Shown piece after piece: positions 1 to 42,268 of a stretch of 42,268 bases of DNA. Position numbers and translations under genes: made by a program. How positions within the stretch are numbered: the stretch's first letter is position 1; each line of letters opens with the position of its first letter. Source of the stretch: Bacteroidaceae bacterium (lineage in GTDB: Bacteria > Bacteroidota > Bacteroidia > Bacteroidales > Bacteroidaceae); assembly GCA_017535725.1 (NCBI GenBank), contig JAFXTO010000007.1, forward strand, positions 1-42,268, written 5' to 3'. Under the pieces are notes generated by a model that saw only the letters and a list, made by a program, of their open reading frames with translations, searched no databases and was not told the origin of the DNA.

Positions 1-27
1 ATTTTTCAATTTTCAATTTTCAATTAC

Positions 28-3000
28 ATGGTGAAGATGAAAGCATTCGTAGTTGCACTTCTTTGGATGTGCGTTACCACAACAGTTATGGCACAGCCGC
101 ATGCTGCCGGCTACGTGCGCCCTCACAGCGAAGTAGAAGCTAACAAACCGGCTACCGATATATCGGTAGAAACAGGTGCCTTCGAGGCCGATTGGGAGAA
201 CCTCAGTGCCTGGGAATGTCCCGACTGGTTCCGTGATGCCAAGTTCGGCATCTGGGCTCACTGGGATCCTCAGTGCGAGGCGGAGGACGGCGACTGGTAT
301 GCCCGCTCGATGTACGGCAGCGGCAACCAGCGTACCACCTTCTACAACTACTTCGGCCACTATCCCGACCACGACTGGGGATACAAGGATTTCTGCCGCT
401 ATTGGACAGTGGAGCAGTGGAATCCAGAGGAGCTTATCAAGCTGTACTCTGATGCAGGAGCCAAGTATTTCATGGCTATGGGACAGCACCACGACAACTA
501 CGATTGCTGGGACAGTCCCTATCAGGAGTGGAACTCGATGAACATTGGCCCCATGCGTGACATCGTGGGCGAATGGGCAGCGCAATGCCGCAAGTACGGC
601 CTCCGGGTAGGTGTCTCCATGCACGGGGCTCATGCCTGGACCTTCTTCGAAGTAGGTCGCGATGCCGACACCGGTGTGACCAAGGACGAAGGCGCTGGCA
701 AGTGGTGGGAAGGCTACGACCCCCAGGAGCTCTATGCCCAGAATCACGCCCACAGCCAGAACTGGAGCGACTGGGGCACCATCCATAACCAGTGGGGGTG
801 GGGCAATGGCGTCTGTCCTCCCTCGAAGGCATACATGCAGAAGTTCCAAAACCGTGTGCTGCAGTGCATCAACGCCTACAACCCCGATATGATTTACTTC
901 GACGACACCGTGCTTCCCTTCTACGGTGCCTCCACGAACAGCGACGACCAGTACAGCCTGAACATCCTCAAGCACTACTACAACCACAGCGCCGCCCAGA
1001 ACAACGGTCAGCAGCAGGTGGTTGTGACCGGCAAAATCTTGCAAGAACAACACAAGCAGGCCATGCTTTGGGACGTGGAACGCGGCATCCCCGATCAGTG
1101 TCAGCCCCTTCCTTGGCAGACCTGTACCTGCATCGGCGGCTGGCACTACAGCAAGTACGAGGGCGACCACAATCAGTATAAGTCTGCCGAGACGGTTATC
1201 CGCATGTTGGTGGATATCGTTTCCAAGAACGGCAACCTGCTGCTCAGCATCCCCGTCCGGGGCAACGGTACCATTGACAACAACGAGCGTCGTATCGTAG
1301 CAGATATCAAGGCATGGATGGACATCAATAGCGAGAGCATATATGGTACCCGTCCCTGGAAGGTCTATGGTGAAGGTCCCCTCTTCGAGAGCGCCAACCC
1401 GCTGAATGCACAGGGCTTCAACGAAGGTATCAACTACTCCGACCGCGATGTCCGCTACGTGGAGCGGCAGGACACGCTGTATGCCACCATCATGCGCTGG
1501 CCTGCGCAGAACACCTTCCAGTTCAAGGCGCTGGGCAAGATGTCGGCCTACTACAGTGGCAAGGTTCTGAAAGCAGAGCTCTTGGGTTATGGAGAACTGG
1601 CCTACGCACAAGATGTGGATGCCTTGGAAATCACGCTGCCTGAGAGTCATCCCAACGAGATAGCTCCCGTTGTTCGCATCACCTTCGACCCAGATGCTCC
1701 AAAATCCCTCACGCTGCAAGAGGTCATCGAACTCTACCAGCAGCGTGCAGATGCCTACACCGCCATAGCCAGCAACAATACCGGTAAGCCCAACGCCATG
1801 AAGCTGAACGCTCTGGTCCAGCAAATAGATGCCGCCCGGTTGGTGCTCGCCGATTCTCCCGACGCGGAAGCCCAGCAGGCCGCTATCGCATCCCTCCGCG
1901 CCGCTTTCAACACCTTCGAGCAGACCGGATTCAACCTGGCGGGCACTCCTGACGAAGTGGGACAGACAGATATCACCCTGGACTACCTTGTGGAGAAGAA
2001 CAACTTCGCGGCAACGGAGATGGGGTCGCGTTTCGGCAAGCCTGTGAACTGGACCGTGGAGAACTTCTCTATCCCTCAGACCGATGCCTCCAAGGGCACC
2101 AAGAACGGCATTGATAACTATCCGGGTCGCAACACCCTGATGATGGGAAAATGGAGTGGCGAGGATGGCACCCCTGCCACCAACATGACCAATGCCCGTA
2201 TTTATCGCACGGTACATCTGCCAGCAGGTCATTATTACTTTGGAGCCTCGTTCAATGCCGTCTATCAGCTGGGGACAGCCTTCATGTATGCAGCCTCCGA
2301 ACCCCTGACTACCAGCGCCATCAACACCAAGGCTATTGCCAAGCTGTCCCTGAACCGCTGTGCTGCTGACGGTAAGTTCTACGGCATCAGCTTCGACCTC
2401 GCCGAGGAGCAGGAGGTCGTGCTTGCCTTCCAAGCCAATATGCAGGGCGGCAATGCCAACCAGGAGTTCCGCGTGGATGGTGTGCGGCTGCTCTACAGCA
2501 CCAGTGCCACCGACAGGACACAGACCGACATCACGAAGGAGGCGCTGCTGCAAGTCAACCATTTCTCGCGCATCGACGGACAATCGACCTCTACGCGCTA
2601 TGGCACGCCTGCGAACTGGACTGTGGAGAACTACACCATTCCCGCTGGTGGCGATGGTACGCGCAACGGTCTGGACCGCTATCCTGGCTACGACTGCCTG
2701 ACGTTAGGCATCTGGGACGACCGTCAAAACAGCACAGGAGGTGACCTCATGAATGCACGCGTCTTCCGCCGCGTCAGCTTGGAAGCAGGTAACTACTATT
2801 TCGGTGCCACCTACGAGGCCAACTATCAGCTCTACGAAGCCTATATCTACGCCGCCACCGAGAACGTTTCCACCCATGATATCCCCATGCAGGCCCTTGC
2901 CTACGATGCTATAGCGGATGCGGGCAAGGACAACAGCACCTTTCGTGGGATCTACTTCGAGCTGGAGCAGCCGCAGGATGTCATCCTCGGTTTCCAAGCC

Positions 3001-3225
3001 GACCTCAGCGGTGGAGCAGCCGAGCAGGAGTTCCGTGCCTCTAAGGTGAAGCTCGTCCGCTTCGGGAAAATAGACGGTGTGGAAAGCCCCAGCCGCGACC
3101 TCGGCCGCGATGAAGGGGAAGAGGCTGGTGTCCTTTACGACCTCAGCGGTAGGCCGATAGCACCGGGAAAAGCGTCTAAGGGAATCGTCATATCAAACAA
3201 GGGGAATAAAATGTTGAAAAAATAG
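28..3225 (+). CDS. Secreted GH29-type alpha-L-fucosidase with two C-terminal repeat domains
   Basis: A 1065-residue exo-glycosidase expected to remove alpha-linked L-fucose from glycans outside the cytoplasm. Residues 1-22 form a signal peptide ending in VMAQ; a second possible start lies three codons downstream. The catalytic region (about 45-560) has GH29-like features: a His-His-Asp-Asn motif near residue 152 and the strand IYFDD, in which Asp292 is the likely nucleophile. A helical linker follows, then two homologous domains (about 645-830 and 831-1012), each with an NWTVEN motif, a YYFGA strand and an NQEFR- or EQEFR-like strand. These resemble DUF5013-type modules. The last 30 residues form the tail shared with the GH95 and GH27 enzymes of this window. 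Upstream sequence is cut by the window edge, so the promoter is not visible. Family confidence is good; the exact substrate cannot be read. Confidence 0.85.
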   Translation: MVKMKAFVVALLWMCVTTTVMAQPHAAGYVRPHSEVEANKPATDISVETGAFEADWENLSAWECPDWFRDAKFGIWAHWDPQCEAEDGDWYARSMYGSGNQRTTFYNYFGHYPDHDWGYKDFCRYWTVEQWNPEELIKLYSDAGAKYFMAMGQHHDNYDCWDSPYQEWNSMNIGPMRDIVGEWAAQCRKYGLRVGVSMHGAHAWTFFEVGRDADTGVTKDEGAGKWWEGYDPQELYAQNHAHSQNWSDWGTIHNQWGWGNGVCPPSKAYMQKFQNRVLQCINAYNPDMIYFDDTVLPFYGASTNSDDQYSLNILKHYYNHSAAQNNGQQQVVVTGKILQEQHKQAMLWDVERGIPDQCQPLPWQTCTCIGGWHYSKYEGDHNQYKSAETVIRMLVDIVSKNGNLLLSIPVRGNGTIDNNERRIVADIKAWMDINSESIYGTRPWKVYGEGPLFESANPLNAQGFNEGINYSDRDVRYVERQDTLYATIMRWPAQNTFQFKALGKMSAYYSGKVLKAELLGYGELAYAQDVDALEITLPESHPNEIAPVVRITFDPDAPKSLTLQEVIELYQQRADAYTAIASNNTGKPNAMKLNALVQQIDAARLVLADSPDAEAQQAAIASLRAAFNTFEQTGFNLAGTPDEVGQTDITLDYLVEKNNFAATEMGSRFGKPVNWTVENFSIPQTDASKGTKNGIDNYPGRNTLMMGKWSGEDGTPATNMTNARIYRTVHLPAGHYYFGASFNAVYQLGTAFMYAASEPLTTSAINTKAIAKLSLNRCAADGKFYGISFDLAEEQEVVLAFQANMQGGNANQEFRVDGVRLLYSTSATDRTQTDITKEALLQVNHFSRIDGQSTSTRYGTPANWTVENYTIPAGGDGTRNGLDRYPGYDCLTLGIWDDRQNSTGGDLMNARVFRRVSLEAGNYYFGATYEANYQLYEAYIYAATENVSTHDIPMQALAYDAIADAGKDNSTFRGIYFELEQPQDVILGFQADLSGGAAEQEFRASKVKLVRFGKIDGVESPSRDLGRDEGEEAGVLYDLSGRPIAPGKASKGIVISNKGNKMLKK

Positions 3226-3330
3226 GCCCCCTGACTCCCTAAAGGGGGAGCATGAAAAATGAAAAATGAAAAATGAAAGAATGAAAAATGAAAAATAAGA
3301 AAATGAAAGGTAAGAAAATGAATATGAGAA
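3226..3330. repeat. Intergenic GC palindrome followed by an AAAATG-like tract
   Basis: Directly after the GH29 stop is an imperfect palindrome (about 3226-3252, CCCCCTGACTCCC then AAAGGGGGAG). It is followed by about 75 bases of near-tandem AAAAATG units leading into the next gene. The palindrome may act as a terminator, but there is no clean T-run. Similar AT tracts occur at 1-27 and 23641-23725. Confidence 0.6.
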
Positions 3331-4314
3331 ATGAAAATTAAGGTATTCTTATTCTGCATTCTTCAGGTTTCACTTCTCACGCTTTCGGCTCAGACCACAA
3401 GGACGTGGGGTGCGTGGGACAAATGGGGAGAGCAACCAGACGGCACTTATCTTAACCCTGTTATCCCAGCGGATTACAGCGACCTCGATTGCATCCGTGT
3501 GGGTGACGACTATTATGCCATCTCGTCGACGATGCAATACTCTCCTGGCATGACCATCCTGCACTCCCGCGACCTCGTCAACTGGGAGATAGCGGGCAAT
3601 GCCGTTAGCGACCTTTCAGAAATCTCACCTGCGCTGACGTGGCAGCAGATGGATCGCTACGGCCGCGGCATCTGGGCAGGTACGCTGCGGCATCACGACG
3701 GTCGCTTCTACCTCTATTTCGGCACGCCTGACGAGGGCTTTTTCATGACCTCCGCCACTAAGGCCGAAGGCCCGTGGGACCCCTTGACCTGTCTGTTGGC
3801 CGAGAGTGGATGGGACGACTGCTCGGTCATCTGGGACGAGGACGGTGATGCCTGGTTCATCGACACCTGCTTCCGCGAGGGCTACAAGACCTACTTCTTC
3901 CGTATGGCCTCGGACGGCCGTAGCATCCATCGCTCTACAGCACGCTTGGTCAACGAAGGTTACGGCAGGGAAGCCAATAAACTCATCTACCACGATGGTT
4001 ACTACTATCTTATCTTCAGTGAACCCGACGCTGACGCGACGGGCACAGTGGCAGGGGGGCACGCGACGGGCACAGGGGCAGGACCCGACTCTGACGCGAC
4101 GGGCACAGTGGCAGGGGGCACGCGACGGGCACCGGAGCAGGACCCGACGCTGACGCGACGGGCACCACGGCAGGATTCGACGCTAACGCGACGGGCACTG
4201 GGGTTTATGAGGCTGGGCTTATTATTTGGCGAGAAGTTTCCTTCCGTTTTCAATATAGATGCCCTTCTGCGGGTGTGCTTGAATTGTGCGGCCTTGGAGG
4301 TCGTATCTGGATGA
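3331..4314 (+). pseudogene. GH43-family glycosidase, truncated and run into repeats
   Basis: Residues 1-21 form a signal peptide (ends LSAQ). Residues 40-231 match the first part of a GH43 five-bladed propeller (beta-xylosidase or arabinofuranosidase type). The three catalytic acids are recognisable: Asp51 in YSDLDCI, Asp163 in WDDCSVI and Glu214 in GREANKL. Homology stops at about residue 231 (base 4023). The frame then passes through about 180 bases of GC-rich repeats and ends antisense to the 3' end of the convergent GH95 gene (overlap 4222-4314). GH43 enzymes of this kind normally exceed 320 residues and often carry an extra C-terminal module, so roughly half the propeller is missing. Probably an inactive remnant left by a deletion at the repeat; a folded short product is unlikely. 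Confidence 0.75.
4023..4203. repeat. GC-rich tandem repeat at the GH43 break point
   Basis: Four units start at about 4023, 4083, 4142 and 4175 (periods about 60, 59 and 33). Each begins with a GACGCTGACGCGACGGGCAC-like core, and the 11-mer GCGACGGGCAC recurs six times. The stretch stays open in several frames, which explains the artificial Ala/Thr/Gly-rich tail of the GH43 remnant and opposite-strand reading frames rich in Val-Pro-Val-Ala-Ser. It does not look like selected protein sequence. Confidence 0.85.
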
Positions 4315-6921
4315 TTTTGGGAAGGCAATAGAATTGCTTTTTGCTTGGTCGTTGACGGAGGGGAGGGCTTGGTCGTTGACGGATGGAAGAGCTTGGTTGT
4401 TGACGGATGGAATGGGCGCGATGCCCGTGGTTCCTTTCAGGAACACCTCGTATGCTTCGCCCGCCACGGTCTGCAGGTCATACTCATAGACTTTTTTCAC
4501 CGTGAGCTTGGGCTTTGTCGTGATGGATTTTGCCAACAAAGGCTCCTTGATATCCGCCGATGCAAACAGCGGGTTGGGACAATCGCCTTCAGCGGGCGTC
4601 AAGCCCCTGCCTTCCAGTTCCACGTATGAACGCAGTCGTAAGGTTCCGCCAATGGTGGAGCGAATCGTGGCATGACGTAGTTTCGCGCCGTTCCATTCGA
4701 TATCACATTCAAAGCCTCCCCGTGCTCGCAGACCACTGACACTTCCTGCCTTCCATGAAGTAGGCAGGGCTGGTAACAGGTGAACTGCTCCGTCGTGACT
4801 CTGGAGAAGCATCTCCGCAATACCTGCCGTGGCACCGAAGTTCCCATCAATCTGGAACGGGGGATGAGCATCAAACAGGTTGGGGAACGTCCGTCCGTTG
4901 GGGTACTGTCCTGTTGCATCCTCCGAAGGCAACAGCTGGAGCATATTGTTCAGAATCGTCAGGGCGTGATTCCCATCCAGCATACGTGCCCAGAAACAAA
5001 TCTTCCACCCCAGGCTCCATCCCGTGGCTTCATCCCCACGGTCTGTCAATGTCTGCTTGGCAGCGGCGAAGAGTTCATTGTGCCTATAGGGCGAAATCTG
5101 GTTGGAAGGAAATAGCCCATAGAGGTGTGAGATATGACGGTGGTGCGTGTCGCTACCATCGGCATCGATGAGCCATTCCTGCAACTGCTTCCGTTTGCCT
5201 ATCTGCATGGGAGGGAGCTGTGCAAGCGCCTCGCGCATCTGTCCGATGGTCTCGGCGTATTCAGAATTATCGGAACCCTCGGAGCTAGCGGAGAGAACCT
5301 CGGCAGCTCTCAGGGTGTTTGACAAGGCATCGAACACAATCTGGTTATCCATGGTACATCCGGCGGTGATGGGAGTCGATTTGCCGGCAGGCCCCTGCTC
5401 GGGACTTACCGATGGGACGACGACCAACCAGTTGTTGTAACTGGGATGCGGCACCATATAGTCAAGATAAAAGTCGGCCGTGCCCTTGATGACCGGGTAC
5501 CATTGGCGCAGGAACTCCACATCGCCCGTATAAAGATAATGCTGCCAGAGATGTGTCGCCAGCCAGGCTCCTCCATTGGGGTACATTCCCCAGAAGGCTC
5601 CATCAACGGGTCCTGTGATACGCCACAGGTCGGTGTTGTGGTGTGCCACCCAGCCTCCGCACTTATACATCGTCTTGGCCGTCACCGCCCCCGTCTGGCT
5701 CAAATCGCGAATCATCTGGAAGAAGGGTTCGTTGGTTTCCGTGAGGTTACAGACTTCGGATGGCCAATAGTTCATCTCCGCATTGATGTTGATGGTGTAT
5801 TTCGAATCCCATGGGGCATCTTTCTTGTCGTTCCAGAGCCCTTGCAGATTAGCGGGTTGTCCCCCACGCTGGCTCGATGAGATAAGCAGATAGCGTCCAT
5901 AGTTGAACAGCAAGGCAACCATTCCCCAGTCTGTACTTCCCGAGAATTTCTGCAAGCGTTTTTCGGTAGTCATCTTGGCGTGCGATGCCATGGAGGGGAG
6001 GTAGAGGCGAACACGGTTGTACTGCTCCTGATAGGCTGCTACATGACGACTCAGCAACTCTGCATAGTCGTGTTGGCGGGCATTGGTTAGGAAGGACAGG
6101 CTCCTGGCTGCCTGCTTGCCCGCCACGCTCTTGTAGTTCACATAGTTGGTGGCTGCTGAAATATAAATGACCGCCCAGGTATAGTCCTTCACCTGCACAC
6201 TACCGCCCGTGGAATAGGTCACTTCGCCGTCGCTCTCCACCTGGTAGCGCAACGATGCTTTCAGCTGCGCGGCAATACCCTCGTGGTCAACACCCTGAAT
6301 GGTGGCGGCGATGCCGTCATTGTTCTTCGAATAGGAGGTGGCGTAAGGTGCCGAATGTTTGATGGTGAACGAACTCTGCGTGTCGGCTTCCAGGCGCATC
6401 ACGATAATGCTGTCTGGCATGGAGGCAAACGTGGTGCGGGAATATCGGTGGCCATCCTGCTCGAAGGTCACCGTGGAGAGCGCCGTCTGCAAGTCCAGCT
6501 CCCGTTGGTAGTTACTGACCTTGTCGGCCTCGATGCCGGTATGGGTCATCTTCAGGCTACCCAGCGTCAGGTATTTCATTCCATGCGGCCCTCTGATGAA
6601 CTGCTGGTTGATGAGGTTCTCGGCCTCCTGCTCCTGTCCATTGAAGATAAGGTTGCGCACCTGTTCCAAGTACTTCGCAGAGGTGGTACTATTGTTGTTA
6701 TGCGGCCCTCCCGACCAGAACGAATCCTCGTTGAGCTGAATCTCGTCGGCCTGTGTTCCACCATAAACCATTCCACCCAGCCGGCCATTGCCGATGGGCA
6801 GTGCCTCCAGCCAAATAGTGGCGGGTTTGTCGTACCAGAGCCGTTCCGTGTTGTCTTCTGTCTGTGCGAAGGCGGTCTGCACCGTCAGTGCTGCCGCGAT
6901 AGTTATAAACAGCCTTTTCAT
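4222..6921 (-). CDS. Secreted GH95 alpha-L-fucosidase
   Basis: An 899-residue GH95 enzyme, expected to cleave alpha-1,2-linked fucose (some members act on L-galactose). Signal peptide 1-20 ([20 protein letters not shown]). Visible family marks: the N-terminal block [20 protein letters not shown]; Asn378 and Asn380 in the YTININ motif, matching the Asn pair that activates water in characterised GH95 enzymes; HHNTDLWR; Glu508 in SVSPEQ as candidate general acid; and Asp692 in FQIDGNFG. A start at 6945 is possible, but the minus-strand promoter box lies at 6950-6957, which would leave no leader, so 6921 is preferred. Near the C-terminus a threefold PSVN(N/D)QAL repeat forms a linker before the tail shared with the neighbouring hydrolases. 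Convergent with the GH43 remnant. High confidence in family. Confidence 0.92.
4345..4416. repeat. 24-bp tandem repeat (3 copies) inside the GH95 gene
   Basis: Three near-identical 24-base units, each containing GCTTGGT(C/T)GTTGACGGA, encode [16 protein letters not shown] and PSVNDQA on the minus strand. The array sits between the catalytic part and the C-terminal tail. Its length keeps the frame, so copy-number change would lengthen or shorten the linker without breaking the gene. Confidence 0.85.
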
Positions 6922-6949
6922 TTCAAATATCTTTTTTTCTACCATGCCG

Positions 6950-6957
6950 CAAAAATA
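6950..6957 (-). promoter_or_regulatory. TAnnTTTG promoter box of the GH95 gene
   Basis: The minus strand reads TATTTTTGCGGC. It fits the Bacteroidota -7 consensus and lies about 30 bases before the ATG at 6921, giving a short leader and supporting that start. Confidence 0.6.
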
Positions 6958-7053
6958 CACAAAATATTCCAATTCAAGCGATGAAAAGCATGAATATCCG
7001 ACAAAAAAGTCAAAAAGAGCGGTCATCACTCCCTAAAACCGCCAAAAATATTG

Positions 7054-7061
7054 TAGTTTTG
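7054..7061 (+). promoter_or_regulatory. TAnnTTTG promoter box of the clpS operon
   Basis: TAGTTTTGCACCC lies 24 bases before the clpS ATG. No good TTTG -33 element was seen at the usual distance, so only the -7 box supports the call. Confidence 0.55.
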
Positions 7062-7084
7062 CACCCGAAAAGCCCAAATAGGTT

Positions 7085-7390
7085 ATGCCACAAGAACAGT
7101 CTCATATCAAAGAGCGGCAGAAGACCACCCTCAAGGAGCCGCGCCAATACAAGGTCATTATCCATAACGATGACTTCACCACGATGGACTTCGTCGTGAT
7201 GATTCTGAAAGTGGTGTTCTTCCTCAGCGAGGAGAACGCACAGGCGCTCATGCTGAAAGTGCATCACTCGGGTAAGGCCATCGTGGGAACATATACCTAC
7301 GACCTGGCCGTCTCCAAGGTACAGAAGGCAACCAGCATGGCTCGCGAGAAGGGCTACCCCCTTCGGCTCACCGTTGAACCAGAAGAATAA
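7085..7390 (+). CDS. clpS: ClpS, adaptor for N-degron substrates
   Basis: A 101-residue cytoplasmic adaptor that binds destabilising N-terminal residues and hands the protein to ClpA. The ClpS fold is clear: YKVIIHNDDFTTMDFVV (about 23-39), where the Asn-Asp pair belongs to the N-degron pocket, then the helix LMLKVHHSGKAIVG with the conserved His. The N-terminal 20 residues are charged and presumably flexible, as in other ClpS proteins where this tail enters the ClpA pore. The gene is followed after 19 bases by clpA and then aat, so the genetic context matches the biochemical partnership. High confidence. Confidence 0.95.
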   Translation: MPQEQSHIKERQKTTLKEPRQYKVIIHNDDFTTMDFVVMILKVVFFLSEENAQALMLKVHHSGKAIVGTYTYDLAVSKVQKATSMAREKGYPLRLTVEPEE

Positions 7391-7409
7391 GCATACAAGA
7401 AATTGCACG

Positions 7410-9629
7410 ATGGCAGAGATAAGACAGACAGATAGAGCACAATACGTCCTGAATCAGGCCCTGGAATATTGCAAGAACTACCGGCACGAATTCCTCATGC
7501 CGGAGCACTTGCTGGCGGCATTGATGCAAGAGGATAACTTTCGGTCAGCCCTGAATACTTTCTACGACAAGGACAAGTTTACCCAACTGGTCAATAACTT
7601 CCTCCTGAAATTTGAAAAGGTTCCGGATGACTTCAACTACGAACCGGAAATCTCGGCACAGATGACATCGCTCATCCAGATGGCCTTGCAGGACGTGGCC
7701 AATAGCAGTGCCGAAGAGATGGATATCACCCATCTCGTGGCCGCCATGATGAAATTGGAAGACTCCTGGGCCGCCTATATCCTGAAGGATTGCTTAGGGG
7801 ACAAGGAAGCCGACTTCCTGAGCCAGCTGATTAATTACTATGATTTCGACGATATGATGAGCGAGGACATGGAACCCACGGACGACGAGCCCTCGTGGCA
7901 GAGGCTGGTCACGTGCATGAATGACCTCTACGTGAACCAGAATCCACTCGTGGGACGGGAACAGGAACTGCAGAGAACCATTCAGGTGCTCTGCCGCAAG
8001 GACAAGAACAACCCGTTGCATGTGGGCGAACCCGGAGTGGGAAAGACAGCCCTCGTCTGGGGACTGGCAAGGATGATAGATGAAGGCAAGGTGCCCACAC
8101 GCCTGCTGGGTAGCCGCATCTATCAGCTGGATTTGGGAACCCTGCTGGCAGGCACGCAGTACCGAGGTGACTTTGAGAGCCGTATCAAGCAAATCATGGA
8201 CGGCATCCAGGAGGAAGGAGACAACAATATCATTTACATCGACGAAATCCACAACCTGGTGGGAGCCGGAGTCGTGGGCGATAGCTCCATGGATGCCTCG
8301 AACATGCTCAAACCCTACCTCGAAGGGGGACGGCTTCGCTTCATCGGCTCCACCACCTACGAGGAGTTCAACCGCTATTTCTCCCGTTCCAAGGGACTCA
8401 TCCGTCGCTTCCAGCAAATAGACATTCCCGAACCTTCCATCGAGGAGACCAAGCATATCATCCAACAGCTGCTGCCGAGGTACGAGGCCTTCCACGGGGT
8501 GAAGTACGATGAGGATGCCGTCAGTTTTGCTGTAGAAGCCAGCGCCCGGCATATCAATGACCGCTTCCTGCCGGACAAAGTCATAGACCTCATCGACGAG
8601 GCGGGTGCTGCCAGCGAATTGAATGCGGGGGACGAAGAGGTGGTTCAGCGTATCACCAAGGCCGACATTGCCACCATTCTGTCCAAGACATGCAAGGTCG
8701 AAGCCCTCTCCGAGGCAGCGGAAGATGACTATCAGCGTCTGGAGAGCCTCGACGCCCGGATGCGTGCTCAAATCTATGGGCAGGACGAAGCCATACGACA
8801 GGTGGTCGAAGCCATACAGATGTCTCGCGCAGGCCTGCTGGATGACCAGAAACCCTTGGCGTCCCTGCTCTTCGTGGGGCCTACGGGTGTGGGCAAGACG
8901 GAGGTGGCACGCGTGCTCGCCAAGGAATTAGGTATTGAGCTGCTGCGCTTTGACATGAGTGAGTATACCGAGAAACACGCCGTTGCCAAGCTGATAGGCT
9001 CGCCCGCAGGTTATGTCGGCTATGAGGACGGAGGCCTGCTGACCGATGCCATCCGCAAGTCGCCGAACTGCGTGCTGCTACTCGATGAAATAGAGAAGGC
9101 GCATCAGGATATCTACAACATCCTGCTACAGGTCATGGACTATGCCCGACTGACCGACAACAAAGGCCGTCAGGCTGATTTCCGCAATGTGGTGCTCATC
9201 ATGACGTCCAATGCCGGAGCCCAGTTTGCATCTCAGGCATCCATCGGCTTCAGCAGTCATGTAGGGCGTGGCGATGCCATGATGAGACAGGTCAAGAAAA
9301 CCTTCAAGCCGGAATTCCTCAACCGATTGTCGGGGGCCGTGGTCTTCCGCGATATGGACCGACCCATGGCCACGCTGATTCTGCAAAAGAAGTTGAGGGA
9401 ACTCAGCACCAAGCTACAGGCCAAACAAGTAGTGATGGAACTCACTCCCGAGGCTTTCGACTATCTGTTGGAGAAAGGATTCACGGCCGAATATGGAGCA
9501 CGCGAGATGGATCGTGTCATTGCCCATGACCTGAAACCCCTGCTGATGCGCGAAATCCTGTTTGGAAGTCTTAGGAATGGCGGAAACATAACAATCGAAA
9601 TTCAGGATGGCTGTTTATCAATTAGATGA
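7410..9629 (+). CDS. clpA: ClpA-type AAA+ unfoldase
   Basis: A 739-residue hexameric ATPase that unfolds proteins for ClpP. An N-terminal Clp repeat domain (about 1-145) is followed by two AAA+ modules. Walker A of D1 is GEPGVGKT (about 205-212) with DEIHNLVGAG as Walker B; Walker A of D2 is GPTGVGKT (about 489-496) with LLLDEIEKAH. The loop IGFSSH matches the IGL/IGF ClpP-docking loop. There is no ClpB-type long middle coiled coil, which separates it from ClpB, and its place after clpS supports ClpA over ClpC. An upstream in-frame ATG at 7374 lies inside clpS; the MAEIRQTDR start at 7410 gives the usual ClpA N-terminus. The 3' end overlaps aat by 23 bases. clpP is not in the window. Confidence 0.95.
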   Translation: MAEIRQTDRAQYVLNQALEYCKNYRHEFLMPEHLLAALMQEDNFRSALNTFYDKDKFTQLVNNFLLKFEKVPDDFNYEPEISAQMTSLIQMALQDVANSSAEEMDITHLVAAMMKLEDSWAAYILKDCLGDKEADFLSQLINYYDFDDMMSEDMEPTDDEPSWQRLVTCMNDLYVNQNPLVGREQELQRTIQVLCRKDKNNPLHVGEPGVGKTALVWGLARMIDEGKVPTRLLGSRIYQLDLGTLLAGTQYRGDFESRIKQIMDGIQEEGDNNIIYIDEIHNLVGAGVVGDSSMDASNMLKPYLEGGRLRFIGSTTYEEFNRYFSRSKGLIRRFQQIDIPEPSIEETKHIIQQLLPRYEAFHGVKYDEDAVSFAVEASARHINDRFLPDKVIDLIDEAGAASELNAGDEEVVQRITKADIATILSKTCKVEALSEAAEDDYQRLESLDARMRAQIYGQDEAIRQVVEAIQMSRAGLLDDQKPLASLLFVGPTGVGKTEVARVLAKELGIELLRFDMSEYTEKHAVAKLIGSPAGYVGYEDGGLLTDAIRKSPNCVLLLDEIEKAHQDIYNILLQVMDYARLTDNKGRQADFRNVVLIMTSNAGAQFASQASIGFSSHVGRGDAMMRQVKKTFKPEFLNRLSGAVVFRDMDRPMATLILQKKLRELSTKLQAKQVVMELTPEAFDYLLEKGFTAEYGAREMDRVIAHDLKPLLMREILFGSLRNGGNITIEIQDGCLSIR

Positions 9630-10290
9630 GGAACTCTGGTTCCCCGACCCCCATGAGGGTGAGGAAGATGGACTCGTCGCCGTCGGTGGTGACCTGTCTG
9701 TCAATCGATTATTGCTGGCCTACAGCTATGGCTTTTTCCCGTGGTATGCCTTCGGGCGGTCAGAACCGATGTGGTATTGTCCGCAGGAACGCTATGTCAT
9801 CTTCCCCGAGGAAACACATATCAGCCACTCCATGCACCAACTGCTGCGTCAGCAGAAATATGTTGTGACCATGAACCGCGATTTCGCAGGAGTCATCCAG
9901 GGTTGCTCCACGGTCAACGGACGCAACCAGGAGGATGGTGCATGGCTCGGACCCGACATCATCAAGGCCTATACCGAATTGCATCGGCAGGGCTATGCCT
10001 CCAGCGTTGAAGTATGGGAGCCGCAGGAGGCGTCCAACACCCAGTCAGACATGAAGCTCGTTGGAGGCTTGTACGGCGTGACCATCCTCAATGCCTTCTT
10101 TGGCGAGAGCATGTTCTCGCGGGTGCCCAATGCCTCCAAGCTCGCCCTCATCCGCCTCGCCAAAGCCATGACCGCCGCTGGCTGGCTGTTTATCGACTGC
10201 CAATTCCACACCTCCCTGTTCCAGTCGATGGGCGGGCGTTATATCCCGTATGATGACTACATGCAGATTTTAAAATCTCAGAGACGCTGA
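9607..10290 (+). CDS. aat: Leucyl/phenylalanyl-tRNA-protein transferase
   Basis: A 227-residue enzyme that adds Leu or Phe from aminoacyl-tRNA to proteins with N-terminal Lys or Arg, creating ClpS substrates. Typical Aat blocks: LDEELWFPDPHEG at the N-terminus, GFFPWYAFGRSEPMWYCPQ (about 38-57), WLGPDIIKAY, and the GESMFSR block. The start overlaps the clpA end by 23 bases, indicating translational coupling. With clpS and clpA the whole leucine branch of the bacterial N-degron pathway lies in one operon. High confidence. Confidence 0.95.
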   Translation: MAVYQLDEELWFPDPHEGEEDGLVAVGGDLSVNRLLLAYSYGFFPWYAFGRSEPMWYCPQERYVIFPEETHISHSMHQLLRQQKYVVTMNRDFAGVIQGCSTVNGRNQEDGAWLGPDIIKAYTELHRQGYASSVEVWEPQEASNTQSDMKLVGGLYGVTILNAFFGESMFSRVPNASKLALIRLAKAMTAAGWLFIDCQFHTSLFQSMGGRYIPYDDYMQILKSQRR

Positions 10291-10407
10291 TGCGTCTTCA
10301 CACAGTAGCCGAGGGGGTAAAGGTATCTCCGTTCAATAGCCGGGGGCGGCGAAGCCCCTGGATGGCAGAGTACCGCAACATCGACCCTACGAGGATCGCC
10401 CTTCTGC
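10291..10407. other. Convergent gap between aat and the esterase gene
   Basis: Contains two hairpins: AGACGC-TGAT-GCGTCT straddling the aat stop (about 10281-10297), and CCGGGGGC...GCCCCTGG (10340-10361). Neither has a T-run. They may stop transcription from either side, but this is uncertain. Confidence 0.4.
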
Positions 10408-11256
10408 TTATTTGTCGAAATTGCGGGATGCGAAAGGCAATGCCTGTCTCAGGCTCGCCCGCCAGTACTCCCAGTTGTGACTTCCGTTGCGGACTCTGAA
10501 TTCTGCCTGGAGTCTCGTTATACGCATCTTCTTGTAGAGCTCGAAGGCATCGTTGGTGAGCATGTCGTCATCTCCGCTGTCAATGAACCACTTCACGGTG
10601 CGCAGCTGTTCCTGAGTGGCCTCGTCGGCATTGTCCATGAAGGCGAGTGCGGAATGCTCCTTGACGGCTTCCATGGTGTAGAACATCTTGGTCTTCTCTC
10701 CATTGGGCCCAACACGTCCGCTCTCGCTGTTCAGCCAGGGGCTCATGGCGAAGCACGACGAGAACTTGTCTGGATGTCTCTGGCAATAGCTGACACTGCC
10801 TCCTCCGCCCATGGACAGTCCCATGACGGCACGGTGCTGCTTGTCGGCCGCACAGCGGTACTTCTGCTCAGCCGTAGGCATGAGTTCCTGGAAGAAGAAG
10901 TCCTCATACGCCCAGCCGGGCATGTTGAAATAACCGTTCCAGACGTTGTTGACATCCGGATTACCAGCATTGGGCATGATGATGACCACGGGCCGCGACT
11001 CTCCACAGCCGATGATTTCGTCCACGATATCCTTCATGCCGCCCTTCTCGGCCCATGCGGTATAGGTGTCTGTGAGTCCATGGAGCAGATAGACAACGGG
11101 CAGCGGTTCTTGTATCCGCTCGTAGTTGGAGGGGAGGTACACGTTGTACTTCACGGTAGCGCTCAGCACGCTGCTTTGGATGCTGTCTGTGACGATGCGT
11201 CCTGCCCACGCCGCCGTGGTACAGAGGATGCTAATTAAAAGGATGATTCTCTTCAT
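10408..11256 (-). CDS. Secreted alpha/beta-hydrolase, esterase D / feruloyl-esterase type
   Basis: A 282-residue secreted serine esterase of the Esterase family (PF00756 type). Signal peptide about 1-18 (MKRIILLISILCTTAAWA). The fold marks are VVYLLHGLTDTYTAW (oxyanion region), the nucleophile elbow GLSMGG with Ser148, an acidic DSGDDD stretch and His260 in NGSHNWEYW, forming a plausible triad. In gut and rumen Bacteroidota such enzymes remove ferulate or acetate from plant polysaccharides, which fits the nearby hydrolases, but the substrate cannot be read. The longer frame to 11364 runs past the promoter box at 11298-11305, so the start at 11256 is preferred. Transcribed alone. Confidence 0.85.
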   Translation of the reverse strand: MKRIILLISILCTTAAWAGRIVTDSIQSSVLSATVKYNVYLPSNYERIQEPLPVVYLLHGLTDTYTAWAEKGGMKDIVDEIIGCGESRPVVIIMPNAGNPDVNNVWNGYFNMPGWAYEDFFFQELMPTAEQKYRCAADKQHRAVMGLSMGGGGSVSYCQRHPDKFSSCFAMSPWLNSESGRVGPNGEKTKMFYTMEAVKEHSALAFMDNADEATQEQLRTVKWFIDSGDDDMLTNDAFELYKKMRITRLQAEFRVRNGSHNWEYWRASLRQALPFASRNFDK

Positions 11257-11297
11257 AACGGTTTGTGTTTTGGTTGATAAAATAACGTTTTCGGGCG

Positions 11298-11305
11298 CAA
11301 ATATA
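11298..11305 (-). promoter_or_regulatory. TAnnTTTG promoter box of the esterase gene
   Basis: The minus strand reads TATATTTGCGCCCG. It lies about 42 bases upstream of the esterase ATG and fits the Bacteroidota -7 consensus. Confidence 0.6.
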
Positions 11306-11552
11306 CGACAATAAATCGATATACCCTTCATTTTCTCGATAGAAATGCACAGATTCTGCGTCAATGATAAGAAACACGATGATTGATGAAGATTCCAATC
11401 AGAAATAATTCATGATTAATTCATGGGTACATTCGTGATAAATTCGCGTAAAAAGAATCTATCTCACCCGCTCTCCTCTTTTCTCACACAAATTCTCCAC
11501 AAATTATTCCACAAATTTTTCATGAATTATAGCTCTTTTCTCCCTTTTTTTC
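11306..11552. other. AT-rich intergenic stretch
   Basis: About 250 bases with no believable gene. It holds short repeats of TTCATG(A/G) and ACAAATT type (11405-11530). Base composition drops sharply here compared with the esterase gene and stays low to about 14.3 kb. Confidence 0.5.
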
Positions 11553-11583
11553 TTTGTCGTTTCCCTACTTATTCCTACTTTTG
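11553..11583 (+). promoter_or_regulatory. Consensus Bacteroidota promoter without an obvious gene
   Basis: TTTG at 11553-11556, a 19-base spacer, then TACTTTTG at 11576-11583. This is a textbook TTTG-N19-TAnnTTTG match, and transcription should start near 11590. Confidence 0.65.
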
Positions 11584-11610
11584 CGGCGTGTTACCGCTCA
11601 TTGATGCCCA

Positions 11611-11862
11611 TTGGAGGCCGATTTGCGTGGAATCATAGCCGACAGCGGTCGGCGTATCTTATTGATTATTAACGAAACGTTATGCTCGTCTTGCACTGTG
11701 AAACCTGAGAAATTTCAAGCTAAGCAAGAGAACATGATGGCTTCCATGCGTAAGCGTGGAGTTTGCCATATCTCTTTAGCACGGTTTTCTCAGGACCTCA
11801 ACTCGGAGAAGTGGATACAGTTCCACGCTTCATGCATCATTAAGGGTTTTCTTCGGGACTGA
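11611..11862 (+). CDS. Uncertain small ORF in an orphan transcription unit
   Basis: An 83-residue reading frame with five cysteines and many basic residues; no family recognised. It starts about 20 bases after the expected transcription start of the promoter at 11553-11583, and a hairpin resembling a terminator lies about 60 bases after its stop. A competing 22-codon frame starts at 11603. Inverted GCGTGGA/TCCACGC segments at about 11753 and 11823 suggest the transcript may be structured RNA instead. It may be a remnant; low confidence that it is translated. Confidence 0.25.
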   Translation: MEADLRGIIADSGRRILLIINETLCSSCTVKPEKFQAKQENMMASMRKRGVCHISLARFSQDLNSEKWIQFHASCIIKGFLRD

Positions 11863-11924
11863 GAGGACGGGAAAGACAATCATGAGATTAAAACACTACC
11901 TGGAATCATAAATTTATTGATATT

Positions 11925-11972
11925 GCCGCACGTATATATAATTAAGGTATATGCGTGCGGCGGTCTCTTTTT
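11925..11972 (+). terminator. Probable rho-independent terminator
   Basis: GCCGCACG (11925-11932) pairs with CGTGCGGC (11954-11961), extended inward by TATATA/TATAT pairing, and CTCTTTTT follows. It closes the orphan unit that starts near 11590. Confidence 0.6.
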
Positions 11973-12283
11973 AATGAGGAAGTTGGCTAAGACAAAGAAA
12001 GGGGCAGCTGTCTCATGACAGCCACCCTTGCAGGCACAAAATGAAAAGTGTTTATGCAATTTTGAAATGTTGCAATGTTGGAAGCATTTACAGTAGCTTA
12101 CGATACTTGCCTTTATCCTTGCCAGAGCGAATCTTCTGGATACGTCATCGTCCAAATCTTCATCACAAATCGTTTCTTTTTGTTATACCACAGCCTCGTT
12201 TTAGACTAAAATTGCTTAAAATACACGCGAAATGGAGCTATTTTCATCAAATTGAATTAAGAATGTGTAAAAATCAACCCCTA
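11973..12283. other. Non-coding stretch with a possible gene remnant
   Basis: No intact gene seen. A perfect hairpin GCTGTC-TCAT-GACAGC lies at about 12006-12021. On the minus strand around 12095-12150 a short frame reads IQKIRSGKDKGKYRKLL and then stops; it looks like the C-terminus of a lost protein, since an in-frame stop precedes it by two codons. Confidence 0.35.
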
Positions 12284-12317
12284 TTTGCTTCCGTAAGAAG
12301 AAAATATCCTATCTTTG
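12284..12317 (+). promoter_or_regulatory. Promoter of the satD-DUF3307 operon
   Basis: TTTG at 12284-12287, a 22-base spacer and TATCTTTG at 12310-12317. The first operator palindrome begins at the next base, so a bound protein would cover the transcription start. Confidence 0.6.
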
Positions 12318-12391
12318 CAAGCGAAATAACTTGTATTTGGCCAAAACAAGTGATAAAGCTTGTAATTAAAACAAACAAGTCGATTCGCTTG
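12318..12391 (+). promoter_or_regulatory. Three operator-like palindromes CAAG-N8-CTTG at 29-bp spacing
   Basis: Palindromes at 12318-12333, 12347-12362 and 12376-12391 each have the form CAAG-N8-CTTG, flanked by A or G before and T after. The starts are exactly 29 bases apart. They fill the space between the -7 box and the satD start at 12411. The likely binder is the C-terminal helix-turn-helix of SatD itself; this is inference. Confidence 0.75.
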
Positions 12392-12410
12392 TAGATAAAA
12401 TGTTGAAAAT

Positions 12411-13064
12411 ATGTATGCTGCAATATCTGCTGATGTGGTGTCGTCCACTTCTCTCTCTCGGGAGTCGATGATTGAACTCAACGAAAAGTTGAGAAAGTGC
12501 CTATATATTCTTGAAGAGCGTTATCAAGGTTTTTGGGGGCGTATTGTTAGAGGCGACTCTATCGAATGTATCATGGACAGACCCGAAGATGCTTTTGAAG
12601 TGGCCCTAATTCTGAAAACGTGGGTTAAATCGTTTGAACCAAGCAATATACAAAATGACAAACGATTTAACAGGTACGGTCTTAGAATAGCAATAGGCAT
12701 TGGTGAAATGAAGACAATTGACCGTGGCTTAGACATGATGGATGGTGATGCCATTTATCGTTCTGGACGTACTATGGATAAACTTGTTGGACGAGCAAAA
12801 TATTCATTTGTAATATCAATGGCTGATAGTGAGCATGAGCAAGCATTACAAGTTATATTAACATTGGTCAATCAACTATTAAATAATGCAACTGCTCGCA
12901 AGTGTGAGACCCTTTGTGAAAGGATTCTTTCATCGGACACAAATAAAACAGCAGAAAAAATGGGAATCTCTGTGTCAGGTGTCAATCAAACATTAAAGGA
13001 TCTTGGTTGGAGTGCTATAGAACTGGCTATTTTATATTATCGAAAAATAACATCAAAACTATGA
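12411..13064 (+). CDS. SatD-family protein: class III cyclase-like domain plus C-terminal HTH
   Basis: A 217-residue protein that reads as SatD family. Residues 1-125 resemble a minimal class III nucleotidyl-cyclase homology domain. MYAAISADVVSST aligns with the FxDIxxxT metal motif (Asp8), GRIVRGDSIECIM with the second metal aspartate (Asp49), RYGLRIAIGIGEM with the RxGIxxGxx strand, and GDAIYRSGR with the GDxVNxAxR block. There Arg120 is kept but the usual Asn is Tyr116. Both metal aspartates are present, so activity is possible but unproven. Residues about 175-205 form a helix-turn-helix (TNKTAEKMGISVSGVNQTLKDLG). The gene overlaps the downstream membrane-protein gene by ATGA. AT-rich codon use differs from flanking genes, suggesting transfer. 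Function unknown; an autorepressor or signalling role is inferred from the operators. Confidence 0.75.
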   Translation: MYAAISADVVSSTSLSRESMIELNEKLRKCLYILEERYQGFWGRIVRGDSIECIMDRPEDAFEVALILKTWVKSFEPSNIQNDKRFNRYGLRIAIGIGEMKTIDRGLDMMDGDAIYRSGRTMDKLVGRAKYSFVISMADSEHEQALQVILTLVNQLLNNATARKCETLCERILSSDTNKTAEKMGISVSGVNQTLKDLGWSAIELAILYYRKITSKL

Positions 13065-13852
13065 TAAATAATTTGTTGTTCAATCTTATTATTGCTCACA
13101 TTTTGGGCGATTTTTATTTACAATGGGGTTCTTCATGCAAAAACAAGATTTTGTATTCTGTAAAGGGGAAGGATTTGTGGTTACATTCTCTGGTAATCGG
13201 AATGCTCTCATGGATTGCAATATGGGATTTAAGGGGATGGTGGCTTGCCGCTTGTATAATGGCACTTCATTTCTTGATTGACTGGTCTAAGTCATATATA
13301 CAAGTAAAGTGTAATGTTTTCAAGATAGAGGATTCTGAATGTGTGAAATTAGTTGATGGCATAAACAAACGACATGATTTGTGGGTGTTCTTGATAGATC
13401 AAATTCTACACATCTCTTTCATTGTAATATTTACCAATATATGGCTGATAGTAAATAATGATTGGCAGCAATTCGGATGGCTTCAAGAGTTTGCGAATAG
13501 TCACCCACTGCGTATGAATACCATCGTAGCCATGATGTTAGCTTTAAAACCGGCAAACATCTTGATATTACTGATTCTTGGAGCTTGTAAAGTAAGCATT
13601 ACCCCGACTGATAATGATGACCACGGCAATTTCCATTCAGGAGAACTTATTGGATGGCTGGAACGTGGACTCATGTTGTTATTTGTTGTTATGTCTCAAT
13701 ATGAAGCTATTGGTTTCCTTATTGCAGCAAAATCCATTCTTCGGTTCAATGAAGCGTCGTCGGGTAGTGAAAAATCCGAGTATGTGTTGACGGGAACACT
13801 ACTTTCTTTGGCAATTGCGCTGGCTTTAGGTATATTTACAATAAAAATATAA
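13061..13852 (+). CDS. DUF3307 multi-span membrane protein, SatD partner
   Basis: A 263-residue DUF3307 protein. The N-terminal motif LIIAHILGDFYLQ (Asp within the first segment) and the later ALHFLIDWSKSY are typical of the family. About six to seven hydrophobic segments are visible, at roughly 5-22, 45-80, 115-150, 165-185, 205-230 and 240-262. Start: the ATG at 13061 overlaps the satD stop (ATGA), giving the family N-terminus; a longer frame begins inside satD. Its only visible operon partner is SatD. Pairing of SatD with a DUF3307 protein recurs in other bacteria, including the streptococcal sat locus. Function unknown; it could be a membrane effector or transporter controlled by SatD. 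Confidence 0.75.
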   Translation: MINNLLFNLIIAHILGDFYLQWGSSCKNKILYSVKGKDLWLHSLVIGMLSWIAIWDLRGWWLAACIMALHFLIDWSKSYIQVKCNVFKIEDSECVKLVDGINKRHDLWVFLIDQILHISFIVIFTNIWLIVNNDWQQFGWLQEFANSHPLRMNTIVAMMLALKPANILILLILGACKVSITPTDNDDHGNFHSGELIGWLERGLMLLFVVMSQYEAIGFLIAAKSILRFNEASSGSEKSEYVLTGTLLSLAIALALGIFTIKI

Positions 13853-14023
13853 TTTCTCAAAGCGGCCCCCATTAGCATAAAGAATAAATACACATTGATG
13901 AGTAGTTATTTATAACTTGAAAAAATACGACCTGTACGGTTGAAAAAGTGACTTCAAAGAGAATATTTCGGCATATTCTGCGTTATTACTATACCACACT
14001 CAAGCCTGGTTAGATAATCAGGC

Positions 14024-14045
14024 AAAAAAGGGGGCCTGATTTAGG
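14024..14045. repeat. Short GC palindrome remnant
   Basis: AAAAGGGGGCCTGATTTAGG resembles one arm of the palindrome at 3226-3252 (AGGCCCCCTGACTCCC), indicating a dispersed intergenic repeat family. Confidence 0.4.
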
Positions 14046-14071
14046 GGATTCTGACAAAGTCACGAAAAATG

Positions 14072-14295
14072 TGACAGATGACAGATGACAGTTTCTATAT
14101 GAGGGGTCACCGCCTCTTCTCTTCCTGAATCTTTCAAGAAATAGACTATAAAATAATCTAAATAGACTATAAAATAATCTATATATATTATTTATACTAT
14201 ATTATTAGTTTTATAAATAACTTTATAAGTATCAATATACCCACCATGTCGGGGATAGGGGGCACATATCTAAAACTGTCATCTGTCATCTGTCA
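14072..14295. mobile_element. MITE-like segment bounded by perfect 23-bp inverted repeats
   Basis: Bases 14072-14094 (three TGACAGA-like units followed by GTTT) are the exact reverse complement of 14273-14295. The 178 bases between hold no gene. They include a 21-bp perfect tandem duplication (14140-14160 and 14161-14181, AATAGACTAT then AAAATAATCTA) and a very AT-rich core. The layout resembles a small non-autonomous element or the ends of a lost mobile unit. No target duplication could be assigned. Confidence 0.45.
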
Positions 14296-14744
14296 TTCAA
14301 ACCCAGTTTGCCGCACGTACGGACGTAATTGCAAATACATATATTCAAGTTTCCAAACAGGTACGGACGAGATTGTCATCACGTATATACGTAAACGCCA
14401 ACACGTATATACGAGTTTCCAAACTCGTCCGTACGAAATTGCCAACACCTCCCTTCATGTGGCTTTACAAAAGTGTTCCAACCCCGATAAATGGATGAAA
14501 CATATAGACGCAGAAAGTCAATGTTTCAACCTTTCAACTTTTCCGCTCGACCTTGGCCGCTTCACGCTTGAAGAATCTTTCAACCTTTCCGCTCGACCTT
14601 GGTCGCTTCACGCTTGAAGAATCTTTCAACCTTTAACTACGTTGACTTTTGTCACGAAAGGCTACGGGTAGGCGAGCATTGCTCGGGAATCTCGGCCATT
14701 TCAAGCAAGCTTGATGGCGCTCGCTGCTCCAAAAGTTCAATCTT
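14296..14744. repeat. Repeat-rich non-coding region before xerD
   Basis: From 14308 to 14445, segments of GTTTCCAAAC with GTACGGACG or CGTCCGTACG recur in direct and inverted order, with ACGTATATACG units between. From 14541 to 14632 a 46-bp unit (TTCCGCTCGACCTTGG...AATCTTTCAACC) occurs twice with one visible difference. Reading frames across this area are driven by the repeats and are not believed to be genes. Confidence 0.6.
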
Positions 14745-15725
14745 TCAATCTTTATGCAGGTTTCTCGGATGATGGTGCAGGATTTCTTCGCGGAGGTGGT
14801 GGCGGTCGATGTGCATGTAAATCTCGGTGGTGCCTATTTCCTCGTGCCCCAGCATCTCTTGGATGGCACGCAGGTTGGCGCCGCCTTCGAGGAGGTGGGT
14901 GGCGAAGCTATGGCGGAAGGTGTGGGGAGAGATGGTGGAACGGATACCGGCCTCGGCGGCCAGGGTCTTGACAATATGGAAGATGGTGATGCGGCTGAGG
15001 CTGGTGCCGCGACGGAAGCTGACGAAGACGGCATCCTCATGGCCTGGACGGATGGTGATGTTATCGCGGTCGATGAACCAGAGGCTGAGTTCCTCGATGG
15101 CACGGGGCGAGATGGGCACCAGCCGTTCCTTCTTCCCCTTGCCGTGGACGCGGATGAAGCCTTCGTCGAGGAAGAGGTCTCCCATTTTGAGGTTACAGAG
15201 CTCGCTGACGCGCAGGCCACAGGAGTAGAGTGTCTCCAGGATGGCACGGTCACGCTGCCCCTCGGCCTTGTCCATATTGATGGTGCTGATGAGGAGGTCT
15301 ATCTCCTCCACAGAAAGCACGTCAGGCAGGTGTCCGCTGCGCGAAGGGGATTCGAGGAGCTCGGTGGGGTCCAGGCGAATCTCGCTCTCTAACTCCAGAA
15401 ACTTATAAAAGGAACGCACGCCCGCGAGTATGCGCGCGATAGAACGGGTGGTGATGCCCAAGTCCATGAGGGTGGCCACGAAGGTCTGCAACTGCTCCAG
15501 AGTGACTTCGCGGAAGTCTATGCCTTCCTGGACGTAGTAGTCCAGCAGTTTGCCCAGGTCCTTGAGGTAGGCATCAAGGGTGTTGTCGGAGAAACCGCGT
15601 TCCAGCAGCAGGTACTGCTTGTAGCGGCGGAAGATAGGGGAGGGGAGGGAATAGACACCCCCCTGCCTCTCCTTCGCTGGGGGGGGAGTAGGTACCTTGG
15701 AGAACTGATCTGGATTGATTTCCAT
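14745..15725 (-). CDS. xerD: XerD-type tyrosine recombinase with N-terminal extension
   Basis: A 326-residue site-specific recombinase for chromosome dimer resolution at dif. The core-binding domain spans about 31-120 and the catalytic domain about 135-315. All catalytic residues are visible: Arg172 (GLRVSEL), Lys196 (HGKGKK), His268 and Arg271 (HTFRH), His294 (LGHEE) and nucleophile Tyr303 (EIYMHI). XerD proteins are usually about 300 residues. Here an extra Pro/Gly-rich stretch (about 10-30) is encoded by a GC-rich palindromic repeat (15655-15695), so the N-terminus has grown by repeat insertion or the true start is unclear. No other ATG or GTG fits. It lies 66 bases after secDF on the same strand. 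Function call firm; no integrase cargo is seen, so a housekeeping role is likely. Confidence 0.9.
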   Translation of the reverse strand: MEINPDQFSKVPTPPPAKERQGGVYSLPSPIFRRYKQYLLLERGFSDNTLDAYLKDLGKLLDYYVQEGIDFREVTLEQLQTFVATLMDLGITTRSIARILAGVRSFYKFLELESEIRLDPTELLESPSRSGHLPDVLSVEEIDLLISTINMDKAEGQRDRAILETLYSCGLRVSELCNLKMGDLFLDEGFIRVHGKGKKERLVPISPRAIEELSLWFIDRDNITIRPGHEDAVFVSFRRGTSLSRITIFHIVKTLAAEAGIRSTISPHTFRHSFATHLLEGGANLRAIQEMLGHEEIGTTEIYMHIDRHHLREEILHHHPRNLHKD

Positions 15726-15775
15726 TCTTGAAGGTAATTACTTCCCTTCCGCAAGGGCGGGGCAGGGGGATGAAG
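15652..15775. repeat. Inverted GC-rich repeats at the xerD start
   Basis: ACACCCCCCTGCCTC (15655-15669) is approximately complementary to GGGCGGGGCAGGGGGA (15755-15770). Smaller hairpins such as CCCTTCCGCAAGGG (about 15744-15757) lie between. One arm is inside xerD and the other in the gap to secDF. It may act as a terminator or processing site between the two genes. Confidence 0.5.
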
Positions 15776-15791
15776 GTGAATCTTTTATTCT

Positions 15792-18700
15792 TTATGCTTC
15801 TTCCTGAATCTTCTTGCCACGAAGCAGGTAAGCGGTGGGAGCAGCTACGAACATGGAGGTAATCGTACCGATGACCACACCAAGAATCATGGCGAAGGCG
15901 AAGCTACGGATGCTGGCACCACCGAAGATGAAGATGAAGAGCAGCACGATGAGCGTGGAGACTGACGTGTTGATGGTACGCGTCAGGGTGGCATTCAGGG
16001 ACTGGTTGAAGAGAATCTGCTTGTCGCGCTTGGGATAGAGGCTGAGGTTCTCGCGGATACGGTCGAAGACAACCACCTTATCGTTGATGGAGTAACCGAT
16101 ACAGGTCAGCAGAGCACCGATGAAGGTCTGGTCAATCTCCAGCGAGAAGGGCATCCAGCCCCAGCAAGCGCTGTACATACCGAGGATGAAGATGGTATCC
16201 ACGGCCAGGGCGGTGATGGCGCCGGCGGAGAAGGTCCAGCTGCGGAAGCGGACAAGGATGTACACGAAGATGACGATCAGTGCGAGGAAGACGCTGATGA
16301 TGGCCCCGCGGGTGATGTTCTCAGCGATGGAAGGTCCAACCTTCTGAGAACTGATGATGGAGCCACCGGCGCGCTCGTCGCGGTTGATGAAGTTCTCGAG
16401 GGTGAGGTCGCTGCTGAGCTGACCGCCAGCCTTCAGGACCTGGAAGAGTTTCTCCTCGATCTCGCTGTCAACCTCGATGCCTTCCTCTTCGATGCGGTAG
16501 TTGGTGCTGATACGCACGGTCTTGCCTTCCGTACCGAGAGCGATGACGCTGGTGTTACTTTCGGGGAAGGCCTCGGACATGGCGGGACGGATGCTCTCGG
16601 GCGACACTTCCTGCTCAAACTGAACGACGAAGTTGCGACCACCCGTGAAGTCGATGGAGCGGGAGAAGCCGCGGGTGAACATCAGGCCGAGGGAGCACAG
16701 GACGATGGCGCCGAAGATGGTGAAGGAGGTCTTCCAGGCACCCATGAAGTTGTAGTGGGTGTTGGAGAGGAACTTGCGGGAGATACCTGTGGTGAAGGTG
16801 AGGTCCAGCCACTTGTCCTTGTTCATCAGGCTCTCGAAGACCAGACGAGTGAGGAATACAGCGGTGAAGAAGCTGATGATGATACCGATGATGTAGGTGG
16901 TGGCGAAGCCGCGGATAGGACCAGTACCAAAGTAGTAGAGGATGATACCCGTCAGGACGCTGGTGACGTTGGAGTCGATGATGGCGCTGAAGGCGTTGCT
17001 GTAACCTGCCTGCATAGCCTGGCGCACAGCCTTACCTGCACGCATCTCCTCCTTGGTACGCTCGAAAATAAGCACGTTGGCGTCCACGGCCATACCGAGG
17101 GTCAGCACCATACCTGCGATACCGCTCATGGTCAGTGCGGCCTGGAAGGAGGTGAGGATGCCGAGGGTGAAGAACAGGTTCAGGATGAGGGCGCCGTTGG
17201 CAACCATACCGGCACGGAAACCATACATGGCAATCATGTAGAACATCAGGGCGATGAAGGCCACGATGACGGAGATGAAGCCCATGCGGATAGACTCAGC
17301 ACCTAGGGTAGGACCTACGATTTCCTCGCTGACGATGTTAGCGGGAGCAGGCATCTTACCGGACTTGAGCACGTTGGCCAGGTCGCGGGTGTCCTCAGCG
17401 GTGAAGTTACCAGTAATCTGGGAGTTACCACCAGTGATTTCGTTCTGCACATTGGGAGCGCTATAGACGAGGTTGTCGAGCACGATAGCCACGGGGCGAT
17501 GGATGTTAGCCTTGGTGAGGGCAGCCCAGCGGCGTGCACCTTCGACATTCATCTGCATGGAGACGCAGGGGCGGCTGTTCTGGTCGTATTCGTCCTTGGC
17601 ATCGGTGACAACATCACCTTCGAGGGGAGCACGGCCATTGCGCTCGGTGACCTTGATGGCATAGAGTTCAAAGACCTCCTCGTTCTTGTCGATGCCCTTG
17701 ACGCCCCAGAGGAGCCTCATGTCTTCGGGCAGTACGGCCTTGGCCTCAGGAGTCTGGAGGAGTTCATCGATGATGGCCATGTCGCGCTTGTTGGCATAAC
17801 CGACCACGGCACCGTTGTTCTGGTTGATGACCTGGAGTCGAGCCAGCAGGGGATGAGCCTTCAGGGCCTGCTCGTCGGTGGCAGCAGTAGCAGCCTCGCT
17901 CTTGGCAGCGGTGTCTTCACCCTTGGCGATAGCAGCAAGTGCATCGTCGGCAGAGGTAGCTGCGGTTGTGTCTGCAGCAGCTTGAGCTTCGGCTTGCCCC
18001 TCGGCAGATGGCTCGGACACTGTGGCCTCGTCGGAGCCTTCCACACCAGCGGCAGCAAGCTTGCTGTCGAGGGAGATGAGGAAGGGAGCAGCCTCGGTGG
18101 TGATGTAGGTCTCCCAGAACTCGAGGTTGGCAGAACCTTGGAGAAGCTTACGAACGCGCTCGGGCTCCTTGATACCAGGGAGTTCGACCATGATGCGGCC
18201 TTCCTGACCTTCGAGGGCCTGGATGTTAGGCTGTACGACACCAAAGCGGTCAATACGGGTGCGGATGACGTTGAAGGAGTTATCGATAGCGGCTTTCACT
18301 TCCTCGCGCAGAACAGCCTCTACTTCGCGGTCGGTGCTCTTGGTGTTCACCTTGCCGCGCAGCTGCTGGGTGGCGAAGAGTTCAGCGAGGGAGCTATTGG
18401 GAGCAATCTCCTTGTAGTCTTTCACGAAGAGCGAGATAAAATCGCCCTGTCCCTGCTTGGCCTCTTGCTTGGCCTGTGCGATGGCCTGCTTGAAGTTGGG
18501 GTCTTCTTTGTGGTCGGCCAGTGCCTCAACGACGTCAGGCACGCTGACTTCGAGGATGACGTTCATACCTCCCTTGAGGTCCAGACCCAGACCGATACCC
18601 ATTTCACGGCACTGCTTGAGGGTCCAGGCGCCGAAGTAAACTTTCTCGTTCTGCAACGAGTCGAGATAATGCTGTCCGGCAGCTTCACCTTCTACGGCTG

Positions 18701-18815
18701 CAATCTCCTCGGCCTTGCCCTCGTAGTGGCGAACCACAAACGAGAAGCTGAGGTAGAAGATGCAAACGAGGGCAAGCAAGACAGCGAATGCTTTTACGAA
18801 ACCTTTGTTTTGCAT
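15792..18815 (-). CDS. secDF: SecDF fused protein-export subunit
   Basis: A 1007-residue fusion of SecD and SecF that uses the proton gradient to help SecYEG export proteins across the inner membrane. The SecD half (about 1-625) has an N-terminal membrane segment, the GLDLKGGMNVILEV motif, the P1 domain and the NFTAEDTRDLANVLKSGKMP block, then the six-span RND module. The SecF half (about 635-1000) has SIDFTGGRNFVVQF and GYSINDKVVVFDRIREN. An Ala/Glu/Thr-rich low-complexity insert of about 70 residues (about 245-315) sits in the periplasmic part. It is soft in sequence and probably flexible. Fusion is the rule in Bacteroidota. Promoter at 18909-18916; followed by xerD. Confidence 0.96.
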   Translation of the reverse strand: MQNKGFVKAFAVLLALVCIFYLSFSFVVRHYEGKAEEIAAVEGEAAGQHYLDSLQNEKVYFGAWTLKQCREMGIGLGLDLKGGMNVILEVSVPDVVEALADHKEDPNFKQAIAQAKQEAKQGQGDFISLFVKDYKEIAPNSSLAELFATQQLRGKVNTKSTDREVEAVLREEVKAAIDNSFNVIRTRIDRFGVVQPNIQALEGQEGRIMVELPGIKEPERVRKLLQGSANLEFWETYITTEAAPFLISLDSKLAAAGVEGSDEATVSEPSAEGQAEAQAAADTTAATSADDALAAIAKGEDTAAKSEAATAATDEQALKAHPLLARLQVINQNNGAVVGYANKRDMAIIDELLQTPEAKAVLPEDMRLLWGVKGIDKNEEVFELYAIKVTERNGRAPLEGDVVTDAKDEYDQNSRPCVSMQMNVEGARRWAALTKANIHRPVAIVLDNLVYSAPNVQNEITGGNSQITGNFTAEDTRDLANVLKSGKMPAPANIVSEEIVGPTLGAESIRMGFISVIVAFIALMFYMIAMYGFRAGMVANGALILNLFFTLGILTSFQAALTMSGIAGMVLTLGMAVDANVLIFERTKEEMRAGKAVRQAMQAGYSNAFSAIIDSNVTSVLTGIILYYFGTGPIRGFATTYIIGIIISFFTAVFLTRLVFESLMNKDKWLDLTFTTGISRKFLSNTHYNFMGAWKTSFTIFGAIVLCSLGLMFTRGFSRSIDFTGGRNFVVQFEQEVSPESIRPAMSEAFPESNTSVIALGTEGKTVRISTNYRIEEEGIEVDSEIEEKLFQVLKAGGQLSSDLTLENFINRDERAGGSIISSQKVGPSIAENITRGAIISVFLALIVIFVYILVRFRSWTFSAGAITALAVDTIFILGMYSACWGWMPFSLEIDQTFIGALLTCIGYSINDKVVVFDRIRENLSLYPKRDKQILFNQSLNATLTRTINTSVSTLIVLLFIFIFGGASIRSFAFAMILGVVIGTITSMFVAAPTAYLLRGKKIQEEA

Positions 18816-18870
18816 TGTTGTTTTTGTTATGTTATTTTATTTGTTGTGAATTGCAAAATTCCGCAACGTA

Positions 18871-18891
18871 GAAGGCCTCATAGCTGAGGCT
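18871..18891 (-). other. Hairpin in the secDF leader
   Basis: GCCTCA-TAGC-TGAGGC forms a perfect stem in the roughly 90-base leader between the promoter and the secDF start. It may affect leader stability or translation; no known element recognised. Confidence 0.4.
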
Positions 18892-18908
18892 TTACACGTT
18901 TAAGCGCG

Positions 18909-18916
18909 CAAAATTA
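18909..18916 (-). promoter_or_regulatory. TAnnTTTG promoter box of secDF
   Basis: The minus strand reads TAATTTTGCGCGC about 95 bases upstream of the secDF ATG, matching the -7 consensus. Confidence 0.6.
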
Positions 18917-18990
18917 CCACTTTTTTTCCAAACGAGCGGTCTTTCAGGGCAAATATTTAGCTTTTGGTGGCAAAAAAGGGCTGTTTTCCC

Positions 18991-20106
18991 TTACTTTCGG
19001 GTTAATTTTGTAATAATAGGATAGTGATCGGAGTGTTTTACGCTCTTATCTATATAGGTGTGGTGACTCTGCCAACGGTCGCCACTGAAGAGGATATGGT
19101 CGATGCGTACGGGGAATCCTCGGTCGTGGAAAGTGAAGCCTGTTCCGGTGCCACTCTGGCTGTAGGCGCTGGTGAGTTCCTTGGTGAGTGTGCGGAGGGT
19201 GTAGGACACGGGAGTATCATTGAAATCACCCATGATGATGACCGGTCGCGGTAGCCATTTTTCGATAAAGTGCTGGATGGTGTCCACCTGTGCGGCTCGC
19301 AGGGGTGCTGCCACCGAGAGGAGGTTCACCACGGGCTTCAGTTCGCGGCGGATGGTGTCGCGGATATGTTGCTCATAGGCATTGCGGGCATGGTTCTCAA
19401 TGGCATCGCGGTAGTCTTCTTTTATCACTTCGGAGAGGTGGTTGCTCTCGAAATGGCTGTTGATGAGGAGGATGGTGTCCTGTCCTTCGAGCAGTTTGGC
19501 ATAGATGCCTCCGTTGGTGCGGGTGGGAAAGGAAAGGGTGTCTGCTTCCACGATAGGTAACCGCGAGAAGATGACCACCCCCTTGCTATTATAGTGGTAG
19601 TACCCCATTTCCTCCATGTTGTTCTGGATGGTCTTGAGGTCTGTTCCTCCACCGCTGCTGGACTCCTGCAGGCAGATGATGTCTGCGCCGGAGAAATAGA
19701 TTTGGTTGACCACGACATTGTTGCCTTCCTCGTCGCGGGCTTCCTGACCTCCGTAGCTATGGGTGTTATAGGAGAACAGGGTGAGACAGCTGTCGCCCTC
19801 AGGCACATTCTTCGAGAAGTTCAGGGGGCAATAGTCCCAAAGGAAACTTCCACAGGCCAACAAGCCCAAAAGGGGTAGCCAGATGCGCTTCACCTTGAAT
19901 ATCAGCCAGAAGAAGAGAAAGGCCACATTTGCCAGCGCAATTATGGGAAATATCAGTGGGAGCAGCGTCAGCCGGGGAAAAGAGGCGGGGTGGAGGTAGG
20001 TGGTGGCACAGCAAAGCCACAGCATCAGGATGGTTGCCACATTGATGCCTGTGAAGAAATACCCCGTTATGTTCTTCAGCCATTTTATGGATGAGTGTCG
20101 TGTCAC
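18991..20106 (-). CDS. Membrane-anchored endonuclease/exonuclease/phosphatase family protein
   Basis: A 371-residue protein if the GTG at 20106 is used. Two or three hydrophobic segments (about 15-35, 45-70, 78-95) anchor an extracytoplasmic EEP domain (about 115-370). EEP marks: LFSYNTHSYGG (Asn), ICLQESSSGGG (metal Glu), LINSHFESNH, IIMGDFNDTP (catalytic Asp and Asn) and the final SDHYPI (His). The substrate cannot be predicted; family members cleave phosphodiesters or phosphomonoesters of nucleic acids, lipids or sugars. An ATG at 20193 would overlap the rhomboid gene by 62 bases and add a poorly conserved tail, so the GTG is preferred with modest certainty. Transcribed after the rhomboid gene. 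Confidence 0.8.
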   Translation of the reverse strand: MTRHSSIKWLKNITGYFFTGINVATILMLWLCCATTYLHPASFPRLTLLPLIFPIIALANVAFLFFWLIFKVKRIWLPLLGLLACGSFLWDYCPLNFSKNVPEGDSCLTLFSYNTHSYGGQEARDEEGNNVVVNQIYFSGADIICLQESSSGGGTDLKTIQNNMEEMGYYHYNSKGVVIFSRLPIVEADTLSFPTRTNGGIYAKLLEGQDTILLINSHFESNHLSEVIKEDYRDAIENHARNAYEQHIRDTIRRELKPVVNLLSVAAPLRAAQVDTIQHFIEKWLPRPVIIMGDFNDTPVSYTLRTLTKELTSAYSQSGTGTGFTFHDRGFPVRIDHILFSGDRWQSHHTYIDKSVKHSDHYPIITKLTRK

Positions 20107-20131
20107 TTTCTGTTCGCTGGTTCTGTTGTTA

Positions 20132-21157
20132 TCAGTTGTTACTGGCTTCGAACAGGAAGCGTTTTTCCTCGGTGGTGAGGCTCTCATAACCACCTCGCTT
20201 CACCTTGTCAAGGATGCGATCCATCTCCTGCTCACGTTCTTTCTTCTTGCGGTTCCATTCCATGTCGGCGCTGTACTTTCCGCTCACGTGAACATGCATT
20301 TTCGGCTGTTTCCGGAAGTGCTTGGCGATACTCCCCTTGAGGTCCGTAAACCACTGACTTATAGTTTTCCAGAGGCCATTTCTCTTGGAAGATGTATTAG
20401 TGACATCCTCATAACGTGTGAAATAGTTGTCCGAGCCGCCAAAGCCTCCATAGCCTCCTGCTCCGCCCCCGAAGAAACGACCTCTGCCACCACCCGGATG
20501 CTTGCGCCAGTAGAGAATCAGCAACAGGCCAAAGAGCATACCGCCGAGGTGAGCCATGTGAGCCACACCGTCGCCCGTATTGCCGAGGGCACTCATCAGT
20601 TCTATGACAGCATATCCGATGACGAACCACTTGGCCTTGATGGGGAAGGGGATGGGAATGATGAACATCCGTTCCTCTGGGAAGGTCATACCGAAGCTAA
20701 GCAGGATACCATAGACGGCACCGGAGGCACCTACGGTTGTCCAGCGGTTCAGGAAAGATTCCATGGGCACCATCATGCCACCGCCGATATTCACCGTGTC
20801 GTATGCCGACAACCCCTGATACACATATTCTATGTATTGTGCCCCCTCCTGCACCAGTCCTGCTCCCAGTCCACAGACGACGTAGTAGAAAAGGAAGCGC
20901 TGGGAGCCCATCACCTGTTCCATGACACGGCCAAACATCCACACGGCAAACATGTTGAAGAAGATGTGCGTGAAGCTGCCATGCACGAACATATAGGTGA
21001 ATAGCTGGTAGAGCTTGAAATCGGAGGCAAGGAAGAAATGCAGGCCCAGCAGGTCATCGAAGTCGATACCGTAACGCACTGCCACAACCTTAGCCAAATA
21101 CATCAGCAGGTTTATGATGAGCAGATTTTTTGTTACTGGAGGCATATTCAGGTTCAT
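20132..21157 (-). CDS. Rhomboid-family intramembrane serine protease
   Basis: A 341-residue integral membrane protease. Rhomboid marks: HGSFTHIFFNMFAVWMFG (segment 2 with His and Asn of the oxyanion site), the nucleophile motif GASGAVYG and the catalytic His of HMAHLGGMLFG. About six membrane segments lie within residues 8-225. They are followed by a Gly-rich linker (GGGAGGYGGFGG, about 240-255) and a charged cytosolic tail of about 85 residues, where ERE and KKKERE-like stretches may form a helix. A TATTTTTG box at 21186-21193 on the minus strand gives a leader of about 28 bases. The substrate is unknown. Heads an operon with the EEP gene. Confidence 0.92.
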   Translation of the reverse strand: MNLNMPPVTKNLLIINLLMYLAKVVAVRYGIDFDDLLGLHFFLASDFKLYQLFTYMFVHGSFTHIFFNMFAVWMFGRVMEQVMGSQRFLFYYVVCGLGAGLVQEGAQYIEYVYQGLSAYDTVNIGGGMMVPMESFLNRWTTVGASGAVYGILLSFGMTFPEERMFIIPIPFPIKAKWFVIGYAVIELMSALGNTGDGVAHMAHLGGMLFGLLLILYWRKHPGGGRGRFFGGGAGGYGGFGGSDNYFTRYEDVTNTSSKRNGLWKTISQWFTDLKGSIAKHFRKQPKMHVHVSGKYSADMEWNRKKKEREQEMDRILDKVKRGGYESLTTEEKRFLFEASNN

Positions 21158-21185
21158 AATTGCTTACTTTATTGGTTTGTGGGCG

Positions 21186-21193
21186 CAAAAATA
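21186..21193 (-). promoter_or_regulatory. TAnnTTTG promoter box of the rhomboid operon
   Basis: The minus strand reads TATTTTTGCGCCC, 28 bases before the rhomboid ATG. Confidence 0.6.
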
Positions 21194-21265
21194 GGCATTT
21201 TCATTGGTATTTCGGGCGAAAAGACCCTAAAATAACGTGAAAAGGACGATTTTTAGTCGAAATAC

Positions 21266-21296
21266 TTTGATGCGAAGAGTTCTTTCGTTATATTTG
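21266..21296 (+). promoter_or_regulatory. Consensus promoter of the HU gene
   Basis: TTTG at 21266-21269, a 19-base spacer and TATATTTG at 21289-21296: a full TTTG-N19-TAnnTTTG match. It leaves a leader of about 70 bases. Confidence 0.7.
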
Positions 21297-21374
21297 TCGC
21301 ATGAAATGAGCTGTTAAGGGCTTTTTTCTTTCCTACATGGACGTTTTTCTATAACCTTTTAAAAAAGTTTCATT

Positions 21375-21647
21375 ATGAACAAAACCGAATTGACGAATGC
21401 AATTGCCGAAAAGGCAGGTCTGACAAAAGTGGACGCCAAGAAGGCTCTGGAAGCAGCCCTCGAGAGTGTCGCCGAAGCCCTGAAGGGTGGTGACAAGGTA
21501 TCCCTCATTGGCTTTGGAACCTTCGCGGTGACAGAGCGCGGCGCACGCCAGGGTGTGAACCCTCGTACGAGCGAACCCATCAACATCGCAGCCAAGAAAC
21601 TCATCAAGTTCAAGGCTGGTGCTGAGCTCGAAGCTGCTATTCAGTAA
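21375..21647 (+). CDS. HU-family nucleoid DNA-binding protein
   Basis: A 90-residue HU-type histone-like protein that bends and compacts DNA as a dimer. It shows MNKTELTNAIAEKAGLTKVDAKKALEA-type helices, GDKVSLIGFGTF, and the DNA-gripping arm ERGARQGVNPRTSEPINI with the intercalating Pro, ending in a KLIKFKAG strand. Length and sequence match canonical HU, not the longer Bacteroides HU-like variants. It has its own promoter and terminator and so is monocistronic. Confidence 0.95.
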   Translation: MNKTELTNAIAEKAGLTKVDAKKALEAALESVAEALKGGDKVSLIGFGTFAVTERGARQGVNPRTSEPINIAAKKLIKFKAGAELEAAIQ

Positions 21648-21683
21648 GCGACCTTCTGCATCCCGTAAGAAGTGAAAAATGAG

Positions 21684-21713
21684 GCCGTCCCCAATCGGGG
21701 CGGCACTTTTTTT
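21684..21713 (+). terminator. Rho-independent terminator after HU
   Basis: GCCG-T-CCCC pairs with GGGGCGGC around an AATC loop (one bulged T) and is followed by ACTTTTTTT. Confidence 0.85.
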
Positions 21714-21766
21714 GCACTTTTGTCGGTTCCGAAAAGAAAAACTTGAGACTCTAACCCCTAAACTCT

Positions 21767-21792
21767 AAACTTTTTTGTACCTTTGCGCCCGA
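21767..21792 (+). promoter_or_regulatory. argS promoter, near-identical to the metK promoter
   Basis: TACCTTTG at 21778-21785 is the -7 box. The 26 bases 21767-21792 are identical to 26141-26166 ahead of metK, and similarity continues about 20 bases upstream. Confidence 0.7.
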
Positions 21793-21817
21793 TTTTCGTT
21801 TATTATATATTTAAGGT

Positions 21818-23632
21818 ATGCAAATCGAACAGAAAATAACACAGGCGGTTCTTGCCGCCGTCAAGGATTTATATGGTCAGGAGGTATCCGAACAGCTTCT
21901 GCAGCTCGGCCCTACGAAGAAGGAGGTTGAAGGTCACCTGACGCTGGTCGTCTTCCCTCTCCTGAAGATGAGCCGCAAGAAACCGGAGGACACCGCACGG
22001 GAAATCGGACAGTACTTGGTGGACAACCTGCCAGAAGTGGTGGATCGCTTCCAAGTCATCAATGGATTCCTCAACCTGTTTATCGCTGATGCCTGCTGGG
22101 TCGGTCTCCTGAGCGAGATTCAGCAGGATGAGCACTATGGGCTGATACCTGTGACCGACGATGCTCCCTTGGTGATGATTGAGTATTCCTCGCCCAATAC
22201 GAACAAGCCCCTGCATCTGGGTCATGTACGCAACAACCTGTTGGGTTGGTCGCTGGCGCAGGTGATGCAGGCCAATGGCTATCGGGTGGTAAAGACAAAT
22301 ATCGTCAACGACCGTGGTATTCATATCTGCAAATCCATGTTGGCTTGGCTGAAATGGGGCAATGGCGAGACTCCTGAGAGCACAGGGATGAAAGGAGACC
22401 ACCTAATCGGTAAGTACTATGTGGCCTTTGACCAGCACTATCGTGCCGAACGTCAGGAATTGATGAATCAGTTCATGGCCGAGGGCATGGACGAAGAAGC
22501 GGCCAAGGAACGTGCCGAGAAGGAGAGCCCGCTGATGCAGGAGGCCAGGGTCATGCTTGTCAAGTGGGAGCAGAACGACCCGGAAATCCGTGCCCTTTGG
22601 GAGAAGATGAACAACTGGGTCTATGCGGGTTTCGACGAGACCTACAAGGCACTGGGCGTCGGCTTCGACAAGATTTACTATGAGAGCCAGACCTACCTCG
22701 AAGGCAAGGAGAAGGTGATGGAAGGCTTGGAGAAAGGTTTCTTCTACCGCCGTCCGGATGGCAGTGTCTGGGCAGACCTCACCGCCGAAGGGCTGGACGA
22801 GAAGCTGCTGCTGCGCTCGGATGGTACCAGCGTTTACATGACGCAGGATATAGGCACGGCCAAGCTGCGCTTTCAGGACTACCCCATCGACAAGATGATT
22901 TATGTCGTGGGCAATGAACAGAACTACCACTTCCAGGTGCTCAGCATCCTATTGGACAAGCTTGGCTTCAAGTGGGGCAAGGACCTGGTACACTTCTCCT
23001 ACGGCATGGTGGAGCTCCCCAACGGCAAGATGAAGTCGCGCGAAGGAACTGTGGTAGATGCGGATGACCTCATAGCCAAGATGATTGACGATGCCAGTGA
23101 GATGAGTAAGGACAAGGTCAACAAACTCGAAGACCTCACGAAGGATGAGGCAAAGGAAATCGCCCGCATCGTCGGTTTGGGTGCCCTGAAGTATTTCATC
23201 CTCAAGGTGGACGCCCGAAAGAACATGCTCTTCAATCCTGAGGAATCTATTGATTTCAACGGTAACACGGGGCCATTCATTCAGTACACCTATGCCAGAA
23301 TCAGGAGCATCCTCCGCAAGGCGGGTCTTGAATCGGTCGTGTTAACAACGCAGCAAACAGAACTCTCCGAGAAGGAGATAGCCCTCATCCAGCAGCTTGC
23401 CGCTTTCGGCACGGCCGTGAAGCAGGCTGGCACGGATTACAACGTCAGCGTCATTGCCAACTACTGCTACGATCTGGCCAAGGAGTTTAATGGTTTCTAC
23501 CATGATTTCCCCATCCTGAAGGAAGAGGACGAGCAGAAACGCGCCGTCCGTCTTGCCCTCTGCGAAGCTGTAGCAAAGGTCATCAAGTCAGGTATGGGAT
23601 TGCTGGGCATCGAGGTGCCGGAGAGAATGTAG
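21818..23632 (+). CDS. argS: Arginyl-tRNA synthetase
   Basis: A 604-residue class I synthetase that charges tRNA-Arg. An N-terminal additional domain (about 1-110) is followed by the HIGH-type motif HLGH (133-136, within SSPNTNKPLHLGH). The KMSKS-like loop appears as KMKSREG, as is common in ArgRS. The DALR anticodon-binding domain begins at YTYARIRSILRK and ends in LLGIEVPERM, the usual family C-terminus. Full length. It has its own strong promoter. Confidence 0.97.
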   Translation: MQIEQKITQAVLAAVKDLYGQEVSEQLLQLGPTKKEVEGHLTLVVFPLLKMSRKKPEDTAREIGQYLVDNLPEVVDRFQVINGFLNLFIADACWVGLLSEIQQDEHYGLIPVTDDAPLVMIEYSSPNTNKPLHLGHVRNNLLGWSLAQVMQANGYRVVKTNIVNDRGIHICKSMLAWLKWGNGETPESTGMKGDHLIGKYYVAFDQHYRAERQELMNQFMAEGMDEEAAKERAEKESPLMQEARVMLVKWEQNDPEIRALWEKMNNWVYAGFDETYKALGVGFDKIYYESQTYLEGKEKVMEGLEKGFFYRRPDGSVWADLTAEGLDEKLLLRSDGTSVYMTQDIGTAKLRFQDYPIDKMIYVVGNEQNYHFQVLSILLDKLGFKWGKDLVHFSYGMVELPNGKMKSREGTVVDADDLIAKMIDDASEMSKDKVNKLEDLTKDEAKEIARIVGLGALKYFILKVDARKNMLFNPEESIDFNGNTGPFIQYTYARIRSILRKAGLESVVLTTQQTELSEKEIALIQQLAAFGTAVKQAGTDYNVSVIANYCYDLAKEFNGFYHDFPILKEEDEQKRAVRLALCEAVAKVIKSGMGLLGIEVPERM

Positions 23633-23640
23633 GCGGCGGA

Positions 23641-23745
23641 AAGAATTAAAGAATTAAAGATTTAAGGATTGAGTATTGAAGGATTGAGTATTTAAGGATT
23701 GAATATTGAAAAATAAGAATCGAAAGATTGAACATTTGTTTTAAA
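23641..23745. repeat. AT-rich near-tandem repeat between argS and the RNase H gene
   Basis: Units such as AAGGATTGAGTATTGA and AAGAATTAAAG recur with small changes. It separates argS from the next gene and probably carries no coding information. Confidence 0.6.
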
Positions 23746-23747
23746 AG

Positions 23748-24212
23748 TTGAAAGAGCCTGTTAATCCTCCTGACTATCGCCACGACACGGTACTTCCGTT
23801 GCCCATGGAAGTGCCTGCTGAGGCCATTGCCGTGGATGCTGCTTGCAGCGGCAATCCAGGCCCGATGGAGTATCGCGGTATCTATCTGCGAACGGGGCAG
23901 GAAATCTTCCACTATGGTCCTGTCCACGGAACGAATAATATCGGGGAGTTCCTCGCTATTGTCCATGCCATGGCACTCTTGAAACAACGAGGTCTCTCGA
24001 TGCCTGTCTATAGCGATAGTCGTACGGCAATCATCTGGGTGCAGAAACGCAAGGCCAAGACGACGCTGGCACCTACTCCCCAGAACACCCCGCTCCTGCA
24101 ACTGGTGGCGCGTGCCGAGACTTGGCTACGGCAGAACGGGACACCCTATCCCCTTCTGAAATGGGAAACAGAAAAATGGGGCGAAGTACCCGCCGACTTC
24201 GGCAGAAAATGA
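23748..24212 (+). CDS. RNase HI-like protein
   Basis: A 154-residue RNase H-fold protein. The active-site blocks are AVDAACSGNPGPMEYRG (first Asp), NNIGEFLAIVHAM (Glu) and VYSDSRTAI (second Asp). This is the set found in the short Bacteroidota ribonuclease H family that degrades RNA in RNA-DNA hybrids. The basic handle of E. coli RNase HI is absent. The start is uncertain: TTG at 23748 gives the longer form used here, while ATG at 23805 would begin only six residues before the catalytic strand. The next gene starts 7 bases after the stop, so the two are probably cotranscribed. Confidence 0.8.
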   Translation: MKEPVNPPDYRHDTVLPLPMEVPAEAIAVDAACSGNPGPMEYRGIYLRTGQEIFHYGPVHGTNNIGEFLAIVHAMALLKQRGLSMPVYSDSRTAIIWVQKRKAKTTLAPTPQNTPLLQLVARAETWLRQNGTPYPLLKWETEKWGEVPADFGRK

Positions 24213-24219
24213 ACCGACA

Positions 24220-26055
24220 ATGAAAGATTTCTACAGAGTCATGCAGCGCTTCGTGCTGCCCTACCAAAAATATGTTCTTCTTGCCCTGCTGGTGAACCTG
24301 TTGGCGGCGGTGCTTAATGTGTTCTCCTTCGCCTCCCTTATTCCGATGCTGAACATGCTTTTCGGTATGGATAACACGGTATATGAGCTGATGCCGTGGG
24401 ATGGCCCTGAAGGCGTCAAAGGAGCCGTGGTCAACAACCTTTACTACTACTGCTACCAACTAATCAACCTCTATGGTCGTGGCACCACCCTCCTGCTGAT
24501 AGGTCTGTTCCTGATAGTGATGACCGGCTTGAAGACTTTCTTCTATTTCCTCTCCTCAGCGGTTATGGTTCCACTACGTACTGGTGTGGTGCGCGATATC
24601 CGTGTGTTACTGTACAACAAGGTGTTGCATCTTCCACTTGCCTTCATCAACGATGAGCGCAAGGGGGATATTATTGCCCGCATGAGTGGTGATGTCAACG
24701 AGGTGGAAAACAGCATCATGTCCGTTCTGGATGCCATGGTCAAGAATCCAGTGCTCATCATCATCTATTTCACCACCCTCGTCTTCATCAGCTGGAAACT
24801 GACCCTGTTCACGATTACCGTGTTCCCTGTCCTCGGATGGGTCATGGGATACATTGGCCGTAAGCTGAAGGCGCAGTCTCTGGATGCTCAGCAGAAGTGG
24901 TCTCTCACGATGTCGCAACTCGAAGAGACCCTGGGAGGCCTCCGCATCATCAAGGCCTTCATAGCAGAGGAGAAGATGAGCCGCCGTTTCCTTCAGGCTT
25001 GTGACTCCTTCCGCGACGCACAGAACCGCGTCAGCATCCGACAGGTTTCTGCCCACCCAGTCAGCGAGTTCTTGGGAACCTGCATCATCGTGATTGTACT
25101 CTGGTTTGGCGGAACGCTGATTTTCAGTGATCATTCGTCCATAGACGCTCCAACCTTCATCTTCTATATGGTCATCCTCTATAGCATCATCAACCCGCTG
25201 AAGGAAATATCCCGTTCCAGCTATATGATTACCAAGGGACTGGCCAGTATGGAGCGCATCGACAAAATCCTAAACGCCCAGAATCCCATTCAGGAATCCG
25301 CGGACCCCAAGGCTCTCTGCCAGCTGAACGAGCGCATCGAATTCCGCGATGTTCACTTCTCCTACTCCAATAATTCACAGGAGGTCATTCACGGTGTGGA
25401 CCTCATCGTGCCGGTCGGTAAGACCATTGCACTTGTGGGGCAGTCGGGTTCTGGCAAGAGCACCCTCGTAGACCTCTTGCCTCGCTACCACGATGTGACG
25501 GGTGGTGAGATTCTGATTGATGGCATTAATGTCCGTGATTTCCTCATCCGTGACCTGCGCTCGATTATTGGCAATGTGAATCAGGAGGCCATCCTTTTCA
25601 ACGACACCTTTTTTAATAATATAGCTTTTGGCGTACCCGATGCCACGATGGAACAGGTGGTGGAGGCCGCCAAGATTGCCAATGCCCACGAGTTTATCCT
25701 TCAGAGCGAAAACGGCTACGACACCTTCGTAGGAGACCGAGGTTGCCGTCTCAGTGGTGGCCAGCGCCAGCGCATCAGCATCGCCCGAGCCATTCTGAAG
25801 AATCCGCCTATCCTCATTCTGGATGAGGCTACCAGCGCCCTTGACACAGAAAGCGAACGGTTGGTGCAGGAAGCGCTGGAACGACTGATGAAGTCACGCA
25901 CCACCATTGCTATTGCCCATCGCCTCTCGACCATCAAGAATGCAGATCTCATCTGCGTGCTTCATGAGGGACGCATCGTAGAGCGTGGAACTCACGAAGA
26001 ACTGCTGGAATTGGGGGGCTACTACAAGCACCTGAACGATATGCAGCAATTATAG
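24220..26055 (+). CDS. MsbA-like ABC exporter (fused permease and ATPase)
   Basis: A 611-residue half-transporter with six membrane segments in residues 15-330 and a nucleotide-binding domain at about 370-605. Walker A is GQSGSGKST (about 407-415), the Q-loop NVNQEAILF, signature LSGGQRQR (about 511), Walker B ILILDEATSALD (about 529-540) and the switch His in AIAHRLS. It works as a homodimer flipping a lipid-like or hydrophobic substrate outward. MsbA-type lipid A flipping is plausible in a Bacteroidota but cannot be proven from sequence. The end is followed by a near-duplicate of its last bases (ATGCAGCAATTATAG appears twice at 26040-26079). Confidence 0.9.
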   Translation: MKDFYRVMQRFVLPYQKYVLLALLVNLLAAVLNVFSFASLIPMLNMLFGMDNTVYELMPWDGPEGVKGAVVNNLYYYCYQLINLYGRGTTLLLIGLFLIVMTGLKTFFYFLSSAVMVPLRTGVVRDIRVLLYNKVLHLPLAFINDERKGDIIARMSGDVNEVENSIMSVLDAMVKNPVLIIIYFTTLVFISWKLTLFTITVFPVLGWVMGYIGRKLKAQSLDAQQKWSLTMSQLEETLGGLRIIKAFIAEEKMSRRFLQACDSFRDAQNRVSIRQVSAHPVSEFLGTCIIVIVLWFGGTLIFSDHSSIDAPTFIFYMVILYSIINPLKEISRSSYMITKGLASMERIDKILNAQNPIQESADPKALCQLNERIEFRDVHFSYSNNSQEVIHGVDLIVPVGKTIALVGQSGSGKSTLVDLLPRYHDVTGGEILIDGINVRDFLIRDLRSIIGNVNQEAILFNDTFFNNIAFGVPDATMEQVVEAAKIANAHEFILQSENGYDTFVGDRGCRLSGGQRQRISIARAILKNPPILILDEATSALDTESERLVQEALERLMKSRTTIAIAHRLSTIKNADLICVLHEGRIVERGTHEELLELGGYYKHLNDMQQL

Positions 26056-26140
26056 GGGGGAATATGCAGCAATTATAGAGGAAAAAGAGCTGTTTTGCAC
26101 GTCGAAAGCAAAAAACTTTTGACTCTGACGCCAAAACTAT

Positions 26141-26166
26141 AAACTTTTTTGTACCTTTGCGCCCGA
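26141..26166 (+). promoter_or_regulatory. metK promoter
   Basis: TACCTTTG at 26152-26159 is followed by CGCCCGA. The block is identical to the argS promoter over 26 bases. Expected start near 26165, giving a leader of about 140 bases. Confidence 0.7.
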
Positions 26167-26173
26167 AAAACAA

Positions 26174-26237
26174 TGTGGATAGATTTGGGCTGCTTGCAAC
26201 CACACAAAAAAATGCTAAAACCAACCAGGGCGGTTGG
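26174..26237 (+). promoter_or_regulatory. Candidate SAM-II-type riboswitch in the metK leader
   Basis: TGTGG (26174-26178) pairs with CCACA (26200-26204). The loop contains GATTTG and CTTGCAA, and after the stem come A-rich bases and TGCTAAAA (26213-26220). The order GTGG, GATTTG, CTTGCA, CCAC, A-run, GCTAAA is that of SAM-II aptamers such as the Agrobacterium metA leader. A second hairpin CCAACC-AGGGC-GGTTGG (26221-26237) follows and could be the expression switch. SAM synthesis by the downstream gene makes feedback control logical. The pseudoknot pairing was not worked out fully. Confidence 0.7.
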
Positions 26238-26303
26238 ATGCATCTTTTACCCAATGACATCCCATTCAATTCATTAATATTCATATTAAAATTGTTAATT
26301 GAA

Positions 26304-27587
26304 ATGGGTTATTTATTTACTTCTGAATCCGTGAGTGAAGGCCATCCCGACAAGGTGGCCGACCAAATCAGTGATGCTGTGTTGGACAACCTGCTGGCTT
26401 TCGACCCGCAGTCTAAGGTGGCCTGTGAGACCTTGGTTACTACCGGGCAGGTGATATTGGCTGGCGAAGTCAAGTCTCAGGCTTATGTTGACTTGCCGGA
26501 AATCGCACGTCAGACCATCCGTCGCATTGGCTACACCAAAGGTGAATATATGTTTGAAGCCAATTCCTGCGGCGTGCTCTCGGCCATCCATGAGCAGAGT
26601 CCTGATATCAATCGTGGCGTTGAGCGCGAAGACCCCATGAACCAGGGTGCCGGCGACCAAGGTATGATGTTTGGGTATGCCACCAACGAGACCGAGAACT
26701 ATATGCCGCTGGCGCTGGACTTGGCTCATCGCATCTTGCGGGTATTGGCAGAGATTCGTCGCGAAGGGTTGGAAATGACCTACTTGCGTCCAGATGCAAA
26801 GAGCCAGGTGACCATTGAATATGGTGATGACAACCGCCCCGTGCGCGTGGACACCATCGTAATCAGTACTCAGCACGATGAGTTCATTCGTCCGCTGGAC
26901 GGCGACCAGGAGAAGGCTGACCGCGAGATGCTGGCTCAGATTCGCAGGGACGTGAAGGAAATCCTGATGCCGCGTGTCCTCGATAGTATTAAGAGTGCCG
27001 AGGTACGCGCACTCTTTGATGACCATATCATCTTTCATGTGAATCCTACGGGCAAGTTTGTCATCGGTGGACCGCATGGCGACACGGGACTGACGGGTCG
27101 TAAGATAATCGTGGATACATACGGCGGCAAAGGTGCTCATGGCGGTGGTGCCTTCTCTGGCAAAGACCCGTCGAAGGTGGACCGTTCTGCAGCCTACGCT
27201 GCGCGACATATAGCAAAGAATATGGTAGCCGCAGGTGTGGCAGATGAGATGCTGGTGCAACTGAGCTATGCGATAGGTGTGGCAGAGCCCGTGAGTATTT
27301 ATGTGCAGACCTATGGTACGAGCCATGTGGCCTGCTCCGATGGTGAAATAGCCCGTCGCATCAAGGAACTCTTTGACCTGCGTCCTCGTGCGATAGAAGA
27401 CAGGTTAAAACTGCGCTCACCAATCTACGAAGAGACCGCCTCCTACGGCCACATGGGACGTGAGCCCAAACGTCTCATCAAGACGTTCCATTGTCCTTAT
27501 GGTAGTCCCGTCAGTGTTGAAGTGGAGCTGTTCACCTGGGAGAAGTTGGACTATGTGGAGAGGATAAAAGAGGTTTTCTCTGTATAA
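26304..27587 (+). CDS. metK: S-adenosylmethionine synthase
   Basis: A 427-residue enzyme making SAM from methionine and ATP. Motifs: [24 protein letters not shown] at the N-terminus (ATP and metal site), [12 protein letters not shown], and the P-loop-like [21 protein letters not shown] with [16 protein letters not shown] after it. Length fits Bacteroidota MetK (about 430). An upstream in-frame start at 26157 would add 49 residues read through the leader and riboswitch, so the MGYLFTSE start is right. Regulated probably by the SAM-II-like leader. Confidence 0.97.
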
Positions 27588-27647
27588 AATATATTAAGGA
27601 GAAAATACAGAACTTCTATACCATCCGATAACGATAAGATTAAGACT

Positions 27648-28223
27648 ATGCGCATTGCTGTTTACTGTGCTTCGAGTACCAAGATACATCCTGACTACTT
27701 CGCCGATGCCCGTGCTATCGGCGAAGGACTTGCGCGCCGAGGTATCGGCCTCATTAATGGTGCGGGCCACATGGGACTTATGGGTGCTTCGTCGGATGCT
27801 TGCCTTGCAGCAGGTGGTGAGGTCACTGGTGTCATCCCTTCTTTCATGATAGACCAGAACTGGCATCATACGGGGCTCACGCAGTTGATAGAGACACGCG
27901 ACATGCATGAGCGCAAGCAGACCATAGCAGACCTCTCCGACGGATGTATAGCCCTGGCGGGCGGCTGCGGGACGCTGGAAGAACTGATGGAGGTCATCAC
28001 CTGGAAGCAACTGGGACTGTACCTGAAGCCTATCGTCATCCTGAACACCCGAGGCTACTACGACCCCTTGCTTGCCCAGCTCCAGCGTGGTATCGACGAG
28101 CATTTTCTGGGTGAGCGCCACGCAGGTATCTGGCGGGTAGCCCAAACCCCCGAGGAAGCTATAGACCTCGTTCTGTCCACGCCGCTCTGGGATGCAAGTG
28201 TGCGCAAGTTTGCAGCCATTTAG
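27648..28223 (+). CDS. LOG-family protein (cytokinin riboside phosphate phosphoribohydrolase type)
   Basis: A 191-residue Rossmann-fold protein of the TIGR00730/LOG family. The motifs GLINGAGHMGLMGA and GGCGTLEELMEVITW (the PGGxGTxxE-type active site with Arg/Glu) are clear, followed by QLGLYLKPIVILN. Biochemically characterised members cleave nucleoside 5'-monophosphates to the base and ribose 5-phosphate; the role in Bacteroidota is unknown. It lies 60 bases after metK on the same strand and may be cotranscribed. Confidence 0.88.
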   Translation: MRIAVYCASSTKIHPDYFADARAIGEGLARRGIGLINGAGHMGLMGASSDACLAAGGEVTGVIPSFMIDQNWHHTGLTQLIETRDMHERKQTIADLSDGCIALAGGCGTLEELMEVITWKQLGLYLKPIVILNTRGYYDPLLAQLQRGIDEHFLGERHAGIWRVAQTPEEAIDLVLSTPLWDASVRKFAAI

Positions 28224-28273
28224 GAGATAGTGTTCATTCGTTAATCGTTAATCCGTTCATTTGTCAATTCGAT

Positions 28274-29086
28274 TTGGACATCCTGTTCTACGAACATTTC
28301 CTTGAGCGCGATTCCCTGTTACGGAACGACTCGTTGTTGTTCTGCCCTGCTATTCGGGAGGGGAGAACGGAGGTTCCTGTTGAATACAGGCCCCCTCAGG
28401 TGGCTGATAACAACGGGGTGGTATGCCTCCTGCTTGGTAGCTTCATGCTGCTGGTATTTGTCGTGTTGTTTCGTAGACGCTCTGCCGTTGAACAGATGAG
28501 TAATTTCCTGTATCCTCCATTGACAAGAGCGCAGGCCGCTTCGCCCGAAAAGGATGACAATCGCTTCCCTGGAATATGGTTCACAGATGTGTTGCTCACC
28601 ATGATGTGTTGCCTGCTGCTGGGGATGCTCTATTACATATATGCCGACCGCCACTGGGCTTTGTGGATGGTTCGTCTGACCGTTTGGCATTGGTTGGGGC
28701 TATACTTTTCCGTATGTTTTCTCTTCTTTGTGCTGAAGCAACTCATCGTACGGCTTATCAACACCATCTTTTTCCCGCGGTCAAAACGGCTTCTTTGGCA
28801 ACATGACTACGATTTTCTGTTTAACCTCGAATGTATCCTTCTGTTGCCGGTAGCACTCATCGCCATTTTCTCCGAAATGACAGCTGAATATGTCATCTAC
28901 GTGTTCCTTTTTGTGCTTGTTTTTGTCAAAATTTTAGTATTAATCAAGGACTATACTTATTTTTTCGCTAAAATTCATGGTCTTTTGCATCTTTTTGTGT
29001 ATTTTTGCGCCCTCGAAGCGGTACCCCTTCTCGTCTTGTGGACGGTACTGGGCCGTTTGACAAACTATATGACAACCAATTTATAA
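28274..29086 (+). CDS. DUF4271 multi-span membrane protein
   Basis: A 270-residue membrane protein of the Bacteroidota DUF4271 family, with hydrophobic segments at about 50-65, 108-127, 135-160, 185-205, 208-230 and 240-262. An N-terminal extracytoplasmic stretch of about 45 residues precedes the first segment. The reading frame starts with TTG at 28274; no ATG is available before the first membrane segment, so the true start is uncertain. The conserved order DUF4271 then uroporphyrinogen-III synthase occurs in many Bacteroidota. Function unknown. Confidence 0.75.
   Translation: MDILFYEHFLERDSLLRNDSLLFCPAIREGRTEVPVEYRPPQVADNNGVVCLLLGSFMLLVFVVLFRRRSAVEQMSNFLYPPLTRAQAASPEKDDNRFPGIWFTDVLLTMMCCLLLGMLYYIYADRHWALWMVRLTVWHWLGLYFSVCFLFFVLKQLIVRLINTIFFPRSKRLLWQHDYDFLFNLECILLLPVALIAIFSEMTAEYVIYVFLFVLVFVKILVLIKDYTYFFAKIHGLLHLFVYFCALEAVPLLVLWTVLGRLTNYMTTNL
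29000..29007 (+). promoter_or_regulatory. Possible internal promoter for hemD-rnpA-yidD-tatD
   Basis: TATTTTTGCGCCC lies inside the end of the DUF4271 gene, 89 bases before the hemD ATG. It matches the -7 box but also encodes protein (residues VYFCAL), and no TTTG sits 19 bases upstream, so it may be chance. Confidence 0.4.
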
Positions 29087-29095
29087 GAAGAATTG

Positions 29096-29842
29096 ATGAT
29101 TAAGAAGATTCTGGTCTCACAGCCGAAGCCCTCTTCCGAAAAATCTCCTTACTTCGACATCGCAGAACGACATCACGTAGAGATTGTTTTCCGGCCATTC
29201 ATTAAAGTCGAGGGACTTACTGCGAGGGAATTCCGTCAGCAGAAAATTTTGCTGTCCGAATTTACGGCTATCGTTTTCACGTCCCGCCACGCCATAGACC
29301 ACTTCTTTGAACTCGCGAAGGAGTTGCGATTTGCTGTTCCCGACGACATGAAGTATTTTTGCATCACTGAGCAGGTGGCATTGTACATACAGAAATATGT
29401 CCAGTACCGCAAGCGCAAGATTTTCTACGGCAGTACCGGTAAGTTCGCAGATCTTCTTCCTACGATGGCAAAGCACAAGTCGGAACGCTATTTCGTACCT
29501 CTCTCTGACGTCCACAGCGATGAGATAGCTCGCGCCATGGACGAGAAGAAGCTGAAGCACACCGAGGGGGTCATGTACCGCACCGTTCCCAATGACTTCG
29601 TGGGCGACGAGCCTTTTGACTTTGACATGTTGGTCTTCTTCAGTCCCAGCGGTGTGCAGAGCTTGCTGCATAATTTCCCGAACTTCGAGCAGGGCAACAT
29701 GGCCATTGCCAGCTTTGGCCCGACAACAGCCAAGGCCATCCGCGATGCAGGTCTTCGCCTGGACTTGGAGGCTCCCACGGCTCAGTATCCGAGCATCACA
29801 GGTGCTCTGAATGCTTATATCGCAGAAGTTAACAAGAAGTAA
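29096..29842 (+). CDS. hemD: Uroporphyrinogen-III synthase-like protein
   Basis: A 248-residue HemD-fold protein that would cyclise hydroxymethylbilane to uroporphyrinogen III. Seen: KKILVSQPKP at the start, AIVFTSRHAIDHFFEL (typical FTSxNAV strand), KIFYGSTGKFADLL and LVFFSPSGVQSLL with FGPTTAKAIRDAG, the two-domain HemD pattern. A TTG one codon earlier is ignored in favour of the ATG at 29096. Many Prevotella lack a full haem pathway, so a specialised or orphan role is possible; no other haem genes are in the window. Followed closely by rnpA. Confidence 0.85.
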   Translation: MIKKILVSQPKPSSEKSPYFDIAERHHVEIVFRPFIKVEGLTAREFRQQKILLSEFTAIVFTSRHAIDHFFELAKELRFAVPDDMKYFCITEQVALYIQKYVQYRKRKIFYGSTGKFADLLPTMAKHKSERYFVPLSDVHSDEIARAMDEKKLKHTEGVMYRTVPNDFVGDEPFDFDMLVFFSPSGVQSLLHNFPNFEQGNMAIASFGPTTAKAIRDAGLRLDLEAPTAQYPSITGALNAYIAEVNKK

Positions 29843-29859
29843 CAAACTTCATCAAGGCA

Positions 29860-30291
29860 ATGAACCCCGTTCATTCCTTTCCAAAAGCTGATCGCCTCTG
29901 TAGCCGTAAGGCTATCGAGACCCTCTTCACGGGCGGAAACCGTTCACTGACGGCTTTTCCGCTCCGTGTGATTTATAGCCCAGCTGATTCCACACAAGTG
30001 CTCGTCTCTGTTTCCAAACGACACTTCAAGCACGCTGTGGATCGCAATCGTGCCAAGCGGCAGGTGCGCGAGGCATGGCGGTTGAACCGAGAAATCCTTT
30101 GGAGAACTGCCGCCAATCAGGTTCCCGCCGACTTGACTACCGCTGACTTGCCTGCCACAGATGTGGCAGCCACTATCCCTCCTCTGCATATCGCTTTCGT
30201 CTGGCTTGCTGATGAGACTCAATCATCGGGCCTCGTTCATCGCAAATTGAAGAATCTTCTCCACCGTATTCGTGAACAGCTGACTGAATAA
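29860..30291 (+). CDS. rnpA: Ribonuclease P protein component
   Basis: A 143-residue protein subunit of RNase P, which helps the RNA subunit mature tRNA 5' ends. It shows [46 protein letters not shown] (the RNR motif) and a C-terminal KLKNLLHRI. Slightly longer than usual because of an Ala/Thr/Pro-rich insert (about 85-108). yidD starts 2 bases after the stop, the classic rnpA-yidD pair; rpmH and rnpB are not here. Confidence 0.95.
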
Positions 30292-30293
30292 CA

Positions 30294-30554
30294 ATGCTTC
30301 GTCGCCTCTTCATCCTCCCCATCCGTTTCTATCAGCGTTTTATCTCTCCGCTGACGCCTCCGTCGTGCCGCTACACCCCCACTTGTTCCCAGTACGCCGT
30401 GGAAGCGATACAGAAGCATGGAGTGCTGCGGGGTTTGTATCTTGCCACTCTCCGTCTGCTTAGCTGTCATCCTTGGGGAGGTCATGGCTATGACCCTGTA
30501 CCCGACCATTTCAGTTTCTTCCGTGAACCTGGGCATCCTCAATACCGCCATTGA
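30294..30554 (+). CDS. yidD: YidD membrane-insertion factor
   Basis: An 86-residue small membrane-associated protein that assists YidC/Sec insertion. Clear family core: [32 protein letters not shown] and [15 protein letters not shown]. The three conserved cysteines are present. Immediately downstream of rnpA. Confidence 0.95.
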
Positions 30555-30577
30555 ACCTCTTCGCCTGCTGAGTTGTC

Positions 30578-31204
30578 ATGTCTCCCTTCCTGAATATTCA
30601 TACCCATACGCCTCTCGGTGAGAACGAGGAGACCGTTCCTTCCTTTGGCGTTCACCCATGGTTCATTGGTGATAGCTTGGCGGCGCAGCTCGCGCAGGTG
30701 GAGAGAGATATAGAGCAGGCTCTTGCGGCAGGTCGTCGTTCCGAGGTTGCGGCTCCCGTTTCCCGTTCCCCGCTCTTTATTGGCGAGTGCGGCCTCGACC
30801 GCATCTGTACCACTCCCTACGACCTTCAGCTTGCAGCCTTCGAGGCACAAATCCTGTTGAGCGAGACCCATCGGCTGCCCCTGGTACTGCATTGTGTGCA
30901 TGCGCTCGATGATGTCCTTCGTCTGAAGCGTGGCACCGTTCAGCCATGGATATTCCATGGCTTCCGGGGTAAGCCCCAGCAACTCCGTCAGCTCCTGTCG
31001 CATGGTTTCTTTGTCAGTTTCGGTTTCCGTCATCAGGCAGAGAGCCTGCGCTTGTGTCCTGCTGAACGCTTGTTCTTGGAGACCGACGAGGAGCGACATC
31101 CCATCACTCTGTTGTACGACACCGCTGCGTGTCTTCGCGGCACTACTTCCGCTGCACTCAACGTTCAATTACACGAAAACCTCGCTACCCTTTTTGCTCG
31201 GTAG
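30578..31204 (+). CDS. TatD-family metal-dependent hydrolase
   Basis: A 208-residue TatD-type deoxyribonuclease. Metal ligands are visible: HTH near residue 8 (NIHTHTP), Glu in GECGLD, His in LVLHCVHA, His in IFHGFRG and Asp in FLETDEE. It is shorter than the roughly 260 residues of E. coli TatD, as is common for this Bacteroidota subgroup. It closes the hemD-rnpA-yidD run; its last codons form part of the terminator hairpin. Confidence 0.88.
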   Translation: MSPFLNIHTHTPLGENEETVPSFGVHPWFIGDSLAAQLAQVERDIEQALAAGRRSEVAAPVSRSPLFIGECGLDRICTTPYDLQLAAFEAQILLSETHRLPLVLHCVHALDDVLRLKRGTVQPWIFHGFRGKPQQLRQLLSHGFFVSFGFRHQAESLRLCPAERLFLETDEERHPITLLYDTAACLRGTTSAALNVQLHENLATLFAR

Positions 31205-31214
31205 CGAGGTTTTC
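31175..31214. terminator. Perfect 15-bp hairpin between convergent genes
   Basis: GAAAACCTCGCTACC (31175-31189) is the exact complement of 31200-31214, with a loop containing CTTTTT. It overlaps the tatD stop and lies between convergent units, so it may end transcription from both sides. Confidence 0.75.
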
Positions 31215-31264
31215 TCGTGATGTTCACGAGCCTTGCAGGTTGAATCGTTTGTTGTCCTGCGGCT

Positions 31265-32266
31265 CTATTTCACTTCCCAGATATCATTGGTCTCCAAGAG
31301 CTCTGCGAAGTTGTGGTACTTCTTGGCAGCCTTGACCTCTGCAATCTGTGCCTCCACGGCAGCTTCGTAGGTGGGTGCTTCCACATCGCGGATGACACCG
31401 AGTGCGATGGGGAATCCGTCGCCGTTGCCCATCAGGGCGAGCTTCAGCTGCAGCGTGTTATCCTCGCAGTGTGCGTCGTGGACGAGGATGTCATCCAAGG
31501 TATAGCCATCCTTGCCAATCTCCACAACCTTCAGGCCGAAGCCCTGCTGTACGAGACCGAACTCATTGTTCTCGCCGAAGACGAGTTTCTCGCCGTGGCG
31601 TACATAGATGGCATTCTTGGCGCGACCGACCTTGTCGTAGACCCCGTCGTGGGTGCCATTATTGAAGATGACACAGTTCTGCAGGATTTCCGTAACGCTG
31701 GCTCCCTTATGGGCGTGTGCAGCCTTCAGGACTTCGATGGTACCGGGGGCATCAGTGGCCACGGCACGTGCAAAGAAGTGTCCGCGGGCACCAAAGCAGA
31801 GCTCTGCAGGACGGAAGGGGTCTTCCACGGTGCCGTAGGGGCTGGATTTCGAAACGAAACCGCGAGGTGAGGTGGGGGAATACTGTCCCTTGGTCAGACC
31901 GTAGATGCGGTTGTTCAACAGAATCATGTTGAGGTCGATATTACGGCGGTTGGCGTGGATGAAGTGGTTGCCGCCGATAGCGAGGCCATCGCCGTCACCA
32001 CTGATTTGCCATACGTCAAGGCGGGGGTTGGTAACCTTGGCACCGGTGGCAATAGCGGCCGCGCGGCCGTGGATGGTGTTCATGCCGTAGGTGGCCATGT
32101 AATGGGGCAGGCGGCTGCTGCAGCCGATGCCGCTGATGACGGCGATGTCCTTGGGGGCTACGCCGATTTCTGCCAGTGCCTTGTGCAATGATGCTAAGAA
32201 GAAATGATCTCCGCAACCCGGACACCATCGTGGTTGCCCTTTCTTATAATCTTGTGCTGTAAACAT
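31265..32266 (-). CDS. korB: 2-oxoacid:ferredoxin oxidoreductase, beta subunit
   Basis: A 333-residue thiamine-diphosphate subunit of a 2-oxoglutarate/2-oxoacid:ferredoxin oxidoreductase. The N-terminus MFTAQDYKKGQPRWCPGCGDHFF carries the CPGCG cluster or TPP-region motif. TPP binding is at GDGDGLAIGGNHFIHANRRNIDLNMILLNN, followed by YGLTKGQYSPTSP. A longer frame upstream to 32380 runs into korA; the MFTAQD start 10 bases after the korA stop is used. With KorA it forms the enzyme that makes succinyl-CoA and reduced ferredoxin, or runs in reverse in anaerobes. Confidence 0.93.
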   Translation of the reverse strand: MFTAQDYKKGQPRWCPGCGDHFFLASLHKALAEIGVAPKDIAVISGIGCSSRLPHYMATYGMNTIHGRAAAIATGAKVTNPRLDVWQISGDGDGLAIGGNHFIHANRRNIDLNMILLNNRIYGLTKGQYSPTSPRGFVSKSSPYGTVEDPFRPAELCFGARGHFFARAVATDAPGTIEVLKAAHAHKGASVTEILQNCVIFNNGTHDGVYDKVGRAKNAIYVRHGEKLVFGENNEFGLVQQGFGLKVVEIGKDGYTLDDILVHDAHCEDNTLQLKLALMGNGDGFPIALGVIRDVEAPTYEAAVEAQIAEVKAAKKYHNFAELLETNDIWEVK

Positions 32267-32276
32267 ATTCTTTCTT

Positions 32277-34133
32277 TTAACCTTTCTGTTGTAGTAACTG
32301 CGTAAAGTAGGAGGTGAGTTCGCTGACCACGAAGGGCTGGCCTTTGACTTGGTTGAACTGTGCTGGCGTGAAGTTGTCAACCTTCATGCGGAGGTATGCG
32401 GCGAGCTGACCCATGTTCTGTTCGGCCACGACGACCTGCGGGTAGCGCTTCAGTACTTCTGCGGTATTTGCGGGCAGCGGGTTGAGGTATCGGAATTGTG
32501 CAAGAGCCACCTTGTGACCGGCAGCGCGCAGCTCGTCCATTGCTGCATGCAGGTGTCCATAGGTGCTACCGAAGCCCACGATGAGGAGGTCTGCATCATC
32601 GACGTCGCCCTCTACTTCGAGGTCGGGCACTTGGATGCGAGCCACCTTCTCTGCACGCAGGCGTGTCATGAGGTCGTGGTTCTCAGGATTGGTGGAGATT
32701 GCTCCAGTACGGTTGTCCTTTTCCAGTCCTCCGAGGATGTGCTCGAATCCCTCGCGTCCGGGGACAGCCCAGTAGCGGCTTCCTGTCTCGGGGTCACGCA
32801 TGTAAGGTGTCCAGGTGCCGCGCAGCTCTTCGGGAACGTAGGGCGGATTGATAGCGGGCATCTTGTCGAGTTCCGGCAACTTGAAGGCTCCGGAACCGTT
32901 GGCGATGAAGGCATCCGTGAGTAGCACCACAGGGGTCATGTGCTCAAGGGCCATCTTCGAGGCATCGTAGGCGGCCTTGAAACAGTCGGTGGGCGAGAGG
33001 GCAGCCATTACGGGCATCGGACTCTCTCCGTTACGACCGAAGAGCACTTGCAGGAGGTCTGTCTGTTCGGACTTCGTAGGCAGACCCGTGGCAGGACCGC
33101 CGCGTTGTACGTCGAGGACCACGAGGGGCAGTTCCATGATGACGGCCAGGTTCATGGCCTCGCTCTTGAGGCAGATACCGGGGCCCGAGGTGGAGGTCAC
33201 GGCCAGGGCACCAGCAAACGATGCACCGACGGCCGACGAACAGCCTGCAATCTCATCCTCGCACTGTACGGTCTTTACACCCAGCGACTTGTGCTTCGAC
33301 AACTCATGGAGTACATCCGTAGCCGGAGTGATGGGGTAACTGCCTAAATACAGCTGCAAACCTGCCTTCTCGGCAGCGGCGATGAAGCCGTAGGCGGTGG
33401 CCTTGTTACCTGTTATATCCATGTATCGGCCGGGCTGCTTCTGACGTGTCTCGATACGATAGACGTTCATAGCCGACGAATGCGTGTTGTGTCCGTAGTC
33501 GTAGCCTGCTTGGATAACCTTGATATTTGCCTCTGCGATAGCAGGCTTCTTGGCAAACTTCTCGCGCAAGAAGTTGAAGGCCACGTCGAGGTCGCGGCTG
33601 AAGAGCCAGCAGACGAGTCCCAGCGCAAACATATTGCGACATTTGAGCATACCCTTCATATCCATGCCACTATCGGCCAGTGCATCCTTTACCATCGTGG
33701 TCAGCGGGCAGGCGATGACGCGGTCGGGGTCCACGCCCATTTCTGCGATATAGTCCTGCGTCTTGAATTCCGCTTTCTCCAGGTCCTTGGGACCGAAGGA
33801 GTCCGTGTCGATGATGATGGTCGCAGTGGGCTTGGCGTAGCGTAACTGCGTCTTGAAGGCGGCTGCATTCATGGCCACGAGCACGTCGCAGAGGTCACCG
33901 GGAGTAAATACCTTGCTGGCGCCGATGTGAACCTGGAAGCCGCTGACACCCGTCAGCGAGCCTTGCGGGGCACGGATATCGGCGGGGTAGTCGGGGAAGG
34001 TAGAGATACTGTTGCCCACGGTGGCACTGATCGTGGAAAAGATGTTGCCGGCGAGCTGCATGCCATCGCCGCTGTCACCAGAGAAGCGGACCACCACTTG
34101 CTCCAGCTCTTTGATTTCTAATTGTTCTGCCAT
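32277..34133 (-). CDS. korA: 2-oxoacid:ferredoxin oxidoreductase, fused gamma-alpha subunit
   Basis: A 618-residue partner of KorB. The N-terminal gamma part (about 1-190) starts VVVRFSGDSGDGMQLAGN. The alpha part (about 215-600) has the GNKATAYGFIAAAEKAGLQLYLGSYPITPA block (pyruvate/2-oxoglutarate oxidoreductase type) and GPGICLKSEAMNLAV. The gamma-alpha fusion with a separate beta is the usual KorAB arrangement. No ferredoxin-like delta subunit gene is adjacent. A TACTTTTG box lies upstream at 34233-34240. Confidence 0.93.
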   Translation of the reverse strand: MAEQLEIKELEQVVVRFSGDSGDGMQLAGNIFSTISATVGNSISTFPDYPADIRAPQGSLTGVSGFQVHIGASKVFTPGDLCDVLVAMNAAAFKTQLRYAKPTATIIIDTDSFGPKDLEKAEFKTQDYIAEMGVDPDRVIACPLTTMVKDALADSGMDMKGMLKCRNMFALGLVCWLFSRDLDVAFNFLREKFAKKPAIAEANIKVIQAGYDYGHNTHSSAMNVYRIETRQKQPGRYMDITGNKATAYGFIAAAEKAGLQLYLGSYPITPATDVLHELSKHKSLGVKTVQCEDEIAGCSSAVGASFAGALAVTSTSGPGICLKSEAMNLAVIMELPLVVLDVQRGGPATGLPTKSEQTDLLQVLFGRNGESPMPVMAALSPTDCFKAAYDASKMALEHMTPVVLLTDAFIANGSGAFKLPELDKMPAINPPYVPEELRGTWTPYMRDPETGSRYWAVPGREGFEHILGGLEKDNRTGAISTNPENHDLMTRLRAEKVARIQVPDLEVEGDVDDADLLIVGFGSTYGHLHAAMDELRAAGHKVALAQFRYLNPLPANTAEVLKRYPQVVVAEQNMGQLAAYLRMKVDNFTPAQFNQVKGQPFVVSELTSYFTQLLQQKG

Positions 34134-34232
34134 GTATTGTTAAAAATAAACACCCTCGTATACAGCTCGCGCTGCACGGGTTGAACATTGTCAAATGACT
34201 TTTGATGAATACTATCTCTTGCTTTTTCGCTG

Positions 34233-34240
34233 CAAAAGTA
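34233..34240 (-). promoter_or_regulatory. TAnnTTTG promoter box of korAB
   Basis: The minus strand reads TACTTTTGCAGCG about 100 bases upstream of the korA ATG. Confidence 0.6.
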
Positions 34241-34264
34241 GTGATATAATCCTTAAAACAAGGA

Positions 34265-34303
34265 CATGAGGGCACAGAAAAATGCTATTTCTGCGTCCTC
34301 ATG
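34265..34303 (-). terminator. Probable terminator hairpin after the GH27 gene
   Basis: Arms 34265-34280 and 34288-34303 pair over about 16 positions (CATGAGG...CAGAAA against TTTCTG...CCTCATG) with small mismatches. On the minus strand TCCTTGTTTT follows. It sits between the GH27 stop and the korA promoter. Confidence 0.5.
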
Positions 34304-34382
34304 GCGGATTCTTTGACCTATTTAGCTTTGCGCGCGCGTTCCTATTTATAATATTGGCTCGGAACAGTCGCTTCTTATTCTT

Positions 34383-36179
34383 CTATCGGAACAGCAGTTT
34401 CTTGCCCTGTGAGTTGACATAGATGCCCCGCTTCGGCTGGTTCACTCGCTGGCCCTGAAGGTTGTAGAGCGCGTTGGGTTTCGTGGTGGCAGAAGGGGCT
34501 TCCACCCCATCGAGGTCGCCCGTCCGGCGCAGCTGGATGTAGTCAATATTGGGTGCGAAGGACAGGTCGTTGCCCAATCGGATGGTGTTCTGCCCGGGTT
34601 GCAGGGTGATAGAGACGGTGGCAGAAGCCCACCCGTCTGCCCAGGTTCCGGTCTTGAGATTCCTAAGCGAGCGTACGGGTTCATCGTTTACGTAGACATC
34701 CAGGTTTCTGCTCTCGCCGCTAGCATAGTAGATGGAGAGGCGGTATTTGCCCCCCTCGAAACTATAGATGTCACGCCATACCATGTAGTTTCCGGGGTCG
34801 TTGCCTATCCATCCTGCATAGCCTCCGCAGTCCGCGTTGTCGCCGGACTCATAGCGTGCGGAGGGGCGCCCCGAAATCTCCTGATACTGGGGCATCCACG
34901 CTTCCTCGGCCTGATAGCAGGTGCGCTCCACGCGCTTTCCCGTGACAAAGTAGGCGGCGGAGCCATGGGCTGGAATAGTGATGGAGGTACTCTCGCCGAT
35001 GGTGGTCTCCTCGCCTGTCAGGCAGTTGTACATCGTGGCCGAGTCGGTCATCTCGATGGAGGAGAGTTGGAATTTCGTCGTGGCCTCCTTGTCGCTCAGG
35101 TTCATGATGACCACGGCGCGCTTGGGGCCGTGAAGCTGTTCCACGTCCTTGGCTACCGTATAGACTTCTCCTTTCTTGGCCACCACGGGGGCACCCAGTC
35201 CCAGCGAGTCCTGGTTCATGGCTATCAGGTCTTGGTTCTTCAGCAGCTTCAGCGATGCGGCCGGAATGTTCCTCAGGTCACAACCGATGAGCAGCGGAGA
35301 GCTGCAGATGCACCAGTAGGCCATGTGTGTGATTTCCTCGTCGCGGCTCAGCGAGCGCCCGATTTCGAGCATATCCATGTCGTTGTAGTGGCCGCGGCTG
35401 GTGTAGGATTGGATGTAGAGGTTCTCCTTGATGATGCTCTTCACGGACTCCCACGCACAGTAGATGTCCCCCGTCGTTCGCCACGAGTCGCAGATGCCGT
35501 CCACCCACGTCCCCGGATAGGCCCATCTGCAGATATTGAAGACGATGGGCTTGTCCATTTCCAGAGCGCTCTTTTGTATGGCCTTGGAGATGCGGGTGTA
35601 TTGTAGGCTGTCGTTGAGGTTCAGGTGGATGCCGCCGCAGTAGTCCACCTTGATGAAGTCAAAATTCCATTCGTTGAAGTACAGCTGACAGTCCTCTTCT
35701 TCATGGCCGTAGAAGCCTACTCCGAGACCGTAGGCCTGCATGTTTCCAGAGCCACAGGTGTTGTCGCCGGCGTCGGAATAGATACCTGCCATGAGTCCTT
35801 TCTTGTGGATGTAGTCCGTCAGGTATTTCATGCCACGGGGAAAGAGCCTGGTGTTGAGAATCAGCTTGCCGTCGGCACCGCGTCCATTCCAGAAACCGTC
35901 GTCAATATTAATATAGGTGTATCCGGCTTTGGACAAGCCCGTCCGCACCATGGCGTCGGCTTGCTCCTTGATGAGGCTCTCGCTGATGTTGAGCGCGAAG
36001 GTGTTCCATGAGCTCCATCCCATCGTGGGGGTACGGGTGGAAGGATAGGTGTTGGAGGTGGGTTCCGACTGTGCACGGGTGCTGGTGCAGAGCCCGGCAA
36101 TCAGCAAGGTGGCGAACAGGCGACCCATGGAACTGAAAAAGTGGTCCGTATGGCAGAATTTGAGGTACTTCATAATCAT
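34383..36179 (-). CDS. Secreted GH27 alpha-galactosidase with C-terminal carbohydrate-binding module
   Basis: A 598-residue enzyme that removes terminal alpha-galactose. The N-terminus carries a signal peptide after a short charged lead (hydrophobic ATLLIAGLCTSTRAQ, about 22-36); the ATG at 36173 is an equal candidate. GH27 marks: PTMGWSSWNTF, YINIDDGFW, nucleophile Asp179 in IKVDYCGG and acid/base Asp238 in WRTTGDI. A beta-domain follows to about 425, then a CBM6/35-like jelly roll (about 430-565, with GYAGWIGNDPGNYMVW and ending FAPNIDYIQL). The final 30 residues form the tail shared with the GH29 and GH95 enzymes. Promoter TAACTTTG at 36210-36217. Family call firm. Confidence 0.93.
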   Translation of the reverse strand: MIMKYLKFCHTDHFFSSMGRLFATLLIAGLCTSTRAQSEPTSNTYPSTRTPTMGWSSWNTFALNISESLIKEQADAMVRTGLSKAGYTYINIDDGFWNGRGADGKLILNTRLFPRGMKYLTDYIHKKGLMAGIYSDAGDNTCGSGNMQAYGLGVGFYGHEEEDCQLYFNEWNFDFIKVDYCGGIHLNLNDSLQYTRISKAIQKSALEMDKPIVFNICRWAYPGTWVDGICDSWRTTGDIYCAWESVKSIIKENLYIQSYTSRGHYNDMDMLEIGRSLSRDEEITHMAYWCICSSPLLIGCDLRNIPAASLKLLKNQDLIAMNQDSLGLGAPVVAKKGEVYTVAKDVEQLHGPKRAVVIMNLSDKEATTKFQLSSIEMTDSATMYNCLTGEETTIGESTSITIPAHGSAAYFVTGKRVERTCYQAEEAWMPQYQEISGRPSARYESGDNADCGGYAGWIGNDPGNYMVWRDIYSFEGGKYRLSIYYASGESRNLDVYVNDEPVRSLRNLKTGTWADGWASATVSITLQPGQNTIRLGNDLSFAPNIDYIQLRRTGDLDGVEAPSATTKPNALYNLQGQRVNQPKRGIYVNSQGKKLLFR

Positions 36180-36209
36180 TTCTTGTGGGAGAACGTGTCA
36201 ATTTGGTGG

Positions 36210-36217
36210 CAAAGTTA
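36210..36217 (-). promoter_or_regulatory. TAnnTTTG promoter box of the GH27 gene
   Basis: The minus strand reads TAACTTTGCCACC, about 31 bases before the GH27 start. It is divergent from the promoter of the flavodiiron gene at 36282. Confidence 0.55.
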
Positions 36218-36281
36218 TAAAAAATACTCCGCAGGAGTCCACAAAAGGAGGACATTTTTCGTTTCCTCCACAGAAAATACC

Positions 36282-36289
36282 TATCTTTG
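36282..36289 (+). promoter_or_regulatory. TAnnTTTG promoter box of the flavodiiron gene
   Basis: TATCTTTGCGCCGC lies 31 bases before the ATG at 36320. Confidence 0.6.
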
Positions 36290-36319
36290 CGCCGCAAAAA
36301 GAAAAAAACGCTCCTCATT

Positions 36320-37489
36320 ATGACCAAAAACATTACTGCTGATATCCGTTACATCGGTGTCGACGACCCCACACAGAATCTCTTCGAAAGCCAGTACGCC
36401 ACGCCCGATGGCATGTGCTATAACTCATACGTCATCCTCGACGATAAAATAGCCGTCCTCGACACCAGCGATAGTCGTACCCTCGCTTCCTGGAAGGACA
36501 ACCTCTCCGAGGTTCTCGCTGGTCGCCAGCCCGACTACCTCATCGTTCATCATCTGGAACCCGACCACGCCAGCGGTATCGCCGACGTCTGTGCCCAGTA
36601 CCCCGCCTTGCAGATTGTCTGCTCCGCCAAAGCCCTGCAGATGATGCCCCAGTACTTCGATGCCGACCTTCTCCAGGACCGTGTGCTCACCGTCAAGGAG
36701 GGTGACACCCTCTCCCTCGGTCGCCACACCCTGCGCTTCATCATGGCGCCTATGGTCCACTGGCCCGAAGTCATGGTCAGCTACGACGATGCCGACTGCG
36801 TGCTCTTCTCCGCCGACGGCTTCGGCAAGTTTGGCGTCTATGATGCCGACGCGGACGATTGGGCCTGCGAGGCACGGCGCTACTATTTTAATATCGTCGG
36901 CAAGTATGGCGGCCCCGTCGCCACACTCCTTAAGAAAGCTGCAGCCTTGGACATCCAGCAGATTCTGCCCCTCCACGGCCCAGTCCTCTCCAGCGAGCAG
37001 TTGGCCGAGGCCCTGCGTCTCTACGGCATCTGGTCGTCCTACGGCGTAGAGACCGACGGTGTCTTCATCGCCCACGCCAGCATTCATGGCAACACCGCTG
37101 ACGCCGCTCTCCGACTCATGGACATTCTCAAACAGAAGGGGTGCCCGAAGGTTGCCATCAGCGACCTCTGCCGCGACGACCTCGGCGAAGCCATCGAGGA
37201 CGCCTTCCGCTACGGCAAGATGATTTGCATGGCCTCCAGTTACGATGCCAGCGTCTTCCCGCCCATGTACGATTTCCTCCACCACCTTGAACTCAAGGCC
37301 TACCAGCAACGTCGAGTCGCACTCGTGGAGAACGGGTCGTGGGCTCCTTCCGCCGCCAAGACCATGCGCCACCTGCTCGAAGGCATGAAGCAGCTGGAAA
37401 TCGTGGAACCCGTAGTCACCCTACGCGGACGTCTCAAGGACACCGACCTCCCTCAGCTCGAAGCCTTGGCCGATGCCATCCTTGCCTGA
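36320..37489 (+). CDS. Flavodiiron protein (FprA-type)
   Basis: A 389-residue A-type flavoprotein that reduces O2 to water, or NO to N2O, in anaerobes. The metallo-beta-lactamase-like domain (about 1-245) has the di-iron motif His78-x-Glu80-x-Asp82-His83, a later His in MAPMVHWPE, Asp in FSADGFGKFG and a final His in LPLHGPVLS. The flavodoxin domain (about 255-388) has VFIAHASIHGNTADAA for FMN binding. No rubredoxin fusion. A frame start at 36287 lies in the promoter box, so 36320 is used. An oxidative-stress role fits an obligate anaerobe. Confidence 0.93.
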   Translation: MTKNITADIRYIGVDDPTQNLFESQYATPDGMCYNSYVILDDKIAVLDTSDSRTLASWKDNLSEVLAGRQPDYLIVHHLEPDHASGIADVCAQYPALQIVCSAKALQMMPQYFDADLLQDRVLTVKEGDTLSLGRHTLRFIMAPMVHWPEVMVSYDDADCVLFSADGFGKFGVYDADADDWACEARRYYFNIVGKYGGPVATLLKKAAALDIQQILPLHGPVLSSEQLAEALRLYGIWSSYGVETDGVFIAHASIHGNTADAALRLMDILKQKGCPKVAISDLCRDDLGEAIEDAFRYGKMICMASSYDASVFPPMYDFLHHLELKAYQQRRVALVENGSWAPSAAKTMRHLLEGMKQLEIVEPVVTLRGRLKDTDLPQLEALADAILA

Positions 37490-37504
37490 GCCCTGCAGAC
37501 CCTT

Positions 37505-37605
37505 CCTGAAAACATTTCGTTTTCCTACCCTCCCTCCTATTTTTTCCCTCCTTTTTGCAGTTCAATGCAAAATAATCGCTATCTTCATGCCCGATAAGGG
37601 CATGA
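37505..37605. repeat. Direct repeat copy A
   Basis: Bases 37505-37585 match 38329-38411 (copy B) at most positions, including CTATTTTTTCCC, CCTTTTTGCAG and AATGCAAAATAATC. Copy A then continues into a hairpin CATGCCC-GATAA-GGGCATG (37586-37604). The two copies flank the toxin-antitoxin remnant. Confidence 0.7.
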
Positions 37606-37668
37606 AGAGTGCTATTTATGGGTCATTGAGAACCTTGGCGAAGATGCCTGAGTCAAATCTTATCTCTT

Positions 37669-37890
37669 TCAATCTAGTTTTCGTACTTCACCCCAGGCAT
37701 TAGGCTGAAGTGCTTGATGTTGTCTCTCATAGTTACCACTATTCAGCGCACCGTATGTCAATTCTGCAAGCGAAATCTCGGAGGCAAAGATTTGATCAAC
37801 ATCCATTGCATCCACACGTTCTTTGACTCCATAGCGTTCGCGGAAATACTCAATCCAAGTGCAGGTGTCCAAAATATACTCCTCCGTCAG
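37669..37890 (-). pseudogene. Truncated VapC-like PIN-domain toxin
   Basis: The frame encodes YILDTCTWIEYFRERYGVK and EISLAELTYGALNSGN, the first half of a PIN-domain ribonuclease, including the first Asp and the conserved Glu. It ends after about 73 codons with an unrelated tail, while VapC toxins are about 130 residues, so the last active-site acids are missing. The expected start overlapping the antitoxin stop as ATGA appears as CTGA (CTG at 37888-37890); the next possible start is TTG at 37872. Both defects suggest an inactive remnant. Confidence 0.7.
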
Positions 37891-38177
37891 TCATCCAGAT
37901 TAATGTCAAGCATAAATTCATTTTTACGACCATCCTTAATGGCAGCTTCCATTCGGTCTGCATCTGGGTCATCCTTCCAACTGCCGGCAAGTGACATAAG
38001 TCCGCGCTTGCGCTCTTCTTTGGAAAGCATTCGTTCTCCAGGCGTTTCCTTTGTCTTTGCCAAAGACTCTGTCAAAAAGAAAATAACAATCTTCTTCTCC
38101 TCGGAGCTCAAACCCTCTAACAAACTGGTATATGGTGCCATTGGAGTCTCAGCGATACGTCTTGCTAATGCTGTCAT
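37887..38177 (-). CDS. Antitoxin-like protein upstream of the VapC remnant
   Basis: A 96-residue small acidic/basic protein with SLLEGLSSEEKKIVIFFLTESL and LAGSWKDDPDADRMEAAIKDGR. The second block resembles antitoxins paired with PIN toxins in Bacteroides (neutralising C-terminal tail). Start at 38177 (MTALARRI) is preferred over 38207, because a minus-strand TACTTTTG box at 38205-38212 would leave no leader for the latter. No classical DNA-binding domain was recognised. The toxin gene is broken, so the antitoxin may be a leftover or protect against related toxins elsewhere. Confidence 0.6.
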   Translation of the reverse strand: MTALARRIAETPMAPYTSLLEGLSSEEKKIVIFFLTESLAKTKETPGERMLSKEERKRGLMSLAGSWKDDPDADRMEAAIKDGRKNEFMLDINLDD

Positions 38178-38204
38178 AACTTCAGATTCTTTTGTTTTGT
38201 GCTG

Positions 38205-38212
38205 CAAAAGTA
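38205..38212 (-). promoter_or_regulatory. TAnnTTTG promoter box of the antitoxin gene
   Basis: The minus strand reads TACTTTTGCAGCAC, about 28 bases ahead of the ATG at 38177. Confidence 0.5.
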
Positions 38213-38328
38213 CATATTCCCTTTGAATTGATAAACAAAAACACCATAAAAATAATACAAACAGACTAAAACAGGCCCATTTCGAGCTTCAAGCACGAAG
38301 ATAAACGTGCGGCTATTCCTGATAGTGC

Positions 38329-38411
38329 CCTGAAAAACATTCTGTTTTTCTCCCATCCATCCTATTTTTTCCCGCCTTTTTGCAGCGCAATGCAAAATAA
38401 TCACCATCTTT
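38329..38411. repeat. Direct repeat copy B
   Basis: Counterpart of copy A at 37505-37585, about 82 bases with scattered differences. It may be an old duplication or the borders of an inserted cassette of about 820 bases. Confidence 0.7.
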
Positions 38412-38469
38412 CCTCTATAAATAGAGAACATTTTTATCTCGACTGGCTTATAATTTCGAAAATTATGTC

Positions 38470-38538
38470 TATCTTTGTGCCCGAAAGGGCACGAAGCGGC
38501 TCCGATGCGAGCCGTGGGAAACCTCAGCGGAGGTGCCC
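38470..38538 (+). ncRNA. Promoter followed by three consecutive hairpins (candidate small RNA)
   Basis: TATCTTTG at 38470-38477 is followed at once by three stems: GTGCCC-GAAA-GGGCAC (38477-38492, GNRA-type loop), CGGCTC-CGATGC-GAGCCG (38497-38514) and ACCTC-AGCG-GAGGT (38521-38534). No reading frame. A weaker version of the first stem follows copy A. It could be a small structured RNA or a leader; no named RNA family recognised. Confidence 0.4.
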
Positions 38539-38673
38539 TATCAAATCTTATTGGAAGTATTAAACGTTTGCCGTTTCTCGCCATTTCTTCCTATTATTTC
38601 GCAAAAACGGCTAAATCTTTATCTTCTTTAGAAGATTTTTGGAAATCTATAAGGTAAATAGAAGGAAAAAACG

Positions 38674-38681
38674 TATTTTTG
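38674..38681 (+). promoter_or_regulatory. TAnnTTTG promoter box upstream of the RiPP cluster
   Basis: TATTTTTGCAGCG lies about 300 bases ahead of the RiPP precursor. Transcription should begin near 38687. Confidence 0.55.
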
Positions 38682-38686
38682 CAGCG

Positions 38687-38912
38687 ACAAAGCCAGTCCA
38701 AAGCTTTCTGAAGCCAGCAAAGGCTGATGACTGTGAGGGCAGGGCGGGTCAAAACAAACATCGATGGAATCCAGAGGTTGAGAACACCATTTGTAAGGAC
38801 AGCCGAAGGGAAAGGACGTTTTCTGAACGCAACTTGTCTACGTGTTCAAACTTCGCAACTTAGAAATGAACACTTGAATAGGCGCGGAGGAACAAGCTCC
38901 CACGTCTTTTTT
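38687..38912 (+). ncRNA. Candidate non-coding RNA or attenuated leader ahead of the RiPP genes
   Basis: About 225 bases between a promoter and a terminator without a convincing gene. A stem GTGTTCA (38842-38848) / TGAACAC (38867-38873) and the terminal hairpin are clear. The unit is neither tmRNA, RNase P RNA nor SRP RNA by their usual core motifs. It could be an independent small RNA or a leader that controls read-through into the precursor gene. Confidence 0.45.
38881..38912 (+). terminator. Intrinsic terminator before the RiPP precursor
   Basis: GGCG and GGAG (38881-38889) pair with CTCC and CGTC (38897-38906) around GAACAAG, followed by six T. It lies 71 bases before the precursor ATG. 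Confidence 0.65.
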
Positions 38913-38982
38913 ATTTCCAAATATTTAACTTAGTATTAACGCTGAATTGGGGAGTTAGGAGGCACAAAGACTTCTTAAAGTT

Positions 38983-39255
38983 ATGAAGGAAAACGAAAAG
39001 AACGAAGAGCTCCTTTCGCGAAGGGAGTTTTTCAAGAGCGCAGCCAAAGGAGTACTGCCTATTCTTGGATTGACAATTCTGGAACCGACTCTGTTGTCTT
39101 CCTGTAAAAAAGATGAATGCAGCGGCGACTGCGTTGTCAGTTGTTCTGATAGTTGTGTAACAGGGTGTAGGAATTCTTGCGATGCCAGTTGCACAAGTGG
39201 GTGTACCAACACTTGTCAAACAACATGCTCTAGACTCAATATGGGTCAGTTGTAA
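38983..39255 (+). CDS. CXXX-repeat RiPP precursor with Tat motif and lipobox
   Basis: A 90-residue peptide with three parts. Residues 1-11 are a charged lead. Residues 12-41 read SRREFFK (twin Arg at 13-14), then a hydrophobic run GVLPILGLTILEPT and LLSSC with Cys41, so it looks like a Tat-dependent lipoprotein signal. Residues 46-82 carry ten cysteines exactly four apart (46, 50, 54, 58, 62, 66, 70, 74, 78, 82) separated by small and polar triplets rich in Ser, Thr, Gly, Asp and Asn. This is the target-peptide pattern of CXXX-repeat radical SAM systems in Bacteroidales. A GGAG/AGGAGG stretch lies upstream (38951-38961). The core is probably modified by the next two proteins, perhaps by thioether links; the product is unknown. 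Confidence 0.85.
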   Translation: MKENEKNEELLSRREFFKSAAKGVLPILGLTILEPTLLSSCKKDECSGDCVVSCSDSCVTGCRNSCDASCTSGCTNTCQTTCSRLNMGQL

Positions 39256-39312
39256 AACAACGGTTTTAGGCTATATATGGGTGGCTGAGCTTTTGGTAGC
39301 AAATTATAGAAC

Positions 39313-40494
39313 ATGAAATCTGATAATCCTATTCGTTACAAAAGTATTACTTTCATTGTAACTAAAGATTGTCAATTAGCTTGCAAATATTGCTATTTAG
39401 TTGGAAAGAATTCGAAAGAGCGAATGTCCTTCGAGATAGCAAAGCAAGCGATAGACTATCTTTTAGACGAGAAGCGTAACTTCCAAGAGGATGGTGTTAT
39501 ATGGGATTTTATTGGAGGAGAGCCTTTTTTGGAAATAGACCTCATCGAGAAAATATGTAATTACGCCAAACTTGAAATGTATAGGAGAAATCACAAATGG
39601 TTCAACAATTACAGATTTAATTTCTCTACCAATGGCCTCAATTATCACGAAAGCAGGATCCAAAAATTCATAGAAGAAAACCATTCCCACCTAAGTATTG
39701 GTATAACCATAGATGGAACCAAGCTGAAACATAATCTAAACAGAATATACAGGAATGGTAAGGGGTCGTATGACGATGTCGTTAAAAACATACCCTTATG
39801 GCAAAAGCAATTTCCTAAAGAAGGGACGAAAGTTACTATTAGTAGTGATGACATCCCATATATCAAGGAAAGCGTATTACATCTCTATGATTTGGGAATT
39901 CATGAAATTCATATCAATTGTGTTTTTGAGGATGTCTGGAAAGAGGGAGATGACAAGAATTTCGAAAAGCAACTTGTCGAGTTGGCTGACGAAATAATTG
40001 ACAACGACCTTTACAAAGACTTTAGTTGCTCTTTCTATTCTGAGGATATAGGAAAGCCCCTAAAAGACAACGGGAACTGGTGTGGAGCAGGAATGATGCT
40101 TGCAGTTGATGCATCAGGATTTTTTTATCCATGTCTACGTTTTGCAGCCTATTCTCTTCGCTCGAAAAAGCCAATAGTTATTGGAAATGTTAAAGATGGG
40201 ATAGACCAAAATAAGTTGCGTCCTTTCTTAACACTTAACCGCACGACCCAATCACGGCAAGAATGTATAGACTGCGAAGTGGCTGGCGGTTGTGCCTGGT
40301 GCCAGGGCGAAAATTATGATGCCGCAGATACCAACACGATTTATCAACGCTCTGTAGCAATCTGCAAGATGCACAAAGCTCGCGTCCGTGCCAATAATTA
40401 CTTTTGGAACAAGCTATATCGTAAACTTGAACTCCAAGGAACGCGTGATGATTTTGAAAAGAACAGACGCAAAGTGAAACCTATTGTTTGCTAA
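39313..40494 (+). CDS. Radical SAM/SPASM peptide maturase (CXXX-repeat family)
   Basis: A 393-residue radical SAM enzyme. The SAM-binding cluster is Cys20-x3-Cys24-x2-Cys27 (CQLACKYC), followed by FIGGEPFLEIDLIE (GGEP) and FSTNGLNY. The C-terminal SPASM region has Cys257 (WCGAG), Cys274 (FYPC), Cys318-x2-Cys321, Cys327-x2-Cys330 (GGCAWC) and Cys351, enough for two extra Fe-S clusters. It closely fits the radical SAM peptide maturase, CXXX-repeat target family. It follows the precursor by 57 bases and is followed by its partner after 4 bases. AT-rich codon use differs from the flavodiiron gene and earlier housekeeping genes. Family call firm; the bond it makes is not known. Confidence 0.9.
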   Translation: MKSDNPIRYKSITFIVTKDCQLACKYCYLVGKNSKERMSFEIAKQAIDYLLDEKRNFQEDGVIWDFIGGEPFLEIDLIEKICNYAKLEMYRRNHKWFNNYRFNFSTNGLNYHESRIQKFIEENHSHLSIGITIDGTKLKHNLNRIYRNGKGSYDDVVKNIPLWQKQFPKEGTKVTISSDDIPYIKESVLHLYDLGIHEIHINCVFEDVWKEGDDKNFEKQLVELADEIIDNDLYKDFSCSFYSEDIGKPLKDNGNWCGAGMMLAVDASGFFYPCLRFAAYSLRSKKPIVIGNVKDGIDQNKLRPFLTLNRTTQSRQECIDCEVAGGCAWCQGENYDAADTNTIYQRSVAICKMHKARVRANNYFWNKLYRKLELQGTRDDFEKNRRKVKPIVC

Positions 40495-40498
40495 GAAG

Positions 40499-41428
40499 AT
40501 GTTGCAGTATCTGAACATTTTATTGGATGACAGCGCCGTCTCTTTTTGTCATTATGAGGCAGAAAAGGAACAACGGCTTATGAGCATAGATACGCTAAGG
40601 GCTGGAATTCGTTTTGCCATGATGGAGAATTTGATGATTCAGTATGTTTTCCCTGACAACACTTTGCCGAAAGAATACTATAGTGTCATCGAAACTATTG
40701 ACCATTTCAATATTAAAAGGGATGGCGAAGATTCCGATGTTTGCGTAGTTGAGAACTGGGATTTCTCAAAGGCCAATGCCAATGTTCCTATAGTGGTAAG
40801 AACCACAAAAGAAGATTTATTTCAAAAGTACCAGTTACTCAATGGCATTATTACACAGGCAAAAAGGATCAACATCATAATCAAAAAAGTGGACTCTTTT
40901 AACAATGACGACTTCGAAGAATACAAAGGAATCCTTAATGCCCTCGGTGAACAGGTTGAACGTGCATATATAGACGGCCTCTCTCCTCAGCTAAACATTC
41001 TTACTGACCGCATGATGCTCAAGGAAATGAACAACTGCGGTGCAGGTGAAACAACGATTACACTGGCTCCCAACGGAAAGTTGTATGTATGCCCAGGCTT
41101 TTATTATGACGATGAAGCAGACTGTATCGGAGACTTGGAGAATGGACTTGACATCAAGAATAAACAGCTTTATAGACTTGACCATGCACCGATTTGCCGT
41201 CATTGCGACGCCTACCAATGCAAACGCTGCATCTGGCTCAATCGAAAAACAACACTCGAAGTGAACACACCTTCACATGAACAATGCGTATTGGCACATT
41301 TAGAGCGTAATGCAAGCCGAGAGTTGTTGCAAAACATCCGTAAGCATGGCACCTCACTTTCAATGCAGGAGGATATAAATGAAATAGATTATTTAGACCC
41401 ATTTGACAAAAGAGACGATTGGAAATGA
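40499..41428 (+). CDS. CXXX-repeat peptide maturase, SPASM-like without radical SAM cluster
   Basis: A 309-residue protein. The C-terminal third has a SPASM-like cysteine set: Cys180 (NNCGAGE), Cys198 (LYVCPGF), Cys209, Cys233-x2-Cys236, Cys241-x2-Cys244 and Cys263. The N-terminal two thirds show no CxxxCxxC motif, only Cys22, so it cannot bind the SAM-cleaving cluster. It looks like a decayed radical SAM paralogue that kept the auxiliary clusters, matching the CXXX repeat peptide maturase family. Start: ATG at 40499, 4 bases after the upstream stop; a TTG at 40484 overlaps that gene. Its end overlaps the next gene (ATGA). It probably forms a complex with the radical SAM enzyme; this is inference. 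Confidence 0.8.
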   Translation: MLQYLNILLDDSAVSFCHYEAEKEQRLMSIDTLRAGIRFAMMENLMIQYVFPDNTLPKEYYSVIETIDHFNIKRDGEDSDVCVVENWDFSKANANVPIVVRTTKEDLFQKYQLLNGIITQAKRINIIIKKVDSFNNDDFEEYKGILNALGEQVERAYIDGLSPQLNILTDRMMLKEMNNCGAGETTITLAPNGKLYVCPGFYYDDEADCIGDLENGLDIKNKQLYRLDHAPICRHCDAYQCKRCIWLNRKTTLEVNTPSHEQCVLAHLERNASRELLQNIRKHGTSLSMQEDINEIDYLDPFDKRDDWK

Positions 41429-41700
41429 CAAAGAAACTTATAGGGCAGGTAACGCCCGAAGAGCGCACAGAAATACAGACTCTTTTCGAACGTCGCAACG
41501 GACTGAATGAATTGGCAAAGATCCTGACCGCAGACAATGCCGAGTTGTATGAAAAACTGGTAAAAGACCTCGGTGAAACAGGAGTTAGGTTCCAACGTTG
41601 GTGGAATCAAATGGCAGAAAAATACAAGTGGGAATCCGTTGAGGGCGGAAACTGGGAGATAGACTTTAATACATGTCATATATTCTTAGTTACTCAGTAA
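41425..41700 (+). CDS. CXXX-repeat peptide modification system small protein
   Basis: A 91-residue protein, mostly helical. It contains TPEERTEIQTLFERRNGLNELAKIL and YEKLVKDLGETGVRFQRWWNQMAEKYKW, ending in VEGGNWEIDFNTCHIFLV. It matches the small accessory protein found beside CXXX-repeat maturases. Start ATG at 41425 overlaps the previous stop by ATGA, so coupling is likely. It may bind the leader peptide or act as scaffold; no catalytic motif is visible. It is the last gene before the insertion sequence; no protease or exporter gene follows in the window. Confidence 0.78.
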   Translation: MTKKLIGQVTPEERTEIQTLFERRNGLNELAKILTADNAELYEKLVKDLGETGVRFQRWWNQMAEKYKWESVEGGNWEIDFNTCHIFLVTQ

Positions 41701-41813
41701 AAATCACCCCTCATTTCGGCGCAGGTGGGATTTTCCGTGGATAGCCCACACATATCCCTCATCGCCTAACCAAAAAATCTTAGCACAACGGAACGCCTGT
41801 CGAGGCAAAGTGT

Positions 41814-41821
41814 TACCTTTG
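41814..41821 (+). promoter_or_regulatory. TAnnTTTG promoter box of the IS transposase
   Basis: TACCTTTGCACC ends 4 bases before the ATG at 41826, so the transcript would be almost leaderless. Confidence 0.5.
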
Positions 41822-41825
41822 CACC

Positions 41826-42266
41826 ATGGCAAAGAAACATTCCTCATTCGACTACGAGACATTAGTCCGCTACATGCTTCCCCAGGGCACGCTTGATTAC
41901 TTCGAGATCACAAAGATAGAAGAAGAAGTTACTGACGAGAAGGACGAGACAGGCACAGTGATCCGCATCCTGCACATCTACCTTGACGAACGTGACCTGC
42001 GAGATGTGACGTGGCACGACCTCCAGCCCAACGGCTTTACAGAGCCTCGTCTGCTCAACGACTTCCCCCAGCGTGAGCACAAGGTGTTGCTGCATGTGAG
42101 GCGTCGCCGCTGGCTTGACCAGAACCGGCGCAATGTCATCCTTGAGAGCCTGCCGCTGGTGGCAGAGGGAACCAACTACTCCGTGGAATTCGCGGATTTC
42201 TTAAAAAAAATGGTTGGACACCTACCCAGTGACGGCCCAATGCGTGGGGCGCTTCTTCCGGACTGA
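41826..42266 (+). CDS. ISAon1-family transposase, N-terminal region protein
   Basis: A 146-residue frame with YMLPQGTLDYFEI, IHIYLDERD-like IRILHIYLDERD, FTEPRLLNDFPQREHKVLLHVRRRRWLDQNRRNVI and VEFADFLKK, the typical first ORF of ISAon1 elements. It ends in an out-of-frame tail (MVGHLPSDG...). At 42203-42210 there is a run of eight A. A -1 shift there opens a frame reading WLDTYPVTAQCVGRFFRTD, the start of the catalytic second ORF, so a programmed frameshift probably makes the full transposase. The remainder lies outside the window. Confidence 0.8.
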   Translation: MAKKHSSFDYETLVRYMLPQGTLDYFEITKIEEEVTDEKDETGTVIRILHIYLDERDLRDVTWHDLQPNGFTEPRLLNDFPQREHKVLLHVRRRRWLDQNRRNVILESLPLVAEGTNYSVEFADFLKKMVGHLPSDGPMRGALLPD

Positions 42267-42268
42267 CG

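Follow-up and report, generated by a model that had tools for sequence, protein, structure and literature searches.

A CXXX-repeat gene cluster of a Bacteroidaceae bacterium may form a cassette for a Tat-exported, radical-SAM-modified cysteine-repeat lipoprotein

In the stretch of 42,268 nucleotides that was analyzed here (the window), a compact gene cluster was found that is best explained as serving to make a Cys-repeat lipoprotein that is modified by radical SAM chemistry and exported through Tat, whereby the product would receive a thioether-type modification in the cytoplasm, leave the cytoplasm via the Tat system and be displayed at the cell surface. We assign a probability of roughly 0.6 to this reading. 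The features of the cluster are:

38983-41700, + strand: cassette of four tightly packed, co-directional genes
38983..39255, + strand: precursor of 90 aa with a Tat-type leader and Cys repeats, matching TIGR04117 at the cut-off
39313-40494, + strand: radical SAM/SPASM peptide maturase of 393 aa (TIGR04115, Pfam Radical_SAM)
40499..41428, + strand: SPASM partner of 309 aa (TIGR04119); the ATG at 40499 is the best start, a longer TTG ORF runs from 40484
41425..41700, + strand: helper of 91 aa (TIGR04116); the ATG at 41425 is the best start, a TTG ORF gives 93 aa

The initial annotation had described four tightly packed genes in one direction, had assigned them to the CXXX-repeat RiPP family with an uncharacterized product and had proposed a profile search against the NCBIfam models. 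The gene arrangement was confirmed, and the profile search placed three of the four proteins well above the curated cut-offs for exactly this system, namely the enzyme (TIGR04115, 612 bits, cut-off 350), the partner (TIGR04119, 251.5 bits, cut-off 150) and the helper (TIGR04116, "CXXX repeat peptide modification system protein", 102.6 bits, cut-off 50), which also agrees with the annotated radical SAM/SPASM enzyme and, with the ATG start, with the annotated 91-residue helper. The precursor matched TIGR04117 at the cut-off of 50 (48.5 bits as a protein, 51 bits in a six-frame genome search). With scores so far over the cut-offs, the cassette is not a product of chance. Its gene order is also shared by a further cluster in this genome and by loci from other species. 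The type of system is already catalogued by sequence, as NCBIfam holds names for all four genes. What our analysis adds to these family names, and what the initial annotation had overlooked, is the Tat signal, the lipobox with its export-type signal, the tatAC genes linked to related clusters and the pseudo-radical-SAM character of the TIGR04119 partner. In the literature outside subscription papers, no paper was found that names the CXXX repeat or the families TIGR04115, TIGR04116, TIGR04117 and TIGR04119, nor one on the product, and a term search for "CXXX" gave no hit in the available text of PMC10352776 (main text), PMC8326336, PMC4289311 and PMC11002830. The system is rare in the phylum, where the helper was present in 3 of 296 sampled genomes, including the genome analyzed here. 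The host bacterium is related to gut and rumen species.

The precursor carries Cys at residues 41, 46, 50, 54, 58, 62, 66, 70, 74, 78, and 82. The ten Cys at strict four-residue spacing that had been annotated are those at 46-82, whereas Cys41 is additional and fits the Cys of a lipobox (LSS directly before C41), which is followed by the export-type signal KKDE. Residues 12-18 (SRREFFK) constitute a twin-arginine motif with a hydrophobic stretch behind it, so that motif, hydrophobic stretch and cleavage site, by which Tat substrates are recognized in sequence, occur together. On sequence grounds, the leader is thus shown to be a twin-arginine-type signal whose lipobox end bears a surface-export signature of the Bacteroidetes type. 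No Pfam match was obtained for the precursor, and a search for recent tandem duplication within it gave only two 13-14 base two-copy families. In order to define Tat-type leaders in related stretches (the best 80 of 280 were examined), the motif [STNDHYL]RRx[FL][FL][KR] ahead of Cys repeats was used, whereby at least one such frame per locus was counted. A Tat-type Cys-repeat precursor is present in 79 of these 80 loci; the single exception, L016, is cut at its contig start. Likewise, 118 of 124 poly-CXXX frames show a Tat-like motif, and the other six comprise two frames of L047 (the one at 3498 looks spurious, the one at 6940 has a spaced-out RR) and four fragment-like ones. The strict motif occurred in 10 of 1059 other ORFs, all 10 of which read as TatC. 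This count supersedes that obtained with a looser motif (32 hits among 1064 control ORFs, for the most part TatC, together with two precursors, of L045 and L067, that an earlier pattern had not caught, and a few chance matches).

Among the 118 Tat-type precursor frames, a lipobox was recognized in 43 and a signal-peptidase-I-like site instead in 74, a split that depends on position limits and replaces earlier ones of 42 versus 76 and 61 versus 57. At least two Asp/Glu within +2 to +8 were found in 38 of the 43 lipobox precursors versus, after their first Cys, none of the 74 signal-peptidase-I-like ones. X-K-(D/E)2 is given as the export signal of Bacteroidetes surface lipoproteins in the available part of PMC5080379, and the C-K-K-D-E of the window precursor fits it. 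The succession of a lipobox and X-K-(D/E)2 or an acidic signal, which marks surface lipoproteins in sequence, is therefore found in LSSC-KKDE and suggests that the precursor is a candidate surface lipoprotein. Unlike the surface lipoproteins described there, it combines this signal with a Tat-type signal, a Cys-repeat body and modifying enzymes.

The link to Tat extends to the genes around the clusters. tatA and tatC directly follow the helper gene in 54 of the 80 related loci (the best 80 of 280). The sister cluster in the same genome carries tatA-tatC within its operon, and these are the only Tat genes found in the genome; beside the window cluster, none are present within its contig. Of 201 genomes of the family, 24 are CXXX-positive, and 16 of these have at least two TatC, compared with 9 of the remaining 177 (Fisher p 5.6e-12). 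In a TatC tree, 65 of 67 locus TatCs lie on one 100/100 branch, inside which none of the 16 TatCs from elsewhere falls; those of L068 and L083 are outside this main branch, on long branches. Sequence comparison thus shows that a tatA-tatC pair belongs to many of the related clusters and that most of these TatCs form a lineage separate from the others. In 20 of the 80 loci (again the best 80 of 280) there is room, yet not both tat genes stand alongside (L011 has tatA only). These include L006, the nearest relative of the window cluster. TatC is encoded elsewhere in the genomes of 18 of these loci, and none was found in those of L006 and L021. Two distant relatives with a partner-helper fusion, G477 and G259, have Tat-type precursors, yet no TatA/TatC match in the 14-16 kb examined. 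A Firmicute relative has a 56-aa peptide beside an ABC transporter. This peptide shows no visible Tat signal and no TatA/TatC match was found in the stretches examined; therefore, the enzyme family does not strictly depend on Tat. Among the matches listed, no title or abstract reported a link of Tat with radical SAM enzymes or RiPPs, and term searches did not find "Tat" in the available text of PMC10352776 and PMC11002830 or "twin" in that of PMC8326336 and PMC4289311.

The enzyme contains CX3CX2C at residues 20-27 and seven SPASM-type Cys from 257 to 351. Its second-best NCBIfam model is PapB, where its 213.3 bits stay under the cut-off of 340, so that it was not assigned to the PapB-family ranthipeptide enzymes. 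The nearest solved chain by sequence is the SCIFF enzyme CteB (5wgg, E 3e-30), which is also the nearest solved structure by fold for the partner. Judged by these matches, the nearest characterized relatives of the enzyme are the thioether-forming PapB and CteB. The alignment with CteB begins only at CteB residue 96; the N-terminal part of CteB is a leader-binding RRE domain.

The partner had been annotated as SPASM-like. It does bear a SPASM-type Cys set, but its degenerate radical SAM nature had been missed: the predicted fold is CteB-like and lacks CX3CX2C. This motif occurs in the first 60 residues of 0 of 59 partner relatives, compared to 80 of 81 true enzymes (anywhere in the protein), so that the partner, despite its fold, lacks the cluster motif of a catalytic radical SAM enzyme. 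The structural model thus shows the partner as a predicted degenerate (pseudo-)radical SAM protein. The degenerate barrel rests on the predicted structure, because sequence comparison aligned the SPASM part only, both in a profile comparison with the enzyme by hhalign (local match with 82% probability and E 1e-5; global match of only 4 columns) and in BLASTP (SPASM-level match, E 0.08). The alignment for structure prediction contained 60 sequences including that of the window, whereby 17 frames without a pattern-fitting start and shorter frames were omitted. The partner is present in 79 of the 80 related loci (the best 80 of 280). Pseudo rSAMs are named among the accessory genes of Bacteroidales RiPP clusters in the available part of PMC10352776, which provides a precedent without implying kinship with TIGR04119; the main text of that paper brings these clusters together with neither CXXX nor Tat.

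The helper was modeled from 60 of 75 helper sequences as a beta-alpha-alpha-beta-beta fold (pLDDT 94.5), for which neither Foldseek nor VIA-align found a significant match of any kind among PDB folds. This topology appears unlike the PqqD-like winged helix of an RRE. The enzyme is fused to the partner in one relative, Anaerococcus prevotii, and the partner is fused to the helper in the two relatives G477 and G259. Therefore, the three maturation proteins probably form one complex, as far as gene fusions can indicate this. A sactipeptide gene is listed for Anaerococcus prevotii DSM 20548 in the available part of PMC4289311 and may or may not belong to the fusion locus.

In the related loci (the best 80 of 280), a single precursor frame can hold as many as 74 Cys, and apart from Cys the repeats are little constrained. 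Of 2338 Cys-to-Cys intervals, 2027 span 4 residues and 147 span 3. Ser, Gly or Thr occupies x3 in 70% of the 2027 CXXXC units, and Gly occupies x2 in 37%. Asp plus Glu make up 6.3-7.4% at each X position. Since every X position varies, none of them points to an acceptor residue. An alternation of two repeat kinds (period 8) was set aside, with observed/expected ratios for successive x3 residues between 0.75 and 1.19. PapB links Cys to the residue four positions on (CX3D; PMC9413430, available part), and thus also works across a CX3 spacing in PapA, the freyrasin ranthipeptide precursor. The Cys-X3-Asp/Glu motif was not found in the window system, which differs by Cys at position i+4, an extra pseudo-enzyme, a helper and a Tat signal. 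With PapB and CteB as the nearest relatives of the enzyme, the processive thioether links that the initial annotation had suggested are plausible, although the Asp/Glu acceptors used by PapB are scarce in the repeats. Gly offers no beta-carbon acceptor, and the frequencies at x2 and x3 would agree with sactipeptide-type chemistry, in which Cys is joined to the alpha-carbon of a repeat residue (x2 or x3) and not to a beta- or gamma-carbon. The closest characterized enzymes make non-alpha links according to the available parts of PMC9413430 (PapB) and PMC11002830 (CteB), and we consider alpha-carbon chemistry unlikely, even if it survives best among the alternatives.

Next in order comes an antibacterial peptide (bacteriocin) made by conventional RiPP logic, with an incidental Tat link. 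The precursors are small and fast-varying, with 1 to 6 per locus (the best 80 of 280), and the Firmicute relative adjoins class III lanthipeptide genes and an ABC exporter, as would suit a bacteriocin. Moreover, an upstream co-directional gene with a signal-peptide-like start was found in 16 of 81 loci (two families, 9 + 7), several directly before the precursor, and could encode immunity or partner proteins. However, most loci lack these families, which moreover did not group together, the Tat genes recur with gene order kept, and the 43 lipobox frames out of 118 are lipoproteins by sequence, so that a bacteriocin appears improbable. No Pfam match was obtained for the single member tested of each upstream family, nor for the member tested of a third neighbor family (6 loci, about 400 aa). 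A minus-strand family in 29 loci was set aside; in the rows inspected, it runs antisense to the helper/tatA region.

Tat classically exports cofactor-loaded proteins, and metallothioneins have mixed Cys spacings. That the repeats stay thiols and bind metal in a metallothionein-like manner, or iron-sulfur clusters loaded in the cytoplasm, with Tat serving the folded holoprotein and the radical SAM pair in a minor role, would suit this use of Tat as well as the many Cys and loose constraints, but is rather doubtful given the thioether-kin radical SAM/SPASM enzyme and SPASM pseudo-enzyme beside the precursors and the regular spacing of 4, which is more in keeping with an enzyme that advances along the chain than with a metallothionein.

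For the favored cassette, we envisage that the three maturation proteins act as one cytoplasmic complex, for which the Tat signal peptide would serve as the leader. The active enzyme would move along the core and set about one thioether-type link per Cys, while the SPASM clusters of the pseudo-enzyme would hold the substrate thiol and/or pass electrons. The rigid modified product would then exit folded via TatAC, for which the window cluster would use tatAC of the sister cluster, become lipidated on Cys41 and end up on the external surface of the outer membrane. The signal-peptidase-I-like precursors would yield a soluble secreted form. Final roles may be a surface coat, metal or redox binding, or antagonism. 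A far more specific version, which we regard as a long shot, is a distinct RiPP class with a Tat-signal leader and a private TatAC translocase for the finished product. In it, the radical SAM/pseudo-radical-SAM pair would link each Cys sulfur to the beta-carbon of Cys i+4, as in the geometry of PapB but with Cys as the acceptor, so that an unbroken ladder of sulfur links would arise on a surface lipoprotein or secreted protein. If true, this ladder would count some ten rungs in the window precursor, and relatives could reach about fifty.

The usual view of radical-SAM-modified peptides is that ABC transporters carry them out or that they remain in the cell. A Tat translocase in the operon of the modifying enzymes would have a simple physical reason if crosslinking and folding of the product precede its export, and the degenerate radical SAM partner would be a probable substrate-binding or electron-handling subunit. 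No report of such Cys-repeat proteins having been isolated was found in the literature outside subscription papers. The Tat link makes the uncharacterized CXXX family testable, and it raises the possibility that Bacteroidales of the gut and rumen wear a coat of Cys-repeat proteins with up to 74 Cys, or release such proteins.

The initial annotation had placed a compact CXXX-repeat cassette near the end of the window, and all four genes were confirmed there. The positions are:

38983-41700, forward strand, four-gene CXXX-repeat cluster
38983-39255, forward strand, precursor peptide of 90 aa, with Cys at position 41 and then at 46, 50, 54, 58, 62, 66, 70, 74, 78, and 82
41826-42266, first ORF after the cluster, matching the ISAon1 transposase N-terminal region family

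The proposed family assignment was borne out by NCBIfam profiles, since the radical SAM/SPASM enzyme (TIGR04115, 612 bits, cut-off 350), its SPASM-bearing partner (TIGR04119, 251.5 bits, cut-off 150), and the helper (TIGR04116, 102.6 bits, cut-off 50) all score above the cut-offs of the CXXX system. The precursor scored 48.5 bits against TIGR04117 as a protein and 51 bits in a six-frame search (cut-off 50). The ORF at 41826-42266 is outside the CXXX system, and the window, which is the entire contig, ends right after it; no tat genes adjoin the cluster on this contig.

A 79% identical relative of the enzyme is encoded on a second contig of the same genome, within a sister operon:

L086:4374-8137 (contig C52), sister CXXX operon with tatA-tatC

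Here, the gene order is precursor (16 Cys in its frame), enzyme, partner, helper, tatA, and tatC; all lie on the same strand, and their ORFs abut or overlap. The tatA and tatC genes, which Pfam confirmed, overlap by 50 bases if taken as longest ORFs. They are the only TatA and TatC detected in the genome, whose completeness is 76%. Immediately before the sister precursor lies a small lipoprotein-like gene (L086:3884-4414).

A collection scan yielded 280 relatives, and the best 80 of these were examined; they are for the most part from Bacteroidales metagenome genomes, with Firmicute labels on three. A partner match is present in 79 of the 80 loci. The helper is followed by tatA and tatC in 54; in 53 of these, the TatC match begins 166-355 bases downstream, and in the remaining one, 1052 bases downstream. 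A further 20 loci have the helper and sufficient room but not both tat genes, one has too little sequence, and five show no helper in the stretch. The nearest relative of the window cluster among these 80, L006, has an 89% identical enzyme and no tat genes adjoining its cluster; within the compared window region 36001-42268, DNA similarity to L006 begins at 39020 and stops where the helper gene ends (41700). Upstream of the precursor, 16 of 81 loci encode a member of one or the other of two secreted-type protein families (nine and seven loci), and one tested member of each gave no Pfam match. Examples directly upstream of the precursor are:

L049:7003-7506, L061:7041-7586, L070:7044-7589, first family
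L014:6922-7437, L076:6905-7459, L080:3834-4379, second family

The precursors themselves carry the twin-arginine (Tat) signal. At least one Cys-repeat frame preceded by the strict motif [STNDHYL]RRx[FL][FL][KR] (SRREFFK in the window) occurs in 79 of the 80 loci, including all 20 that lack adjacent tatAC, and the sole exception is cut at its contig start. As a control, 1059 other ORFs were examined; 10 contain the motif, and all of these read as TatC. Loci encode one to six precursors; a single frame has as many as 74 Cys, and the longest unbroken run is 52 (L026). Cys-to-Cys intervals (n = 2338) are four residues in 2027 cases and three in 147; the third residue after Cys is Ser, Gly, or Thr in 70% of repeat units and the second is Gly in 37%. 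Unusual precursor frames are:

L007:6899-7939, L026:7037-7933, L041:7039-7941, giant frames with 61 to 74 Cys
L065:6908-7954, L017:5456-6430, L067:6694-7422, frames with a non-repeat stretch after the lipobox or first Cys block

These stretches raise the possibility that CXXX segments are joined to ordinary domains in L065, L017, and L067.

The Tat pair may also be dedicated to these loci. Among 201 genomes of the same family, the enzyme exceeds its cut-off in 24 and TatC is found in 160; two or more TatC occur in 16 of the 24 CXXX-positive genomes versus 9 of the 177 others (Fisher p 5.6e-12), and TatC was present in 12 of 15 CXXX regions fetched from CXXX-positive genomes. In a tree of 83 TatC sequences (67 from CXXX loci and 16 from elsewhere, eight of the latter from CXXX-bearing genomes), 65 locus TatCs form one 100/100 branch that includes none of the 16 others. 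The locus TatCs of L068 and L083 lie outside on long branches, so that a single origin is not established. Where tatAC is not adjacent (20 genomes), TatC is encoded elsewhere in 18, and the search found none in those of L006 and L021.

Counting those of the window and the sister operon, 118 frames carry the Tat motif; by position rules that we set ourselves, they divide into 43 with a lipobox, 74 with a signal-peptidase-I-like site, and one with neither. At least two acidic residues at +2 to +8 of the lipobox Cys are present in 38 of the 43 lipobox frames, and the same signature follows the first Cys in 0 of the 74. The window precursor reads LSS-C-K-K-D-E in this region, and surface display is predicted for it from sequence. 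Met-Gly directly precedes the first Cys in 28 of the 74 non-lipoprotein precursors (e.g., L020, L038, L054).

The evidence as a whole consists of sequence and predicted structure. PapB joins the Cys sulfur to the Asp beta-carbon in CX3D and can form nested links (PMC9413430); for its second auxiliary cluster, a role in electron transfer between molecules has been proposed (PMC10470005). If the CXXX enzyme behaves analogously, it would introduce one link per repeat, and the SPASM-only partner could serve as a substrate-holding or electron-passing subunit. However, CXXX precursors have Cys where PapB uses Asp; Asp and Glu are rare in the repeats, and at a distance of four residues nothing but the next Cys is fixed. 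This leads to the reading of a Cys-to-Cys ladder, which we consider an improbable product. Among the papers listed by the literature searches, none dealt with a CXXX product or its Tat link; NCBIfam entry texts and subscription papers may mention Tat signals.

Gene fusions bear on how the proteins work together:

L129:204-2654 (NC_013164.1), enzyme-pseudoenzyme fusion with a CXXX peptide on a Firmicute plasmid typed as conjugative

The fusion, a single 728-aa protein encoded on pAPRE01 of Anaerococcus prevotii, combines TIGR04115 (residues 21-377) and TIGR04119 (505-711). It is preceded by a 56-aa, 4-Cys CXXX peptide with CKLMCVHTCRYSC, in which no Tat signal is visible. After the fusion come a helper region that is divided between two frames and then an ABC transporter. 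Class III lanthipeptide genes also adjoin the fusion. In a sample of 296 genomes, the helper was found beyond the window genome in two, which belong to a single different genus within the phylum, and in both it forms one 510-aa protein with the partner. This fusion adjoins a Cys-repeat precursor of RR type with a lipobox-like site, and no TatA/TatC match was found in the 14-16 kb fetched around it. The two kinds of fusion together suggest that enzyme, partner, and helper act as one complex. Since the Firmicute enzyme family member occurs with another exporter, Tat is a linked export solution and no defining part of the enzyme family. Of the proposed steps, the genomics best supports Tat export and, along with it, folding prior to export.
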